Assembly (NCBI GenBank): GCA_944325315.1
Contig: CALVAA010000005.1
Coordinates: forward strand, 49,514-113,513
DNA length: 64,000 nucleotides
DNA from: Candidatus Gastranaerophilales bacterium
GTDB taxonomy: Bacteria; Cyanobacteriota; Vampirovibrionia; Gastranaerophilales; Gastranaerophilaceae
Reading direction: 5' to 3'
The notes under the pieces: generated by a model
The model's input: only the letters and a program-made list of their open reading frames with translations
What the model was told of the DNA's origin: nothing
Database searches by the model: none
Program-made: the position numbers and the translations under genes
Shown: positions 1 to 64,000 of the stretch, one piece after another
How positions within the stretch are numbered: position 1 is the stretch's first letter
Layout of the letters: each line of letters begins with the position of its first letter

Positions 1-1
1 T

Positions 2-1483
2 ATTACAATTATAAATATCGTAGGCGGTTTAATAATAGGCATTTTATTAAACGGAATGAGTCCTGAGGATGCGATTTCAAAGTATACTATTTTAACAATC
101 GGTGATGGTCTTGCCGCTCAAGTTCCCTCATTATTAATGGCTATTTCATCGGGTATAGTAATGACCCGTGCTACGGGCGGGGGTGTTGCATTGGGTTCTG
201 ATTTGGCAGTCCAGATATTGTCTAAGCCGACAAGTTTATTTCTTGCTTCCGGTTTTTTGATTTTAATTGCACTAACTTCAGGTGTAACAGGGCTTCCTTG
301 GTTTCCTTTTTTGGTATTTGCGGCAATTTTAATTCTCGGCGGCTTATCAGTTCTTGTAAACCAAGACGTACAACAGCAATTGGGGCAATTGGATGCCGTA
401 AAACAAAACATGCAAGATTTAGTTAATCCCAATAAAATGTATGAGCGCCTTGGTGTTGATGTTTTATCCTTGCAGGTCGGAGCAGGGCTTTTAGTAATAG
501 CAGATCCCGAACAAGACGGCCAACTGTTAGCTAAAATTGCAGCTTTAAGACAAAGAGTAACGGACGATTTAGGCTACATTATTCCAAACATTAGAATTAT
601 GGATTCAAGTGCCATTGGAGACAACGAATATTTAATTTCAATTCGTGGCAATCCTGTTGCAACGGGAACGGTTTATCCCGGTAAACTTATGGTAATAGCT
701 GATCAGTATGATGCTTTAGGTAAAAAATTGCCTGAAAATGCTATTGTTTCGGTTGAACCTACTTTCCAATCACAAGCTTATTGGCTAAACCCTCAGCATA
801 TAAGTAAAAGCGACAATATTCAAGCAGTAGATGCTGTTGATGTTATAGTAACACACTTACAAGAGTGTGTCCGTAAGTATGTTGATGAAGTTATGACAAA
901 AACAGATGTTTTAAAACTTATGGAGCTTGTTAAATCGCAAGACCCGACTCTTGTTAATGACCTTGTTCCTACCATTATATCAACATCAGATTTAAGAAAG
1001 ATATTTGTTAATTTAATAAGAGAAAAAGTTTCAATAAAAGATATTATATTTATTTTTGAAAGATTATGTGACTATGCGAGATTTTCAAAAGAACCGGATA
1101 TTTTATCAGAGCGCCTAAGGGCCGCACTTGGCCGTCAGATTTGTTTATCAAATGCAAACAAAGATAAAGTCTTATATGCGCTTACACTTTCGAGTGAGTG
1201 GGAAAAAACACTTGACGACAGTTGCCAAAGAACTGAATTAGGTACGATGTTTTTACTGAATCCGATGCAAGTACAGGAATTAATTGAATCGACCGCAAAT
1301 ACACTTATGCATGCTCAAAGCACGGTCGGAGTGCAGCCGGTTATTCTTTGTTCTCCGAGAATTCGCCTTCCTTTGTACCAAATGCTTGAGCGTCATATAC
1401 CAACAATTGTTGTAATATCTTATTCTGAGCTTATAACAGACATCCGTGTTGAAGCTATTGATACAATAGGTGAAGACTATTAA
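2..1483 (+). CDS. flhA: FlhA, flagellar type III export gate protein (5' end outside the window)
   Basis: Inner-membrane subunit of the flagellar type III export apparatus; its cytoplasmic domain receives chaperone-substrate complexes. The frame is open from base 2, and residues before the first ATG (base 56) continue the family pattern (IVGG, then GMSPEDA, YTILTIGDGL, QVPSLLMAISSGIV), so base 56 is not a start. About 493 of roughly 690 residues are present: the last transmembrane segments (about 1-110 of the fragment) and the cytoplasmic domain ending with the LGRQI and SSEWEKTL region. The virulence homologue SctV/InvA is possible, but the C-terminal text reads as FlhA. The stop shares four bases (TTAA, 1480-1483) with the stop of the opposing gene. 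Confidence 0.93.
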   Translation: MTIINIVGGLIIGILLNGMSPEDAISKYTILTIGDGLAAQVPSLLMAISSGIVMTRATGGGVALGSDLAVQILSKPTSLFLASGFLILIALTSGVTGLPWFPFLVFAAILILGGLSVLVNQDVQQQLGQLDAVKQNMQDLVNPNKMYERLGVDVLSLQVGAGLLVIADPEQDGQLLAKIAALRQRVTDDLGYIIPNIRIMDSSAIGDNEYLISIRGNPVATGTVYPGKLMVIADQYDALGKKLPENAIVSVEPTFQSQAYWLNPQHISKSDNIQAVDAVDVIVTHLQECVRKYVDEVMTKTDVLKLMELVKSQDPTLVNDLVPTIISTSDLRKIFVNLIREKVSIKDIIFIFERLCDYARFSKEPDILSERLRAALGRQICLSNANKDKVLYALTLSSEWEKTLDDSCQRTELGTMFLLNPMQVQELIESTANTLMHAQSTVGVQPVILCSPRIRLPLYQMLERHIPTIVVISYSELITDIRVEAIDTIGEDY

Positions 1484-2646
1484 ACGTCAATATGGGCTAA
1501 TAAATTATCAATCAATTGTCTTATAATTCTGGGGCTTTTTGAGCCTTTAATAAGGGCAAGTCTTTGTGCTTTTTCAATTAAAAGCTTTTCTTCTATTTGA
1601 ATATTGTTATCTTTTGCAAGTTGAATTACAATATCGTTAAATTCATCGTTTGTCGGCTTTGCAAAAAGAATATTTATTCCAAAGCGCTCGGATAAAGAAG
1701 AAATTTCATTAATTGTATCGTTAAGATGAATTTCATCCCCGCATCTTGATTGAAAAGACTCTTTTATAAGATGGCGTCTATTGGAAGTGGCATAAATTGC
1801 TGCGTTTTTAGGGCATTCTATTAAAGAACCTTCGAGAACGGCTTTCATAGTGGAAAGAGTGGGGTCTTGTTCATCGAATGAAATATCATCAGCAAAAATT
1901 ATAAATTTGTGATTGCTGTTTTTCAATTTTTCATACAGCTTATCTAAATTTATAAGGTTGTTTTTAAAAATTTGAACAATTTTTAATTCCTTAAATTCTC
2001 CCAAAAGCGCCCTTACACTTGAAGATTTTCCGCAGCCTGCATCTCCGTATAAAAGAATATTGTTGACTTTTAAGCCTGATAAAAGACTTTTTGTATTATC
2101 ATATAAAATTCTTTTTTGTTCGACATAACCTTTTAAATCATTAAACCTTAGGTTTTCTTTTAATTCTATCGGTTTAATTTCAAAGTCGTTGTCGAAAATA
2201 AATGCTCTTGAATTTTCAAAAATATCTAATGATTCTTCTTTAATATCGTCAATATTGATACTCGATTTTTCTGTTTCATAAAAAGCAAGGTATTCAAGAA
2301 GTTCGGCCCGGTCTTTAAATTTTTTACAAAGCGCTTCTTTTACGGTGTTGAAATCAATGGAAGCAATATCTGATAATATTTTTAATTCTTTTTGTGCTTG
2401 GTTTTTATCAGATAAGTTTTTTTTGATAAATATTTTTTCTTTTATATAAAGCGAGAAATTTTTTTTGTTTTGACTGTTTAAATTTGATACAAAATTTGAA
2501 TAAGTTTGAATATTTTCTTCGAAACTGTTTGAATTTATGAATCTATCCAAAAAGATAAGGAAACTTTTAATGATTTTATCTTCTTTTAAAACTTTAAATT
2601 CTGTTAAAAAATATGTTTTTAAATATTTTGATTTTATACTATGCAT
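1480..2646 (-). CDS. DUF815-type AAA+ ATPase
   Basis: A P-loop ATPase of the DUF815 family (COG2607); the cellular role of this family is not established. Walker A is GDAGCGKSS at about residues 205-213, Walker B is FIIFADD about 50 residues later, and a sensor-like ATSNRR follows. The N-terminal 170 residues are helical and Lys/Glu-rich. Start: an in-frame ATG at 2673 gives nine more residues, but the ATG at 2646 has GGAG seven bases upstream and overlaps the upstream stop as ATGCATAG, so it is preferred. Last gene of a leftward unit with the DUF1015 gene and glgX; translation is probably coupled to glgX. Confidence 0.8.
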   Translation of the reverse strand: MHSIKSKYLKTYFLTEFKVLKEDKIIKSFLIFLDRFINSNSFEENIQTYSNFVSNLNSQNKKNFSLYIKEKIFIKKNLSDKNQAQKELKILSDIASIDFNTVKEALCKKFKDRAELLEYLAFYETEKSSINIDDIKEESLDIFENSRAFIFDNDFEIKPIELKENLRFNDLKGYVEQKRILYDNTKSLLSGLKVNNILLYGDAGCGKSSSVRALLGEFKELKIVQIFKNNLINLDKLYEKLKNSNHKFIIFADDISFDEQDPTLSTMKAVLEGSLIECPKNAAIYATSNRRHLIKESFQSRCGDEIHLNDTINEISSLSERFGINILFAKPTNDEFNDIVIQLAKDNNIQIEEKLLIEKAQRLALIKGSKSPRIIRQLIDNLLAHIDV

Positions 2647-4768
2647 TTTCACACTCCACAAAAATAGCGGCACTTTGAGGGTTTAGTATATAGTCTCTTT
2701 CTATGTATTCTTTTATATCAAGAGTGATATTTGCAAAGTTTGAACTGTCAAGACAAATGTGCCAGTTTTTATTTTCAAGATTTTTAGGCAGGACAATATT
2801 TAGTGGCTGTTCACTTTTAGATGATGCAAGATAAATTCTTTTTTGACTTGAATTAATTAAAACTCCAAAGAATAAATCTAAGGGGTTATCCCAATAGCCG
2901 CCGTTTTCGGGGCTTGCAATTTGTGAGTTATCGTAATGATATGAAAGTGATTTAACAAATTCATCGCTTCTGAAAATCGTATTTTCGTTTCTAAATTTTA
3001 TTAAATTTCTAACAAATTCCATTATTCTGTTTTCAAAACTATCTTTTTTAGTTGCCCTGTCCCAACTTAGGTAGTTTGTGTTATCGTCTTTATTGTAGCT
3101 GTTGTTATTGCCGTTTTTTGTATGCATTATAATATCACCTATTTGAATCATAGGAATTCCATAAGAGAAAAATAAAAAAATAAGCTGTTTTCTAATAGCA
3201 TTTTCTTGCTCTTTAAGATTGTTTGAATAATCTCCGCATATTTCCCAATCAGAGCCTCCCATTGTAGAAGAGCTTTTTTTATTAAAGTTATTTAAATCAA
3301 AAAGCGTAAAGCCGTCATGGGAAGCTATATAGTTTATTGATTTATTAATTCCTTTAAATTTTGTCGGCGTTCCTTCGATTAAATTTTTCATTTGTCTTGG
3401 GGTGACTTCATTTGGTCTTAGAGTGATTTTTCTTATGGTGTCTCTTGATATATCATTCCACTCAGCCCAAAAAGAAGGAAAATTCCCAAGTTGATAGCAG
3501 TCTTTTCCGCCGCAAGTCCAGGGTTCTGCTATTAATACGATTCCTCTTTGACTTTGGGTAAAATTGTCTATGACATTAATATTTTTTTCTTTTAATTTTT
3601 CTTTTAATTTAGCTGCAAGTGAATTAATGCTGTCATAAATTTCACTGCAATCATAACTGTTTTCAAGTAATGCTGCAGCAAGGTCAAACCTAAAGGCGTC
3701 AACTCCTTGGTTTGCCCAAAAGGCAATAGAATCTATAATTAAGTTTAAAGCCCCTTCATTGTTTGCATTGAAGTCGTTTCCGCAACCGGAATTAGACCTG
3801 TAATAGCCGTTTTTAAATACTTTATAATAGGAAGAATTATCAATCAGAGCGTACGATAATAAATTGGCATCATCTAAATTATGATTGACAAGGCCGCCTT
3901 CTCCTGTGTGATTATAGACCATATCAAGGCAAACTTTAATATCGTTTTTATGGAATTCATTTATCATACTTCTAAATTCCCTTAAAAGGTTTCCTTGAGT
4001 TTTATCATAAGCATATCTTCTTGCCAGGCTAAAATATCCTAAAGGCATATAGCCCCAATGGTTTGTTCCGTTTTGTTTGGAATCGTATTCATTAACAGGC
4101 AAAAATTCTATCATTGTAATGCCTAAGTTTTTTATGCTTTTTGCAAATTTAGCTGCCCCTTTATATGTCCCTGCTTCCGGCATGGATATATTTTGGGTTA
4201 AATCTTTAATATGAACCTCTCCTATTATTTCGGAATTAAACGGACGAGGTTTAACTTGAGTAATTTCTATGTCTTCTTTTGGGTGAAAGACGGATTTAAC
4301 TGCCCACTTGGCGTTATTTATAAGATGAAAATTACCGCCTGAGCGGAACATATTTAACCCGGGGTTAACATCTGAAGGAAGGTGTGACAGCTCTTGAGTA
4401 TACGGGTCATAAGCAACTTTGTTCGGGTTAAAGCGGTTGTTTTTTTCATCGAATTTTGAAATAAAGCCAATATCGCTTCCGGCTTCAAAGTTTTCTTTAT
4501 ATTCCCAATTAGGTCCAAAAATTCTAAACCCATAGTATATAGGGCGTTTTTTACAATTTAGAACATAGTCTTTAACTGAAGTAAAAAAGATGTCTCCTTG
4601 TTTTTCCATTTCTAAAACCATGCAAGCGTCTTCGCCTTGAGGTTTTTCAAAAATGCAAAGAAGTACTTTTGTGGCGTTTTTGGAATACAGCCTAAATTCG
4701 ACGCATTTTGTTTCTTCGTTATAAATAGCACCGAGTGAGGTTTTGTCTTTTAATTTAATATTTTCCAT
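2639..4768 (-). CDS. glgX: Glycogen debranching enzyme, GlgX/isoamylase type (GH13)
   Basis: Hydrolyses alpha-1,6 branch points of glycogen-like glucans in the cytoplasm; no signal peptide is seen. A CBM48-like N-terminal domain (about 1-150) precedes a GH13 barrel. Conserved regions are visible: DMVYNHTG near residue 284, the nucleophile motif FRFDLA near 358, the acid/base Glu in AEPWTCGG near 416 and the transition-state Asp in SHDGFT near 484. At 709 residues it has normal length. An AGGAGAAG sequence stands just before the ATG. Second gene after the DUF1015 gene (20-base gap). Exact specificity (isoamylase, GlgX or pullulanase) is not settled by sequence alone. The GH77 and GH57 enzymes in this window probably act on the same polymer. 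Confidence 0.88.
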   Translation of the reverse strand: MENIKLKDKTSLGAIYNEETKCVEFRLYSKNATKVLLCIFEKPQGEDACMVLEMEKQGDIFFTSVKDYVLNCKKRPIYYGFRIFGPNWEYKENFEAGSDIGFISKFDEKNNRFNPNKVAYDPYTQELSHLPSDVNPGLNMFRSGGNFHLINNAKWAVKSVFHPKEDIEITQVKPRPFNSEIIGEVHIKDLTQNISMPEAGTYKGAAKFAKSIKNLGITMIEFLPVNEYDSKQNGTNHWGYMPLGYFSLARRYAYDKTQGNLLREFRSMINEFHKNDIKVCLDMVYNHTGEGGLVNHNLDDANLLSYALIDNSSYYKVFKNGYYRSNSGCGNDFNANNEGALNLIIDSIAFWANQGVDAFRFDLAAALLENSYDCSEIYDSINSLAAKLKEKLKEKNINVIDNFTQSQRGIVLIAEPWTCGGKDCYQLGNFPSFWAEWNDISRDTIRKITLRPNEVTPRQMKNLIEGTPTKFKGINKSINYIASHDGFTLFDLNNFNKKSSSTMGGSDWEICGDYSNNLKEQENAIRKQLIFLFFSYGIPMIQIGDIIMHTKNGNNNSYNKDDNTNYLSWDRATKKDSFENRIMEFVRNLIKFRNENTIFRSDEFVKSLSYHYDNSQIASPENGGYWDNPLDLFFGVLINSSQKRIYLASSKSEQPLNIVLPKNLENKNWHICLDSSNFANITLDIKEYIERDYILNPQSAAIFVECENA

Positions 4769-4788
4769 TACTTCTCCTAAAAAAGAGT

Positions 4789-6030
4789 TTATTTAAGAGG
4801 GTTAATTACAAGTCCCGACAGTAACTTAGGATAAAAATAAGTTGATTTTTGCGGCATTCTAAGTCCAACTTGAGAAATATTAATAATATCTTGCATTTTT
4901 GGATATGCCATTATAAATACGGCACTTGCCCCATTTTTAGTTGAGTCAAATGCAACGTGTTCTTGTTTTTCATATTTGATTCCGTTTTGACTCATAAGTT
5001 CATCTGATGAAAAATTTAGTTCTTTTTTGAGAATAATTTCATGTAAAACGGTCAAATCCAAATTTTGCAGTTCTTTTGGAGTATCAATTGTCTCTTTAAT
5101 ACCTTCTTTTAGTTTTAAAATATAGAAATTGTCATCATTTTTAAGAATAAGCCCTGTTGTAATTTGTTTTTGATTTAAGTCTTCAATCTTTTCTAAAAAT
5201 GTGTTTTTATCCTTCAATACTTCAACTTCATAGTATTTAGAAACTTTTTCAAGTATTATTTTTGGGTCGATTTCTTTTTCAATTATTCTATGGGTAGGAT
5301 AAATGACAAGATTTTCATCTGCTGCATTTGTAAAATAGCTCATGACATATTTAGCGTATTCATTGTCGCTATGAGCTTTTGAATAGTTCATGGATGTTTC
5401 GTAGCGGTGATGTCCGTCTGCAATCAAAAGAGTTTTATCCTCAAGTGTTTTTTGGATTAGTTCAATATCTTTTGTATCATCAATAAGATACACAATGTTT
5501 TCTGTTCCCAAATCGTCGACCACATCTATAAAAGGAGTTTGGGACAAGTATTTTTGAGCCATTTTTTCGACTTTTTGTTCTGTATCATTGTAAACCATAA
5601 AAATTTGCGAAAAAAACGCTCCTGTTGCTTCAACAAGATTTAATCTGTCTTGTTTTGGTCCACCCATTGTGTATTCATGGGGAAGAATTTTTTTTGATTC
5701 AAAATTTTCGATTTTATTTCTTGCAATAAACCCTTTTCTTTCTATGGTTTTGCCTTTTTCGTTTTTATATTTTTGGATAATATAAAAAATTGAAGGTTTT
5801 TCGGTTTTTATTAATACATTTTCTTTTTGCCATTTTTCAAAAGAATTTTTAGAATCTTCATATCTGTTTTTTTCTTTTGATAAAATTAGTCTTACAATAT
5901 TGTATTCACTTCTTTTGTAAAGTTCGTTTCTGTAATTTTCATCAATAACGTCATAAGGGGGTGCTATAACGTCTTTTATGTTAATTTTATTCTGATTATA
6001 AACAATTGCATTTATAGGCAATACTTCCAT
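4789..6030 (-). CDS. DUF1015 family protein
   Basis: Recognised as a DUF1015 (COG4198) protein: the N-terminal IAPPYDVI and the central LIADGHHRYET motif (about residues 203-213) are family hallmarks. The 413-residue length is normal. It is soluble, with no signal peptide. The biochemical role of the family is unknown to me; the GHHR signature suggests a phosphate- or metal-binding site, which is inference. AAAGGAG precedes the ATG by six bases. First gene of the leftward unit with glgX and the DUF815 ATPase. Confidence 0.85.
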   Translation of the reverse strand: MEVLPINAIVYNQNKINIKDVIAPPYDVIDENYRNELYKRSEYNIVRLILSKEKNRYEDSKNSFEKWQKENVLIKTEKPSIFYIIQKYKNEKGKTIERKGFIARNKIENFESKKILPHEYTMGGPKQDRLNLVEATGAFFSQIFMVYNDTEQKVEKMAQKYLSQTPFIDVVDDLGTENIVYLIDDTKDIELIQKTLEDKTLLIADGHHRYETSMNYSKAHSDNEYAKYVMSYFTNAADENLVIYPTHRIIEKEIDPKIILEKVSKYYEVEVLKDKNTFLEKIEDLNQKQITTGLILKNDDNFYILKLKEGIKETIDTPKELQNLDLTVLHEIILKKELNFSSDELMSQNGIKYEKQEHVAFDSTKNGASAVFIMAYPKMQDIINISQVGLRMPQKSTYFYPKLLSGLVINPLK

Positions 6031-6192
6031 TTTAGTCTCCTTTTTGAATCTATATATATTTTAGAAGAATTTTTAGATAATGTAAAACATTAAAACAGTT
6101 TTTAACATTTGTTACAAAATAAAATATTCAGTCAATTTTTGTTTTTAAAAATACTTTATTATAATGTGTAATTTATAAGGTTAGTTATTGGT
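6031..6192. promoter_or_regulatory. Divergent intergenic region between DUF1015 gene and glycine-zipper gene
   Basis: This AT-rich stretch separates two divergent genes and must hold both promoters. For the rightward gene a perfect TATAAT lies at 6160-6165, with no good -35 at the right distance, and AAGG at 6177-6180 serves as a weak ribosome binding site. I cannot pick a leftward promoter with confidence. Confidence 0.4.
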
Positions 6193-7092
6193 ATGGTGGA
6201 AAAAATTTCAACCTCACAACAAAATAATATTTTGCCATATAATAACAAGCAAAATATTAAAAATAATACTTCCAGCGAATCTATATTTTTAGAAAATGCA
6301 CTACAGGAAGTTAAAAACAATCAGGGGTTTTTAGGAAAATTTTGGAATGGAACAAAAGAGTTTTTCAATGTAGGGCTTAGTGCTTCAGATTGTGAAAACA
6401 TGCTTGATAAGTATAATTCCGGAGAAATTTCTTTTAGTGAAGCTCTTGAATGCATAGAAGATTTTAGTCAAAAACAACAAAATATAGTTGAATTGGAATC
6501 AAATATCCTGACAGGAGTAGGGGCGATTGCAATGGCTACGGCAGCAACTGCAGCAGGGCCTATATCTTGGGGATTAGCTATTGCTAAAGGTGCTCCCATT
6601 GGGGCTATTTTAAAATCAGGAATAAAAATGCTGGATAGGGCAACAAACGATACCGAAAATGATACATTTGATGCTAAACAAATAGCAAAAGATGCTATTT
6701 CAGGAGCTATGACAGGTGCTACAAGTGCTGTTTCATCGGGTGTTGGGGTTGGTATTAAAAATGCCGATGCTTCACTATCTATTTTGAACGGAGCTAAATG
6801 CGGTCTTATATGTGGCGCTGCTTCAGGAACAGGTTCTTATGTAACGGATGTTGCTTTTGGTGACAAGGAATTTGATATGGGTGATTTTGCGAAAAATACA
6901 CTGACAAGTTCATTAGTATCAGGAACGGTAGGGGCTGTTGTCGGCGGCGGAATGTATGCAAGTGCAAGCTTAAAGGGTAATATCGGAAGCCAAACAAGCC
7001 AAACTTTGAGCGAGACAATAGTATCGGATTCAACCACAAGTACGGCGAGAAAGGTTCTCGGTCGTGCTGAACAGGATTTAATAACATTATAA
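6193..7092 (+). CDS. Glycine-zipper-rich protein of unknown function
   Basis: Not recognised. The first 40 residues are polar, Asn/Gln-rich and probably disordered. Residues about 45-105 are helical (around GTKEFFNVGLSASDCENML). From about residue 105 on there are repeated small-residue helices of glycine-zipper type: GVGAIAMATAATAAG, AISGAMTGATSAVSSGVGVG, LICGAASGTGS and LVSGTVGAVVGGGMYASAS. Similar stretches occur in pre-toxin and membrane-inserting regions of polymorphic toxins and in effector-like proteins, but no toxin domain follows; the protein ends in a short charged tail. No signal peptide. A bidirectional hairpin terminator lies downstream. Confidence 0.7.
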   Translation: MVEKISTSQQNNILPYNNKQNIKNNTSSESIFLENALQEVKNNQGFLGKFWNGTKEFFNVGLSASDCENMLDKYNSGEISFSEALECIEDFSQKQQNIVELESNILTGVGAIAMATAATAAGPISWGLAIAKGAPIGAILKSGIKMLDRATNDTENDTFDAKQIAKDAISGAMTGATSAVSSGVGVGIKNADASLSILNGAKCGLICGAASGTGSYVTDVAFGDKEFDMGDFAKNTLTSSLVSGTVGAVVGGGMYASASLKGNIGSQTSQTLSETIVSDSTTSTARKVLGRAEQDLITL

Positions 7093-7160
7093 TTTTGAAA
7101 GGAATACAATTGTTTAAATTTTTGTTTTTATTAATTACAAGCCAAACAAATTACGCATAT

Positions 7161-7184
7161 TTACCAATAAAGTATTATTGGTAA
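7161..7184. repeat. Small inverted repeat downstream of the glycine-zipper gene
   Basis: Ten-base arms TTACCAATAA and TTATTGGTAA flank a four-base AGTA loop. No T-run follows in either direction, so it is not a classical terminator; it may protect the 3' end of the rightward mRNA or bind a protein. Confidence 0.4.
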
Positions 7185-7190
7185 AAATAA

Positions 7191-7222
7191 AGCCCGGCAG
7201 TAAAATTTGCCGGGCTCTTTTT
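7191..7222. terminator. Bidirectional rho-independent terminator
   Basis: A perfect nine-base stem (AGCCCGGCA / TGCCGGGCT) with an eight-base loop is followed by CTTTTT on the plus strand and by a TTATTTTTA run on the minus strand. It lies between the convergent glycine-zipper gene and clpB and can serve both. Confidence 0.85.
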
Positions 7223-9800
7223 ATGCTTTTGAAAATTTTATCTCGTCATCTATAAAATCTATTTTTATTGTGTCTCCGTCTTTAAAGTCTCCTTTTAAAA
7301 GTGCTTTTGAAAGAGGGTTTTCAATTAATTGCCTTATGGTTCTTTTTAACGGACGGGCTCCGTACATCGGATTATACCCAACGAGTGCAAGGTGCTCTTT
7401 TGCTTGGGGCGTTATTTCAAGTTCAATTTTTCTTTCATAAAGGAGCTGTTTTAAGTATTGTATTTGAATATCTACAATATGTGATAAATTGTCTAAAGTT
7501 AGAGCATCAAAGAATATGGTTTCATCTATACGGTTTAAAAATTCGGGTTTAAAGTATTCTCTCAGTTTTGCCATTATTTCTTCTTTTATCTGCTCTTTAT
7601 TGGAAGGGTTTACCATTCCTTTTAAGGCGTTATCCAGAATGATGTTTGAACCTATGTTAGATGTTAAAATTATTATGGTATTTTTAAAGTCTACGGTTTT
7701 GCCCTTAGAATCCGTTAATCTTCCGTCGTCAAATATTTGAAGCATTATGTTAAACACATCAGGGTGAGCTTTTTCAATTTCATCAAAGAGAATAACACTG
7801 TATGGTTTTTTTCTGACAGCTTCAGTTAATTGTCCTCCTTCGTCATATCCGACATATCCCGGAGGAGCTCCTATCAGCCTTGCTACTGAGTGTTTTTCCA
7901 TATATTCTGACATATCAATTCTAATTAAGTTATTTTCATCCAAAAACATAAACTTAGCTAATGCTTTAGCCAGTTCTGTTTTACCGACTCCGGTCGGTCC
8001 TAAGAACAAAAATGTTCCAATGGGGCGTTTAGGGTCAGATAAACCGGAACGAGCCCTTCTTATTGAGTCAGATATAACGTTTACTGCTTCATCTTGACCT
8101 ATTACTTGTTTGTGGAGGGTTTGTTCCATATCCAGTAGTTTTTTGCTTTCTTCTTCAACAAGTTTAGATACAGGTACGCCTGTCCATTTAGATATAATTT
8201 CTGCTATATCTTCTTCATCTATTTCTTCTTTTAAAAGAGTGTTTTTGTGTTCTTGATTTTTGCATTCTTTTAATTGTTCTTCAAGTTCGGGCAGTTTTCC
8301 GTATTGAAGTTTAGCTGCAAGTTCAAGGTTGTATTCTCTTTGAGCACGTTCAATTTCGTGTTTGGTTTTTTCGATTTCTTCTTTTATTCCAACTTCACCT
8401 TTGATTGAAGATTTTTCTTTTTCCCATAAAGCTTTTAATTCCTGAGCTTTTTTTTCTGTTTCATCCAGAATTTTTTGAACTTTAGCGATTTTTTCTTCGT
8501 CATTATCGTCTTTTAGACTTTGAAGCTCTATTTTCAATTGAAGCTTTTGTCTTTCTAATTTATCAAGTTCCTCCGGCATGGAATCAATTTCAATTCTAAC
8601 GGCAGAAGACGCTTCATCTACAAGGTCTATTGCTTTATCCGGAAGGTATCTGTCCGTTATGTACCTATTAGAAAGTTTAGCTGCAGCTACAAGGGCAGAA
8701 TCTTTTATTCTGATACCGTGGTGAACTTCGTATTTGTCTTTTAAACCTCTTAGAATTGAAATTGTATCTTCAACTGTCGGTTCATTAACTAAAATTGGCT
8801 GAAAACGACGTTCAAGGGCAGGATCTTTTTCAATGTATTTTCTGTATTCATTAATTGTTGTAGCGCCAAGTGTTCTTATAGAACCTCTTGCAAGCATTGG
8901 CTTTAATAAGTTTCCGGCATCTGAAGTACCTTCAGCTCCGCCTGCCCCTATAATTGTATGAATTTCATCTATAAACATTATAATTTCGCCGTCTGATTTT
9001 TCGACTTCTTTTAAGACTTTTTTCAGCCTTTCTTCAAATTCACCTCTATACTTTGCACCTGCAATTAATGCTCCCATATCAAGAGATATTAAAGTTGTAT
9101 TTTTAAGGCTTTCAGGTACATCTCCCCTTACTATTCTTTGGGCAAGCCCTTCAATAATTGCGGTTTTTCCGACCCCTGCTTCACCAATCAGGCAGGGGTT
9201 ATTTTTGCTTCTTCTGTTTAAAACTTGTATAATTCTTCTGATTTCATTGTCTCTTCCTATTACAGGGTCAAGTTTTCCTAAACGAGCCATTTCGGTTAAA
9301 TCAACAGAATATTTTTCTATAATTTTATAATCTTCATCTGCGTTTTTAGTATCCACTTTTTTGTCTCCCCTAATATTTTTCATTGCATTTAAAATTCTTA
9401 TATTTGTTATTTGATATTTTTCTTTTATTCTTTTTATGTCACTGTCTTCAAGTTCAAACAAAGCTAAAAACAGGTGCTCCGGAGAAGTGAATTTGTCTTT
9501 CAGCTCTTTTGTTTTTTCGCTTGCAATTTCAAACAATTTGAGTGTGTTTTTACTAAAGTATATCCTTTCATTTGGCTCGGTTGTTTTTGCAAGATTATTT
9601 ATTTGGTTTTTTACATCCAAATTAAAAAGATTATTGTTTAGTTTTAATTCACTAAGAAGCGCTATTATGCTTTCAGATGTGCTTTGTGTCATTGAATATA
9701 AAATATGCACGGGTTCGATTAAAGTATTATGATTTTCCATTGCAAGATTTTGCGCTTCATAAATTAATTCTTTTGATGAATCGGTAAAATTGTCAAACAT
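7221..9800 (-). CDS. clpB: ClpB disaggregase (Hsp104/Clp ATPase)
   Basis: ATP-driven threading machine that pulls proteins out of aggregates together with DnaK. Domains in order: Clp N-domain repeats (about 1-145), AAA+ module 1 with GEAGVGKT near 207 and FIDEIHT, a long coiled-coil M-domain (about 400-525), and AAA+ module 2 with GPTGVGKT near 603 and LFDEIEKAH. The long M-domain favours ClpB over ClpC or ClpA, which have a shorter or no insert. The 859-residue length fits. AAGGGA precedes the ATG by about seven bases. I found no CIRCE-like inverted repeat in the 86 bases before it, so heat-shock control is not evident. Confidence 0.93.
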   Translation of the reverse strand: MFDNFTDSSKELIYEAQNLAMENHNTLIEPVHILYSMTQSTSESIIALLSELKLNNNLFNLDVKNQINNLAKTTEPNERIYFSKNTLKLFEIASEKTKELKDKFTSPEHLFLALFELEDSDIKRIKEKYQITNIRILNAMKNIRGDKKVDTKNADEDYKIIEKYSVDLTEMARLGKLDPVIGRDNEIRRIIQVLNRRSKNNPCLIGEAGVGKTAIIEGLAQRIVRGDVPESLKNTTLISLDMGALIAGAKYRGEFEERLKKVLKEVEKSDGEIIMFIDEIHTIIGAGGAEGTSDAGNLLKPMLARGSIRTLGATTINEYRKYIEKDPALERRFQPILVNEPTVEDTISILRGLKDKYEVHHGIRIKDSALVAAAKLSNRYITDRYLPDKAIDLVDEASSAVRIEIDSMPEELDKLERQKLQLKIELQSLKDDNDEEKIAKVQKILDETEKKAQELKALWEKEKSSIKGEVGIKEEIEKTKHEIERAQREYNLELAAKLQYGKLPELEEQLKECKNQEHKNTLLKEEIDEEDIAEIISKWTGVPVSKLVEEESKKLLDMEQTLHKQVIGQDEAVNVISDSIRRARSGLSDPKRPIGTFLFLGPTGVGKTELAKALAKFMFLDENNLIRIDMSEYMEKHSVARLIGAPPGYVGYDEGGQLTEAVRKKPYSVILFDEIEKAHPDVFNIMLQIFDDGRLTDSKGKTVDFKNTIIILTSNIGSNIILDNALKGMVNPSNKEQIKEEIMAKLREYFKPEFLNRIDETIFFDALTLDNLSHIVDIQIQYLKQLLYERKIELEITPQAKEHLALVGYNPMYGARPLKRTIRQLIENPLSKALLKGDFKDGDTIKIDFIDDEIKFSKA

Positions 9801-9886
9801 AATTTATCCCTTCTTATATTTATATTTTATAAGGATTTTTTGGGATTTTTCTAAAATTAATGTTATTTTAATTATTTGAATAAAAA

Positions 9887-11479
9887 CTATAAAAGCGTTT
9901 TTGCAAATTCAAGGCTCTTTTCACTAATTTCTCCGCCGGCAAGTTGGGCTAGAGCATTCAATCTTGAATCATTATTTAAAACCTCTGCTTTAATATTGGT
10001 TTTATCTTTGTGTTCTTTTGAAATCCAGATAAAATTATCAGCCTTAGCGCAAATTATGGGTTGATGCGTTATGCATATAATTTGTGTGGTTTTTGCAAGC
10101 TCAAGCATAGAAGCAGCAACTGCATTTGAAGTTATACCTGATATACCTGTATCTATTTCATCAAACACAACGGTTTGAACGTTATCTGTGTTTGCAAAAA
10201 CCGTTTTAAGAGCAAGCATAACTCTTGAAATTTCTCCGCCCGAAGCAATTTTAGACATTGGAGCAAGGCTTTGGTTTTTATTTGTCGCAATTAAAAATTC
10301 AACATTGTTTTGTCCCAGTTCATTTATTTTAGTAGGTGTTATTGATATTTCAAATTGCGCTTGTTTTAATTCAAGATTTTTTAAGTTTTCTAAAATTAAT
10401 TTTGAAAGAATTTCTGCATTTTTAATTCTGTATTCTTCAATTTTTTGAGCAAGCATATTAATTGTCTGTTGCAGCTCTTTGTATTTTTTTTGAACCTCCT
10501 CTATACTGTTTTCGGAGTTTGTCAATTCATTCAATCTTTTTTCAATTTCATCTCTTTTTGTGTCTAAATCTTGCCCGTATTTCCTTTTTAATTTTTGAAT
10601 TAAAGAAATTCTTTCGTTTAATTCATCCAATCTTTGAGGATTCAATTCAAGATTGTATGAATAATCTTTTAAAAAGTTAGCTGTTTCTTTAAGATTTTCA
10701 AAAGCATCAAAAAGAGTGCTTTCTGATTCTTTTAAATTCTTATCCAATTCGCTTAAAGATGAAATTGTATATTTTATTTTCCCTAATGCTTCAACTATGC
10801 TTTGATTATCGCCATATAAGGCATAGTAAGCAGAGTATGAACCTTCTTTTAACTCTTGAACATTTGATAGAATATCCAGTTCACTTTGCAGTTCATCTTC
10901 CTCGTTTTCTTTTATACCGGCTTCATCAAGTTCTTTTAGTTGAAAAGTTAAAAAATCAATTTCTTTTTCATTGTTTTGGAAATTCTCTTTTAGGTCAAGA
11001 AGTTTCTTTTCAATGGCTTTTAATTCCAAATAATTAGACTTATATACGCTTAGAAGGTCTGAAAATTCCGGAGTTTTTTTAATTATGTAATTGTCTAAAA
11101 GATTTATGTGGTGTTTTGGTGAAATATATGAATAGGTTTGATGTTGAGAATGTATATCAACAAGAGATTCTCTTATGTCTTTAATTTCATCTATTGAAGA
11201 TAAAATTCCGTTTAATCGGAATTTGGATTGGCTTGATAATTCTCTTGAAACTGTTGTTTCAACTCCTCCATTTTCAAAAACCGCTTCAATTGTGCAGGGT
11301 TTAGTTGAATCTAAAATTACTTCTTTTGCCATTTTAGCACCCAAAACGCAATCCAGGGCTTTTATTATAATACTTTTCCCGGCTCCTGTTTCGCCGCATA
11401 AAACATTAAAACCACAAGTAAAATCAAGCGTTACATCTTCTATTAGTATAAAATTTTTAATATTTAGTGATTTGAGCAT
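9887..11479 (-). CDS. recN: RecN, SMC-like DNA repair ATPase
   Basis: RecN aids recombinational repair of double-strand breaks. The N-terminal Walker A GETGAGKS (about 30-37) is followed by a long coiled coil (about 150-370). The C-terminal half carries the ABC-type signature ASGGEISRVMLALK and Walker B VVFDEIDTGISG. The 530 residues are slightly below the usual 550. It overlaps nadK by 23 bases, a pairing seen in many bacteria, and no separate ribosome binding site is obvious, so it is probably read by coupling. Confidence 0.93.
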   Translation of the reverse strand: MLKSLNIKNFILIEDVTLDFTCGFNVLCGETGAGKSIIIKALDCVLGAKMAKEVILDSTKPCTIEAVFENGGVETTVSRELSSQSKFRLNGILSSIDEIKDIRESLVDIHSQHQTYSYISPKHHINLLDNYIIKKTPEFSDLLSVYKSNYLELKAIEKKLLDLKENFQNNEKEIDFLTFQLKELDEAGIKENEEDELQSELDILSNVQELKEGSYSAYYALYGDNQSIVEALGKIKYTISSLSELDKNLKESESTLFDAFENLKETANFLKDYSYNLELNPQRLDELNERISLIQKLKRKYGQDLDTKRDEIEKRLNELTNSENSIEEVQKKYKELQQTINMLAQKIEEYRIKNAEILSKLILENLKNLELKQAQFEISITPTKINELGQNNVEFLIATNKNQSLAPMSKIASGGEISRVMLALKTVFANTDNVQTVVFDEIDTGISGITSNAVAASMLELAKTTQIICITHQPIICAKADNFIWISKEHKDKTNIKAEVLNNDSRLNALAQLAGGEISEKSLEFAKTLL

Positions 11480-12272
11480 TTTTCTTATTTGACACGGACC
11501 AATGTAGTTTTTCTTTTAAGATATCATAAAATCTGTCTTTTTTGGTGTTTAAAATTAAAAGTTTTGCATAATTCTCGTTTTTTTCAATTGTTATTTCTTG
11601 GCTAAATACAATATCTACTTGCCCGTCAAAAGAAACATTCAATTTTTGATTTTCATGGTTTTTAATTGTTACTTTTTCGTCTTTCGGTACAATAATAGGT
11701 CTTGTATTAAGAGTATGAGGACAAATTGGAATTATCAAAAAGCAATCCAATTCCGGTGAAATTATAGGACCTCCTGCTGAAAGAGAATAAGCTGTTGAGC
11801 CTGTAGGAGTGGAAATTATAAGACCGTCAGCTATATATGAGCATAAAAGTTTATCATTTATGTATAAATCCAGTGTTGCCGTTCTTGTGCAGTTTAAACC
11901 TTTTACAACAATATCATTTAGGGCGGTATTATTATTTGCTTTTAGCATTAAACGATTTTCAATTTTGTAGTCTTTTTGATGAAGTTTTTTTACAACTTCT
12001 TCAATTTCGTCAATCCCGGCTTGAGCCAGATATCCGAGTCTTCCAAGGTTAAAACCCAGTATCGGTATCTTTTTTTTGCAATACAATCTTGAAGTTTTTA
12101 AAAAAGACCCGTCTCCTCCGATTACAATAGCTAAATCAATATCAAATAAAGGCTCATCCAAAGAAAAAACTTTAGAATTCTCTATCTTTTCTTTTATCAA
12201 AAGCGCAATACCCTTAGCTTCTTTGATTTCAGGGTTATATATTATTCCTGTTTTTTCAAATTCTTTATGCAT
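11457..12272 (-). CDS. nadK: NAD kinase
   Basis: Phosphorylates NAD to NADP. Family motifs: GGDGSFLKTSR near residue 52, NLGRLGYL near 76, NDIVVKG near 120 and the glycine-rich STPTGSTAYSLSAGGPI near 155. At 271 residues it is of normal size. There is no Shine-Dalgarno sequence; instead TGC-TACAAT ends six bases before the ATG, the spacing of a leaderless transcript. First gene of the nadK-recN unit. Confidence 0.94.
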   Translation of the reverse strand: MHKEFEKTGIIYNPEIKEAKGIALLIKEKIENSKVFSLDEPLFDIDLAIVIGGDGSFLKTSRLYCKKKIPILGFNLGRLGYLAQAGIDEIEEVVKKLHQKDYKIENRLMLKANNNTALNDIVVKGLNCTRTATLDLYINDKLLCSYIADGLIISTPTGSTAYSLSAGGPIISPELDCFLIIPICPHTLNTRPIIVPKDEKVTIKNHENQKLNVSFDGQVDIVFSQEITIEKNENYAKLLILNTKKDRFYDILKEKLHWSVSNKKNAQITKY

Positions 12273-12278
12273 GACTAT

Positions 12279-12287
12279 ATTGTAGCA
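12279..12287 (-). promoter_or_regulatory. Extended -10 promoter of nadK, leaderless geometry
   Basis: On the minus strand TGC is followed directly by TACAAT and then six bases (ATAGTC) before the ATG at 12272. Transcription would begin at or next to the start codon. No ribosome binding site is present between them. Confidence 0.6.
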
Positions 12288-12359
12288 AAAAAATATCTTG
12301 TATTTTTATATTTTTTTGGTATTATTTTCTATGCTAGATGTTGTTAGGATATATAAGAA

Positions 12360-14336
12360 ATGAAAGTAAGTAATGTTTTTGGGTTTAATTGTACTAAACC
12401 GGTTAAGAATTTTAACAATGCCAAAAACCTGAGTTTTGAGGCACAATTCAAAAATGACAAAGAAAAACAGGATTACACCGACACAATTAATCGTGCAATG
12501 GACTATTTAGGTATTCAAAACAGAGCTTTTATTATCCATGGCGCAAGCTTTCCGGCTAAAAAAGGCTCTTTTGACCAACAAGTAGGTACTCCATACGGCA
12601 ACAACGATTTTATTGATTTTGTAAAAACTCACGGTTTTAATTCAATTCAGCTTGGTCCTATGGGAAGGCTTAACAGGGGGGACAGTGCTCCTTATTCAAG
12701 TTCTATTGTTTTAAAAAACCCTCTTTTTATAGATATGCCTTCTTTAACAACTGATAACTATGCAAATCTTTTAACCAAAGAAGACATTAAAGCCGTTGTG
12801 CCTAAGGCAAAATCAACAAGTAAAAACTATACAAGGGCTGATTTTGAAAAAGCAAGAGAAATTTCATCTGATTTAATTGAAACAGCCTATGACAATTTCT
12901 GTCAAAAACTTGAAGACGGGGATGAAAGAGCAGAAAAATTGTTTGACGAATTTGATGATTATAAAACTTCCCAAGGTGAATTGCTTGACTACTACGCTGT
13001 TTTAGACCGTATAGCAGAGGAAAATGGAACAGATTATTATCCATATTGGTCAAAAGAAGATGCCGAACTTATTCCTCTTGTAAAAAAAGGAGATAAAAAC
13101 GCAATAAACCGATATAATCAAATTATGGCAGAAAACGAACGGGATATTGATGTATTTAAATTTTCCCAATTTTTAATAGATAAACAATCAAAAGAACACA
13201 TTGCAAAAAATGATATTGAGTTTATAGGAGATCTTATTGTAGGGGTCGGAACTTTCGACCAGCTGGTTTTTGATGATGTTTTTTCAAAAGAATACAATAT
13301 AGGATGCAAATACGGCGGTCCTTATAATTCTCCTCAAATTTGGGGCTTTCCCCTGGTAGATCCGGATAAAATATTTAATGCAGACGGCTCACTTGGTGAT
13401 GGCGGCAAATTTTTAAAAGCAAAACTGGAAAGAGGTCTTTCTGACACAAGAAATACAAGAATAGACCATGTTATGGGTCTTGTAAATCCATATGTATATA
13501 AAGCTGATACTGTTGTTTATGCCACTAAAAAAGATGAAAATGGAAAAGAAATTCAGTATCCTTTGAGGGATAAACTAAAAGGCGGATATTTAAGCGAAAC
13601 GGGCCTTGATAAAAACCATAATTATCAAAAAATATTAGAAAGAATTATTCTTCCGACGATGGGAGAATACAATGTTGATCCTGATAAAGTTGTATGGGAA
13701 GATCTCGGTTTTGATGAGACAGGTGTTTTTAATAAAGTATTTAGAGACCAACAACATTTGCATGGTATAACAGGTCTTATTTGGACAAAAGGAGAAGAAG
13801 CAGACAAAGACAACTGGGCATATATAGGCTGTCATGACAATCCGCCTGTCAGAATGATGATAGAGAATAATGAAGTTCAAAATAAAGAACCATGGAAAGC
13901 AGGATATTTATCCAGTTATTTAAGATCTGATCCTTATAAAGCGGATGAAAGAGCTGAATTAAAAGAGCAAATTAAATCTGATCCAAGAGAGCTTATGAAA
14001 GCTAAATTTGCAGATTTATTCCGTTCGAGTAAAAATATTCAAATATCATTTATGGACTTTTTTGGAATAAATCAAAAATACAATACACCGGGTACTGTAG
14101 GAAATGATAACTGGACTTTGAGGTTGAATCCGAATTATGTTGATACATATCACAAATCATTAGAAAAAGATGATTGGGCACTTAATCTTCCTGAAATTTT
14201 AAAGCTTGCCGTGCAATCAAAATTTGATGAAGATGTGTCTAAAAATCATAAGCCGTATAGGGAAACTCTAAACAGAGTTGCTCCGCTGATGGACGAATTA
14301 ACCCATTGGGAAAACGTTCTTAAAGAGGAAGAATAA
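12360..14336 (+). CDS. malQ: 4-alpha-glucanotransferase (amylomaltase), GH77
   Basis: Transfers glucan segments between malto-oligosaccharides. The GH77 catalytic set is visible: the nucleophile Asp in RIDHVMG near residue 367, the acid/base Glu in VWEDLG near 446 and HDNPP near 491. The nucleotide-binding-like RNRA text of non-GH77 families is absent. At 658 residues it is longer than the roughly 500-residue bacterial form, with an extra charged segment between about 130 and 260 and a 30-residue N-terminal extension (FNCTKPVKNF, then LSFEAQF) of unknown purpose. AGGA lies ten bases before the ATG. A hairpin terminator follows. Confidence 0.82.
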   Translation: MKVSNVFGFNCTKPVKNFNNAKNLSFEAQFKNDKEKQDYTDTINRAMDYLGIQNRAFIIHGASFPAKKGSFDQQVGTPYGNNDFIDFVKTHGFNSIQLGPMGRLNRGDSAPYSSSIVLKNPLFIDMPSLTTDNYANLLTKEDIKAVVPKAKSTSKNYTRADFEKAREISSDLIETAYDNFCQKLEDGDERAEKLFDEFDDYKTSQGELLDYYAVLDRIAEENGTDYYPYWSKEDAELIPLVKKGDKNAINRYNQIMAENERDIDVFKFSQFLIDKQSKEHIAKNDIEFIGDLIVGVGTFDQLVFDDVFSKEYNIGCKYGGPYNSPQIWGFPLVDPDKIFNADGSLGDGGKFLKAKLERGLSDTRNTRIDHVMGLVNPYVYKADTVVYATKKDENGKEIQYPLRDKLKGGYLSETGLDKNHNYQKILERIILPTMGEYNVDPDKVVWEDLGFDETGVFNKVFRDQQHLHGITGLIWTKGEEADKDNWAYIGCHDNPPVRMMIENNEVQNKEPWKAGYLSSYLRSDPYKADERAELKEQIKSDPRELMKAKFADLFRSSKNIQISFMDFFGINQKYNTPGTVGNDNWTLRLNPNYVDTYHKSLEKDDWALNLPEILKLAVQSKFDEDVSKNHKPYRETLNRVAPLMDELTHWENVLKEEE

Positions 14337-14346
14337 TAAAAGGTTG

Positions 14347-14373
14347 AAGCGTGTTTTTGTGATAAACACGCTT
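14347..14373 (+). terminator. Hairpin terminator after malQ
   Basis: A perfect ten-base stem (AAGCGTGTTT / AAACACGCTT) has a seven-base loop and is followed by an imperfect T-rich stretch (TGACATTTTATTTC). Its 3' arm touches the -35 element of the rpsU promoter. Confidence 0.65.
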
Positions 14374-14401
14374 TGACATTTTATTTCTACTGTGATAACA
14401 T
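14373..14401 (+). promoter_or_regulatory. Probable rpsU promoter
   Basis: A perfect -35 TTGACA (14373-14378) is followed after 17 bases by TAACAT (14396-14401); TGT-GATAAC two bases upstream is an alternative, extended -10. The start point would fall near 14408, giving a leader of about 37 bases with a strong ribosome binding site. Confidence 0.5.
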
Positions 14402-14444
14402 AAATCTACACAAATAATCTAACTCTTCAAAGGAGGTGAAAACG

Positions 14445-14618
14445 ATGCCAGAAGTAAGAGTTCGTGATAATGAAAGTATTGAATCGGCACTTAAAAGATT
14501 TAAGAAAAAAATACAAAAAGCAGGTATACTATCTGAAATTAAACGCAGAGAAAGATACGAGAAGCCTTCTGTAAAGAAAAAAAGAAAATCAGAAGCTGCA
14601 AGAAAAAGAAAAGCGTAA
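14445..14618 (+). CDS. rpsU: Ribosomal protein bS21
   Basis: Small-subunit ribosomal protein that sits near the anti-Shine-Dalgarno end of 16S rRNA. The sequence begins [19 protein letters not shown], keeps the conserved KRFKKK block and ends in the usual Arg/Lys-rich tail (57 residues). A GTG at 14436 is in frame but lies inside the ribosome binding site AGGAGGTG (14431-14438); the ATG at 14445, six bases after it, is the true start. It is the strongest ribosome binding site in the window. Confidence 0.95.
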
Positions 14619-14620
14619 AT

Positions 14621-14645
14621 AAAAAGAGGTCTCAGGCCTCTTTTT
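14621..14645. terminator. Terminator shared by rpsU and the opposing nuclease gene
   Basis: An A-run plus GAGG (14621-14629) pairs with CCTC plus a T-run (14637-14645) around a short loop. The T-run serves rpsU on the plus strand and the A-run becomes a T-run for the leftward nuclease gene, whose stop codon lies inside the hairpin. Confidence 0.75.
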
Positions 14646-15231
14646 TTGCATTGTAATATTTTAAAACAATTTCATCAATTCTTTTTTTATAAGTCTTTGA
14701 ATCACTGAACTCAACATCAATATAGTTTAGTTTTTCAATAGACAAATATCTTAACTTAATTTTTTCACTTTTTTGAATTCTTGAAAAGCAATAGAGGTAA
14801 ACTATACTTTGTAAGTCATCTTTTGGGTTTTTGGGAAGGTTTAGGGTTTTCCAATCATAGATTATATATTCATCTTCTTTTTTATAAATTGCGTCAAATC
14901 TTCCCGTTAAACAATAAAAGCTATTATTTAAGGCTTCTTTTGTTAAAAAAGAGTATTCTGTTTGAATAAAATTTTCTTTTTTATCTTCTAAAATCTTTTT
15001 CAAATTATTCCAGGTTTGTCTTTCGTTATCATCTAAAACATCTTCCAGTTTTTTAATATCAAAACCCTTCAAATAGAAGCAAATAAGGCTGTGAAATTTT
15101 TGTCCTAATTGTGCTCTTTTTTCTTTTTTTGCCCAAAAAAGATTATAGATGTATCTGTCCATGAATTCTTCCAAGCTTTTATCAAGCACTTTAAGAGAAT
15201 TAGAGCTAAAAGTGTCAATTTGTTTTGTCAT
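14632..15231 (-). CDS. PD-(D/E)XK nuclease, RecB/AddB-like, stand-alone
   Basis: A 199-residue nuclease of the RecB family. The ordered motifs are present: an early His (GQKFHSLI, about 44-51), GRFDAIY with the metal-binding Asp (about 112), YDWKT giving the D-x-K pair (about 125-127) and a following Gln in LQSIVYLY (about 140). The gene overlaps the upstream helicase by 17 bases, so the two are translated together. In AddAB and RecBCD this domain is fused to the C-terminus of a helicase subunit; here it is a separate protein. Cas4 is an alternative family name, but there is no Cys cluster and no CRISPR nearby. Confidence 0.8.
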   Translation of the reverse strand: MTKQIDTFSSNSLKVLDKSLEEFMDRYIYNLFWAKKEKRAQLGQKFHSLICFYLKGFDIKKLEDVLDDNERQTWNNLKKILEDKKENFIQTEYSFLTKEALNNSFYCLTGRFDAIYKKEDEYIIYDWKTLNLPKNPKDDLQSIVYLYCFSRIQKSEKIKLRYLSIEKLNYIDVEFSDSKTYKKRIDEIVLKYYNAKKEA

Positions 15232-18200
15232 TGTAAACCTCTTTTAAAATTTCGCTCACCTCAAATTTTTTCACTTTAGAAAAGATTTTATAATTAATGG
15301 CGCTTGTAAGAAAAAGTTTCTTTTTTGCCCTTGTTATGCCTACATAAATTAGTCTGTAGTTTTCTTCTATAATATCTTTTTTAAGTTCTTCATCTGTTTT
15401 TGGGTGCTTCTTTACTTTTTCATTGAATTTAGAATTTTCTTTTAAGGTATATTTTTTAGTATCTAAGCACAAGTTATCTTGAGTTAATTCCGGTATAAAA
15501 ACATAATCAAACTCGTCTCCTTTAGACTTGTGCAGAGTCATGATTTGTACTGATGAATTTTTTTTAGAGTCATCTTCGCTTTGGAAGAACTTGATGTTTG
15601 AAAAGTTATTTTTGTATTGGACCTCTCTTAATTTTTTAACGGTTGCTTCAAAAGTTTTTTGACCGGTGTATATTTTCTGTGCTATGGTTGCAACTAAAGG
15701 AATGTTTACGCTTTGTGGGGTTTTAGAAAAATAATAAGATGAAATTTGATAAACTAAATCATATATTGAAGTGCAGTTTTTGTATAGAAAGTAATTCATG
15801 TCCCATAAAAACTGTTCGTCAAAATTGTCATCTAAAAACAAAGGTGTTTTTAGTTCGTTTGCATATTTTACTGTTGAAAAAGGATATTTTCCAAGCTCAA
15901 AGAGCTCTTGTGCTATAACTTTAGGAATTTTGACATCAAAAGGATTTGAAATATATTCTAAAATCAAAAGACAAATTCTGTAAACAGGATTATTTATTAA
16001 ATTATCGGAATTTTTGTAAGATTTAATCGAATTGTCACATAAAAGCTTGTCCCATTTAGATATTGCATAGTTACTTCTTGTTAAAATTGCAAAAGTTCTA
16101 TCTTTGTCTTCTTGTATTAATTCTTTTATTTTTTTTATTATAAAATCCTGTTCTTCTTTTTCGTCTTCAAATACTTCTTTTCTAACAGCATATTTATCAA
16201 CAATGTTTACGCCCTCAACAGGTTTCATAATTAAATTTGAAAAAGCGTCAGCTTTCTTATTCTTTGCATACTCTACAATGCCATTAGCGCAATCCAAGAC
16301 TCCTGTTGCACATCTTTGGCATCTGTCCATTACAACGTTTTTGGAGCTTTTTATAAATTCTCTAAAACCTTTTACATCTGAATTTGTAAAAGTTGATGTA
16401 ATTGCCTGGTTAATGTCTCCGCAGCGGATAATGTTTTTGTATTTTCCGCCTAAAAGCATAATGAGGTTTTGCTGGGTAAAGCTTGAATCCTGGGCTTCAT
16501 CTTCAATAATTATTTTTGCAAGATTTTGATAGTATTGTCTTACATCTTCATTTTCTTTTAAAAGTTTTAAACTCAATAAAAGTAAATCATCATAATCAAT
16601 AAGATTTTGTTCTTTTAATTTATTATTGTATAAATTAAAAACATTTAAAAATACGCTGTTTTTACATTCAAATTCTCCAAAAGCGCAAAGCTCGTTTTTA
16701 TAGGCAGATATAGCGCTATCGTACAAAGAAGCCTTATCTTGCGATATTCCAAGCGAATATATTATTTCATTTATAATTGCGCTTCTTTTTATTTCATCTA
16801 TTATTTCAAAATCGAAATCCAAATTCAGTTTTGAATAATTATTATTTTCTTTTATTATTCTAAGGGCTAATCCGTGAATGGTTGAAATATTAGGCAATTC
16901 TTCAAGATTAGGGTATTTAGCTTTAATTCTTTCTTTGAAGTTTCTTGCGGCAGATTCCATAAAAGTTAAAACAAAGATATTTTTAGGTTCAATATTGTCT
17001 AAAATTTCTCCCGAGATTATTTTTTCAACAAGTAAAAGCATAATTGTTGTTTTGCCTGAGCCCGCTGTCGCGCTAACGGACATTAAATTGCCTTTGTAAT
17101 TTAAAACTTCTTTCTGGTCTTGCCTTGGAGTAATTGCTTTTATCTGTGCTTTAGTTGTTTCGTTTTTATATTTAAAGTACTTATCAATTCCCGAAAAATT
17201 TTCCAATCCTAATGAATCATAAACACTCGAATAAAGAGTGATATTGTCGGAAAGCAAATATAGCTTGTATAAGATTCTTGCGGTTTTGTCTTTTGTAAGT
17301 TCAATATTATCTTCAAGTTCAAATGTTTCTTTGCTCCAGCTTTTCTGCATTACCCAAGCATTATACAAAGGGCCTATATCTTGTTTTATCCACAAAGAAG
17401 AAGAACAGTCCAATAAAAATTGATATTTTGTTTTGTGTGAATAGTCTATTATTTTTTGCGCTGAAGATACAACAATCGAATCATTATCTATTTCATCATC
17501 TGAAAGCGGATTTTCGGAGATTATCGTGTTTTCAAGCTGGGTTATAATTTCTTTATTTGTAATAGAATCTTGAAAAATTTCTTCAAAATCGTAAATTTGT
17601 TTTAAAAGCTGATTAATTTTAATAATATCTTTTTGTTGTTCACGGTCTAATTCAATAAAATTTTCAACTATATTTAACAATTGGAAGGATAATTTTTCAA
17701 AACGTATATTTTCATATATTTCAACAAGTTTTTGAAAATTTTCAATATTTTTATTTTTAATAAAATCAAAAATATTCGAACCCTTAAAATCTCTTTCCAG
17801 GTGGTATTCTTGTATTGTTTTTATTGCTTCTTGGGGCTTTGAATTTAAAAGTTCAATAAAAATGCCTTTTAAAACATAAGGAGAAATATCTTCATTGTTT
17901 GTATCATTAATGATTTTTAAAAGTTCCAAAAGGTATCCTACCAGTTTGTTTTGATTTAGTTTTTCACTTTTATTTAAAAAATTGAATTTTAAATTAGACT
18001 GTTCAAACAAACTTTTTATAAATTCATCGTTTATTGGCGTGACAACGCAAATTTCACTTGGTTTTATACCATTTTTTAATAGACTTTTAATGTCATAAAT
18101 AACTTTTTCGACCATTTCATTGCGCTTTAAAAAGCTTTTGGTCTTAATGTTATCTAATTCTATTTGTTCATTGTTTCTTATAAAATTTAAGATTTTTTGT

Positions 18201-19009
18201 GCATTTTTTGTTTTTTGGCTTTCATCATTTAGTTTTATTGCTTTTTCATTTAAAAATTCTTCAAAATCAATGTTTATTGCACCCAAATACCCCAGCCTGG
18301 ATGAGCCAAGCGAATCGTATCCTATGAAAAATTTTTTAACGGTTGATTTAATTGCTTTTAAATAAGCATAAACTGCAGGCGTAATTTCATCGGCGTCATC
18401 TATAAAAACAAAAGAAAAGGGGTTTTTAGTTTTTTTATACAGAAGTTCAAAAAGATTAATCTGGCGAATATAGTCAAATGCTCTTTTTTCAATTGTTTTA
18501 ATTTTATATTTATTTATTGCACTTTGAATTTCTTCGCTGTAACTTTCATTTAAGATTTTTGTTCTTTTGTCAACTTCTTCTTTTGATAAATTGTTAAAAT
18601 TAATCAATGAATTTCTTCTTAAAAGCTGGTGCAAAAGACTTGTTTTAGAATTGTACCCCTTAAAATCAACTTCTTTTATGCATTGCTTAAAAATATACTG
18701 GCTTACTTCCAGTCCGCATAAATTTGGACTAATTTTTCTTCCAATATCGCTTTTAATGGTGTTTTCAATTATTACCCAATTTTCAAGTATATAATTATAA
18801 ATTAATCCTGAAAAACTGTAGACTTTTATTGAGCCGATGTTTCCTATTGGGGATTTTTCTTTTATTTGTTCTATAAAGTCTTGCTTTTTTTTGGAATTTT
18901 GCACTAAAACAAGGATATCCTTGCAATCAACCCCCTTTTTCAGAAGATTTAAGTATTCTTCCAGTAAAATTTCAGAGCGTTTTGAGTTTGAATTGGCATT
19001 AATTAGCAT
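15215..19009 (-). CDS. UvrD/AddA-type helicase with an N-terminal degenerate helicase (AddB-like) half
   Basis: A 1264-residue SF1A helicase. The C-terminal half has a complete motor: Q-motif-like PRQDQKEVL, Walker A ATAGSGKTT near 650, Walker B IIEDEAQD near 836, MTLHKSKGDEFDYVF near 1156 and YVGITRAKKKL near 1223. The first 600 residues also look like a helicase but are decayed: a Walker-B-like FVFIDDADE near 200 and a late VVSSAQK segment remain, while the expected Walker A near the N-terminus reads NANSNSKRS. One inactive and one active motor in a single chain plus a separate nuclease next door suggests an AddAB/RecBCD-like end-processing complex. It follows priA by four bases. Confidence 0.82.
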   Translation of the reverse strand: MLINANSNSKRSEILLEEYLNLLKKGVDCKDILVLVQNSKKKQDFIEQIKEKSPIGNIGSIKVYSFSGLIYNYILENWVIIENTIKSDIGRKISPNLCGLEVSQYIFKQCIKEVDFKGYNSKTSLLHQLLRRNSLINFNNLSKEEVDKRTKILNESYSEEIQSAINKYKIKTIEKRAFDYIRQINLFELLYKKTKNPFSFVFIDDADEITPAVYAYLKAIKSTVKKFFIGYDSLGSSRLGYLGAINIDFEEFLNEKAIKLNDESQKTKNAQKILNFIRNNEQIELDNIKTKSFLKRNEMVEKVIYDIKSLLKNGIKPSEICVVTPINDEFIKSLFEQSNLKFNFLNKSEKLNQNKLVGYLLELLKIINDTNNEDISPYVLKGIFIELLNSKPQEAIKTIQEYHLERDFKGSNIFDFIKNKNIENFQKLVEIYENIRFEKLSFQLLNIVENFIELDREQQKDIIKINQLLKQIYDFEEIFQDSITNKEIITQLENTIISENPLSDDEIDNDSIVVSSAQKIIDYSHKTKYQFLLDCSSSLWIKQDIGPLYNAWVMQKSWSKETFELEDNIELTKDKTARILYKLYLLSDNITLYSSVYDSLGLENFSGIDKYFKYKNETTKAQIKAITPRQDQKEVLNYKGNLMSVSATAGSGKTTIMLLLVEKIISGEILDNIEPKNIFVLTFMESAARNFKERIKAKYPNLEELPNISTIHGLALRIIKENNNYSKLNLDFDFEIIDEIKRSAIINEIIYSLGISQDKASLYDSAISAYKNELCAFGEFECKNSVFLNVFNLYNNKLKEQNLIDYDDLLLLSLKLLKENEDVRQYYQNLAKIIIEDEAQDSSFTQQNLIMLLGGKYKNIIRCGDINQAITSTFTNSDVKGFREFIKSSKNVVMDRCQRCATGVLDCANGIVEYAKNKKADAFSNLIMKPVEGVNIVDKYAVRKEVFEDEKEEQDFIIKKIKELIQEDKDRTFAILTRSNYAISKWDKLLCDNSIKSYKNSDNLINNPVYRICLLILEYISNPFDVKIPKVIAQELFELGKYPFSTVKYANELKTPLFLDDNFDEQFLWDMNYFLYKNCTSIYDLVYQISSYYFSKTPQSVNIPLVATIAQKIYTGQKTFEATVKKLREVQYKNNFSNIKFFQSEDDSKKNSSVQIMTLHKSKGDEFDYVFIPELTQDNLCLDTKKYTLKENSKFNEKVKKHPKTDEELKKDIIEENYRLIYVGITRAKKKLFLTSAINYKIFSKVKKFEVSEILKEVYNDKTN

Positions 19010-19013
19010 AATT

Positions 19014-21044
19014 TTATAATATATCAGACGGGTCTATATCGACAACCATTTTTATATCATTTGGCAGTTTTATTGTTTTTAAAAATCTTAAAATTGTCCT
19101 ATGCCCCATAATATCCAGCTTGTTTTTAATAATTATATTATAACGGTATTCTTCTTTAATTCTATAAATCACACATTCGCTCGGGCCTAAAATTAAGATA
19201 TTTTCATCCAAGGATAGTTTTTTTATATAATCCGATAAATGAAGCTCAATTTCACTTGCTGCTTTTTGTGCCCTAAATTCATTTTTAGATGATAAAACTA
19301 TTCTTATCATTTTTGAATAAGGCGGATAATCAAGCATTTGTCTTAATTCATTTTCATTTTCATAAAAAGCTTCGTAGTCTTGCCTTTGAGCATTTTTTAA
19401 GAAAATATTATTTGCATTATAGGTTTGAAAAATTACTTTTCCTTTTTTTTCTCCTCTGCCGGAGCGCCCTGCAACTTGGGTTAAAATTGAAAAACCTCTT
19501 TCTGAACTCCTATAATCAGGTAAATTAAAACTTAAATCAGCATTAATTACCCCAACCAGAGTAACGTTTTTATTATCCAGACCTTTTGCTATCATTTGAG
19601 TTCCGATTAGGATGTTTGTTTTTCCTTGTTTAAATCTTTTTAAAATTTCAATATGTTCATTTTTTTTAGATAAACTGTCTGAATCAAGCCTTTCGATTGT
19701 GTAGTTTGGAAAAATTTCTCTTGCAACGGTTTCTACTTTTTCGCTTCCCAATCCAAAGTGTTCAAGTGCTTCGCTATTGCACTTAGGGCATCTATGGTCT
19801 TTTGTTTCATAGTTACAATAGTGACACTTAAAAGAATCGGTGTTTTTATGATAAATCAAAGGTATTGCGCACTTTTTACACTCTAAAACTTCTCCGCATT
19901 CCATACATTGGGTGTATGAACTATAGCCTCTTCTGTTTATAAGAAAAATTACCTGTTCGCCTTTTTCTATTGTCTTTTTTGTATTTTCAATCAGTGTTCT
20001 TGAAAAAAGAGAAAAGTTTTTTTCAAACCGTTCAACTTTCATATCAATTACAATAACATCAGGCAAGGACATATTATTGTATCTTTGAGTCAGTTTAAAA
20101 AGAGAATTTGTGTTGATTGCTTCATAGTAGCTTTCAATAGAAGGTGTTGCAGACCCTAAAATTATATTAGCATCATAAAGTTTAGCCAATTGTTTTGCAA
20201 CATCTTTAGCATTATATCTTGGATTTGGCATTGTTTGTTTGTAGCTTGAATCGTGTTCTTCATCTATAATTATCAATCCTAAGTCTTTAATAGGAGCAAA
20301 AACGGCACTTCTTGCTCCGAAAAGAATTTTTATTTCGTTATTTCTAAGCCTTTTAAAAGTCTCATACTTTTGAGCTTCCGTTATACTGCTGTGCCAGATT
20401 GCTACTTTTTCAATTCCGAATCTTTCTATTGTTCTCATTGTAAGCTCAGACACAAGGGCAATTTCGGGTGCCAGAAAGATAACATTTTTATTGTTTTGAA
20501 TTGTATCTTCAATTAATTTAAAATAAATTTCAGTTTTGCCTGAGCCTGTAATACCGTATAAAAGTGCTGTTTTGGGGTTAATTCTTTTTATTTCATCATA
20601 AACTTTTTTTTGTTCATCTGTAAGAGTGGTTTTATAGTCTTTTTTTTCTGTTTTGAATATTTCGTTTTTTATTCTTGGTTGTCTATAGTTTTTAAGGTTT
20701 TTTTCAAAAAATTTTTGAACAAGTGCTGTTTTTAAAACAGTTTGAATATCACAAAAGTAATAGTTTGAAACCCATTCTAAAAGTTTTAAGTACTCAAGAG
20801 TGAATAATGGAGTACTTTCTAAAATTTCAGCTATTTCTTTTGCTTTTATTCCTTTTTCAAGATAGGAGCTAAAGCCTACAATGTATCCTACAAGATTTTT
20901 TTTTCTGTTACCAAAAGGAACTGATACTGATTGACCTATTTGAATTTCATCTTTTAAGTTTTCGGGAATTAAATAACTAAAGGTTTTTGAGCCCAACTTA
21001 TTTATATCAACCAGCACAAGGGCATATTTTTTGTCTGCTTCCAT
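19014..21044 (-). CDS. priA: PriA, primosomal replication-restart helicase
   Basis: A 3'-5' helicase that reloads the replisome at abandoned forks. A 3'-DNA-binding domain (about 1-110) precedes the DEAH-like motor: GITGSGKTE near 166, DEEH near 261 and GSATPS near 297. Eight cysteines in the CxxC blocks from CMECGEV to CPKC (about 378-420) form the two zinc sites. IGTQMIAKG and QVAGRSGRG mark the second motor lobe. The 676 residues are typical. Its ATG overlaps the previous stop as TAATG. Confidence 0.95.
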   Translation of the reverse strand: MEADKKYALVLVDINKLGSKTFSYLIPENLKDEIQIGQSVSVPFGNRKKNLVGYIVGFSSYLEKGIKAKEIAEILESTPLFTLEYLKLLEWVSNYYFCDIQTVLKTALVQKFFEKNLKNYRQPRIKNEIFKTEKKDYKTTLTDEQKKVYDEIKRINPKTALLYGITGSGKTEIYFKLIEDTIQNNKNVIFLAPEIALVSELTMRTIERFGIEKVAIWHSSITEAQKYETFKRLRNNEIKILFGARSAVFAPIKDLGLIIIDEEHDSSYKQTMPNPRYNAKDVAKQLAKLYDANIILGSATPSIESYYEAINTNSLFKLTQRYNNMSLPDVIVIDMKVERFEKNFSLFSRTLIENTKKTIEKGEQVIFLINRRGYSSYTQCMECGEVLECKKCAIPLIYHKNTDSFKCHYCNYETKDHRCPKCNSEALEHFGLGSEKVETVAREIFPNYTIERLDSDSLSKKNEHIEILKRFKQGKTNILIGTQMIAKGLDNKNVTLVGVINADLSFNLPDYRSSERGFSILTQVAGRSGRGEKKGKVIFQTYNANNIFLKNAQRQDYEAFYENENELRQMLDYPPYSKMIRIVLSSKNEFRAQKAASEIELHLSDYIKKLSLDENILILGPSECVIYRIKEEYRYNIIIKNKLDIMGHRTILRFLKTIKLPNDIKMVVDIDPSDIL

Positions 21045-21403
21045 TACTTCACAAGCCCCAGAGGTTGGTTTTTAAGCTTTTGGTCGATTAACAAAAACAC
21101 ATTTTGGGCAACAACTGACCCTTGGGAAAAGTCTGAATTTTGCGGTAAAATTTTAATTTCCGTTTGCTTTTGATACCTTTTTGTAACAGTTAAAAGATAG
21201 TATCTCGAGCCGTATAAAAAAAGAATATTTCCGTTATTTGATTGAATTTCTGATATTTCAAACTTGGGACTTGAATTCAAGGCGCTAAGCGCTCCTAAAA
21301 AAGCAACATCAGCATCATAATTATAAATTTTATAGCTTTCTTCAAGCACACTTGCAAAAGCAAAAGATGTTAAAAGAGAAAAAATTAAAATAATTTTTTT
21401 CAT
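21044..21403 (-). CDS. Small exported protein of unknown function in the polA-priA operon
   Basis: Not recognised. The protein starts with a clear Sec signal peptide (MKKIILIFSLLTSFAFA, probable cleavage after AFA) followed by about 100 residues of mixed alpha/beta character. An ATG at 21421 would add six residues, but the ATG at 21403 has GGAG eight bases upstream inside the end of polA and starts two bases after the polA stop, so it is preferred. It is odd that an exported protein sits between polA and priA and overlaps priA by one base, which suggests coupling rather than a shared function. Confidence 0.75.
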   Translation of the reverse strand: MKKIILIFSLLTSFAFASVLEESYKIYNYDADVAFLGALSALNSSPKFEISEIQSNNGNILFLYGSRYYLLTVTKRYQKQTEIKILPQNSDFSQGSVVAQNVFLLIDQKLKNQPLGLVK

Positions 21404-21405
21404 TT

Positions 21406-24030
21406 TTATTTCTCCATCCAAGTTTTTCCGTATCCAACCTCAATTTTTAGAGGAACTTTTAAAGGCTGATTTATTTCCATTGCTTTAATTGTAAGGTTTT
21501 TAACTTCTTCAAATTCATCTTTTAAGACTTCAAGAACCAATTCATCGTGAATTTGAAGAATGATTTTTGATTTGTAGTTTTTTAATTTTGAAAATAAATC
21601 AACCATAGCTATTTTTATAATATCCGCACTTGACCCCTGTAGGGGAGCATTAATTGCAGCACGGGCAGCGAATTCTCTAATGTTTGCATTTCTTGAATGC
21701 AATTCAGCTCCCAGATATCTTCTTCTTCCCCAAAGTGTCTCAACCCAACCGTTTTCTTGAGCGCATTGAAGGGTTTTATTTATGTAAGTTGATATTTTAG
21801 GATAAGTTTCGAAGTATCTGTTTATAAGTTCTTGAGCTTCATAAGGAGAAATTTTTAAAGTTTGAGATAACCCATATTTGGTTTGGCCGTATATTATTCC
21901 AAAATTTACGGTTTTAGCTTTTCTTCTCTGGTCTTTTGTAACTGCTTCAAGAGGTACATTAAAGATTTTTGAAGCCGTAACTTTATGGATATCAACATCA
22001 TCACAAAAAGCCTTTATTAAACTTTCGTCTTCGGAATAATGTGCTAAAAGCCTGAGTTCAACTTGCGAATAATCTGCACTCATGATGATATTATTTTCAT
22101 TGCCGGGAATAAATGCTGCTCTAATTCTGTTTGAAAAATCTGTTCTAATGGGAATATTTTGTAAATTAGGATCAGATGAAGACAATCTTCCCGTTGTGGT
22201 TACTATCTGGTTAAAGTGTGTATGAATTTTTCCGTCGGATTTAATAAGCTTAGGCAGGACTTCTATGTATGTTGTTTTTAATTTCATCAACTGCCTGTGC
22301 TCCAGAATATTTCTTGCAATTTCGTATTCAAAAGCAAGCTCTTCAAGAATTTTGGCATTTGTTGAATAGTTGCCTGATTTTCCTTTCTTTTTGGGTTTTA
22401 TTTGCATTTTGTCAAACAAAACTTCGGCAACTTGTTTTGGAGAATTGATATTAAAAATCTCTTTTGATTCGCTGTATATTTTTTCTTCATAGCTTTTTAT
22501 TTTTTTATCAATTTCATCCCCGATTTCTTTTAGATAGCTGCAATCAAGTTTTACCCCTGTTTTTTCAATATCAGCCAAAACAAAAGCAAGCGGAAGCTCA
22601 ATTTCATTTAAAAGCTTCAATTCTTTTTGACTTAAATTTTTGCTGTAAAAATCGTATAAATCAAATAAATAAGAGCAAAGAAGAAAATAATCTTTTTCAT
22701 CAGGAACAACTTTAAGACACTCATTTATTTGTGTTATCAAATCATGTTTTCTTGATGAATCTTTAATGTAGCTTGATAATTGTACATCTGCTATAACTCC
22801 TTTTATCATTGGATAAAAGCTTTTAACTTCATATGTGATTTTTTTAATTTCAGGGTTTATTATAATTTTTTCGGCATTATTTAAAGGAGTTTTTATTACT
22901 GTATCCTTAAAAGCGATATAGCAATAAGCGTCGTCTTCAAAGTCTTTTAAAAAAGCAATTGTATCACCATTTTTAATTGTATTTAAAAAATTTAAGTCTT
23001 TGGTTTTTATAATCTTTTTTTCTTCCCTTGTTTCTTCTTCTTCTTTTTCTTCCTTTAAATTAAAAAGTCCAAGCTGCTCTTCTTTTGGGGCTTTGAATTC
23101 TACAATATTTTCACAATTTGATTCAACATTAAACAAAGATAAAATTTTATCTATATTTTTTACAAAAGAATAGAATTGTGCTTTGGATAAAAATTCTTTT
23201 ACTTTTTCTTTGTTTGGTCTTGTAAGGCAGGCTTTATCAAAGTCAAATTTGATATCCAAATCATCAACAATTGTTGCTAAAAATTGAGATAAATATGCAT
23301 CTTCCTTTCCTTCTTTTAATTTTTCTTTTAGGGATTTTTTTGTGATGTTTTCAATATTTTCATATATTTTATCTAAAGTTAAATACTCTTTTAAAAGTGT
23401 ACTTGCAGACTTTGGTCCTATTCCTTTAATGCCCGGAATATTATCTGAACTGTCCCCGCAAAGAGCCTTATAGTCTACTATTTGATTCGGATAAACTTCC
23501 ATTTTATTAAATACTTCTTGTTTATTGTATTTAATAATTTCTCCCTTTTGAGGTATTAAAACGTTAATTAAACCGTTATCGTCGATTAATTGGAAACTAT
23601 CTTTGTCGCCTGTTAAAATATAAACTGTATGACCTTCTTTTTTTGCTTGTTTTGCTATTGTCCCTATGACATCATCGCCTTCATAACCTTGCATTGTGTA
23701 TATTGGAATATCAAAAGCGGCTAAACCTTCCTGGATTAAATCAAGCTGGCTTTTTAAAGTGTCAGGCATAGAAAGCCTGTTTGCTTTATAATTTTCATAT
23801 TTTTCAAGTCTGAATGTTGCTTTTGAAACATCGAAAGCGACTGCAATTGAATCTGGTTTTAAGTTTAGTTTTTTATCTTTAAGTAAATCAAATAGAGCCT
23901 TAAAAAACCCAAATACTGCCCAGGTTGGAATATGCTCGGTTGTTTGCATATTGGTTCTTTCAAGCGCAAAAAACATTCTAAAAGCAAGAGCGTGTCCGTC
24001 TATTAAAATTAAAGTCTTTTTATCTTCCAT
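21406..24030 (-). CDS. polA: DNA polymerase I
   Basis: Fills gaps and removes RNA primers. The N-terminal 5'-3' exonuclease (LILIDGHALAFR, GDKDSFQL, CGDSSDNIPGIKGIGPKSA) spans about 1-290. A middle segment (about 320-450) is in the position of the 3'-5' exonuclease but lacks the DxE and YxxxD residues, so proofreading is probably absent, as in Taq and Bacillus enzymes. The polymerase domain has ADYSQVELR near 650, RRKAKTVNFGIIYG near 700 and QIHDELVLEV near 827. At 874 residues it is of normal length. AGAGGA precedes the ATG. Confidence 0.95.
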   Translation of the reverse strand: MEDKKTLILIDGHALAFRMFFALERTNMQTTEHIPTWAVFGFFKALFDLLKDKKLNLKPDSIAVAFDVSKATFRLEKYENYKANRLSMPDTLKSQLDLIQEGLAAFDIPIYTMQGYEGDDVIGTIAKQAKKEGHTVYILTGDKDSFQLIDDNGLINVLIPQKGEIIKYNKQEVFNKMEVYPNQIVDYKALCGDSSDNIPGIKGIGPKSASTLLKEYLTLDKIYENIENITKKSLKEKLKEGKEDAYLSQFLATIVDDLDIKFDFDKACLTRPNKEKVKEFLSKAQFYSFVKNIDKILSLFNVESNCENIVEFKAPKEEQLGLFNLKEEKEEEETREEKKIIKTKDLNFLNTIKNGDTIAFLKDFEDDAYCYIAFKDTVIKTPLNNAEKIIINPEIKKITYEVKSFYPMIKGVIADVQLSSYIKDSSRKHDLITQINECLKVVPDEKDYFLLCSYLFDLYDFYSKNLSQKELKLLNEIELPLAFVLADIEKTGVKLDCSYLKEIGDEIDKKIKSYEEKIYSESKEIFNINSPKQVAEVLFDKMQIKPKKKGKSGNYSTNAKILEELAFEYEIARNILEHRQLMKLKTTYIEVLPKLIKSDGKIHTHFNQIVTTTGRLSSSDPNLQNIPIRTDFSNRIRAAFIPGNENNIIMSADYSQVELRLLAHYSEDESLIKAFCDDVDIHKVTASKIFNVPLEAVTKDQRRKAKTVNFGIIYGQTKYGLSQTLKISPYEAQELINRYFETYPKISTYINKTLQCAQENGWVETLWGRRRYLGAELHSRNANIREFAARAAINAPLQGSSADIIKIAMVDLFSKLKNYKSKIILQIHDELVLEVLKDEFEEVKNLTIKAMEINQPLKVPLKIEVGYGKTWMEK

Positions 24031-24052
24031 TTAATCCTCTTTATAATTAAAT

Positions 24053-24658
24053 TTATTGCTTGTTTTTGGCCTGAAGCTTTTTGTTGTATTCAAGCGAGCG
24101 CATATAAGCTTTGTTGTTTTCAAAGTGTTTTTTGTATAGTTTTTCAAAATTATCCTGAGAGTATTTATAGTTGTCAAAAGTAAGCATTATAGCCTTGTGA
24201 GCTCCTAAAATTGCAAAGGGAGTTACGGCAAATATTGTTATAATTGCAACAATTAAATGAACAATAAGGCTTCTTTTTTTATGTGTATTTTTTTGAATAT
24301 CTTCAAGATCAATCTTTTTTTGAATAGCATCGTTAATATATGCACTTCTTTCATCGGTTGTAAGGTTATCTATGTATGGAACAAAGTCTTTTGAAACATA
24401 AAAAATATATTTTTTCACAACAGAATTATCTTCACTGAACTCTTCCCATTGGTTTAGTTCTTCCGTGTGAATAATTTCTTTTGGAGCTTCGGAAGCATCC
24501 TGTTTTTCTTCTTGTTGTTTTAAAAGTTCTTCTTCAATTTCTTTTTGTTCTTGTTCAACTAAATCTTGTTCCAATTCAGGGATTTGAGCTTCTGCTTCAT
24601 CATCAAAATCCTTAAAATCTTCAGCAAAATTTTCTTCTTTTCTATCGTTTGTTTCCAC
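24053..24658 (-). CDS. Acidic single-pass membrane protein, unknown function
   Basis: Not recognised. The first 75 residues are rich in Glu, Gln and Asp and probably disordered. Residues about 75-125 form a compact part (WEEFSED to QKKIDLEDI), and one membrane segment follows at about 130-155 (LIVHLIVAIITIFAVTPFAIL). The rest is a short basic tail. There is no signal peptide, so the acidic part is probably cytoplasmic. The GTG start at 24658 is chosen because AGGAG stands seven bases upstream. First gene of the leftward polA-priA-helicase unit, 22 bases before polA. Confidence 0.7.
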   Translation of the reverse strand: METNDRKEENFAEDFKDFDDEAEAQIPELEQDLVEQEQKEIEEELLKQQEEKQDASEAPKEIIHTEELNQWEEFSEDNSVVKKYIFYVSKDFVPYIDNLTTDERSAYINDAIQKKIDLEDIQKNTHKKRSLIVHLIVAIITIFAVTPFAILGAHKAIMLTFDNYKYSQDNFEKLYKKHFENNKAYMRSLEYNKKLQAKNKQ

Positions 24659-24725
24659 TCTTAAACTCCTATTAAGACATATAAAATTATAACATATTCC
24701 CTTTAAAAAGCTAATTTTAAAGTTA

Positions 24726-24734
24726 TGATATAAT
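24726..24734 (+). promoter_or_regulatory. Extended -10 promoter, leaderless geometry, of the PurD-like gene
   Basis: TGA is followed directly by a perfect TATAAT (24729-24734), and six bases separate it from the ATG at 24741. No ribosome binding site or -35 is visible. Confidence 0.65.
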
Positions 24735-24740
24735 AATTTT

Positions 24741-25790
24741 ATGAGAATTTTAATTTTAGGAAATAATTATAGCGCCAAAAGGTTCTTTGAATTATTTAAA
24801 AAAGATGTAAAAAATATTGTTTTTTTGACTGCCGATTCTTCAAATAGTGTTGTAGATGTAAATAATCCTACAGATATTTCGGAGTTTTGCTTAGCTAATG
24901 AAATTAATTTGGTTTTAATAACAGAAGAAAGATATATTGACCTTGGAATTCAAGAACTTATAAGCTCGATGAACATAAGTGTTTTTGCACCTTCAATAGA
25001 AGCAGTGAGCATATGTTCTTCCAAGTCTTTTGCAAAAAAATTCATGTACAAAAATAAAATAAAAACTCCAAGATTCCAAATTTTTGAAAAACCGGCTCAA
25101 GCCCTTGAATATTTTAGACTGATACAAACACCGCAAGCCATAAAACCGGATAATCACAATTACTTTGAAGGTACACTATTTGCTGAAACATACAACGAAG
25201 CAGAAAAAATTATAAACAATCTTTTTTCAACCGGGAATCGAAAAGTCGTGCTTGAAGATTATATTGAAGGGAAAAATATCAGTGCTTGGGCTTTATCAGA
25301 CGGTTTTAGTGCAAAAATAACAGGATTAAGTGCAAAATATCAAAATAATGTTTCATTATTTGAGCCTGATTTTGTTTCGGACAGCATAAAAAATACAATA
25401 TATAATGAAGCTTTAATGCCTACTGTTGAAGCTCTGGCTTCCCAGGGAGATGAATATATCGGTATTTTAGGTTTGGATTTTATTCTGACTTATTCAAATG
25501 AACTTTTTTTAGTAGGCTATAACAGTTTTTTTGATGATTTAAATGTCGATTTTTTTATACAAGGATTTGATGATTTAAAATGGGAAGATGTTTTTGACAG
25601 TACAATAGTAGGGGATGTGTTTTTGAAACATTCTTTTTATCCAAAAGAAAAATATATGCTCACTTTAAGGCAGGGTGAAGAGATTAAATTTATTTGTGCA
25701 AATACAAAAACAAATTTAAAAAGATATTTGAGTGAACTGGATTTTAATTTAAAAGAATACAATGAGGCCAGAAAAATATGGAAATATTAA
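24741..25790 (+). CDS. PurD-like ATP-grasp protein with altered catalytic residues
   Basis: The layout resembles glycinamide ribonucleotide synthetase (PurD): an N-terminal nucleotide-binding start MRILILGNNYSAKRF, then FAPSIEAVSICSSKSFAKKFM (about 82-103) where PurD has its SK-FAK segment, and VVLEDYIEGKNISAWALSDG, which matches the PurD ATP-grasp strand. The usual late motif with R-x-G-D-P-E is replaced by GYNSFFDDLN (about 256-265), and the N-terminal GGREHA-type loop is gone. It may therefore be inactive or act on another substrate. It overlaps the CMP-sugar synthetase gene by 13 bases, so a role in surface-sugar metabolism is possible. A true PurD is less likely. Confidence 0.68.
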   Translation: MRILILGNNYSAKRFFELFKKDVKNIVFLTADSSNSVVDVNNPTDISEFCLANEINLVLITEERYIDLGIQELISSMNISVFAPSIEAVSICSSKSFAKKFMYKNKIKTPRFQIFEKPAQALEYFRLIQTPQAIKPDNHNYFEGTLFAETYNEAEKIINNLFSTGNRKVVLEDYIEGKNISAWALSDGFSAKITGLSAKYQNNVSLFEPDFVSDSIKNTIYNEALMPTVEALASQGDEYIGILGLDFILTYSNELFLVGYNSFFDDLNVDFFIQGFDDLKWEDVFDSTIVGDVFLKHSFYPKEKYMLTLRQGEEIKFICANTKTNLKRYLSELDFNLKEYNEARKIWKY

Positions 25791-26473
25791 GCATAATTCC
25801 GGCAAGAGGCGGCTCTAAAGGAATAAAAAGAAAGAATTTACGGCCGATTTTGGATAAACCCCTTGTAGCGTATAGCATCGAGGCTTCTTTGAAGTCAAAA
25901 TATATTACAAAGACAATAGTTTCCAGTGAAGATAATGAAATTTTATCAGTTTCAAAAGAATACGGCGCTATAGCTTTAAAAAGACCAATAGAATTAGCGC
26001 TGGATGAAACAAAAACAGCTCCTGTTATGCTTGATGTTATTCAAAAACTTGAAAAAGAAAATTATAAAGCCGATTTTGTTGTACTATTACAGCCAACTTG
26101 TCCTATGAGAGATGAAAAATATATTGATAGTGCTTTTGAATTTTACTTTGAAAAATTAAAACAGGGATATGACAGTTGTTTTTCCGCTTTTAGTATGGGC
26201 TATACCCATTCTAAGTGGAAAATGCTTCATGACGGAAAACTTGAAGGTTTATATGACTATAGATTAAGACCAAGGAGGCAGGATATAAAAGAACATTATC
26301 AATTAATTGCCGAAAATGGAGCTTTTTATGCATTAAAATGGGATACTTTAAAAGAGATAAAAGACTTTATAGGTTATAATCCTGCGGCATACATCACCCC
26401 AAAAATTATTGATATTGATACGGTTGAAGATTTTAAAAAGGTTGAAGAAATATTAAAAAATAAAAATGCTTAA
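25778..26473 (+). CDS. neuA: CMP-nonulosonate (sialic/legionaminic/pseudaminic acid) synthetase
   Basis: Activates a nine-carbon acid sugar with CTP to make the CMP-sugar donor for glycosylation. Visible motifs: [14 protein letters not shown] (about 7-20), [20 protein letters not shown] (about 102-110) and IDIDTVEDF near the end. The 231 residues match the family. Substrate cannot be told from sequence: NeuA, PseF and LegF/PtmF are all possible. With a flagellar gene in the window, flagellin glycosylation is an option, but this is inference. It is the middle gene of an overlapping three-gene unit with yidD. Confidence 0.85.
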
Positions 26474-26690
26474 AAAAATTTGTTTAAAACTAATTTCTTT
26501 TTATCGTTTTTTTTCAAAATTTACCCCTTCCGTATGCAGGTTTGAGCCTACATGTTCAAAGTATATGTATAATGCAATTGAACGCTTCGGAATAATCAAA
26601 GGGGTGTATCTCGGGATCAAAAGAATTTTAAGGTGTCATCCGTATTCTAAAGGAGGGTATGATCCTGTGCCTGAAAAATTTCATTGGTAA
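26466..26690 (+). CDS. yidD: YidD, membrane protein insertion efficiency factor
   Basis: A small membrane-associated protein that helps insertion of inner-membrane proteins. Hallmarks are [21 protein letters not shown] (three conserved Cys with the third in [14 protein letters not shown]). The 74-residue length is normal. It overlaps the preceding gene by eight bases. It is usually next to rnpA and yidC, so this location is unusual. Confidence 0.92.
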
Positions 26691-26752
26691 AAATTGTTTG
26701 TATTATATTTTTATTATAAAATTATTCTATACTAATATAAAAAGAGGTTGGC

Positions 26753-28663
26753 TTGCGGAGTCTTTGTAAAATATTAATAGCTGTTTTAATTTTATTTTTT
26801 GTTTTCGGACAAGCAACTTTTGCCAATGCAGTTCCAATAAGCCAAAAAGATTTGGAGGCTTTGAATAAAAACGACGATTTGTTATACAGCGAAAGAAAAG
26901 AGCCTCAAAAAGTATATTATGTTCAAAAAAATGAAGAAAAAAAACATTACAAAAAAGAAGATAAAAAAGAAATAAAAGTATCAAATAAAGGATGTGAAGA
27001 AAAAAAACTTTCCATAAAAAATCTTACAAACGACAGGATAATTTCAGAAGCTACAAGGAAAATAAGCGCAATCTATCCAAAAGATACTCCGAATAATTCA
27101 TATCCCGGCTATAGAGGCCCGGGACAGCTTGTGATTTATACTAAAGACTTTGGAAAAACAACCGAAACAAATGAGTTTGGAAAAGAAGCGATTGTGGTTG
27201 ACGGAATTGTTATAAAATTAACGGGAGCTAATTCAAATATTCCAAAAAACGGATATGTTGTATCCGGCCATGGCAGTGCAAAAAAATGGATTAGTGATAA
27301 TTTAAAAATAGGCACAAAAGTTTCTATACAGGATAGAATTATAAAAGCATACACAACTGTAGACAGCTACAGATACTTTGCCAAGGCAAAAATAGATGCC
27401 GTTGAAGATATTCTTTTGTCTACAAAATCTGACTATGATTCAAGAGACGATAAATTTGTGTATTACTACTTAAAAAGAGCCAAACAACAATACAAAAAAT
27501 CTTTAAAAGATAATTCTGACACCTCGCTTGCTTGTGCTAAAGAAGCAATTTCAAGTGCATCTTTAGCTTTCAGATACACTCTGCCATATATACACGGCGA
27601 GCTTAAAGGTACTTGGATAAGGCCCAGTGAAAAAAGTGTGGCAGAAGTTCAAAGAACTTTAAATAGAATAAAAGATACAGGAATAAACAATATTTTTCTT
27701 GAAACATATTACCATGGAAGAACAATTTTTCCTTCAAGAGTAATGAGAGAATACGGTTTTGAAGAACAAAATCCGGATTTTGCAAATTTTGATGTATTGT
27801 CTGTTTATGTAAGAGAAGCTCACAAAAGGGGCATAAAAGTCCATGTTTGGTTTGAGAGTTTTTATGTCGGAAACAGATCTCCTATGTCTAATCCTAATTC
27901 AATTCTTGCGCTCAAGCCGGATTGGATGAACAGAACAAGACAAAAAGCAGACTATTTAGGTTATGTTCCACATCCTCAAGAACACAACGGATACTTCTTA
28001 GACCCCGCCAATCCCGAGGTTATAACTTTTTTATTAAAACTTATAAATGAAATAGCTTCAGTTTATAGAGTAGACGGGTTTAACATTGATTATGTGAGAT
28101 ATCCGAACATTTCCAGAGAAAATTTAAACAATCAATGGGGATATACTCCCTACGCCAGACAAGAATTTATGCAGGCTTATGAAGTTGACCCTGTTGAAAT
28201 TGAACCAAAAAGTTCGCTTTGGGACAGTTGGTGTGATTACAGACGTGAAAAGATTACAAGTTATGTCCGCAAAGTTTCAATAGTTTTAAGAAACAGAAAT
28301 ATTATGTTTTCAACCGTGGTTTTTCCTGATTATAAAGTCAGCTTACAAACTAAATTTCAAGATTGGACACGTTGGGCACAAGAAGGCTATCTTGACGCTA
28401 TGACACCTTTAATTCTTACAAGTGACGATGACCTTGCAAAATCTATGCTTGAGGAGATAAGAAAAAAAGCACAAAATTGTACACACATCTATCCCGGGCT
28501 TTTTGCAGGCTTTATTGAATCAGACCCTGAAGATTTGTTAAGACAAATTCATATTGTAAGAAAATTAAATCTTAAAGGTGTAATTCTTTTTGATTGGGCA
28601 CATTTAAACGATAGCTATTTAGATGTATTAAAAACCAGTGTATTTAAAGCTCAAACATATTAA
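26753..28663 (+). CDS. Exported glycoside hydrolase, GHL10/DUF187 (YngK-like)
   Basis: A secreted or lipid-anchored hydrolase-like protein. A signal peptide (LCKILIAVLILFFVFGQATFA) precedes a Lys/Glu-rich linker, then a beta-rich domain (about 90-220) and the GHL10 barrel from TWIRPSEKS (about 287). Barrel features are NNIFLETYYHGRTIFPS, KVHVWFESFYVG and VDGFNIDYVRYPN. The TTG at 26753 is taken as the start because AGAGG lies about five bases before it and no ATG fits. The extra N-terminal domain is unassigned. Substrate unknown; peptidoglycan or surface glycans are plausible. Confidence 0.82.
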   Translation: MRSLCKILIAVLILFFVFGQATFANAVPISQKDLEALNKNDDLLYSERKEPQKVYYVQKNEEKKHYKKEDKKEIKVSNKGCEEKKLSIKNLTNDRIISEATRKISAIYPKDTPNNSYPGYRGPGQLVIYTKDFGKTTETNEFGKEAIVVDGIVIKLTGANSNIPKNGYVVSGHGSAKKWISDNLKIGTKVSIQDRIIKAYTTVDSYRYFAKAKIDAVEDILLSTKSDYDSRDDKFVYYYLKRAKQQYKKSLKDNSDTSLACAKEAISSASLAFRYTLPYIHGELKGTWIRPSEKSVAEVQRTLNRIKDTGINNIFLETYYHGRTIFPSRVMREYGFEEQNPDFANFDVLSVYVREAHKRGIKVHVWFESFYVGNRSPMSNPNSILALKPDWMNRTRQKADYLGYVPHPQEHNGYFLDPANPEVITFLLKLINEIASVYRVDGFNIDYVRYPNISRENLNNQWGYTPYARQEFMQAYEVDPVEIEPKSSLWDSWCDYRREKITSYVRKVSIVLRNRNIMFSTVVFPDYKVSLQTKFQDWTRWAQEGYLDAMTPLILTSDDDLAKSMLEEIRKKAQNCTHIYPGLFAGFIESDPEDLLRQIHIVRKLNLKGVILFDWAHLNDSYLDVLKTSVFKAQTY

Positions 28664-28737
28664 AAAACTTTACAATTAGCAAAATATAGGGTTTTTTGCT
28701 AAAATATTGTCTAAGGAGAAGGAAAAATATAAAGTAT

Positions 28738-31700
28738 ATGGCAGATAGTATTGAAATCAGATTAGACCAATTGACTCAGGCAATTAAGGGTTTGTATGCT
28801 AAATCATCAATGTCACAAGGAGAAATATATAACGCTCTTACCAGTTTGTCACAAAGATATGAGAATTTAACCAATATTTCAAGTGAAAAAATTGCAGCAA
28901 CTCTGGTCAATGAATTTAGAAAAACAATAGATTTGAAATACGGTCAAACCAATCAAATGGTTAAAGACCTTGAAAATTCTTTGAAAAGTTTTATGCAAAG
29001 TCAGCAAAGCCAGAATCCTAAAATGGCGGCTGAAATTGCAAAGTTGTTGTCCGACACAACGAATGCTTATGCAAAATTAAATTCGCAGGATTTAGCACTG
29101 CAAAAGATATTTAACAGCGTTGAAGAACAAAGGAACAATGATTCTTCAATGGAAATTGCCAAATTAAGCGAAAACTTTATGATATTTTCAAGAGGGTTTG
29201 AAAATATCACAGCTACATTAAACAAAAATTTTGCTGATTTTTTAAGCCAAATCAAACAAGGAAATTCAAAAGAAGATTTGCTTGAAGTTAAAGCGCAACT
29301 CGATACAATAGCCGGAAATGTCAATTCAATAATTTCTGCTATTTCTGTTATAGATACAAAATATCGTGATTTGACAGGCCTTATAGGAACAATCCACAAT
29401 AGAGAAAACATTTTTAATGATGCCCTAAGAGAAGTTCGTGGTCTTATCAATACAATTAATTCCCTAAAAGGTGATATAGCTTCAATTGATCCTAAAATTG
29501 AGCTTCAGAGCTTCAGTGTCGAAGTTAAAAACCAAATAGAGTCTTTGAACCGTGAAATTCAAAAAATAATTAACACTGCAGGCGATGCGGGAGTTAAAAC
29601 CGAAATTTACAATTTATCGGGAAATGTTACGGGAGTTTCTAATAATGTTCAGAGCTTAAGTGCAAATATAAACAACACAAGAGATGAATTGAAAAATTTG
29701 AGCTCAACTGTTCAGAACTTAGGCAGTGAGCTTAAAAATGTGCATAATTTAATCAATGACGAAATTCTTTATAAGTCTCGTGAGCACCAAGTTGAATATG
29801 AAAGATATTTAACCAGTGCAAAAGAAGATATTAAAACTCTTTTAATCGGGCTTACTTCATTTAAAAAAGACTTAAATGCAATCAATGAGGGAAACATTAA
29901 GATTCTTCAAGAGCCTATTGAAAAGGCGATGGAGGAGTTAAAAAATCAGGATTTAGGAAAAAATATTAAAGACCTGTCTGACAATTTGCGTGATATCACC
30001 CTTGAAATTCAATCTTCAATTCAAAACATGCAAACAAGTTTGAATGATATGAATTCGGTTTCAAGTATGCAAATTTTAACGCAAATATCCGAAGCGATCC
30101 CTACTATTTCAGATAAATTAGAAATTTTTAGAACCCATGTGGTCTCTGAAAACAGTGCGAATTTAGGACAAATAAAAACAAGCTTTTCCGAAGTCGTAGC
30201 TTCCGTTAAAGAGAATTTAGCCAATGCTATAGAAAGAATTCAAGACGATACAAAAACAATAAATATTGAAACTCTGGACACTTTAAAAGTAGACCTTCAA
30301 AGACTTTCGGATCATTTGGTTGATAGTGTTGAAGCGGTTAACGATAAGATTCAAAAGGAATTTGTTAACTACAGAGTTGACTTTCAAGAGTTTACAATCA
30401 AACAACAAGATAATGCCGATAAAATTACGGATAAATTAGCCTCTCTTGAGGTTGGTCTTGAAAATTTCAGCCAAGACACAATTGAAAAAATAAGTGATTC
30501 TATTTCAACGAACGCTGCCCATGCTCAAGATGTTTTAAATGAAATCAAAAGTGATATTTTAGAGAGTGTTGTTACAATTGATAAAACAAATAAAACATCT
30601 CTTTCTCAATTTGAACTTAAAATAGATAAACTTTTAGATAACTATATCGGTGCTGATTTAGATAATATTTTAGAAAAGAAATCTTTGAGAGAAACTGTTG
30701 TAGATATTGAGACAAAAATTGACAGAACAAATCTTCAACAAATTCATAACGCAAAAGAGCTTTTGGAAGAAATCCAATCAAGCGCTTCGAATCTTTCTAT
30801 GAAAATTGCAGCGCTTGAAGAGAGCAAAAACACCACAACTCTGGCAAATTCTGTTTCTAAAGTGTCTGAAAAAATTCAAGGTATTGAAGAATTTAATATT
30901 GAATTGTCGGATGAATTAAAAGAATTAAAAGAACAAATAGAACAAAAATTGAAAGATAATGTCCAAAAAATATCAGCTTTAATTGACAGGCCAAAAGATA
31001 CTTCGGATATTGATAAGCAGAATAATAATATTGATAATTTATCTAATAAGGTTCAAGAATATTTATCAAATTTTGAATATTTAAAAAGCAATATTTCTCA
31101 GGAAATTAAAGAAAATCTTCAAAGCGAATTTTCAAAGCTTGAAAATGCAATAAAAAAAATAAGAACATCTGATGAAAATTCCAATTATAGTTATACGCTT
31201 GAAGATGTCGAATCTGATTTAGCCAAAATCAGACTTTCTGTTGAAAAGTATGCTTTAAATGGCGACGATTTCAAAAATCTTTTTGAAAAAATCGTCGAAG
31301 TAAGAACAGTAGGTCTTGAAAATGTTAAAATAAACAGAGACGTTGAATCTGAGCTGGGGCATTTATCCGGTTGGTGCAAAGATGCCGTGAATAAAATTGA
31401 CGATTTGGCAGAAAGACTGGACCAAATGCAAAGCATTGGTTTTGAAGATATCAAAACAAGATTAGTCCAGAGCGAAAAGTCTAAAAATACGGTTATTGAA
31501 TTTAATACCAAGATTGAAAACGCTCTTAAGCTTTTAATTAAAAATTCTAAAATGCAAGATGAGCAAATAGCTTCTTTAAATAAAAGAATTGAAGTTTTAA
31601 CCCGTGCTCAATCAGAAAATTTTAATCCAAGTCAATTTATAGATATTTTTTACGAAAATATGACGCAGACAAAGATGCTTTCAAACAGAGTGGAAATTAT

Positions 31701-31764
31701 AGAAGACAAAATCAATTCTGTTCAAAATGCTCTTGAAAAACTTATAAGTTATGTTGAACAATAA
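28738..31764 (+). CDS. Very long coiled-coil protein of unknown function
   Basis: Not recognised. About 1009 residues, nearly all heptad-patterned helix rich in Leu, Ile, Lys, Glu, Asn and Ser, with few aromatic residues and no signal peptide or membrane segment. Repeated units of the kind LSxNINxxxDELKNLSSTVQNLG recur, recalling tropomyosin-, apolipoprotein- or filament-like proteins. The ATG at 28738 is used; a TTG at 28696 would add 14 residues. A purine-rich AAGGAGAAGG ends 15 bases upstream, a long spacing, so the start is not certain. It ends flush against the stop of the opposing rseP gene with no gap. Cytoskeletal or cell-shape role is possible but unproven. Confidence 0.8.
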   Translation: MADSIEIRLDQLTQAIKGLYAKSSMSQGEIYNALTSLSQRYENLTNISSEKIAATLVNEFRKTIDLKYGQTNQMVKDLENSLKSFMQSQQSQNPKMAAEIAKLLSDTTNAYAKLNSQDLALQKIFNSVEEQRNNDSSMEIAKLSENFMIFSRGFENITATLNKNFADFLSQIKQGNSKEDLLEVKAQLDTIAGNVNSIISAISVIDTKYRDLTGLIGTIHNRENIFNDALREVRGLINTINSLKGDIASIDPKIELQSFSVEVKNQIESLNREIQKIINTAGDAGVKTEIYNLSGNVTGVSNNVQSLSANINNTRDELKNLSSTVQNLGSELKNVHNLINDEILYKSREHQVEYERYLTSAKEDIKTLLIGLTSFKKDLNAINEGNIKILQEPIEKAMEELKNQDLGKNIKDLSDNLRDITLEIQSSIQNMQTSLNDMNSVSSMQILTQISEAIPTISDKLEIFRTHVVSENSANLGQIKTSFSEVVASVKENLANAIERIQDDTKTINIETLDTLKVDLQRLSDHLVDSVEAVNDKIQKEFVNYRVDFQEFTIKQQDNADKITDKLASLEVGLENFSQDTIEKISDSISTNAAHAQDVLNEIKSDILESVVTIDKTNKTSLSQFELKIDKLLDNYIGADLDNILEKKSLRETVVDIETKIDRTNLQQIHNAKELLEEIQSSASNLSMKIAALEESKNTTTLANSVSKVSEKIQGIEEFNIELSDELKELKEQIEQKLKDNVQKISALIDRPKDTSDIDKQNNNIDNLSNKVQEYLSNFEYLKSNISQEIKENLQSEFSKLENAIKKIRTSDENSNYSYTLEDVESDLAKIRLSVEKYALNGDDFKNLFEKIVEVRTVGLENVKINRDVESELGHLSGWCKDAVNKIDDLAERLDQMQSIGFEDIKTRLVQSEKSKNTVIEFNTKIENALKLLIKNSKMQDEQIASLNKRIEVLTRAQSENFNPSQFIDIFYENMTQTKMLSNRVEIIEDKINSVQNALEKLISYVEQ

Positions 31765-33165
31765 TTAAAATTTCTTTGTAACAAGTGCAAAGATGTCATT
31801 GTAACATATGCTTATCATAAGAATAATTAAGAGCATAAAGAAAAAGTTGTTTATTTTTTCACTCAATTCCTTATTTGGTTTTTTACCTGTAAGTTTTTCG
31901 ATAATCAAAAACATAACATGACCGCCATCAAGAGCCGGTATCGGAAGAAAATTCATTATAGCAAGGTTTATACTAATCATTGCCGTGAGCAAAATTCCAT
32001 TTAGCATTCCTTTTGATGCTATAATATCCCCTCCTACTTTTACAACCGCAATTACACCATGCATATCCGAAGCGCTCACTTTGCCGCTGACTAATTGCCA
32101 TAGACTGAATAGCATTGTTGAAGTTGTTGTATATATATAATCAAAAGATTTCACAATAATATCTTTTGGTGTTTTAGTAGGTGTGTAGATATCTTCTGCT
32201 TTAAGAAGGATTCCCAATAAACCCTGTTTTTGAACAATAATGTTTCGAATTATGATTTCTTTTCCTTCTCTTATAAATTTAATATTAAGAGGTTTATAAG
32301 TATCCGAAAGCGCAATTGCAACATCTTTTAAAGATGTATTTGTATTGAATGTGTGTGTTTTTTTAGAGTATAGTTCGTTTCTTAAATTCGTCTGAATTTC
32401 GTTTAATTCAACACCGTCTTTTTTGTATTTTTCGAGTCCCAAAAGAACATTTTTATTTACATTAAGAGGATTTTCCGGTTTTGTTTCAGGTAAGGCAAGT
32501 GTCTGCCCTTTTTTTATTTCGTCTTTAATCGTGGGATTCAATTTTTTTAATTCTTTTAAATTTTCTTCTATGAGGCTTTCTTGTGCATAGTCATCAAAAA
32601 GTTTTGAGTTTTTTGCAAAGAATATTAGTTGGTATAATGAGTTAATTTTTTGTGAGTTTATTTCATCAAACTTATCCCCTTGTTTAACTCCAAGGGCTTC
32701 AGCATTTGAAGTAACCTCTTTGCTGAATGAACTTACATAAATGTTTTGTGCGGAAGCCGGCAGTTTTTGGTAGTATATTGCACAAAAAACCACAAGAATG
32801 ACTGCAAAAACGATATTCATTAAAACACCTGCGCTTACCACAAAAAACTTTTGCGCTATTGTTTTATTTTCGTACAATTCATCAGAATCACCAGGCAATA
32901 TTTCATCTTCTTCTATATCGCTATCTTTTTTTTCTTCTTGAAAATTTTTTTCATCGTCTGCAAAAGAAACATAACCTCCGAATAAAAAAGCGTGGATATA
33001 AAATGTTGTTTTTCCTAATTTAAAAAGCTTCCAGCCAGGGCCTATAGGCATCCCTATGCCGAATCTTGTAACTCTTATCCCGCATATTCTTGCTGCAATG
33101 AAGTGTCCTATTTCGTGTACTAAGATAAGAAGGCTTATCAATAAAATCATTATAATTTGGTTCAT
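31765..33165 (-). CDS. rseP: RseP-type site-2 membrane metalloprotease (M50)
   Basis: An intramembrane zinc protease. HEIGH lies at about residues 17-21 in the first membrane helix, and the second metal ligand is in FLPIPALDGGH near 410. The region between holds a PDZ-like segment (LGVKQGDKFDEINSQ) and a larger insert (about 180-330) of low complexity, making it 466 residues, a little longer than usual. AAGAGGA precedes the ATG. Upstream by 18 bases is an acidic coiled-coil gene. Confidence 0.9.
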   Translation of the reverse strand: MNQIIMILLISLLILVHEIGHFIAARICGIRVTRFGIGMPIGPGWKLFKLGKTTFYIHAFLFGGYVSFADDEKNFQEEKKDSDIEEDEILPGDSDELYENKTIAQKFFVVSAGVLMNIVFAVILVVFCAIYYQKLPASAQNIYVSSFSKEVTSNAEALGVKQGDKFDEINSQKINSLYQLIFFAKNSKLFDDYAQESLIEENLKELKKLNPTIKDEIKKGQTLALPETKPENPLNVNKNVLLGLEKYKKDGVELNEIQTNLRNELYSKKTHTFNTNTSLKDVAIALSDTYKPLNIKFIREGKEIIIRNIIVQKQGLLGILLKAEDIYTPTKTPKDIIVKSFDYIYTTTSTMLFSLWQLVSGKVSASDMHGVIAVVKVGGDIIASKGMLNGILLTAMISINLAIMNFLPIPALDGGHVMFLIIEKLTGKKPNKELSEKINNFFFMLLIILMISICYNDIFALVTKKF

Positions 33166-33183
33166 AAATTCCTCTTTTGAATA

Positions 33184-34194
33184 TTATTTTCCGGGGTTAA
33201 CTTTTTTGTAGAGACCGAATATACTTGGTTTGTAAGAGTTTAAGTTTTTATTTGACTCAGCTAAAAGTAAGCGAAGTTTTTTGTTTTGTTCTTCCAAATC
33301 TTTTGTTCTGTTTTCGAGTCTTTTGTTTTGTTCTTTAATCTCGGCTAACTGCGCTGCGCTTTTAGCGTCTGTGGAACAAATAGCGCTTACATGTTTTGCG
33401 ATTTTTTTTGCCATTGTTCTTGCAATCATATTAAGCGTGCGTTCCGATATATCTAACTTAAATTCGTTGTTTTTGGGCGTAAGATCAACATTTTTTTTAG
33501 ATAGTTCAGAAACAACATATTCTCTAAATTTTTCCTGAGCTTCAAGAGATTCGGAAAGTAAGCTGATATCATCAAAATCATTATTTTCTTCGTTTGGAGG
33601 AATAATTTCAGGAACGGTAATAGGAGTTATTTCGGGCGGAAAATTTTGATTAGAAGAAAGTGCGCCTTCCAATATTCCTATTTTGTTTTCTTGTTTCGGT
33701 GTTTCGACTTCTGCGGGTTGTTCTGCCTTAGGTTTTGCACCTGCGCTTGAAAAGATGCTTTCGGGTACATCTTCTTGAATTTTGTCTATAAGAGGAGTGC
33801 CGTCCGAAAGCGAAATTTCTTTTAATATTGAATTAGTTTCACTGTCATCAATTTTAAAATCGTCTTCTTGTATGTTGAGTTTTTCTTCTTCATCCGGAGT
33901 TGTTTCGCTTTTTTCTTGTTCTATTGTTGTTTGAAAAGTTTCCTGTTTTTGAACTTCTTTTTCATCTTGCTTTTGAGGTTCTTGGACTTCATCTTCTTTT
34001 TCTTGGTTAAACAGGTTGGACAAAACTAAATCCAGAGCATTTTTGTCGTAAAATTCACTTCCTTGTTCGTCTTCAAAAATTGCTTCCACTTTCCATTTTT
34101 CAAAAAAAGTGTCAAGAGTATACGCATCAATAAAATAACCTCTTGAAGCTAAATTTTGCAGTATTTCATTTTTTGTATATACATTTGATGCCAT
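33184..34194 (-). CDS. Acidic coiled-coil protein, unknown function
   Basis: Not recognised. The first 60 residues (NEILQNLASRGYFIDAYTL) form a compact domain. A long Glu/Gln/Pro-rich disordered stretch (about 65-230) follows. The last 100 residues are a coiled coil (LAEIKEQNKRLENRTKDLEE, then a NKKLRLLLAESNK stretch). No signal peptide or membrane segment. It is probably cotranscribed with rseP. There is no clear ribosome binding site; TATAAT lies 15 bases before the ATG. Confidence 0.7.
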   Translation of the reverse strand: MASNVYTKNEILQNLASRGYFIDAYTLDTFFEKWKVEAIFEDEQGSEFYDKNALDLVLSNLFNQEKEDEVQEPQKQDEKEVQKQETFQTTIEQEKSETTPDEEEKLNIQEDDFKIDDSETNSILKEISLSDGTPLIDKIQEDVPESIFSSAGAKPKAEQPAEVETPKQENKIGILEGALSSNQNFPPEITPITVPEIIPPNEENNDFDDISLLSESLEAQEKFREYVVSELSKKNVDLTPKNNEFKLDISERTLNMIARTMAKKIAKHVSAICSTDAKSAAQLAEIKEQNKRLENRTKDLEEQNKKLRLLLAESNKNLNSYKPSIFGLYKKVNPGK

Positions 34195-34253
34195 AGTGAA
34201 TCTAAAATTATTATACGAAAAAGTTTATATTGAGTAAAGTTAACAAAAAAGAA

Positions 34254-34270
34254 GCCTCTTGTTAAGAGGC
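34254..34270 (-). terminator. Terminator after the AMIN-like gene... upstream of the acidic coiled-coil gene
   Basis: A perfect seven-base stem (GCCTCTT / AAGAGGC) with a three-base loop is followed on the minus strand by TTCTTTTTTGTT. It ends the leftward transcript of the gene at 34293-35474, so the downstream acidic coiled-coil gene and rseP need their own promoter. Confidence 0.85.
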
Positions 34271-34292
34271 AATTTATTGGTTGAGTATTATA

Positions 34293-35474
34293 TTAAATCG
34301 ATTGTTTTGCTTTTGTAATGGAATTTTTTAAGCCATTTGCAAGGTCTCCCCTGCCTGATTGTTCATATATTTTTGTAACGGATTCTAAAAATTTCATATT
34401 AGGTTTTAATTCTGTTTTTTTAGTATTATTCAGTGTACTTGTACTTTTCCTTTGAATATACGGGCTTGTGAATTCTGTTTTTGGATTTAGTTTTGGCCTT
34501 GGCGGAATTTGTATGGAGTCTTTTTTAATTTTAATTACTTCCTGGTCAAGATAGGGATTTTTATTGGTTTTTTGGTACTGATTAATAGCAATTCCTTTTT
34601 TAATTGCATCTATATTAATACTTTTGGGCTTATAATTACCTTTGTATTTGTTTTCAATATAGTTTTGATATTTTTGGTGTGCTTTGTTTAATTCTTGTTG
34701 AGCTAATAAAAGGGCTTTTTGTCTGTTGTTTATATCGTTAAAGTTTTCTTTTTCCTGATATTTTGTTTTGTTTTGTTTTGTTTTAGGTTCGATATTATTA
34801 TTTAAATAATTGCTGTTAAGCCCTATAAGCGGCTCTGTGTCTTGGGATAGTTTTTTAGCAATGCTTTTTGCAACAACTGCAATAATAATACTAAGGAAAA
34901 GAAAAATTAAAACTATGCCGCCGCTTCCGTTTTTCAGTTCTTCTAAAATTGATGTTCCAAGATGAGACAAATTGAATGAATTGTCATCCCAAGCTTGAAT
35001 ATCTTCTTGATTTTCAAGGTCTGATGAATAGTGTGTAGGTTTGTAGTCGCTTATTGGGCGGTTGATTACTACTTTTTTTTCCGGTTCTTTAGACAAATCA
35101 AAAAGAGAATTTACAAAAACAAGCTCTGTATTTTTTGCGTTTTTTCCTTCAACATATATTCTTACTTTGTTTCTATCCAGTTGTTTTACAACAACGTTAT
35201 CAATATTTGAAACATCATCGTATATTGTTCCGATATTGGATGCTAATGTTGAATTTTTTAAATCAAAATATATACTTTCGTCATTTTCAATTCTTGCTTT
35301 ATAGCTTACTTGTTGCGTTGAATCAATATTTAATTCGTATGCGTCAGAATTATCTTTGGCTTTTGAAATCACAACTGATGAAATAATGTTTTGTTCGGCA
35401 TGTGCTGAATTTATTGCACAGAAAAATAAAGCAATAAATGATATAATACTGAATGTTTTTTTAAAACGACTCAT
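34293..35474 (-). CDS. Exported protein with AMIN-like domain and one membrane segment
   Basis: A signal peptide (ISFIALFFCAINSAHA) is followed by about 100 residues resembling an AMIN domain, a beta-strand fold that localises cell-wall proteins: SVVISKAKDNSDAYELNI, then an IYFDLKN segment and VRIYVEGKN. A membrane helix at about 190-212 (GGIVLIFLFLSIIIAVVA) separates it from a cytoplasmic, Lys/Asn/Gln-rich tail. GGAGAG precedes the ATG by seven bases. AMIN assignment is from pattern only. It may anchor an envelope complex such as a pilus or peptidoglycan machine. Confidence 0.65.
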   Translation of the reverse strand: MSRFKKTFSIISFIALFFCAINSAHAEQNIISSVVISKAKDNSDAYELNIDSTQQVSYKARIENDESIYFDLKNSTLASNIGTIYDDVSNIDNVVVKQLDRNKVRIYVEGKNAKNTELVFVNSLFDLSKEPEKKVVINRPISDYKPTHYSSDLENQEDIQAWDDNSFNLSHLGTSILEELKNGSGGIVLIFLFLSIIIAVVAKSIAKKLSQDTEPLIGLNSNYLNNNIEPKTKQNKTKYQEKENFNDINNRQKALLLAQQELNKAHQKYQNYIENKYKGNYKPKSINIDAIKKGIAINQYQKTNKNPYLDQEVIKIKKDSIQIPPRPKLNPKTEFTSPYIQRKSTSTLNNTKKTELKPNMKFLESVTKIYEQSGRGDLANGLKNSITKAKQSI

Positions 35475-35498
35475 CTAAATACTCTCCAATAAAACTTC

Positions 35499-35523
35499 AA
35501 GTCTATAGTATGATAATAGACTT
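35499..35523 (-). terminator. Probable terminator after ribH
   Basis: Eight-base arms (AAGTCTAT / ATAGACTT) surround a nine-base loop 55 bases after the ribH stop. On the minus strand GAAGTTTTATT follows; the plus strand has a better T-run (TTTATTTTTT) but no gene feeds it. Confidence 0.5.
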
Positions 35524-35577
35524 TTTATTTTTTGAAGGCATTAGTCGTTGGATTGTTTTTGATAAAAATTTCTAAAT

Positions 35578-36051
35578 CTAAAGATTGATTTTTTTAATTA
35601 CATTTGCCATTTCAATTGCTGCCTGAGCGCATTGAGAACCTTTGTTTCCTGCTTTTGTGCCGGCTCTTTCTATTGCTTGTTCTATTGTATCGCAAGTTAA
35701 TACTCCAAATAAAACAGGAACTTCAGAGTTCATTGAAACTGAAGCTATTCCTTTTGAAAGTTCTGCGCAAACATAATCGTAATGGTCGGTTGAACCTTTT
35801 ATTATTGCACCGAGTGTTACAATTGCAGCATATTTTTTCTTATTCGCCATAAGTTTAGCTGTCAAAGGAATTTCAAAAGCCCCGGGAGTATAGACTACAT
35901 CTATATTTTCTTCTTTAACATTTAACCTTTTGAAGGTGTCAATTGCGCCTTGCAAAAGTTTATTTCCGATAAAATCGTTAAAACGTCCTATTACAATGCA
36001 AAATCTGTCATTATCGCTTGCGTATAAATTACCTTCAAAAGTGTTAACCAT
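35578..36051 (-). CDS. ribH: 6,7-dimethyl-8-ribityllumazine synthase
   Basis: Penultimate enzyme of riboflavin synthesis, forming an icosahedral or pentameric shell. Motifs: [20 protein letters not shown] (about 57-65), [15 protein letters not shown] (about 83-97) with the conserved His, and [20 protein letters not shown] near the end. The 157 residues are typical. AAAAGGAG stands seven bases before the ATG. No FMN riboswitch structure is seen in the 51 bases after prmC. Other rib genes are not present in the window. Confidence 0.94.
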
Positions 36052-36102
36052 TTTTCTCTCCTTTTAAAAAAATATTATCATAAATACTGTTTTTTATAAA
36101 GG

Positions 36103-36945
36103 CTATTTAATTTGAGCACATATTACTCTATCTATATTGGATAAATCTTTTGTAATTTTTATATTTTTAAAGTCGTTTTGAAGCATGTCTTTAATTAAAC
36201 AACTTTGCCCAATTCCGCATTCAAGTGCTAAAAATCCATCTTTTTTAAGAAAATTCGGTGCATCTTTTATAATTTTTTTATAAAATTCAACTCCGTCTTT
36301 ATCATTTGCAAAAAGTGCCGGATGGGGGTCAAAATCTTTTACTTCTTTTTGTAAATTTTCTTTTTCCGATACAGGTATATAAGGAGGGTTTGATACTATA
36401 AGATCAAATTTTTCAAAGTTTCTTATTGATGAAAAAATATCTGATTTTCTTAATATTATTTTTCTTGTTAAATTTAATCTGTTTACATTCTCAAGTGCGG
36501 TTCTGATAGCATCAAAACTAATATCTGTTCCCAAGATTTCAATTTCTTTGTTTTGCAGTTTTTTTGCTAATGCACAGGAAATTATACCCGAACCTATTCC
36601 AATATCCAGAATATCTATTTTATTTTTTAAATTTTTAATACACTCATAAGCTTCCAATACCAGTATTTCGGTTTCATCTCTCGGGATTAGAACATCTTTA
36701 TTTACAATGTATTTTTCACCCATAAAATTTGTATAACCAATTAAGTGTTGAATAGGAGCTTTTGAATCGGCTCTTTTTTGCGCAAGTTTTAAAATTTCTT
36801 CTTCTTTTTCGATTTTATCCAGCAAAATAAGTTTTTCAAGGCTTAACCCTGAAATTTCTTCAACAATGATAAGTGCTTCTTTTTTGTATTCTTCAATACC
36901 TGCCTGTTTTAAAATTTTTTCGACTTTTTTAATTGTTTTATTCAT
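36103..36945 (-). CDS. prmC: PrmC, release-factor glutamine methyltransferase
   Basis: Methylates the GGQ glutamine of peptide-chain release factors. SAM-binding GIGSGII (about 115-121) and the catalytic NPPYIPVSE (about 183-191) are present. The ATG at 36945 is chosen; a TTG at 36954 is in frame and adds three residues. The gene overlaps the upstream gene by eight bases (ATGAATAA). The pairing with prfA common elsewhere is not seen here. Confidence 0.92.
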   Translation of the reverse strand: MNKTIKKVEKILKQAGIEEYKKEALIIVEEISGLSLEKLILLDKIEKEEEILKLAQKRADSKAPIQHLIGYTNFMGEKYIVNKDVLIPRDETEILVLEAYECIKNLKNKIDILDIGIGSGIISCALAKKLQNKEIEILGTDISFDAIRTALENVNRLNLTRKIILRKSDIFSSIRNFEKFDLIVSNPPYIPVSEKENLQKEVKDFDPHPALFANDKDGVEFYKKIIKDAPNFLKKDGFLALECGIGQSCLIKDMLQNDFKNIKITKDLSNIDRVICAQIK

Positions 36946-37423
36946 TTTTTTCAAGTATTTCCATTATCCAATCCCTTAAGTCCAATCTTGAAGCGTCTTT
37001 TGTATCTTTTTTTTCAATATTATGCGCTTTTGTAATTTTTTCATAGTAAAAAAGCTGTTTTTTGGTTGGTTTAAGCTTAGACATTTTATATTCGCTTGCT
37101 TTTTTTCTTTGAATTTTTATAAGTTCTTTTTGTTTTTCTAAATATGGCTCAATAAGTTTTTTTTGCTCAATTTCAAAAAAACAATAATCAATATATTTTT
37201 TTATTTCAGATAAAAATTTATCACTTTCAAGATAATCTTTGACAAATTCAAAATGCGGATTATTGATATCAAGATAATATTTTTCATCTTCTAAAAATTT
37301 AAATGCAATGTCATCTGTATTTTGAGTTTTGAATTTTTTTGCATAAGACTTCAAAGTTCCTAAAAGTTGGGACTTTTGCCGAGGTGTTAAATATAAAAAG
37401 AGAGAATTTTTAATATTTTGCAT
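36938..37423 (-). CDS. Unknown basic, helical protein upstream of prmC
   Basis: Not recognised. 161 residues, Lys-rich (pI high), almost all helical, no signal peptide. It begins immediately after the stop of a 54-codon gene (TAA then ATG) and overlaps prmC by eight bases, so the three are one translationally coupled unit. A YLTPRQKSQLLGTL segment near the N-terminus recalls a helix-turn-helix start but is too short to assign. Confidence 0.7.
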   Translation of the reverse strand: MQNIKNSLFLYLTPRQKSQLLGTLKSYAKKFKTQNTDDIAFKFLEDEKYYLDINNPHFEFVKDYLESDKFLSEIKKYIDYCFFEIEQKKLIEPYLEKQKELIKIQRKKASEYKMSKLKPTKKQLFYYEKITKAHNIEKKDTKDASRLDLRDWIMEILEKNE

Positions 37424-37588
37424 TTATAATAAGTCTTTTGGATTAATGTCTTTTTTTGTTTTTTGAAAAGCAAGAAATTTAGCTTTAATCGGATTTTGAA
37501 CAGCAATATTTTCAAAGATTAAAGCATTTTTTTGTGCTTTTTTTTCAATTTCTTTTTCTTTTAAATATCTTATCTTGTCTTTTTCCAT
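37424..37588 (-). CDS. Small Lys-rich protein, 54 residues, leaderless start
   Basis: An ATG-to-TAA frame of 54 codons starting MEKDKIRYLKEKEIEKKAQ and ending NPKDLL. The coding evidence is indirect: its TAA abuts the next ATG (TAAATG), typical of coupled genes, and TGT-TATAAT ends six bases before its ATG, as at other leaderless starts in the window. No ribosome binding site. Function unknown. It could instead be an untranslated 5' region, so confidence is moderate. Confidence 0.55.
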   Translation of the reverse strand: MEKDKIRYLKEKEIEKKAQKNALIFENIAVQNPIKAKFLAFQKTKKDINPKDLL

Positions 37589-37594
37589 AGTTAA

Positions 37595-37603
37595 ATTATA
37601 ACA
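37595..37603 (-). promoter_or_regulatory. Extended -10 promoter, leaderless geometry
   Basis: On the minus strand TGT followed by a perfect TATAAT and six bases (TTAACT) leads to the ATG at 37588. Confidence 0.6.
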
Positions 37604-37648
37604 TTAATCTCTCTTAAAATAATAAAGTATTTTTACTGTTTAAAATTG

Positions 37649-38344
37649 CTATTCAACCGGATATTTGTCAGTGCCGATTTTTTTGAAAATCCAACCGTCT
37701 TTTGCAATTTTTTGAGCACATGTATCCCCTGAATTATATTTTGAGCATCTTTGATCTACGATTTCATCGCTTGCTTCATATCCGTAGGGCGCAAATGTAC
37801 CGTTAGAATAAAAACCAAACATAAAAACATCGTATCCGAGCTTGTTTTCTCCGTCTTTATTGTCGACATCCACAACTAAAATCCCGCAAAGATTGTTTTT
37901 GATTTCAGGATTACATGTTCCCGTTGTTTTTAGTGCTATGTGAACATTATTTTTCCCTACAAGCGCTCTTGCAAATTCATTATCACGTCTGAAATTGGTG
38001 TAATCCTCACCATCAAGCGTCATAAAGCCTCCTACACAGTATAAGGGTTTTTCTTTGCACATTGTGTGTTTTTCAAAAACCGGAAGAATATATTTTCTTA
38101 ATATCGCTTCATTTGCAAACTCGTTGTCTTTATAATTCCATGGCCAAGCGCCTATGGGTTCGTCGTAGCCTTTATACATTTGGGCCATTTCGCCAAGTTT
38201 TTCATTTATATCTTTTAGAATGAAAATGGTTTTATCTTTTTTCGAAAAATTGCCGTTTAATGAAGCGGATAATCCGCTTATCAGGATAAGCACACAGATT
38301 GTAACCAAAAGCTCCATCAAGCTGAATGAGTGCAATTTTTTCAT
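37649..38344 (-). CDS. Prepilin-like (type IV pilin / pseudopilin) protein
   Basis: An N-terminal segment of type IV prepilin kind: a short basic leader (MKKLHS), then FSLMELLVTICVLILISG with Glu at mature position 5 and a 20-residue hydrophobic helix. The residue before the predicted cut is Ser, where Gly is usual. The 231-residue body has at least six cysteines (two pairs likely bonded). It may be a minor pilin or a pseudopilin working with PilT encoded at 49 kb. TATAAA ends eight bases before the ATG and no ribosome binding site is clear. Confidence 0.72.
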   Translation of the reverse strand: MKKLHSFSLMELLVTICVLILISGLSASLNGNFSKKDKTIFILKDINEKLGEMAQMYKGYDEPIGAWPWNYKDNEFANEAILRKYILPVFEKHTMCKEKPLYCVGGFMTLDGEDYTNFRRDNEFARALVGKNNVHIALKTTGTCNPEIKNNLCGILVVDVDNKDGENKLGYDVFMFGFYSNGTFAPYGYEASDEIVDQRCSKYNSGDTCAQKIAKDGWIFKKIGTDKYPVE

Positions 38345-38404
38345 AATTCAACTTTATACAATTTTAAAAATTTTTACAATAATGCATCTATTGGAATTTT
38401 TGCC

Positions 38405-38433
38405 TTGGCTTAAGGATTGCTTTTTGATATAAT
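38405..38433 (+). promoter_or_regulatory. Promoter of the deacetylase-like gene
   Basis: TTGGCT (38405-38410) and a perfect TATAAT (38428-38433) are 17 bases apart. The start point would be near 38440, seven bases before the ATG at 38447, which rules out the TTG at 38417 as start. Confidence 0.65.
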
Positions 38434-38446
38434 TTTTAAAAGAAAG

Positions 38447-39217
38447 ATGGATTTTATGCACGCTTTTAAAAGAAAGATTGTAGATTTTATTAAAAAAACA
38501 AATATTATTAAAAAGATTAACTACAATAAATTTGTGTTTTATTTTCTTTTTGGTCTGAAGAGCCAATTTGGGCAATTTAAAATCAATATTAATACAAAAT
38601 GTCTTGTTCTGTCTCAATATCCGGGTGCTGAAACAAAAGGGTTAGGCGGACTTATAGCACAGCATCCCAAGAATTTTGAAGTTTTGTGCTTGACAAACGG
38701 TTCAAGTATCTTGCCTTTAAATCCTGTTGAGTCAAGCAGTATAAAGAAACAAGAATTTCAAGAAGTAATGAAAATGATTAGAATAAAAGGCTCTAAAATT
38801 TTTGATATAGATGATAAAACCCTGAAAAATCATTATACAACTTTTAAAAAGATAGATATTTCGGAAGCCGACTATATTTTTATTCCTAATGTTTATGATA
38901 ATAACATCGATACAATTGCTCTTTTAAAACATTTTAAGCAAATTTTAAAAGACAAAGAGCATAAAGAAACTTTGAAGGTTATAATGTATGAATCTGACTT
39001 CCCTCTTTGCACGCTTGATTTTTTTGCGGATATAAGTTCAATTATTGAAACAAAAAAGAATATGCTAAAAAAATATTATCCGCAGGATAAATTTCCTTCT
39101 TTGGTTGACAGGATTGTAGGAATTAATGCTTTTAGGGCAATTCAACATAATTGCGAATATTGTGAGGCATTTATGGCTTTTAGCGTTGATGAGTTTATGA
39201 AAATTCCCTTAATCTAA
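38447..39217 (+). CDS. PIG-L/LmbE-type deacetylase homologue lacking its metal ligands
   Basis: About 256 residues aligned in outline with PIG-L N-acetylglucosaminyl deacetylases: LVLSQYPGAETKGLGGLIAQ near residue 56 replaces the hallmark with AHPDDE, LCLTNGS replaces LTDG, and NNIDT near 152 replaces the HPDH pair. Later family text (MYESD, FADISSIIETKK) is kept. His and both Asp metal ligands are lost, so the fold remains but deacetylation is unlikely. The ATG at 38447 (or 38456) follows the promoter; TTG at 38417 lies in it. The stop shares four bases (CTAA) with the opposing pdxA stop. Confidence 0.72.
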   Translation: MDFMHAFKRKIVDFIKKTNIIKKINYNKFVFYFLFGLKSQFGQFKININTKCLVLSQYPGAETKGLGGLIAQHPKNFEVLCLTNGSSILPLNPVESSSIKKQEFQEVMKMIRIKGSKIFDIDDKTLKNHYTTFKKIDISEADYIFIPNVYDNNIDTIALLKHFKQILKDKEHKETLKVIMYESDFPLCTLDFFADISSIIETKKNMLKKYYPQDKFPSLVDRIVGINAFRAIQHNCEYCEAFMAFSVDEFMKIPLI

Positions 39218-40101
39218 GCAAGTTTTAGCGCCAGTTTTATTGCTTCAATCATACTTCCTGCTCTTGCAATGTTTTTGCCTGCAATATCACAGGCTGTACC
39301 CGAAGAAGGTGAAGTTCTTATTATATTAAGTCCGATAGTTGTATTTATTGCCTTATCAAAAGCTAAAGCTTTAATTGGACACAAACCCTGATCATGGTAG
39401 CAGGCAATAATAGCATCGTAGCTTAGGTTTTGTTCATTCAGATATTCTCTTCCGACTTTTGCAAATAAAGAATCGGCACTAAGAGGAAAAGTTATATTAA
39501 TTCCTTTTTTATTTAGGATTTTTACGGCAGGTTCTAAAATTTCAATTTCTTCTTTGCCTAAGATTCCGCCTTCACCTGCGTGCGGATTTAGGGCGCAAAG
39601 GGCAATTTTTGGACTATTAATTTTATATTTTTCTTTTAAAAAATTGTTTAGTATGTTTGTTTTAAAAACAACATCATCAATACTGAAAGAAACATCCTTT
39701 AGAGCTAAGTGTCTTGTTAAAAGCATAACTTTTAATTCATCTGCTATAAAAAGCATCTGAGCTTGTTTTTTTGTTTTATCTAAAAAGTTTTCTATAACTT
39801 CAGTTTGTCCATTATAGTTATAGCCGGATTTATGAAGTTCGAATTTTGAAACAGGAGAAGTGACAATTGCTTTTATTCTTCCTTCTTTTGCAAACTCACA
39901 GGCTTTTTTTAAAGATTCGTAACAAAAAGTGCCGTTATCTTCTATTTCTATAGGACAAAAATCATAATCACAATCAACTTTTTCCCCGATTATTAAAATA
40001 TCTTTTTTATCCGGTTTTAAAATATCGAGAGCTTTTTTTGTGATTTCTTTGCCTATGCCTTTTTTATCTCCTGTTGTTATTGCAATTTTATAAGTTTTCA
40101 T
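39214..40101 (-). CDS. pdxA: PdxA-family 4-hydroxythreonine/threonate-4-phosphate dehydrogenase
   Basis: A metal-dependent NAD dehydrogenase of the PdxA family. Motifs: AITTGDKKGIGKEI (about 7-20), VTSPVSKFELHKSGYNYNGQTE (about 103-124), CALNPHAGEGG (about 169-179) and CYHDQGLCPIKAL near 235. It overlaps a DUF1537 kinase gene by 14 bases. That pair is characteristic of PdxA2, which oxidises 4-phosphothreonate or 4-phosphoerythronate in acid-sugar catabolism, rather than vitamin B6 synthesis. Which one applies cannot be decided from sequence. Confidence 0.85.
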   Translation of the reverse strand: MKTYKIAITTGDKKGIGKEITKKALDILKPDKKDILIIGEKVDCDYDFCPIEIEDNGTFCYESLKKACEFAKEGRIKAIVTSPVSKFELHKSGYNYNGQTEVIENFLDKTKKQAQMLFIADELKVMLLTRHLALKDVSFSIDDVVFKTNILNNFLKEKYKINSPKIALCALNPHAGEGGILGKEEIEILEPAVKILNKKGINITFPLSADSLFAKVGREYLNEQNLSYDAIIACYHDQGLCPIKALAFDKAINTTIGLNIIRTSPSSGTACDIAGKNIARAGSMIEAIKLALKLA

Positions 40102-41419
40102 TTTTTAATTTATCAAAATAGTCTATAATTTCACAAAGCGTAGAAGGAGCGCCAAAGTTTCCTGATTTTGTTACGATTACTTTTCCGTTTGAATCAATGC
40201 AAAGAGGAATAGCGGGTAAAATTGCATCCAATATTTCAAGGCATACGGAATCAATCTTGCTTGCACATTTGAAAGAAGTCTCTCCTCCTATAGTTATTAG
40301 TATGAATTTAATTTTATGGTTAATTTCATATACTAAATCTGAAAGAAAATCCGTAATTTTGGTCGGGAATTCGTCTTTTGCTATGCCCGCGTCTATAAGT
40401 TGATTGAGAGCATTTTCATCAGTTGCTTCTTTATTTATGTATGCGCTATGTATAACAACGTCAAAACCGTTAGACAAATTTTGAACAATTGCAGCTATCA
40501 TATCGGCTATGTTTTCACCCATGCCGTTTATTATGTCTTTTATTGTTAAATCTATAAAAACGCAGTTATTCTTTTCTTCTTTTAATTTTTGAATTTGTCT
40601 AAAGGTGCACTGCGTACTTGAGCCTGAAACAATCAGTCTCGGAAGATTTGGTGTGTGTTGTATATGGTTTATTTTTTTGTTTTCTTCGCCCTGAATTTTA
40701 TTAATTGCCTGAGCAAGACCTGCACTTCCGCAAGGAAGTATATCATAAGAAGATTTTTGAATAGCAAGAGCAATTTGTTCCAGGTCTGTATTTGAAATTG
40801 CATCCAATACAATTATTTTTTTGCCTTTTTGGACAAGCTCTTTAATTTTTAAAACAATTGGCCCTGCCCCTTTTGTTACGGTGTTTAACTCTATTGTGTC
40901 TATAAGGTCAAATATTCTTGGATTTAAATCTTTTTTTAAGATGTCCGGGATGTATGATTCAAAAATAGGTGCTTTAGGATCAAGCGCACATTGGGTTCTG
41001 TCTATTGGCATCCCGTTTAAGAGTTGATAGCCTCCTACTGTTGTTCTTCCTTCTTCAATATAAGCAGGAGCTACAATTGCAACATCCTTTTGGGTTGCTT
41101 CAAGCACGGCAACGATTTCAATCCCTGTGTTTCCTCTTAAAGTGGAGTCTATTTTTTTGTAATAATTTTCGATATTAAGAGAATCTTTCAGTTTGTTTGC
41201 GGCTTCCAATACGCACTCAAGCGCGCTTTGTTTATCGATGTTTCTGCTTTCCGTTGAAATTGCCCAAACTTCGCTTGTTTTACTGTCGCAGTTATTGAAA
41301 TTTTGATTAGAATCTATGACAATTTTTGCACTGTAGCCATTTTTAAAAAACTGCAATGCTGTGTCATTTGCACCTGTTAAATCGTCTGCAATTATAATTG
41401 TTGAATCAACTATGCTCAT
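40088..41419 (-). CDS. DUF1537 four-carbon acid sugar kinase
   Basis: Members of this family (OtnK, DtnK, DenK) phosphorylate threonate, erythronate or related acids. The N-terminal IIADDLTGANDTALQF (about 9-24), YKKIDSTLRGN (about 87-97) and the C-terminal SGNFGAPSTL (about 420-430) are family features. Length 443 is normal. AAGGG lies six bases before the ATG. The gene is three bases from ssb and overlaps pdxA, so all three are in one leftward unit. Confidence 0.87.
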   Translation of the reverse strand: MSIVDSTIIIADDLTGANDTALQFFKNGYSAKIVIDSNQNFNNCDSKTSEVWAISTESRNIDKQSALECVLEAANKLKDSLNIENYYKKIDSTLRGNTGIEIVAVLEATQKDVAIVAPAYIEEGRTTVGGYQLLNGMPIDRTQCALDPKAPIFESYIPDILKKDLNPRIFDLIDTIELNTVTKGAGPIVLKIKELVQKGKKIIVLDAISNTDLEQIALAIQKSSYDILPCGSAGLAQAINKIQGEENKKINHIQHTPNLPRLIVSGSSTQCTFRQIQKLKEEKNNCVFIDLTIKDIINGMGENIADMIAAIVQNLSNGFDVVIHSAYINKEATDENALNQLIDAGIAKDEFPTKITDFLSDLVYEINHKIKFILITIGGETSFKCASKIDSVCLEILDAILPAIPLCIDSNGKVIVTKSGNFGAPSTLCEIIDYFDKLKNENL

Positions 41420-41422
41420 AAG

Positions 41423-41761
41423 TTACCCTTCGGTATTTTGAGAGTCCCTTTTGCTTCCTACAAAACCATAGTCTGTAGCGTTAATTAAGTATCTTTCAAC
41501 CATTTCTCCGTCAGGAGCTTGCCATTTGGATATCATAATTCTGCCTTCGATTGAAACTAAAGAACCTTTTTTAATCCATTCGGCTGCAGATTCTGCTTTT
41601 TTATCCCAAAGTTGCACGGGAAACCAGTCTGCTTCTCTTTGTTTTGTTTTGGGATTCCAACGGTCGACAGCAATTGAAAAGGTTGTTTTGCTTTTTCCGC
41701 TTTCAAAATATTTAATTTCAGGGTCTTGTCCTACACGTCCTACTAAAATTGCACTGTTCAT
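41423..41761 (-). CDS. ssb: Single-stranded DNA-binding protein
   Basis: An OB-fold SSB: LVGRVGQDPEIKYFESGKSKTTFSIAV (about 6-32) followed by WFPVQLWDKKAE and LVSIEGRIMISKW. It is only 112 residues, and the C-terminus (SKRDSQNTEG) lacks the acidic DDDIPF tip used to recruit repair proteins. Cyanobacterial-type SSBs are similarly short. AAAAGG precedes the ATG by seven bases. Confidence 0.88.
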   Translation of the reverse strand: MNSAILVGRVGQDPEIKYFESGKSKTTFSIAVDRWNPKTKQREADWFPVQLWDKKAESAAEWIKKGSLVSIEGRIMISKWQAPDGEMVERYLINATDYGFVGSKRDSQNTEG

Positions 41762-41806
41762 TATAATACCTTTTTACACTTTTAAATAAATTATATTATG
41801 CAAAAT

Positions 41807-42403
41807 TTAGTTTTGCAAATATACCCTTGCAACTGCGCATTTTGTGTCATCCAATGTTGCATATACTATTCTTATAATATTATCCGAAACTATGTCTACT
41901 CTTGAATATGTTAAATCGTTTTCGCCTTTAAGGTTATCTTCAAACTTTTTTAATTTTAACATGCCGTATTCTTGATGACCTTGATAAAACACAAGCATAG
42001 GCTCATTATTTAAAATTTTTTGTTGGATTTTATAATTTCCCAAAGGGATAATTCTATTGTCGTCGCTTAAAATTGAAGCTACAAGACGGATATAATATAC
42101 CCCGTTTTTCATATCCTGTATTGCTTTATATTCGCCTCCTATATCTATTTGTTTATCTTGCCCTTTTGGCTGCGGCTCAACTCCGTATTTTCTTCCAAAA
42201 AGAAATGTTTTCAATCTGCCGCCAAATGTATTTTCAACCGGCTGGGGAGTAAGTTTGTTTATTGTGTCGTTAAATTCTTTGTTTGTAACAGGTTTAATGC
42301 CGTCAAAGGCCGTGTCAATAAAGTTGTAGTCTACATCAAGCATTTCGGCTTTAGCCGGCGATATTAAAAAAAACATTAAGGCAATAAAAATAAAATATTT
42401 CAT
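41807..42403 (-). CDS. Exported protein of unknown function
   Basis: Not recognised. A signal peptide (MKYFIFIALMFFLISPAKA, likely cut after AKA) precedes about 178 residues that are mainly beta-strand (YYIRLVASIL, KIQQKIL, IIRIVYATLDD). No membrane segment after the signal. Single-gene unit. No ribosome binding site; TAGAAT ends six bases before the ATG, as at other leaderless starts. Confidence 0.7.
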   Translation of the reverse strand: MKYFIFIALMFFLISPAKAEMLDVDYNFIDTAFDGIKPVTNKEFNDTINKLTPQPVENTFGGRLKTFLFGRKYGVEPQPKGQDKQIDIGGEYKAIQDMKNGVYYIRLVASILSDDNRIIPLGNYKIQQKILNNEPMLVFYQGHQEYGMLKLKKFEDNLKGENDLTYSRVDIVSDNIIRIVYATLDDTKCAVARVYLQN

Positions 42404-42409
42404 ATTATA

Positions 42410-42415
42410 ATTCTA
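42410..42415 (-). promoter_or_regulatory. -10-like hexamer, leaderless geometry
   Basis: TAGAAT on the minus strand ends six bases (TATAAT) before the ATG at 42403. A weak TTTACT at 42432-42437 is 16 bases upstream and could be a -35. The second TATAAT abuts the ATG and cannot be a -10 for it. Confidence 0.45.
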
Positions 42416-42460
42416 ATGTTTTTTTATTTTAAGTAAAGTAAAATACACAATTTGGTTTAA

Positions 42461-42492
42461 AAAAGACCCTTTTGGATTTAAAAGGGTCTTTT
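42461..42492 (-). terminator. Terminator after the HU gene
   Basis: A 13-base stem (AAAAGACCCTTTT / AAAAGGGTCTTTT) with a six-base loop. The T-run is within the 3' arm on the minus strand (and likewise on the plus strand). It lies 16 bases after the HU stop. Confidence 0.8.
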
Positions 42493-42508
42493 GGAAAAAT
42501 TAAGAGAA

Positions 42509-42781
42509 CTATTTTACTAATTCTTTGAATTTTTTACCGGCTGAAAAAGCAGGAACTGTTTTAGCAGGAATTTTAATATCCTTGCCTGTTTGAGGGTTTC
42601 TTCCTGTTCTTGCTGCTCTTTTTCTGGGCTCAAAAGTACCGAAGCCAACCAAAGTAACTTTTTTTCCTTTAGCTACTGTTTTTTGGATAGTTTCAATAAC
42701 TGCACCAATAATTTCAGCTGTGTCTTTTTGTGAAAGCTTGGCACTTGTTGCAACTGCTTTTACTAATTCTTCTTTGTTCAT
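42509..42781 (-). CDS. hup: DNA-binding protein HU
   Basis: A nucleoid protein of the HU/IHF family. MNKEELVKAVA, LVGFGTFEPRKRAARTGRNP (with the DNA-binding arm) and IPAKTVPAFSAGKKFKE are standard. 90 residues. AAGGAG precedes the ATG by seven bases, and a good promoter lies upstream. Confidence 0.96.
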   Translation of the reverse strand: MNKEELVKAVATSAKLSQKDTAEIIGAVIETIQKTVAKGKKVTLVGFGTFEPRKRAARTGRNPQTGKDIKIPAKTVPAFSAGKKFKELVK

Positions 42782-42810
42782 ATCTAACTCCTTTTTAATA
42801 ACACCCCTTT

Positions 42811-42838
42811 ATTATACATATTTATTGGAGTTTGGCAA
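42811..42838 (-). promoter_or_regulatory. HU promoter
   Basis: On the minus strand TTGCCA (42833-42838) and a perfect TATAAT (42811-42816) are separated by 16 bases. The start point is about 22 bases before the ATG, leaving room for the ribosome binding site. Confidence 0.7.
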
Positions 42839-42863
42839 GGGTTTTGAAGATGAATAATTAAAA

Positions 42864-43751
42864 TTAGTCTTGTTTTGATTTGAGTTTAGAAAAGGTTATA
42901 TCTTTATAAAAATAACTTAATATTTGACGAGCACTAAACCCTTTGTTTGCAAGGTTATTAGCACCATATTGGCTCATTCCTACACCATGACCGTTTTTTC
43001 TTATGCCTCTGTCATACGCATCAACTGATCTGATATACGGCAGGTCATGATTCCAAACTTCGCCTGCTGCAATTGTTCTTCCGCCGCTTGCAGCATGGTA
43101 ATACGCCGGAATTATTTTATTGTCATATGTTAAAACTTCACCTCTGGTGGACAAAACCGCTCTTGTTGTCTGCGGTGTTTCACTGCTTGCACCGCCATAA
43201 GCCTGGTCTTGAGGGGTGTCTTTAAGGTCATAGCCTTTTGAATTTCTTTTGTTTAAATTAGCCAAGGCATAGCTTCTTGCTGCGATTGCTTGGGCTTTAT
43301 GCGCTTCAGGATTCCATTTTGACGGCATTTCAGAGGGAACAACTCCTAAAAGATATTCTTCCAAAGGAAGCGAATTAACTATAGTCAGCGCTCCGTTTAT
43401 GTTGTATACAACAATATCTCCCCTGTACCATCTTTTTTTTGTAGCCAGAAAGCCTTTACTTTGGGGATTTTGAATAAAAATTGCGTTGGTTTGACAATCC
43501 CAATATCTTCCTTTTACTTTTATTGCGATTGAATCTCCGTACGCTTTAATTGAGTATGGGAAAAAAGATCTTGAAACAAATAATAGTTTTCCGGTTCTGG
43601 CATCTGAAAATTCAGCATTTTGGGAAGATCCTATATAAGTTTTTTTAATGCCCTCATTCAAACCGATTCTTATTGCATTTGCTTTTTGGTTTACATTCAA
43701 AAGCAATAAGAGAAAAAAAAGTATGAATAATTTTAGAAATTGTTTTTTCAT
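42864..43751 (-). CDS. SpoIID/LytB-domain protein (peptidoglycan lytic transglycosylase type)
   Basis: SpoIID-family proteins cleave glycan strands of denuded peptidoglycan and are found outside spore formers. A signal peptide (LFILFFLLLLLNVNQKANA) precedes the catalytic domain: LPLEEYLLGVVPSEMPSKW (with the active-site Glu, about 125-143), AIAARSYAL, YHAASGGRT and NGHGVGMSQYGA near 253-265. The 295 residues are consistent with the family. No ribosome binding site; TATAAA ends seven bases before the ATG. Confidence 0.85.
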   Translation of the reverse strand: MKKQFLKLFILFFLLLLLNVNQKANAIRIGLNEGIKKTYIGSSQNAEFSDARTGKLLFVSRSFFPYSIKAYGDSIAIKVKGRYWDCQTNAIFIQNPQSKGFLATKKRWYRGDIVVYNINGALTIVNSLPLEEYLLGVVPSEMPSKWNPEAHKAQAIAARSYALANLNKRNSKGYDLKDTPQDQAYGGASSETPQTTRAVLSTRGEVLTYDNKIIPAYYHAASGGRTIAAGEVWNHDLPYIRSVDAYDRGIRKNGHGVGMSQYGANNLANKGFSARQILSYFYKDITFSKLKSKQD

Positions 43752-43891
43752 AGGTTTATTTATAAAAACTACCCTTTTAATAAAATTTTAGCACATAATA
43801 TAAACTTGTGTATATTAGCTTTTATTATGCGTACTTCTAATGAAAAATAACAGTGAATTTAATAAAATAAGTTTAAAAGTGGTATGACATC

Positions 43892-44131
43892 ATGCAAAAT
43901 TTTTTTCATAAACAACAAAACCCAAAAGAAGCTTTTAGTGAATTAAGGGTTAAAGAATATTTAAGTAAATACATCAAAGAACTGCAAAGGCACTTTGATG
44001 TGTCAGATAAAAAGATGCGTGTAATAATTTATAAAATTTATAAAGATTTGAGCCCTTTTAGCTTTATCAAAAATTGGATTTATATGGTAAAATCCAAATA
44101 TAGTCCAAAGATAAGAATTAAAAGGAAATAA
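43892..44131 (+). CDS. Small basic protein, 79 residues, unknown function
   Basis: Not recognised. A Lys/Arg/aromatic-rich protein with one hydrophobic patch (FSFIKNWIYMV) and no signal peptide. It begins MQNFFHKQQNPKEAFSEL and is followed after two bases by the hydrolase gene. The upstream ribosome binding site is weak (AAAGTGG), so its reading as a gene rests on the tight spacing to the next gene and on reading frame length. Confidence 0.55.
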   Translation: MQNFFHKQQNPKEAFSELRVKEYLSKYIKELQRHFDVSDKKMRVIIYKIYKDLSPFSFIKNWIYMVKSKYSPKIRIKRK

Positions 44132-44133
44132 GA

Positions 44134-44769
44134 ATGGAGATAAAAATATTCCCAAACGGAATTTATGGTGCAACCACATATTTAATATATGATAAGATTT
44201 CCCTTGAAGGAGCAATTGTGGATTGCACTTCAAGTGTGGATGAAATTGAAAAATTTGTTAAGGATAAAAAAATAAATTTAAAATATATCTTAATCACGCA
44301 TGGTCATTTTGACCATGTTTATTGTGTTTCAAAAATGAAAGAAAAATTTCCAAATGCCCTTGTTCTAATGCATAAAGAAGATTTACCGCTTTTGGGTCAA
44401 GTTGAAGTTCAATGTTCAATGGCTGGTGTTGAAAGTATAAGTGTCCCTTGTGTAGACGGGCTTTTAGACGAAAACTCAAAGAATTTGACCATAGGAAAAA
44501 AAGAAATTAAAGTTATTGAAACTAAAGGCCATTCAAAAGGCGGCGTCTGCTATTTGATTGAAAATGTTCTTTTTTCGGGAGACACTTTGTTTCAAGAATC
44601 AATCGGAAGATGTGATTTGTTTGGCGGATCATTTAGCGAAATTGAATACAGTATAAAAGAAAAGCTTTTTAAATTAGATGATAATATCGTTGTATACCCC
44701 GGTCATGGGGATAAAACAACAATAGGCTATGAGAAAAAACACAATCCGTATTTCGGATTTTGTTGTTAA
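44134..44769 (+). CDS. Metallo-beta-lactamase-fold hydrolase (glyoxalase II-like)
   Basis: A binuclear zinc hydrolase fold. Motif THGHFDH (about 54-60) with an Asp in VLFSGDTLF (about 144-152) and PGHGD near the C-terminus give the metal ligands. 211 residues. RBS AAGGAA precedes ATG. Could hydrolyse lactoylglutathione or be a general MBL-fold thioesterase; the substrate is not evident. Translation probably coupled with the 79-residue gene. Confidence 0.85.
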   Translation: MEIKIFPNGIYGATTYLIYDKISLEGAIVDCTSSVDEIEKFVKDKKINLKYILITHGHFDHVYCVSKMKEKFPNALVLMHKEDLPLLGQVEVQCSMAGVESISVPCVDGLLDENSKNLTIGKKEIKVIETKGHSKGGVCYLIENVLFSGDTLFQESIGRCDLFGGSFSEIEYSIKEKLFKLDDNIVVYPGHGDKTTIGYEKKHNPYFGFCC

Positions 44770-44772
44770 TTG

Positions 44773-44801
44773 TTGATAAAAAGCTGTGTTAAAGATATTA
44801 T
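44773..44801 (+). promoter_or_regulatory. Probable tyrS promoter
   Basis: TTGATA (44773-44778) and TATTAT (44796-44801) are 17 bases apart; TATAAT three bases further downstream is an alternative -10. A leader of about 30 bases precedes the ATG and contains GGAAGG. There is no T-box-like leader. Confidence 0.5.
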
Positions 44802-44836
44802 AATATTTTGTTAATGAGTTATCGGAAGGTTTTTTA

Positions 44837-46051
44837 ATGCAAATATATGAAGAGTTAAAACAAAGAGGTTTAATTGCCCAAATTACTGATGAAGACAAAG
44901 TAAAAGATTTAATAAATTCCGGTTCTGCCCGTTTTTATATCGGTTTTGACCCTACCGCAGATTCATTACATGTAGGACACTTCATGGCGCTTTGTCTTAT
45001 GAAACGTTTGCAGATGGCAGGAAACACACCAATTGTTTTAATTGGAGGAGGGACCGGCTATATCGGAGATCCTTCAGGCAGAAGCGATATGCGCTCAATG
45101 ATGACAAAAGAAATTATTGAGCATAATTGTGCTTGTTTTAAAAAGCAAATGGAAAGATTTATTGAATTTGGCGATAATAAAGCAATAATGCTAAACAATG
45201 CCGATTGGCTTTTAAAATTAAATTATATTGACCTTTTAAGAGAAGTCGGAGCTTGTTTTTCGGTTAACAATATGTTAAGAGCCGAATGTTACAAACAAAG
45301 AATGGAAAAAGGGCTAAGTTTTCTTGAATTTAACTACATGATAATGCAAGCATATGATTTTTATTATTTAAATAATCATTATGATTGTAACTTGCAATTC
45401 GGAGGAGACGACCAGTGGTCTAATATGCTTGCAGGGTCTGAATTAATCAGAAGAAAAACCGGCCGTGATGCTTCTTCAATGACAATTACATTGTTGTTAA
45501 ATTCTCAAGGTAAAAAAATGGGGAAAACGGCTTCGGGCGCTGTTTGGCTGGATAAAAACAAAACTTCTGTTTACGATTTTTATCAATATTGGAGAAATGT
45601 TGAAGACAGTGATGTTTTAAAATGTATAAGAATGCTCACATTTTTACCGTTGGATGAAATTGAAAAAATGGATAGTTGGCAAGGTGAACGGTTGAATAAG
45701 GCAAAAGAAATATTAGCTTTTGAATTAACTAAACTGGTTCATGGAGAAGATGAAGCCAAAAAAGCTAAAGAAGCCAGCAAGGCTCTGTTTGAAGGCGGTT
45801 TGGATGATTCAAATATGCCTTCAAGCGAAATTGATTTGGATGGTGATGAAATTTTAATTGTTGATGTTTTAGTAAAATGCAATCTTGTATCAAGCAAAGG
45901 CGAAGCGAAAAGACTTATTATTCAAGGCGGAATAAGCGTTGATAATAATAAGGTTGAAGCAATAGATTTCAAACTTACAAAAAAACAACTAAAAAACGGC
46001 GTTAAAATTAAAAAAGGCAAAAAAGTTTTTCACAAGGTTATTTTAAAATAA
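44837..46051 (+). CDS. tyrS: Tyrosyl-tRNA synthetase
   Basis: Class I synthetase that charges tRNA-Tyr. The HIGH-type site is HVGH in DSLHVGHF (about residue 46) and the KMSKS-type loop is GKKMGKT (about 229-235). QFGGDDQWSN (about 192-201) is the tyrosine-binding part, and a C-terminal S4 RNA-binding domain (about 340-400) begins after LVSSKGEAKRLI. 404 residues. GGAAGG lies seven bases before the ATG. Confidence 0.95.
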   Translation: MQIYEELKQRGLIAQITDEDKVKDLINSGSARFYIGFDPTADSLHVGHFMALCLMKRLQMAGNTPIVLIGGGTGYIGDPSGRSDMRSMMTKEIIEHNCACFKKQMERFIEFGDNKAIMLNNADWLLKLNYIDLLREVGACFSVNNMLRAECYKQRMEKGLSFLEFNYMIMQAYDFYYLNNHYDCNLQFGGDDQWSNMLAGSELIRRKTGRDASSMTITLLLNSQGKKMGKTASGAVWLDKNKTSVYDFYQYWRNVEDSDVLKCIRMLTFLPLDEIEKMDSWQGERLNKAKEILAFELTKLVHGEDEAKKAKEASKALFEGGLDDSNMPSSEIDLDGDEILIVDVLVKCNLVSSKGEAKRLIIQGGISVDNNKVEAIDFKLTKKQLKNGVKIKKGKKVFHKVILK

Positions 46052-46104
46052 TTTTTATATCTGCATAAATTACGGTTATATATTCAATCTTTTTGTTTTG
46101 CTTT

Positions 46105-47037
46105 TTAATTTTGAATTTGTTTAAGCATTTTTTTAATGCAGTTTTTGGCATTATGGTTTTTAATAATATATCCGTATGCTTTTTCAACAATTTTGCCGTA
46201 TTCATCTGCATTGTTCAGATAAAATTTAATTTTATGATATAAATCATTGATATCTTTATAAACGGGAATAATATTGTCAAACAAGTCTAATTCTTCCCTT
46301 TCGTCGCTGATAATAAGTCTTTTGCAAGCAAGTGTTTGAATTGTTCTGTAATTCAGTGATGAAACTCCTTGAGAGTTAATATTATAAACAATTTTAGATT
46401 CATTTATAACTTTTGCCATATCAATTTCATTATCAATAAAGCCGCAGTATGTTTTTTGAATTATCTTTTTATCTTCATTGCCGCATCTTTTGAGCGCATC
46501 AAGATAATGTTTTTCAATTGCATACCATCTAAAACCCGTATCGGGCAAGAGTTTATTAAGCTTAAGATAAGTATCAAGTCTTAAATCACTATCAAGTCTT
46601 CCCATAAAGACAACATCATTTATTGGCTTCAGATAGTTTTTATAAATGTTGCAATTTACAAAATGTGCCCGGTAGTTCCAGCCTTCTTTTTCGGCTAAAA
46701 ACCTATCCCAATAAAATATGAAGATATCTTTTTGTTTTAAAAATTTATAGTATTCCAAATATCCTTCGCCTGACGTTTTTGACTGAATAACATCTGAAAA
46801 ATAAGCAATAACCGGAGCTTTAAGATTGTTATCAATTTTAAATTTAACAGGAGAAAAATCGTATCCTGTAATATATTTAAAATCATTTTTTAAAAATTCT
46901 TTTTTTAATTTTTCTTTTAATTCATCAAAAATAATAACATCAAATTCGTTTAATCTGAATCCGTCTATAATGCTTGAAACGGTGAGCCTTCCACCGATAC
47001 TGCGGGGTAAAATTGCAAGTATTTTATCCTTTTTCAT
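46105..47037 (-). CDS. CgeB-like glycosyltransferase
   Basis: Recalls the CgeB / Glyco_trans_1_2 group of GT-B glycosyltransferases: DVVFMGRLDSDLRLDTYLKL near 140-160, then NINSQGVSSLNYRTIQTLACKRLIISD (about 215-242), which is the acceptor loop of this group. The protein is 310 residues and cytoplasmic. It overlaps recO by four bases (ATGA type). Donor and acceptor are unknown; a surface glycan is likely. Confidence 0.75.
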   Translation of the reverse strand: MKKDKILAILPRSIGGRLTVSSIIDGFRLNEFDVIIFDELKEKLKKEFLKNDFKYITGYDFSPVKFKIDNNLKAPVIAYFSDVIQSKTSGEGYLEYYKFLKQKDIFIFYWDRFLAEKEGWNYRAHFVNCNIYKNYLKPINDVVFMGRLDSDLRLDTYLKLNKLLPDTGFRWYAIEKHYLDALKRCGNEDKKIIQKTYCGFIDNEIDMAKVINESKIVYNINSQGVSSLNYRTIQTLACKRLIISDEREELDLFDNIIPVYKDINDLYHKIKFYLNNADEYGKIVEKAYGYIIKNHNAKNCIKKMLKQIQN

Positions 47038-47816
47038 CCGATTTTTTCCAATACTTTAAATATTTTTGTTTTTTTGTTTGTTAAATTATCAATATATTTT
47101 TTCATAAAACAAAAACATTTATCCAAAACATTTAGATTAACTGTATCTTCATACTTTGTTTTTTCTGAAAAATCAGCTTTCAAAAGTTCATTTAAAAAAA
47201 TTCTGATTTTATTATGTACTCTTAAAATTCCTGTTTCGCCTTTCGCACAATCCTGGCATAAAAAACCACCCAATGAATATAAAAAAGCACTGCTTGCAGT
47301 TTCGTCTTTTACAAGGTGTTTTTGACAGTTCGAGCAAAAACAAAAATCAACCCCCCATCCAAGTGTGTTTAAAAATTTCAACTGAAATTTTAAAACAGTG
47401 AGCAGAATTTTTTCTTTATTTTCGGCAAGCGCAATTTCTTCGTAAGCTGAAAATATTAATTCATAAATTTCCCTGCTGTTTTCAACTTCGCTTAAGCTGC
47501 CGGAGCAAAGGGTGTTTACAAGTTCTGCTATATACATTGAATAAGATAATTTGTCTAAATCATACCTGATTTTGTAAAATGTATTGACGCTTTGAGCCTG
47601 AGCAATTGTGTCTAAGTTTTTCCCTTCCAGCAACATTAGCTTATTTGCAATAAACATTTGAATTCTTGCTCCCAGCCAGGATTTTGGGCGTTTTGCACCT
47701 TTGGCTATAGCACGAATCAGTCCTTTGGTTTTGGAAAACATAACAACAATGCTGTCATTATCGTTTAGGGGATAATTTTTTAAATTTATTGCTTCTGTTG
47801 TGAAAGTTTTTTTCAA
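47034..47816 (-). CDS. recO: RecO, recombination mediator
   Basis: Helps load RecA at gaps with RecR. N-terminal OB fold (AINLKNYPLNDNDSIVVMF), then a central helical region and a CysX2Cys ... CysX2Cys zinc site (CFCSNCQ, then FLCQDC, about 150-190). 260 residues, normal. The start is TTG at 47816; GAGG stands nine bases upstream. Part of the pilT-sirtuin-like-recO-glycosyltransferase unit. Confidence 0.9.
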   Translation of the reverse strand: MKKTFTTEAINLKNYPLNDNDSIVVMFSKTKGLIRAIAKGAKRPKSWLGARIQMFIANKLMLLEGKNLDTIAQAQSVNTFYKIRYDLDKLSYSMYIAELVNTLCSGSLSEVENSREIYELIFSAYEEIALAENKEKILLTVLKFQLKFLNTLGWGVDFCFCSNCQKHLVKDETASSAFLYSLGGFLCQDCAKGETGILRVHNKIRIFLNELLKADFSEKTKYEDTVNLNVLDKCFCFMKKYIDNLTNKKTKIFKVLEKIG

Positions 47817-47829
47817 AATATATTTTCCT

Positions 47830-49227
47830 CTAAACTAAATTAAAAAAATCCTCCAGAGCACTTACTTGAATGTTAACTTTAACATCGGGTTTAATTTGTG
47901 AAAATATATTTTTGCAATTTTCACGAACATTAATGTCTTTATCAATAACATAAATTTCATCAACGCTGTTGCTTACTTCAAGAGCAGTTGTCAGAAGATT
48001 AAAAGTGATTTTTTGATCAAGCAAAGGATGAATTAAAAGCCATACATTGCTTTTTGAAAGCACGGTAAGAGCACTGTTATAGTAGGCTGTATTAATTTCG
48101 CCTTTTATTGAATCCGATGCGTAAAAGTCTGCAAACATAGGGCTTTTACACTTAGGACACTGAAGAACAATAGGTTTTAGGAGGCTATTTGTGTCAAGAT
48201 GTTTTTGTGTGCACTGTGAACATTCAAATAAATTTGAAAGTCCAAACAAAGGAATTAAATTGACATTTTTTTGTGTTTGAAAATCAAACATAGAATAGCT
48301 TAAGTTACTTTTTAAGAAAAGATCAAAAAAGTTTGAACTTTGTGAATTTGTAATCAGATTTACTTTGCCAATTCTGTTTTTGAGGTGCTCTAAAACTCCT
48401 TTTAATTCCGATACATTCGTGTCTGCCTGTAAATTTATCTCGCTAATTAACTTTGCTGTTTGAAAAAGAGAAATGCTATCATTTAAGGATTGTTTTAAAA
48501 GCTCTCTTAATTTTAAAATATTTTTTGTTTTGTCTGCGGAAGAATCCTGGAAATAAAATATTGAAACAGTTTTAGTTTTATACAATCCGCCATTATCTTT
48601 TTGGATTGAAGATTGCTGCTCTTCGTTTAAAGCAGGGGTATTTTCAACTGTTTGTTCAATAGTTGCGATATTTTTAACTTCTTTTTCTTCTTGTATTGTT
48701 TCGTTTGTTTCTTTTAAAGTATTTGCCGTATCTTCTTTTAAAGGAGGGTTTGTTGAAGGCATATTAAATTCTTTAAAAGGTTCTGCGCTAAAAGGACTTT
48801 GGGTAAAGAACTTTTGCGGCGGAGGGTTATTGTTTGGTTTATTAGAGCTAAAAGCATCAAAAGCGCTTAATTTTTCTTCACTTTGATTTATTTGCGGTTT
48901 GTAGCTAAGTGAAGTTAAACTTGAAACCCTGTCTTGATTAAGAGATTCGTAAGGAGAAGTACTTTTATCCATATTTATTCCGTTTTGAGACAAAATATCT
49001 TCAATGGTAGGCGCTAAAATATCTTTTATATCTACAGGTATTGCTTCATTATTTGAAACATCAAGGAAAATTTCTTTTAATAAATCCAAATACTGAAACT
49101 TAAAACCGCCATGGTATTTTTCATGGAGTTTATAAGCACCGTCTTTTAAAAGCTTTAAGTCCATTTTTCTTAAAGCAACTTCAAGTCTTTTGATTGTCAT
49201 TATCTCTGTTTCCGGAAATGGCGTCAT
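47830..49227 (-). CDS. Zinc-ribbon protein with a sirtuin-like C-terminal region
   Basis: Unassigned. Residues 1-80 are helical. Residues about 80-210 are low-complexity, Ser/Pro/Asn/Glu-rich. The C-terminal 240 residues contain a structural pattern like Sir2: LITNSQSS at about 296, FECSQC (about 335) and LQCPKCKS (about 356) as a zinc ribbon, and a strand-helix ending with YVIDKDIN. Sirtuin NAD-binding text (GAGIS, QNIDxLH) and the catalytic His are absent, so any NAD activity is unlikely. It lies 17 bases after pilT and 13 before recO. The sirtuin relation is my inference. Confidence 0.5.
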   Translation of the reverse strand: MTPFPETEIMTIKRLEVALRKMDLKLLKDGAYKLHEKYHGGFKFQYLDLLKEIFLDVSNNEAIPVDIKDILAPTIEDILSQNGINMDKSTSPYESLNQDRVSSLTSLSYKPQINQSEEKLSAFDAFSSNKPNNNPPPQKFFTQSPFSAEPFKEFNMPSTNPPLKEDTANTLKETNETIQEEKEVKNIATIEQTVENTPALNEEQQSSIQKDNGGLYKTKTVSIFYFQDSSADKTKNILKLRELLKQSLNDSISLFQTAKLISEINLQADTNVSELKGVLEHLKNRIGKVNLITNSQSSNFFDLFLKSNLSYSMFDFQTQKNVNLIPLFGLSNLFECSQCTQKHLDTNSLLKPIVLQCPKCKSPMFADFYASDSIKGEINTAYYNSALTVLSKSNVWLLIHPLLDQKITFNLLTTALEVSNSVDEIYVIDKDINVRENCKNIFSQIKPDVKVNIQVSALEDFFNLV

Positions 49228-49244
49228 TTTTTGCTCCTTTTTAA

Positions 49245-50342
49245 TTACAAAATTGATTCATCCGATGTAGCATTTCTGTACATTCCTCTAATCATCTGTT
49301 CCATCTCAACTTTTTCAAGACTGTATTCAAGAGCGGTTTCTTTTGTTATTATTCCTTTTTGATACAAATCATACAAAGAAGTATTCATAGTCATTATATT
49401 TGGCTGCTTGCTTTTTTGCATTAAAAGTATCAAATCATTCATTTTGCCGTCTTTGATGTAGTCTATAACAGTTGAAGTAAAGGTTAAAACCTCAACAGCA
49501 GGCGCTAAAGCACCGTTGTTAACAGTTGGAACTAACTGTTGGTGAACAATTCCTCTGATACAATTCGCCAGTCTTTTCATAAACTGGTCTTGGCTGGCTT
49601 CTTCGATAAAACCCTTCAATCTGTTTATGGAAGAAACAGTTCCGTTGGTATGAAGGGTCGAAAAAACCAAATGACCGGTTTCACTGGCTTCAATTGCACT
49701 TAAAAGAGTATCTTTGTCTCTGATTTCTCCAACCAGAATGACATCGGGGTCTTGCCTTAGGGCATATTTTATACCTGTTTTAAAATCTTTGACATCAATA
49801 TCAAGGCTTCTTTGGGTTATTATTGCCTTTTTATCCTCATAAACAAACTCAACAGGGTCTTCTATTGTAATGATGTGTCTTTTATGAGTTTGGTTTATTA
49901 TTTCAATCAAACTTGCCAAAGTTGTGGATTTCCCGGAACCTGTTGCGCCTGTTACAAAAACAATACCGTTGTTGAAATGGGTGTATTCTTGCAAATATTC
50001 AGGCAGGGCTAATTCGCTTAAAGATTTTATATAATAAGGAATTGTGCGGAAGGTGAATTTTCCGTGATAAATATCTTTACAATAATTCACCCTGTATCTT
50101 GAAACGCCTTTTATTTCGTATATATAGTCTATGTCTTTAACATCTTTAATAATTTTTGCATATTCTTTGGGCAGGGTTTTTTCTAAAATTGATTCAATAT
50201 CCGAATAAGTAATAGGCGTGGTTTGAATTTTATAAATTTCCCCGTTTATTCTTAAAGACGGTGTTTTATTGCAATTAAGATGGATATCAGAAGCTTGAGC
50301 CTTCTGTGATTTAATTAAAAAATCATCAATATCAAATGCCAC
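49245..50342 (-). CDS. pilT: PilT, type IV pilus retraction ATPase
   Basis: A hexameric ATPase that drives pilus retraction and twitching. GATGSGKSTTL near residue 134, the Asp box TIEDPVEF (about 160), and the Walker B with LRQDPDVILVGEIRD near 200 are the family motifs, followed by the His box TGHLVFSTLHT. 365 residues. The start is GTG at 50342; GAGGAG lies nine bases before it. No other pilus assembly gene is here. Confidence 0.94.
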   Translation of the reverse strand: MAFDIDDFLIKSQKAQASDIHLNCNKTPSLRINGEIYKIQTTPITYSDIESILEKTLPKEYAKIIKDVKDIDYIYEIKGVSRYRVNYCKDIYHGKFTFRTIPYYIKSLSELALPEYLQEYTHFNNGIVFVTGATGSGKSTTLASLIEIINQTHKRHIITIEDPVEFVYEDKKAIITQRSLDIDVKDFKTGIKYALRQDPDVILVGEIRDKDTLLSAIEASETGHLVFSTLHTNGTVSSINRLKGFIEEASQDQFMKRLANCIRGIVHQQLVPTVNNGALAPAVEVLTFTSTVIDYIKDGKMNDLILLMQKSKQPNIMTMNTSLYDLYQKGIITKETALEYSLEKVEMEQMIRGMYRNATSDESIL

Positions 50343-50549
50343 TTTTCAAAACTCCTCGCTAATGATTAATATTTTATAATGTATTTGTTTTTTTAGCAAT
50401 TTGTTGTCAAATTTGAGAAAAAAACAAAGAAAAAAGGCTATAAAATTAAGAAATATTACAAAATTTTATTTGTTGTTAATTTACTACTTTAAATATACTT
50501 TATTATATAAGAAAGTATATATTTTTTATATAAAATCAGGATTAAAAAA
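50343..50549. promoter_or_regulatory. Divergent intergenic region, pilT and the MgtE_N/FliG-like gene
   Basis: AT-rich spacer of 207 bases. For the rightward gene TTGTTG (50471-50476), an 18-base spacer and TATACT (50495-50500) form a weak promoter. For pilT no clear elements are found apart from the ribosome binding site. No terminator-like hairpin. Confidence 0.35.
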
Positions 50550-51464
50550 TTGATACAACTACAGGTAGATTTTACTCTTTTAAACAAATTTTTCGGAATA
50601 CCAATATCCAGAATTGCTCAGTATGAAAACAAAGATATTGAAGAAATAATGGAATTGGAAGCCGCTAATGGCAACCAAAAAGCAAGGGATTATGAAAAAA
50701 TATTATCTGATCCCGATAAACTTTTGGAAATTTTTAAATTAAGCAATATAGAAAATAAATATATAATTCTTCAAAATATGTCCGAAAGCGATTTAGACAG
50801 TTTGCTGCCGTATTTGAAGCAAGACCAGCTTGCCAAGGGTTTAAATTTTTTCACTGAAGAAAAATTAATGTCTATGGCAAGTGAACTTCCTATTGAAGAG
50901 ATTATCGGGATGATTTTTGAAAAATTCAATTTATTTGACGTTTTGAATCTTATGGACGAGGATTCAATGGATACTTTTATAATGCAGCCTGCCGCAGAGC
51001 GAAAATATGCACAAAAGTATTTCGAGAGTTTGGATCAAAAATCATTGGAAAAAATTATGGTTTATTCTTTTGGCGAAAGTTTTAAAGAAAAAAGCTCTCA
51101 AGAATACCTTGAACACCTCGAAAGTCTGAATGAACAAGACTATAAGCGTTTTTTAGTATCAATGGAAAGAGAAGAAAAAATTAAACTGATAAACGGAATG
51201 GCAAGCGAAGAAGAAGATTTACTGCTTCTTTTTGAAGCGCAGGATTTAATTGCTCCTATGAATAATTTAATGAAAGAAGATAAAGTAAAACTTATGAGCA
51301 ATTTAGATAGTGAATTTTTAATTCCCATGATACAAGAGCTGCCGCTTGATTTAACCCAAATTGTGTTAACGCAGATTGACCCAAGGGATTTTGCTGAGAT
51401 TCTGGCAAGAGATTTTCAGGATATTTTATCTTCGGTTGTATTGTTTTCAACAAAAGCAGGCTAG
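50550..51464 (+). CDS. Helical-repeat protein resembling MgtE-N / FliG-middle domains
   Basis: Weak similarity only. 304 residues of repeated helices with the pattern L-x-x-M-x-x-x-D-L-x-x-L-L-P-Y-L (LQNMSESDLDSLLPYLK, then LTQIDPRDFAEILARDF near the C-terminus) as in MgtE-N and FliG armadillo-like repeats. No membrane segments, so not a magnesium transporter. The TTG at 50550 is taken, with AGG nine bases upstream; the first ATG would remove 33 residues. The stop shares four bases (CTAG) with the opposing permease stop. Confidence 0.62.
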   Translation: MIQLQVDFTLLNKFFGIPISRIAQYENKDIEEIMELEAANGNQKARDYEKILSDPDKLLEIFKLSNIENKYIILQNMSESDLDSLLPYLKQDQLAKGLNFFTEEKLMSMASELPIEEIIGMIFEKFNLFDVLNLMDEDSMDTFIMQPAAERKYAQKYFESLDQKSLEKIMVYSFGESFKEKSSQEYLEHLESLNEQDYKRFLVSMEREEKIKLINGMASEEEDLLLLFEAQDLIAPMNNLMKEDKVKLMSNLDSEFLIPMIQELPLDLTQIVLTQIDPRDFAEILARDFQDILSSVVLFSTKAG

Positions 51465-52618
51465 ATTTTAAAAGCTTTTCTGTAAAACAAATAACCCCCG
51501 ATAACACTAATTGTAATAACCGGAAGCCAGGCGGCCAAAAATGGAGGAATAGTGCCTGTCGCACCTAAATTTAGCGATAAAGCTCTTATAACATAGTATA
51601 CAAAAATTATAAGAATGCTAAATAAAAAGCCTCTGTTATATCTTACTCTTGGAGGGGTTATTGCAAGCGGCACTCCTATTATTGCAAGGGCAAACGTTGT
51701 AATGGGAAGTGCGAGCTTATCAAAAAGGTCAATTTCATATTCAAGTCTTATCTTTTTTTCAAGCTTTGATTTTTGTTTTTTAATATGGCGCATCAGTTTG
51801 AAAAAGTTAAATTCATTTGTTGTTTCTTTAACCATTTCATTAACATCGCCGATGCCGAAAGACACATTAGACTGTTCAAAAAGGCTTGTATTAAATATTT
51901 TACCGTTTCTTGAGATGGTATATATAACACCGTCTTCGAAAAGCCAGCCATAATCCGAAGTCGAGCCTTTTTTGGCTTGAACTATCTGAATATTTTTGGG
52001 GTTGGATATATCAACAACGGTAACATTGTTCAAAGTTTTATCTTTGCACCATCTGGCGTAAAATAATCTTTTTAGTTTTCCTTCTTTATCGATATCTTTA
52101 ATTGTAAAGTTCATTTTGTTTTCAGGAATATGTTTTTGCTCAAGTGAATAAATAGCTAAAGACTTAGACTGTACGCTTGTTAGAGGTACTATAAATTCAC
52201 TTATGAAAAAGCTTAAAATTGTCATTACAATTGCAAAGCAGAAAATGGGTCTTGCGACTCTTTCAACACTTATTCCGCAGGCTTTGAAGATTGTTAGTTC
52301 TGATTTTAAACTTAAATCATTTACGGTCATAACGGTAGCAAAAAGAGTAGAAATAGGAATTGTTAAAACAAAAACCTGGGGTAAGTTTAAAACAATCATC
52401 ATAATTGCAATGTGGAAAGGAATGCCGTATAAAGATATCTGTTTTATTAATTGAGTAAAGGTTTCGGAAGCAAAAATAATTGAAGTGAAAATTACAACTC
52501 CAAGAATAAATACATCGGATAATTGCTTTAAGATGTATCTGTCTAAAATACTTAAAGAGTTGTATTTTTCTTTTATAAGGGCTTTAATTTGTTTATATTT
52601 TGAATATATTCTTACCAT
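51461..52618 (-). CDS. LptF/LptG-type permease (YjgP/YjgQ)
   Basis: An inner-membrane subunit of the lipopolysaccharide export complex. An N-terminal membrane helix after ILDRYILKQ, two further helices (IAIMMIVLNLPQVFVLTIPIS, FAIVMTILSFFIS), a periplasmic beta-jellyroll region (about 150-300) and three C-terminal helices match the family. ATG at 52678 would add 20 residues and deepen overlap with tyrA to 86 bases; the ATG at 52618 (26-base overlap) is preferred, though neither has a good ribosome binding site. LptF versus LptG is not decided. Its presence implies an outer membrane. Confidence 0.85.
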   Translation of the reverse strand: MVRIYSKYKQIKALIKEKYNSLSILDRYILKQLSDVFILGVVIFTSIIFASETFTQLIKQISLYGIPFHIAIMMIVLNLPQVFVLTIPISTLFATVMTVNDLSLKSELTIFKACGISVERVARPIFCFAIVMTILSFFISEFIVPLTSVQSKSLAIYSLEQKHIPENKMNFTIKDIDKEGKLKRLFYARWCKDKTLNNVTVVDISNPKNIQIVQAKKGSTSDYGWLFEDGVIYTISRNGKIFNTSLFEQSNVSFGIGDVNEMVKETTNEFNFFKLMRHIKKQKSKLEKKIRLEYEIDLFDKLALPITTFALAIIGVPLAITPPRVRYNRGFLFSILIIFVYYVIRALSLNLGATGTIPPFLAAWLPVITISVIGGYLFYRKAFKI

Positions 52619-53402
52619 TTTTGTTGTACATTTGAGCTCTTTTTTGAGCAATGCTTTTGAATAAATTAATCTTCTCATTATCTGAAAGATTTTTCAAGTA
52701 ATTAAACTTATCAACTAAATCATTTAGTGTTTTTTCAATATTTTTTTCATTATTTTTAATCATTCCAAGTAAAAGCGAAGAATTAGACATAGCAAGCCTT
52801 GTAGTATCTCTAAAGCCGCTTGAAGCTATGAGCTTTGAATTGTCATCTGCAAGATCAAACAAAAGAACAGATAAAATAGAAGGCAAATGTGAAATTTTGG
52901 CACACATTAAATCATGGACTTCCATATCTGTTTTTAAAGGGATTGCGCCTAAATCTTTAATTATTTTTTCTAAAGTTTTGTTGTTTTTATTAATCAACCA
53001 TTTTGAATCCAAAAAAAGCTCAGCTTCTGAAGCGTCAAAGCCGGATTCTTCACTACCTGCCATGGGATGAGAAAGTATAAAATTAAAACCATATTTTTTT
53101 CCTAAAAGATTGGCTTTAACTGAAGCAACATCGGCTACAATTGTGCTTTTATCTAAAAAAGTGTTTAATTTTTCTAATGTCGGAATTGTTTTTTCTATTG
53201 AAGTACAAACAAAAATAATATCACAGTCTTTAAGTGATTCAATATTTGCTGAAACATTTTTGCAAAATTTTTGAGCTTTTGTGTAAGAAGAATTTGATAC
53301 AGCGAAAATTTCATAATCTTTTTTCCCGGCCAGACCCTTTAAGACAGATCCGCCAATTAACCCAAGCCCTGCAATTCCAACTTTTAAAACAGATTTTTGC
53401 AT
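52593..53402 (-). CDS. tyrA: Prephenate/arogenate dehydrogenase
   Basis: Oxidative decarboxylation in tyrosine synthesis. Rossmann start VGIAGLGLIGGSVLKGL, the catalytic-region HPMAGSEESGFDAS (about 110-123) with the active His, and a helical C-terminal domain. 269 residues, so it lacks a fused ACT or chorismate mutase domain. NAD/NADP and prephenate/arogenate choice cannot be read. No ribosome binding site; TGG-TATAAT ends six bases before the ATG. Confidence 0.88.
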   Translation of the reverse strand: MQKSVLKVGIAGLGLIGGSVLKGLAGKKDYEIFAVSNSSYTKAQKFCKNVSANIESLKDCDIIFVCTSIEKTIPTLEKLNTFLDKSTIVADVASVKANLLGKKYGFNFILSHPMAGSEESGFDASEAELFLDSKWLINKNNKTLEKIIKDLGAIPLKTDMEVHDLMCAKISHLPSILSVLLFDLADDNSKLIASSGFRDTTRLAMSNSSLLLGMIKNNEKNIEKTLNDLVDKFNYLKNLSDNEKINLFKSIAQKRAQMYNKNGKNIFKI

Positions 53403-53408
53403 AAAAAA

Positions 53409-53417
53409 ATTATACCA
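53409..53417 (-). promoter_or_regulatory. Extended -10 promoter of tyrA, leaderless geometry
   Basis: On the minus strand TGG is followed by a perfect TATAAT (53414-53409) and six bases of T before the ATG at 53402. Confidence 0.65.
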
Positions 53418-53517
53418 TGATTAAAAAATGTAACTATATATATTTTTTAAATAAAAATTAAGCAATTTTTATATAAAATAAGACTTTTATAAATATACAC
53501 TTAAAAAGGATAAATTT

Positions 53518-54060
53518 ATGACAAACACAAATATCGGGCAAAACATTTTAAATATAAAAAAAGTTACTACATATTCTAAAGATGAAAACGGAAAAACAAA
53601 TTACAAAAATGTAAAAGAATATGATGACAATGAAAACCTTATTTGGGAAGCGAAAGACGAAGAAAATGATGATATATTTGAATACCAAATTCACTACGGT
53701 GAAAACGGAAACACACTGGAATATTTTGACAACAACAGTGACGGAAAAGCTGATTATATAACAGCGATGGGAAAAGAGATGAGTATATTGCTGGAAGATG
53801 CTGATGAAGACGGCACAATTGATAGTGCTATGAGAAAGTTTAACTATATTGAAGGAACAGATAAAGAAGAAAAAAAATACACAGAAGAATTTTATGATAA
53901 AAACGGAAACCTTGTTTTAAGTTTGAATGATAAAAACGGAGACAGACTTACGGATAATTTTGTTTTTGAAGGCGAAAAATGCGATTTCTTTTTGGCGGAT
54001 TTGACAGAAGGAATTTACGGTATATACCAATCTTTCAGGCGGTTTTTTAATATTAACTAA
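53518..54060 (+). CDS. Asp/Asn-rich protein with EF-hand-like loops, unknown function
   Basis: Not recognised. 180 residues of repeated Asp/Asn/Gly loops: DNNSDGKADY, DADEDGTIDS and DKNGDRLTDN match the D-x-[DN]-x-[DN]-G calcium-binding pattern. Between them is beta-like text with recurrent Tyr-Asp. There is no signal peptide or membrane segment. The C-terminus ends in a hydrophobic-aromatic helix (GIYGIYQSFRRFF). AAGGA lies seven bases before the ATG. A calcium-dependent scaffold or exported RTX-like part is possible. Confidence 0.68.
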   Translation: MTNTNIGQNILNIKKVTTYSKDENGKTNYKNVKEYDDNENLIWEAKDEENDDIFEYQIHYGENGNTLEYFDNNSDGKADYITAMGKEMSILLEDADEDGTIDSAMRKFNYIEGTDKEEKKYTEEFYDKNGNLVLSLNDKNGDRLTDNFVFEGEKCDFFLADLTEGIYGIYQSFRRFFNIN

Positions 54061-54071
54061 CAATAAACTAA

Positions 54072-54695
54072 CATTCTATCCTTATAATTAAAATTTTATG
54101 GTATAAAATTTTAAATGTTAGAAGGATAAAAGCGGAAGATATAACAAAAGCAAAAATTTATAAATATGCTCTAAAAGATAGAAAAATAGGGATAATTGAG
54201 AAATTCGACATAAAAGGAAATAAATATTATCTTGAGCTTACGGTTTCTCAAGCTGATGTAATGAAATCAATTATTTCTGCCCAGAAAAATCTTTTTATAT
54301 TTTTTAGTGCCTGTATTGCCTTATTCATCATAGGATTAATACAGGTATTTTATAAATTAAGAAATACATTTAATAAATTGGAAGACAGCGTAATTGATGT
54401 TGCGAACGGTAATCTTGATGTTGAAATAGAGATTCCGAAATTAGATTTGTTGAAAGAATTGACAATATCCATAAAAAAAATGGTCAAAAGATTAAAAACG
54501 CAAATTGCAAGACTTGTGCAGCTTGAAAAATATAAGTCAGATTTTTTACAAAATATTACCCATGAAATTAAAACTCCCGTTACTGCAATTAACTCCGCAA
54601 TTGAACTTTTGGAAGCGAAAAATTAAATTACAGAAACAGATAAAGAATGCTTCAGTATAATTCAACACCAAATAAAAGCAATTGATAAATTTTAG
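54072..54695 (+). pseudogene. Decayed sensor histidine kinase
   Basis: A frame open from 54072 to 54623 shows the end of a sensor domain, a membrane helix (LFIFFSACIALFIIGLIQVF), a HAMP linker and a HisKA H-box ITHEIKTPVTAINSAIELLEA. There is no start codon and first membrane helix at the 5' side: the frame opens directly after a stop, with no ATG before 54261. A TAA at 54624 breaks the dimerisation domain; reading continues in frame (ITETDKECFSIIQHQIKAID) to a TAG at 54693. The ATPase domain is not found downstream. The gene is dead at both ends. Confidence 0.8.
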
Positions 54696-55064
54696 GATAG
54701 ATAAGATTTATTAGTTTTTTGTTAGTTGGCTGTATTTTTGGTTTTAAAGGCGTTTAGTGTTGCTATCTTAATTTATTTATGGTATTTAGGCTTTAGAATA
54801 TCTAAAATTATGCTTGCAGTTGTCACTTTTAAGTTTTTGGAATTTAAAAAGTTAATGACGAATTAAAAGCTTTCTATAGAAGAGATTTGTGGTTTTATCA
54901 GCTTTAGGGTTTAAGATTCTGCACTTTTAAACGGCGTTTAGCTTGATTCAAATAACCGCCGTTTTAAGATACCAAAGAAAGTTTAACAATGCATTTGCCG
55001 CTGAAGCATTAAAATAAATACTTCTTTTTTATTATTCTGAAATTCCCGGAATTTTTCATTCCGT
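54696..55064. other. Noncoding stretch after the kinase relic
   Basis: No frame longer than about 30 codons on either strand. A hairpin with eight-base arms (AAACGGCG 54929-54936 / CGCCGTTT 54957-54964, 20-base loop) is the only structure. The T-rich first 150 bases could be further kinase decay, but I cannot align them. Confidence 0.5.
54929..54964. repeat. Inverted repeat in noncoding stretch
   Basis: Arms AAACGGCG and CGCCGTTT, 20 bases apart, stand out in AT-rich surroundings. No T-run of terminator type follows. Function unknown. Confidence 0.4.
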
Positions 55065-55397
55065 CTAATCTTCAACAATCTCTTCTTGTGTTTCTTTTTG
55101 TGTTTTAGTTTTGGAGTCTTTATTTTTCTTATTTTTGGATTTTCTATCCTTTTCTCTTATGGCTTTCATTACTCTTATTGAACCCACATTTGCTATAGCG
55201 AGCCCGTTCAAAGAGGCCCTTAGCTGGGCGGATCTGTCTTGGTAGTTTTCATGGTTTTCTTCGGTTTCTTCTTCAAATTCGTTTGCAAAATATTCTCCTC
55301 CCTGCCCGTATTTTTCATCGGACATTTTATTTGCATTGGCATTGTCGGATTTAAAATATGAACCGCCAACAGGAGATATGCCTCTGTTATCTACCAT
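55065..55397 (-). CDS. Small charged protein, unknown function
   Basis: Not recognised. 110 residues: a Gly/Asn/acidic N-terminal half (MVDNRGISPVGGSYF), a short helix (LRASLNGLAIANVGSIRVMKAI, about 58-79) and a Lys/Glu-rich tail. No signal peptide. GAGGGA stands six bases before the ATG, supporting it as a gene. Confidence 0.6.
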   Translation of the reverse strand: MVDNRGISPVGGSYFKSDNANANKMSDEKYGQGGEYFANEFEEETEENHENYQDRSAQLRASLNGLAIANVGSIRVMKAIREKDRKSKNKKNKDSKTKTQKETQEEIVED

Positions 55398-55483
55398 TTT
55401 GCTTCCCTCGTCTTGTGATAGATAATATCATTTTTTTGCATAAAAAACAACACTATATTGTAGTAGAAGACTCGTGAAAGAAA

Positions 55484-56221
55484 TTATTTGCTAGTTTTGA
55501 AAAAGAAATTTTTAATTTCATTTATTGCTTCTTGTTCGCTTAAGCCTTTATGATTGGGTGCAGTGTTTCCCCAGGAAGCAAGAATAATTTTTATATTTTT
55601 AGACTTTACCGTATTCAAATTGTTGAAGTTGTCATCAACAAAAATTGCCTTTGTGTAACTATTTTGGAGCATATATTCTTCCAAAAATTTTCCTTTGGAA
55701 TTGTACTTATCAAGCGCTTCTCTTGCAAATATGTATTCTTTGGGGAGAAAAAATTTGTATGAATATAGTTTTTCAACTATGGAATTTTTATTTTTCTTAG
55801 AAGCGATAACAAGGTTTATTTTATTATCTTCATATATTTTTTTAATTTCAAAAAAGAATTTATACGGCTCTTCCAAATTCTGCCAGAAAACTTTGTGGTT
55901 TTTAATAAGTTCACATCTTGCGTTTAAAAATTCTCGGCAAAAAGCATCTTCTTTTTTGATATCACGTCTCAAAAGAAGATTTTTAAAGGATTCTTCAACA
56001 ACATTCTCATTTTCGCATTTAAAGATTATTTGATTATAGTAATAAAACATCCAAATGTTATAGACTAAATATTTGTATTTTGAAAAAAGTTCAAAATTTT
56101 TTTTGTCTAAAACATCAAAAAAACCTGTTCCGTTATATAAAAAACGATTGATAAGATACGCCTCTTTGATTGTATCAAACAATACGCCGTCAAAATCTAA
56201 AAATAAAATCTTTTTTTCCAC
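55484..56221 (-). CDS. HAD-family hydrolase
   Basis: A haloacid-dehalogenase-like phosphatase. LDFDGVLFD (about 7-15) holds the nucleophile Asp, IASKKN (about 138) motif II, a Lys in DKYNSKGKF motif III and IFVDDNFNN (about 188-196) the acidic motif IV. 245 residues. Substrate unknown. The GTG start at 56221 has no ribosome binding site; TGA-TATTCT ends six bases before it. Confidence 0.82.
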   Translation of the reverse strand: MEKKILFLDFDGVLFDTIKEAYLINRFLYNGTGFFDVLDKKNFELFSKYKYLVYNIWMFYYYNQIIFKCENENVVEESFKNLLLRRDIKKEDAFCREFLNARCELIKNHKVFWQNLEEPYKFFFEIKKIYEDNKINLVIASKKNKNSIVEKLYSYKFFLPKEYIFAREALDKYNSKGKFLEEYMLQNSYTKAIFVDDNFNNLNTVKSKNIKIILASWGNTAPNHKGLSEQEAINEIKNFFFKTSK

Positions 56222-56227
56222 AAAATA

Positions 56228-56236
56228 AGAATATCA
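56228..56236 (-). promoter_or_regulatory. Extended -10-like sequence of the HAD gene, leaderless geometry
   Basis: On the minus strand TGA then TATTCT and six bases (TATTTT) lead to the GTG at 56221. The hexamer is only four of six to consensus, so this is weaker than the nadK and tyrA cases. Confidence 0.45.
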
Positions 56237-56242
56237 TAAAAA

Positions 56243-56419
56243 TTAATAATTTGACATTTTTATGCTTGGGCGATAATGCTCGAGTTTAATTTTTTGTGCA
56301 AGTCTGTTCAGTTTAAAATTTCGCCATTCTGTTGACAAAATTTCTTCCAACTGTTCAATTTCTTTTTGTTCGGGTGTTTTTTTGCTTTCTTGATACATTA
56401 TTTCTAACTCTATTAACAT
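56243..56419 (-). CDS. Small protein, 58 residues, unknown function
   Basis: A frame of 58 codons, beginning MLIELEIMYQESKKTPEQ, charged and helical with basic C-terminal residues. No ribosome binding site; TATTAT ends six bases before the ATG. An internal ATG at 56398 is the alternative start. It lies 21 bases before the HAD gene in the same direction. Coding status is likely but not certain. Confidence 0.55.
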   Translation of the reverse strand: MLIELEIMYQESKKTPEQKEIEQLEEILSTEWRNFKLNRLAQKIKLEHYRPSIKMSNY

Positions 56420-56425
56420 CTTATT

Positions 56426-56431
56426 ATAATA
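56426..56431 (-). promoter_or_regulatory. -10-like hexamer of the 58-residue gene, leaderless geometry
   Basis: TATTAT on the minus strand is separated from the ATG at 56419 by six bases (AATAAG). No -35 at normal spacing. Confidence 0.4.
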
Positions 56432-56461
56432 AAGTATTTTTCAAGGAAAAGATTGCCTGAA

Positions 56462-57250
56462 TTAGGTAAAAAATAACATTTTTGTTAAGAAAAATACTGA
56501 AATTGTTACAATTATGATAAAAGAAATTAATTTTATAATTTTAGACTTATTTTTTTTGTTTGTTTTTTTGTCTTTTTTGCGGGGTTTTGTTTTTTGATTT
56601 TTATTTTCTTTAAAATTAATATTTTGTTTCAGGTTTTTTCTTGCTTTTTTTATATTCTCTTTAATTTTATATTTTTTGATATTATTTATGGTTTGACTGC
56701 TTTTTGATTCTTTTTCATCTTTTTTTGATGAATTGAACTCATTTTGTTTTGAGTGTAAAAGCTGTTCTTTTTCGATACTTGCCTGTTGGATATATTTATC
56801 AACAAGTTTAACTTCTTTTTGGGGTTTCCCTGTGACAAGAAGAGTTTTATCGAATTTTAAATCCTTAACTTCTTTATCTTTTTTTGTAAATAAAGCATAG
56901 CTAATTGAAGCCTCAAAAGCTCTTTCGAAGGCTTCGAGAGTACTTGATACGGTAATATCTTCCCCATGTGCGCTAAGGTTTCCTTGTTTTTTTATAAAAA
57001 ATAAATCGTCTATAAATTCTTTTTCATAGTCTGTTTTAATTTTGTCTTTCAGGCAATTTAAAACATCATCAAAAGTCATATTGATACAATTTTGTTCGCC
57101 TAAAATTTTTTTTGCCATTTTTTCGGCGAATATCCTAAGCTGGACATTGCTTTGGTTAAAATATTCATCCCGAAAAAGTTTTTGGGCATCTTCTATTGTA
57201 TTGAATAAATCTTTATCAATATTTTTTAAAAAATCAAAATTGCTGCTCAT
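56462..57250 (-). CDS. DUF4145-like protein with C-terminal membrane anchor
   Basis: The N-terminal 115 residues resemble DUF4145, the domain found at the N-terminus of some type I restriction subunits: FRDEYFNQSNVQLRIFAEKM and FFIKKQGNLSAHG (about 85-97) fit its pattern. It is followed by a Lys-rich linker (about 150-235) and a single hydrophobic helix at the very end (LISFIIIVTISVFFLTKMLFF), which suggests tail anchoring in the membrane. No nuclease domain. It follows gyrA by 39 bases in the same direction, through a large palindrome. Confidence 0.62.
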   Translation of the reverse strand: MSSNFDFLKNIDKDLFNTIEDAQKLFRDEYFNQSNVQLRIFAEKMAKKILGEQNCINMTFDDVLNCLKDKIKTDYEKEFIDDLFFIKKQGNLSAHGEDITVSSTLEAFERAFEASISYALFTKKDKEVKDLKFDKTLLVTGKPQKEVKLVDKYIQQASIEKEQLLHSKQNEFNSSKKDEKESKSSQTINNIKKYKIKENIKKARKNLKQNINFKENKNQKTKPRKKDKKTNKKNKSKIIKLISFIIIVTISVFFLTKMLFFT

Positions 57251-57263
57251 TTTTCTGACTTAT

Positions 57264-57297
57264 CTGAATAAAGCAGCCAATTGGCTGCTTTATTCAG
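57264..57297 (-). repeat. Perfect 34-base palindrome at the gyrA stop codon
   Basis: Arms 57264-57280 and 57281-57297 are exact complements (CTGAATAAAGCAGCCAA and its reverse complement). It covers the gyrA stop. No T-run follows on the minus strand, so it is not a standard terminator; it may attenuate readthrough into the DUF4145-like gene or stabilise the gyrA mRNA. Confidence 0.7.
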
Positions 57298-59842
57298 TTT
57301 CACTGTTAAAGATATTTCCCTGCTCAACAGATTGAAGTTCTTCTTTTGCTTCTTTTTGCAATTGAGCTTTGTCTTTTTCATCATCGTCCGTGTTTATAAC
57401 TTTGTTAACGGACACAACCGTGTCAGTGCCGTCTAAAGATTGGACTTTTACTCCTGTCGCAGGTCTTCCTTGTCTTGAGATATCTGATGCGCTTACTCTC
57501 GTAACTATTCCGTTTGCAGTCACTACCATAATCTCATCATCTTCTTTTACTATGCTCAAATCTACAAGTCTTGATGTGGAAGATTTAAATTTAGTGGCTA
57601 TAAGACCGAGTCCGCCTCTGTTTTGAGTTCTGAATTCAGATATTTTTGAGCGCTTTCCAAAGCCGTCTGAAGTTATAACCAATAAATCGGCGTCATAATC
57701 TTTTGGCACAACGTCGCATCCTATAATTTCGTCGCTGCTTCTTAATTTCATTGAATTAACACCTCTGGCGCTCCTTCCCAGGGGTCTGAGGTCTTCAATC
57801 GGGAAGCGAATTGCCATACCGCAGGATGTTCCTATTATTATTTCGTCGTTTCCTTTTGCAAGTTTTACCCAATTTAAAGTGTCGTTTTCCTCAAGTCCTA
57901 TTGCAATAAGCCCGTTTCTTCTTATTGAAGTAAAGTTATCAAGCGAAATTCTTTTTATATAGCCTTTTTTTGTAAGCATTATAAGATTTAAATCGGATTT
58001 AAATTCGGAAACAGGAACAATAGCAGTTATTGTTTCATCTTGCTCCAAAGGAAGTACATTAATTATAGGCAATCCCTTAGATTGGCGTGAACCTTCCGGA
58101 AAATCGTATACGGATAAAGAGTATACAAGTCCTTTGGACGAGAAGAATAATACCTTATCGTGCATCATTGCAGTAAAGAAATGTGCCACATCATCATCTT
58201 CTTTTGTTTTCATTCCGCCTTTTCCTCTTGTTGCACGGTTTTGGCGTACAAAAGTATCCAGTGAGGTCCTTTTAATATAACCTTGTCGGGTGATAAACAC
58301 GGCCATTTGGGTATTTGGCGTTAAATCTTCAACGCTCATTTCACCTTCTTCGGGTACAATTTGAGTTTTTCTGTTATCACCGTATTTTTCTTTGTCTTCT
58401 ATAAGTTCTTGTTTAATAAGAGTAAGAATTTTGTCTCTTGAAGATAAAAGTTCTTCATATTCAGCAATTTTTTTCAGTAATTCGGCATGTTCAGCTCTGA
58501 TTTTATCTTGTTCTAAGCCGGTCAATCGTCTTAACTGCATTTCAAGGATTGCATTGGCTTGTTCAATATCAAGCCCGAATCGGTTGATTAATCCTGTGCG
58601 TGCAGCTTCAGTATTAGGAGATTTTTTGATTAGTTCAATTACTTCATCTAATGAATTAAGGGCAATCATTAAACCTTCTAATATATGTGCTCTGCTTTTT
58701 GCCTTTTTGAGGAAAAACAGAGTTCTTCTTGTAATAACATCTACCCTGTGTTCCACAAATTCAGACAGCACTTCATATAAGTTCAAAAGTCTTGGTTGTT
58801 GACCGACTAAAGCTACCATATTAAAACCGAAACTTGTTGAAAGAGCTGTTTGTTTATACAAATTGTTCCTTACAACATCGGGTTTGGCGTCTCTTTTTAA
58901 TTCAATAACAATTCTCATGCCTTCTCTGTCTGATTCATCACGAAGGTCTGAAATGCCTTGAACTTTACCGTCTTTAACAAGTTCTGCAATTTTTCTTATT
59001 AATTCTGCTTTATTTACCTGATAAGGAATTTCTGTTACAACAATAGCGCTTCTTCCCTGGCGGCCTGCACCTCCTTGCAGCTCTTCAATTGTTGAAACCG
59101 CACGCATTTTAATTGAACCACGACCGGTTTCATAGGCTTTTTTAATTTCGGATGTTCCCACAATTGTGGCTGCTGTTGGAAAATCCGGGCCTTTTATATA
59201 ATGCATAAGGCCTTCGGTTGTAATTTCGGGATTATCTATTAAAGCAATTGTACCGTCTACTACTTCATTTAAGTTATGGGGAGGAATGTTTGTTGCCATA
59301 CCCACTGCAATACCCGAAGTTCCGTTTAACAAAAGCATGGGTAATCTTGTAGGCAAAACCGCAGGTTCTTCAAGAGAACCATCAAAGTTTGGAACAAAAT
59401 TAACTGTTTCGCAATCAATATCAGCCAACATTGCAGTTGTAATTTTATGCATTCTGGCTTCCGTATAACGCATTGCAGCAGCTCCGTCGCCATCAACTGA
59501 GCCAAAGTTACCATGGCCGTCTACTGTTAAATATCTTGTTGAAAAGTCTTGAGCCATGCGAACAAGAGCTTCATAAACAGAGCTATCACCATGGGGGTGA
59601 TATTTACCTAAAACCTCCCCCACTATACGGGCACATTTTTTAAAGGGTTTATCAGGGGTCATTCCAAGTTCATTCATTGCAAAAAGAATTCTTCTGTGAA
59701 CAGGTTTGAGTCCGTCTCTGACATCCGGAAGCGCACGACCAACGATTACACTCATCGCATAATCGATATAGCATCTTTTCATTTCATCACGTATATTAAC
59801 CGGAATAATTTTTCCGTCATCAAATAAGCTTGTTTGAGCCAA
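57290..59842 (-). CDS. gyrA: DNA gyrase subunit A
   Basis: Type II topoisomerase subunit that cuts and rejoins DNA to add negative supercoils. The winged-helix motif [13 protein letters not shown], the catalytic Tyr in MRYTEARM (about residue 126) and six C-terminal beta-pinwheel repeats are seen. A TTG at 59842 is preferred as start because AAGGAG is six bases upstream and the protein then begins [10 protein letters not shown]; a GTG/ATG further up (59893) would add 17 residues. [10 protein letters not shown] is the likely GyrA box, favouring GyrA over ParC. Length 850. Confidence 0.92.
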
Positions 59843-59950
59843 AATAAACTCCTTCTCAACTAGTCTGTTACTATATATTATATAACAAACCAAATCCTAG
59901 TGCAAAAATATTAATTTAGAGCCTATCATATTCAAAATTAAAAATATTTT

Positions 59951-59959
59951 TGATATCAT
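59951..59959 (+). promoter_or_regulatory. Extended -10 promoter, near-leaderless geometry, of the glycosyltransferase gene
   Basis: TGA is followed by TATCAT (59954-59959) and seven bases (TTAACAG) before the ATG at 59967. No ribosome binding site. Confidence 0.5.
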
Positions 59960-59966
59960 TTAACAG

Positions 59967-61208
59967 ATGGACAATAATATCTGGCCTGTTGAATATTTTC
60001 ATAATCCGAATTCAAATAAGCCCATAGAACAAATTTGGGCAGATATTGACGGATATACATTTGAAGGAATGTATGAAAATGAATCAATGAGTGAAAAAAT
60101 TGACTTTGTTATACCCTTCCCTCCTTTAAAAATGAAGGGGAAAACAGTGAAGGGAATGTTTTTTTCGCAGGGCACGGATACTATTATGGAAAAATTTCCG
60201 AAATTAAAAGAGATATTTTTTCCTATAGCAAATTCAATGTTTTCAAGCTACCCAAGAAGTAAACATGCCAGATACTATTTTACTTGTTACTATAATCCGA
60301 GACGTGAAGCATATTTTAAAAACACCCATCAAGACAAAAAGGATATTATAATGCTTCCTTTGCAGGATGCTGATTTTACAAATGAAAATATTATAGCCCC
60401 AACTTTTAATACTCCAAAAACTTTGGATATTTTTTGCGTTTCAACGGTTTATCCGGTAAAAAATGTTCCAATGATTGCAAAAGCGCTTTTAGAGTATGAA
60501 AAAAAGTACGGAAGAATTTTAAAAGTAAAGTATGCAATAGGTTCAAGCCTTTTGAAAATTAATGAAGACAAAACTCTTGACTATAGCAGATTAAGAAGTG
60601 ATGCGCAGCATCAGTTGAAGCAGATTGAGGCAATTTTGGGTGATGTCAGAAAATATATTGAATTTGTACCGACAATTTCTTATGAACAGCTTCCAAAGTA
60701 CTATACTTCCGCAAAATGTTGCGTTTTGGCTTCGTTATTGGAAGGTAAAAACCGCTTTATTTCGGAAGCTATGGCATGCGACACTCCTGTTGTTGTGTTT
60801 AAAGACTTTAACAAGTATTCGAGAGGAGACTATCCGATATTTTTTGAAAATAGCGGAGAATACGCTGTTGAATTTACTCCCGAAGCTCTTTGCGACGCAA
60901 TCCGTAAAGTGATTTTAAATCCGGGCAGGTATGAACCAAGGAAAAACTATTTAAAATATAGCGGCAGAAAAAATTTTTTAAACCTGTGCATAGATTCAAA
61001 CCCTTATTATAAATTTAATCTTCCGGATTATCAAAAAGGCAGGATTCTGGATAATATCTGGGTGAATGAAGCTATGCAAAAAAATTATCAATTGAGCACA
61101 TACGATTTTTTATACGGAAGAAATCCGGCCATACAAAAAATTAAAGGCATGAAAAATATAACTTCTATTATAGAATTTTTCTATTCACGCTTTGGGATTA
61201 AAAAATAA
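59967..61208 (+). CDS. Glycosyltransferase family 4-like protein
   Basis: A GT-B glycosyltransferase. The C-terminal half has the donor-binding pattern ASLLEGKNRFISEAMACDTPVVV (about 250-272), as in GT4, with a preceding FVPTISYEQLPKYYTSA. The N-terminal half is less conserved (WPVEYFHNPNSNKPIEQ). 413 residues, no membrane segment. A large hairpin follows. Likely surface-glycan related; it is not linked to other sugar genes here. Confidence 0.72.
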   Translation: MDNNIWPVEYFHNPNSNKPIEQIWADIDGYTFEGMYENESMSEKIDFVIPFPPLKMKGKTVKGMFFSQGTDTIMEKFPKLKEIFFPIANSMFSSYPRSKHARYYFTCYYNPRREAYFKNTHQDKKDIIMLPLQDADFTNENIIAPTFNTPKTLDIFCVSTVYPVKNVPMIAKALLEYEKKYGRILKVKYAIGSSLLKINEDKTLDYSRLRSDAQHQLKQIEAILGDVRKYIEFVPTISYEQLPKYYTSAKCCVLASLLEGKNRFISEAMACDTPVVVFKDFNKYSRGDYPIFFENSGEYAVEFTPEALCDAIRKVILNPGRYEPRKNYLKYSGRKNFLNLCIDSNPYYKFNLPDYQKGRILDNIWVNEAMQKNYQLSTYDFLYGRNPAIQKIKGMKNITSIIEFFYSRFGIKK

Positions 61209-61259
61209 TTACACTTTTGGTTAATGTTTTGTCTTTTGAAAATTGTTAATATAACAATG

Positions 61260-61336
61260 GGCCGGATTCGCCCATCACCTCAGTGAGTGTTGTTTTAAAA
61301 GGCTTTGAGGATGGGTTTTATAAAATCCGGCCTTTT
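61260..61336 (+). terminator. Large structured hairpin terminator (or small RNA)
   Basis: An outer nine-base stem (GGCCGGATT 61260-61268 / AATCCGGCC 61324-61332) encloses a second stem (CCCAT 61271-61275 / ATGGG 61311-61315 and CCTCA 61278-61282 / TGAGG 61306-61310, two-base bulge) around a 23-base loop, and four T follow. It is GC-rich in an AT-rich region. It ends the glycosyltransferase transcript; the size and inner structure exceed a simple terminator. Confidence 0.65.
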
Positions 61337-61922
61337 AAAATATCAAATCATAGTAATTCAAAAGTTCTGTTATATCTTTTTTGTTTATTGAATCTTGAAT
61401 AACTGCATTAATTTTTTCTAAATTTTCTTTGCTTGGTTTTTTTAAAGTTGAAGGAAGTTTGATTTGACTTGTGTTTGAACAATCCGTAAAACCTTTATTT
61501 ATAATTAAAAATTCTTTGTATGTTTTTAGAATATTTATGTATTCTTCAGGTATAGCATAGTCCTTGCCTTGATAATATTTTACATCCCTTTTAATATTTT
61601 TATCCAAAAAATCAATCAGAAAATTAATTTCGTTTGTGTATTCTTCTTCTTTTGCTTCTTCGCCCAAAAGTTTATTGCCTGCAAGTTTTTTGTTTTCAAA
61701 AGTTGAAATATAGCTTGCCCACAAAAGACATCCCAGATAAAACGCAATGTTTTCTTTCAAATACTTTTCAAGCTTCCTTAAAGTGTGAGGGAAGTTAATT
61801 TTTTTAAGTTTAATGTCCCTAACTGCACTAAATACATAATAAGTATATCCTACTTGTCCTATTGAATCCAATACAATTGGGGCAAATCCGGGATCGAAAA
61901 GAATTTTATCATTTGCTTTCAT
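61335..61922 (-). CDS. Unknown protein, 195 residues
   Basis: Not recognised. A mostly helical cytoplasmic protein; one segment (IAFYLGCLLWASYISTF, about 54-70) is hydrophobic but interrupted. No signal peptide. TAGAAT ends six bases before the ATG and no ribosome binding site is seen. It opposes the glycosyltransferase gene across the large hairpin. Confidence 0.65.
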   Translation of the reverse strand: MKANDKILFDPGFAPIVLDSIGQVGYTYYVFSAVRDIKLKKINFPHTLRKLEKYLKENIAFYLGCLLWASYISTFENKKLAGNKLLGEEAKEEEYTNEINFLIDFLDKNIKRDVKYYQGKDYAIPEEYINILKTYKEFLIINKGFTDCSNTSQIKLPSTLKKPSKENLEKINAVIQDSINKKDITELLNYYDLIF

Positions 61923-61928
61923 AAAATT

Positions 61929-61934
61929 ATTCTA
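61929..61934 (-). promoter_or_regulatory. -10-like hexamer, leaderless geometry
   Basis: On the minus strand TAGAAT ends six bases (AATTTT) before the ATG at 61922; there is no TGN and no clear -35. Confidence 0.4.
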
Positions 61935-62125
61935 TCTTTAAAATTTATTTTATACAAGTGAATACGCTGTAAATTCATTGTTTTGGTTTAACTAATTCAA
62001 ATTAACTATATTAACTTTAGTAAATTTATACACTTGTACTAATTCTAAATGATTATTTTTTATTATAATTTATGTTAATATAACTTGTGAGAACAAAAAT
62101 AGAAAGTCGGAGGCAATTAAAAACT

Positions 62126-63895
62126 ATGGTACAAAAAATAGGACAATTTGTCTTTATGCTGCATTCGCATCTGCCCTACTATAGAATGGCAGGCATGTGG
62201 CCTTTTGGGGAAGAATGCTTGTATGAATGCATGGAAGAAACATACGTTCCTCTTTTAAATATGATTTCTGAATTATACGACGAAGGAATTAAGGCGAAAT
62301 TAACTATTGGAATTACTCCGATTTTAGCCGAACAATTAAACGATGCACATTTGCAACAAGGATTTATTGACTATCTGGATTCAAGAATAAAAGCTGTTAG
62401 CGAAGACCTTGAAAGGTATCCGGATCCCGAAGTTGCACACAGTCAGCATTTAAAATATCTGGCAAAATATTATTTTGATTGGTACAACAGAATAAAAGAT
62501 TTGTTTATTAACAAATTTAACAAAGATCTTATTGCAGGGTTTAAAAAATTTCAGGATCTTGGTTGTATCGAAATTACCACATCCGGTGCAACCCATGGGT
62601 TTTCCCCTCTGCTTGCGACTGATACAAATTTAAATGCGCAATTTAAAGTAGGCTCAGACACAACTAAGCGTTTGTTTGGAAAAAAAGCAAAAGGCTGCTG
62701 GCTTCCTGAATGCGCTTACAGGCAGGGATACGAATTTATTGGTGCGGATGGCAAGAAAAAATGGCGTCCAAGCATAGAAGTGACACTTCAAAATAATGAT
62801 ATAGAATACTTTTTCACCGAATCCCACGTAATAGAAGGTGGAAACTCTATCGGAAACCGTAGGAATATAGGAGTCTACGGAAATATTGAATATATACCAT
62901 TACCAGAAAGAGAGGCAACCGGATACGACACATACAGCGCATATTGGTTACCTGATGCACAAGTTGCCGTGATGGGTAGAAACGATAGAGCGGGATTCCA
63001 GGTTTGGTCAGCTGCAGATGGCTACCCCGGAGATGGTTGTTATAGAGAGTTTCACAGAAAAGATTGCAATTCAGGCATGCATTATTGGAGAATTACATCA
63101 TCTACCACTGATTTGGGCGACAAAATGTTGTATGATCCCGTGCTTGCAATGAACCAGGTAAATTCAAATTCTGACCACTATACAAATTTGATTTATCATC
63201 TTTTGAATGATTACAAAAATTCCCACGGAGGAAAACAAGGTCTTGTAATGGTTTCTTTTGATACAGAACTATACGGACACTGGTGGTTTGAAGGTATAGA
63301 GTTCATTAAACAGGTTATTAAAAAGCTTAATAATTATGTTCCTGAAGTTGAAATGATGACAGCAGGCGAATATTTAAAAGCGCATCCACCAACAGAAGCT
63401 ATACAAATTCCTGAGTCTTCTTGGGGACAAGGCGGTCATTTCTGGGTATGGCAGAATCATTTGACTGAGTGGATGTGGCCTATTATTCACGCTTGTGAAA
63501 AAAGGATAATTGATATTGTTTCAAAATATGAAAAAGTGCCTGAAAATAAACTTCTAAAAAGAGCACTAAATCAACTTGCAAGAGAAAATCTGCTTTTACA
63601 GAGCTCAGACTGGCCGTTTTTAATCACTACTTGGCAAGCTAAAGACTATGCAACAGACAGATTCAGAGAGCATGTTCAAAGGTTTGAAAAGATTGCGGAT
63701 ATGATTGAAAATGATGCTATTGAAGAAAGTGTTCTTAGCGAAATTGAATCAATAGACAACTGTTTCAGCGATATTGACTACCGTGTTTATCTTCCTATTG
63801 AAGAAGGGGTTATCCCACAGCAAGAAGTTAAGCTTGCACCTTTGTATAAAGATAAAAAATATAAAGATAAAAAAACGGAGTTGATTATAAATTAA
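62126..63895 (+). CDS. GH57 family alpha-glucan enzyme (branching-enzyme-like)
   Basis: GH57 enzymes include 1,4-alpha-glucan branching enzymes and amylases. The N-terminal FMLHSHLPYYRMAGMWPFGEE, KLTIGITPILAEQL, the catalytic Glu in CWLPECAYRQG near 195 and the catalytic Asp in SFDTELYGHWWFEG near 380 are present. The GTG at 62087 would add 13 residues, but GGAGG at 62109-62113 is 12 bases before the ATG at 62126, so that ATG is taken. About 589 residues, longer than most branching enzymes (~520). It ends in a hairpin terminator. Confidence 0.85.
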   Translation: MVQKIGQFVFMLHSHLPYYRMAGMWPFGEECLYECMEETYVPLLNMISELYDEGIKAKLTIGITPILAEQLNDAHLQQGFIDYLDSRIKAVSEDLERYPDPEVAHSQHLKYLAKYYFDWYNRIKDLFINKFNKDLIAGFKKFQDLGCIEITTSGATHGFSPLLATDTNLNAQFKVGSDTTKRLFGKKAKGCWLPECAYRQGYEFIGADGKKKWRPSIEVTLQNNDIEYFFTESHVIEGGNSIGNRRNIGVYGNIEYIPLPEREATGYDTYSAYWLPDAQVAVMGRNDRAGFQVWSAADGYPGDGCYREFHRKDCNSGMHYWRITSSTTDLGDKMLYDPVLAMNQVNSNSDHYTNLIYHLLNDYKNSHGGKQGLVMVSFDTELYGHWWFEGIEFIKQVIKKLNNYVPEVEMMTAGEYLKAHPPTEAIQIPESSWGQGGHFWVWQNHLTEWMWPIIHACEKRIIDIVSKYEKVPENKLLKRALNQLARENLLLQSSDWPFLITTWQAKDYATDRFREHVQRFEKIADMIENDAIEESVLSEIESIDNCFSDIDYRVYLPIEEGVIPQQEVKLAPLYKDKKYKDKKTELIIN

Positions 63896-63926
63896 ATTAA
63901 AACCTCCCAACGGGGAGGTTTTAATT
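63895..63926. terminator. Bidirectional terminator after the GH57 gene
   Basis: A 14-base stem (AATTAAAACCTCCC / GGGAGGTTTTAATT) with AACG loop directly after the GH57 stop. The T-run lies in the 3' arm on both strands, so it also serves the leftward gene that ends at 63926. Confidence 0.85.
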
Positions 63927-64000
63927 TATTGAAAATATCCAAAGCTTTTTTCTATGTTTCCTTCAAGACATTCTTTGTATGATTCATTGTCTGTTTTTAT
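63926..64000 (-). CDS. 3' end of an unidentified gene
   Basis: The minus strand frame is open to the window edge and reads a 24-residue C-terminus (KTDNESYKECLEGNIEKSF then GYFQ) ending in TAA. Gene start and identity are outside the window. Confidence 0.55.
   Translation of the reverse strand: MKTDNESYKECLEGNIEKSFGYFQ

Follow-up and report, generated by a model that had tools for sequence, protein, structure and literature searches.

A fused double-helicase protein and a stand-alone nuclease in Gastranaerophilales, predicted to form an AddAB/RecBCD-like processor of DNA ends

A 1264-residue protein of a Candidatus Gastranaerophilales bacterium, a gut-dwelling relative of cyanobacteria, joins two UvrD-type helicase modules, one inactive-looking and the other intact, and likely works with a separately encoded nuclease as an AddAB/RecBCD-like machine for DNA double-strand ends, a prediction to which we assign a probability of roughly two in three. 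The most likely interpretation is that the helicase-nuclease pair represents a new division of domains within this type of end processor. A literature search covering titles and abstract openings in one library returned no description of this protein.

The fused helicase and its nuclease

The fused protein is encoded at positions 15215..19009 on the minus strand of the window, the whole 64,000-nucleotide stretch of DNA that was analyzed, and was identified from its ORF together with PF00580 and family matches. The nuclease ORF (14632..15231, minus strand) shares 17 bases with it. Upstream and co-directional are priA (19014..21044, minus strand), an ORF of 125 residues, polA (21406..24030, minus strand), and an ORF of 201 residues; family matches confirm the identity of polA and priA. 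The ORF ends reproduced the coordinates and the overlap given in the original prediction, and also its spacing of 22, 2, -1, 4, and -17 bases, provided that the 125-residue ORF begins at an inner ATG. The survey of relatives that had been proposed found the fused protein in 36 of 38, its own genome not counted, and the fusion is therefore not due to chance.

Motor 1 (residues 1-626; 17132..19009, minus strand) had been described as a decayed helicase-like half with FIDDADE and no Walker A, and this description held for the window protein. Its P-loop is absent, the N-terminal stretch being MLINANSNSKRS; alignments place the lost P-loop at residues 5-12 (18974..18997, minus strand), where some relatives carry GPLKSGKT. 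The Walker-B-like FIDDADE lies at residues 202-208 (18386..18406, minus strand), and D207 and E208 are present in 49 of 49 aligned rows. The loss does not extend to all relatives, since 15 of the 49 rows retain the P-loop; most other families examined have kept it, while the window's genus is without it. Motor 1 alone matched PF00580 at an E-value of only 5e-5, but a profile of 49 relatives matched PcrA structures over about 350 residues (6.5e-6), and comparison of the AF2 model (pLDDT 89.6, pTM 0.87) by Foldseek and VIA-align returned a UvrD/AddB/AdnB fold, with matches to UvrD, AdnB, AddB, and AddA. On these results the possibility that motor 1 lacks a helicase fold was rejected. Residues 1-626 are predicted to form a complete but inactive-looking SF1A fold of the UvrD/AddB type. 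The fold scores are not specific to AddB: the best Z score was that of UvrD (29.1), TMq values were 0.62-0.65 for AddA chains versus 0.63-0.64 for AddB, and the tightest long superposition was with AdnB. An hhalign comparison with an AddB-like profile gave a probability of 98.2; the alignments behind such profile scores are shallow, with 3 to 8 sequences in the profile compared against. The motor-1 sequence profile found PcrA, UvrD, and Rep in the PDB and neither AddB nor RecC at E-values up to 10. Judged from its motifs, motor 1 may be an inactivated SF1 helicase module in N-terminal position, as in AddAB.

Motor 2 (residues 627-1264; 15215..17131, minus strand) matched PF00580 at 1.8e-43 as well as UvrD_C. 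Its SF1A motifs are intact, with motif residues invariant across 14 aligned sequences, and the pattern of its P-loop, ATAGSGKT (residues 647-654; 17048..17071, minus strand), is found in all 78 distinct proteins examined. On these motifs the second motor is predicted to be an active UvrD-type helicase, as had been proposed.

No PDDEXK domain was detected in the 1264-residue protein by Pfam scan, and the nuclease is a gene of its own, so the arrangement is the reverse of AddAB, with the motors fused and the nuclease free, as the original prediction stated. The 199-residue nuclease matched PDDEXK_1 (PF12705, 4.9e-10). The RecB-family signature residues (H, D, DxK, QxxxY) are all intact, and no variation was seen at H47, E92, D113, D126, K128, Q141, or Y145 among the 20 sequences aligned, in line with the claim of a free PD-(D/E)XK nuclease with intact residues. 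Foldseek matched its AF2 model (pLDDT 94.8) to Cas4-family ACE1 and to the AdnA nuclease, and the protein resembles the nucleases of AddB-like chains and AdnA. The top PDB match of the nuclease profile was MaACE1 (3.9e-7), but a cyanobacterial nuclease of this kind (L359) found no PDB chain at E-values up to 0.01; orthology with ACE1 is thus unsupported and was dropped. The four-cysteine Fe-S motif of the AddB/Cas4/Dna2 type is absent from the window nuclease in the alignment of 20 sequences, 14 of which (L059, L060, and L138, for example) have Fe-S-type cysteines. These cysteines are retained in most other families examined and missing in the window's genus.

Comparison with known end-processing enzymes

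The pair shares with AddAB of the Bacillus type a seemingly inactivated SF1 module (the N-terminal half of AddB), a UvrD-type motor predicted to be active, and a RecB-family nuclease, and many relatives of the window nuclease also share the Fe-S-type cysteines. The helicase module of AddB is described as inactivated (PMC4824097). The division of domains differs, in that both motors here lie in one chain and a single nuclease in its own. Whereas AddA joins a UvrD motor to a nuclease, and AddB a helicase-like half to an Fe-S nuclease, here the nuclease is a separate gene and the cysteines are missing. Motor 2 scored under all AddA, RecB, and PcrA cut-offs; the AddA model TIGR02785 gave 86.1 bits on the fused protein versus a cut-off of 707.65, and no match of this protein to the AddB model TIGR02773 was listed. 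In trees whose AddA-like sequences came from this phylum only and lay on long branches, motor 2 formed its own clade (100/100 in one tree, SH-aLRT 100 in the other), apart from PcrA, AddA-like, and single-chain helicase-nuclease sequences. With no fused nucleases and with motor 2 outside the phylum's AddA-like clade, we rejected a simple fusion of AddA and AddB.

RecBCD pairs RecC, a dead helicase module, with a live UvrD-type motor and a single active nuclease, that of RecB. The window pair resembles it in having a dead-looking module, a live-looking UvrD-type motor, and one nuclease, but its operon contains no RecD-type gene and the nuclease is not fused to the motor. Every chain of AdnAB is a motor plus a nuclease. 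AdnAB also has two UvrD-type modules, of which AdnB fits motor 1, and its AdnA nuclease matches the nuclease model, whereas no chain here joins a motor to a nuclease; AdnAB is reported exclusively from Actinobacteria (PMC6452273). Cas4 and ACE1 are likewise free PD-(D/E)XK nucleases of similar size, CtACE1 being the top Foldseek match, but the window operon contains neither CRISPR nor Argonaute genes.

As an AddAB/RecBCD-like machine, the pair would act through motor 2 loading on a DNA end and translocating along one strand. Motor 1 would hydrolyze no ATP and would instead steer or scan the separated strand, a part comparable to that of AddB and RecC. The nuclease, being free, would bind at the site that the fused nuclease occupies in AddB or AdnA, and its cut would leave a 3' tail for RecA.

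The original prediction had expected no other AddAB or RecBCD in the genome, and this stood in part. PF00580, PF12705, and TIGR02785 searches of the own genome found no AddAB- or RecBCD-type pair, but the genome encodes a second, single-chain protein of 1024 residues with UvrD plus PD-(D/E)XK domains. Five carriers from other families (G029, G075, G040, G064, and G106) have AddAB-like neighboring pairs beside the fused protein. Such pairs were defined as a UvrD-type chain adjoining a nuclease-bearing chain, and some of the AddB-like chains match no AddB model; in the AddA/AddB model scan, which left out L208, L210, and L220, the G063 pair alone matched both models strongly, below their cut-offs. 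The fused protein is therefore not simply a replacement for AddAB. Strict replacement was rejected on account of the five co-carriers and of Synechococcus elongatus, which is said to encode AddAB (PMC10269773).

Distribution, neighbors, and alternative roles

We sampled 239 genomes of the class, 157 of them from one family, and the genome counts are not phylogenetically independent. With helicase matches taken at an E-value of 1e-10 and nuclease matches at 1e-12, both parts were present in 159 genomes, the helicase only in 10, the nuclease only in 1, and neither in 69. All ten genomes with a helicase and no detected nuclease belong to genera g30 and g33; no nuclease was found in carrier G033. 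The nuclease co-occurs with the helicase, usually adjoins it, and is mostly present even where the two are unlinked, as they are in several families. The helicase-nuclease order with overlap recurs in distant lineages, and the pair is old. Start codons are uncertain in several fetched ORFs, including the nuclease of G277, where abutting and overlapping genes are therefore indistinguishable.

The operon had also been read as a replication-restart unit. In the window's genus priA adjoins the helicase in 20 of 24 loci, but among 11 more genomes of the family only L150 showed polA-priA linkage, and the other families looked at have different neighbors, with polA-priA not adjacent. Because the linkage is local, it lends little weight to such a unit, and a conserved polA-priA operon beyond the genus and L150 was dropped. 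The same neighbors would suit a UvrD/Rep-like fork helicase that acts at stalled forks alongside PolA and PriA, its first module being regulatory or for docking and the nuclease trimming flaps or gaps instead of serving as an AddB-type partner. The best NCBIfam scores of motor 2, PcrA at 177 bits and Rep at 161 bits, point the same way. We consider this role unlikely, given the absence of polA and priA as neighbors in other families, the grouping of motor 2 outside PcrA, and a recurrent partner that is a RecB-family nuclease.

Less probable again is a primary role in defense against foreign linear DNA, either Gabija-like or as RecBCD-like phage restriction, with repair secondary. PADLOC returned GajB, Cas4, and one RTasHel match on the operon, which any such domains would give. 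The GajB models matched motor 2 at 2.5e-47, as expected since GajB is itself a UvrD-type helicase, and no GajA-type partner was present among the six operon proteins scanned. Parts of the system are lost or unlinked in some lineages, as might befit defense, but 154 of the 157 family genomes carry the helicase, mostly as a single match, whereas defense genes are patchy.

Unfused parts in oxygenic cyanobacteria

All 16 of the oxygenic cyanobacterial genomes examined carry motor 2 and a nuclease of the same kind as separate genes. The fused profile located a separate motor 1 in 14 of them, in ORFs that read 673-745 residues; in G291 and G323 motor 1 was matched in another search and not located with this profile. 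Three unfused motor-1 proteins were scanned and had no Pfam or NCBIfam match. The three genes abut once among the oxygenic genomes, in the same order as in the window, and are unlinked in most of those read. This unlinked state, its counterpart in several families of the class, and the carriers without a nuclease would suit the least probable reading, that helicase and nuclease act separately and co-occur through vertical inheritance and operon packing only, but the joint absence of both in G164, G239, and G241, within a family mostly with both, the overlapping gene order of distant lineages, and the likeness of the nuclease to AddB-like and AdnA nucleases argue against it.

The class nuclease profile gave 54.8-99.5 bits for the 16 carriers, 41.5 for G378, and up to 36.6 for other PD-(D/E)XK ORFs, and thus separates these only moderately. 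Two genomes, G341 and G378, have a nuclease and no motor-1 match at 1e-10, although for G378 the nuclease only seems to be of this type. A second profile, A11, includes 14 of the carrier nucleases, for which its scores are circular; outside it, carriers L385 and L386 scored 113 and 273 bits, and L387 and L388, from G341 and G378, scored 194 and 218. No nuclease of this type was found in the eight loci scored from family f41, whose genomes are small. Of 30 genomes taken as non-carriers, 22 were assigned by absence from the motor-1 match list.

With the parts apart in oxygenic cyanobacteria, the fusion looks like a feature of this class only, in which genes that were probably separate at first became joined. 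We see even odds that the missing equivalent of RecBCD/AddAB in many Cyanobacteriota consists of motor 1, motor 2, and the nuclease. Oxygenic members would then have an end-processing enzyme of three subunits, its pseudo-helicase still annotated as a hypothetical or recombinase family protein, and in the non-photosynthetic class fusion of the helicases would have turned it into a two-chain enzyme, the motor-1 P-loop and the nuclease Fe-S cluster then being lost in some lineages.

A comparative survey describes recBCD as less conserved in cyanobacteria and reports it from several marine Synechococcus strains and the majority of P. marinus strains (PMC5101192). For Synechocystis, work on the repair of double-strand breaks has been called limited (PMC11063404). 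The motor-1 family, with P-loops that are intact, decaying, or lost, displays stages in the change from helicase to pseudo-helicase, the step thought to underlie AddB and RecC. How DNA ends are prepared in many cyanobacteria is poorly known, and a conserved three-part candidate opens the question to gene-deletion tests in transformable cyanobacteria.

The helicase-nuclease locus

The genes for the 1264-residue double helicase (window 15215-19009, minus strand) and the stand-alone 199-residue nuclease (14632-15231, minus strand) come last in a minus-strand run of six genes extending from 24658 to 14632. As had been predicted, the two genes overlap by 17 bases and polA and priA lie in the same run, both confirmed by family searches. 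These searches identified the 199-residue protein as a PDDEXK_1 nuclease and assigned residues 630-1236 of the larger one to a UvrD motor. The first half of the large protein had no family of its own, the sole signal being a weak match to PF00580 (5e-5). The closest named relatives of the large protein come from Gastranaerophilales. Between polA and priA lies a small exported-looking protein of about 120 residues (21044-21421), also present at loci L066, L071, L073, and L150, for which we found no convincing family match. Upstream of polA, an acidic 201-residue protein (24053-24658) has one membrane-like segment by eye, and a related 113-residue ORF (2e-8) sits about 2 kb beyond the helicase gene at locus L057.

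Catalytic residues of the nuclease were invariant in all 20 aligned sequences. One N-terminal and three C-terminal cysteines were present in 14 of these, and were absent from the nucleases of L149, L150, and all four aligned from the window's genus. The nuclease model (pLDDT 94.8) matched Cas4-family ACE1 and the AdnA nuclease, and the nuclease profile matched the AddB-like nuclease domain.

Fold and motifs of the two motors

The first motor (residues 1-626) had been proposed to be a decayed helicase, and its predicted structure (pLDDT 89.6, pTM 0.87) did adopt a UvrD-type fold along its full length, on which UvrD, AdnB, and AddB could all be superposed. UvrD gave the best Foldseek E-value and the best Z (29.1, rmsd 9.8 over 544 residues), AdnB a tighter superposition (4.3 over 569), and AddB the longest (569-577 residues at 5.3-5.5). 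TM-scores did not separate AddB (0.63-0.64) from AddA (0.62-0.65). A profile of 49 relatives matched PcrA structures (6.5e-6) and did not find AddB or RecC in the same search of structures; profile-profile scores, from shallow profiles, ranked AddB-like proteins (127) above PcrA (104) and AddA-like proteins (94).

We assigned the motifs of motor 1 ourselves by reading the alignments. Across the 49 aligned rows the Walker-B region was mostly DDxDE, no motif-II or motif-III glutamine was seen, and the motif-VI arginine position held Glu or Asp in 42 rows and Arg in none. The predicted loss of Walker A was true of the window's genus and of family f6, where the P-loop is gone, but not in general: 15 of the 49 rows (f2, f3, f4, f7, f9, f14, f15, and one f1 genome) kept a P-loop that fits the pattern, f5 had one as well (L068), and it was decayed (SNKT, SEKT, SDKT) across much of f1. 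We infer that motor 1 was probably already a weak or dead motor, as AddB is, and that ATP binding was then lost too in some lineages.

Motor 2 (residues 627-1264) has intact motif residues, with the P-loop pattern in all 78 distinct proteins examined. In a maximum-likelihood tree, in which the AddB-like sequences sit on long branches and are not reliably placed, it formed a clade separate from PcrA, from AddA-like proteins, and from the single-chain UvrD-nuclease of the same genome. Both motors divided alike in this tree, f9/f14/f15 from the order, as would be expected from one old fusion.

Distribution within the class

The helicase was found in 36 of 38 relatives. Among 239 genomes of the non-photosynthetic class, 169 carried the helicase, 160 the nuclease, and 159 both; all ten genomes with the helicase alone are of genera g30 and g33, and the single nuclease-only genome is 81% complete. 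In the carrier G033, too, no stand-alone nuclease was found. The nuclease gene was adjacent at 23 of 24 loci in the window's genus, with G007 encoding it elsewhere in the genome, and priA at 20 of 24. Beyond the genus, helicase-nuclease adjacency is common without being universal and upstream genes vary. The polA-priA linkage holds for the window and, as regards priA, for most of its genus; among the loci examined outside the genus, both genes were at the helicase locus only in L150. Among named genomes we confirmed 362 helicase loci; the 80 that were retained bore labels of Gastranaerophilales, Melainabacteria, candidate genera of that kind, Cyanobacteria, unclassified bacteria, and one Muribaculaceae; this last contig (L245), which carries the helicase gene, is probably mis-binned. 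A second fused-helicase copy in one genome (L154, G210:C18) adjoins ORFs that look phage-derived (amidase-like and terminase-like by eye).

The window's own genome (1.81 Mb, 34 contigs) yielded two PDDEXK_1 proteins only, the 199-residue nuclease and a single-chain 1024-residue UvrD and PD-(D/E)XK protein with Fe-S-type cysteines (G000:C20:9109-12180; L019:6110-9184). All 24 genomes searched from the genus had this second helicase-nuclease, as did 5 of 15 from other families of the order. Neighbouring AddAB-like pairs occurred in non-carriers G063, G045, and G057. Such pairs were also present in carriers G029, G075, G040, G064, and G106. No other PDDEXK_1 helicase-nuclease was found in G024, G025, G030, and G031, drafts of 150 to 410 contigs. 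In the G029 pair (L213:2974-8389) the UvrD-type chain seems to carry no nuclease whereas the adjacent chain does, which would be another division of domains within the class. A separate 961-residue protein of the window's genome (L020:6491-9376; G000:C22) joins a UvrD helicase to an N-terminal part that looks like a PHP-type domain with a zinc ribbon, an arrangement that may resemble EndoQ.

A split form in oxygenic cyanobacteria and comparison with AddAB

Searching the phylum with motor 1 gave matches in 307 of 386 genomes, and among the matches listed 134 lay outside the class (7.5e-11 to 2.8e-58). We searched 16 of these non-class genomes with the whole fused profile. In each, a single protein (678-840 residues as read) fell within the motor-2 clade, which separated from PcrA and AddA-like proteins with an SH-aLRT of 100 in a quickly built tree whose branches are long. 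Motor 1 was a separate protein of 673-745 residues, read in 14 of the 16, and a stand-alone nuclease was present in all 16 (54.8-99.5 bits against a profile made of nucleases that are linked to the helicase in the class). In G277 the genes for motor 1, motor 2, and the nuclease abut in the same order as in the fused system, and in G291 those for motor 2 and the nuclease overlap by 14 bases; in the remaining oxygenic genomes read, the genes are apart. For motor 1 of G277 and two further cyanobacterial motor-1 proteins, neither Pfam nor NCBIfam gave a match at the thresholds applied, and named relatives are annotated as hypothetical or recombinase family protein. Judged by eye, 9 of the 10 aligned cyanobacterial motor-1 rows keep an intact P-loop, and the profile of this motor 1 matched AddB-like proteins (probability 99.1).

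The system in the window falls outside AddAB by architecture, cut-offs, and clade, and it resembles AdnAB in the tight superposition of motor 1 on AdnB and the match of the nuclease model to that of AdnA. AddAB-like working is nonetheless supported as a prediction, because fold, partner, and co-occurrence all point to it. The simplest account of the sequences and models is that this would be a helicase-nuclease that processes DNA ends, of the same kind as AddAB, AdnAB, and RecBCD, with the same domains divided otherwise: in oxygenic cyanobacteria the predicted end processor would be made of three proteins (a pseudo-motor, a motor, and a nuclease), and in the non-photosynthetic class of a nuclease and one chain in which the motors are fused.
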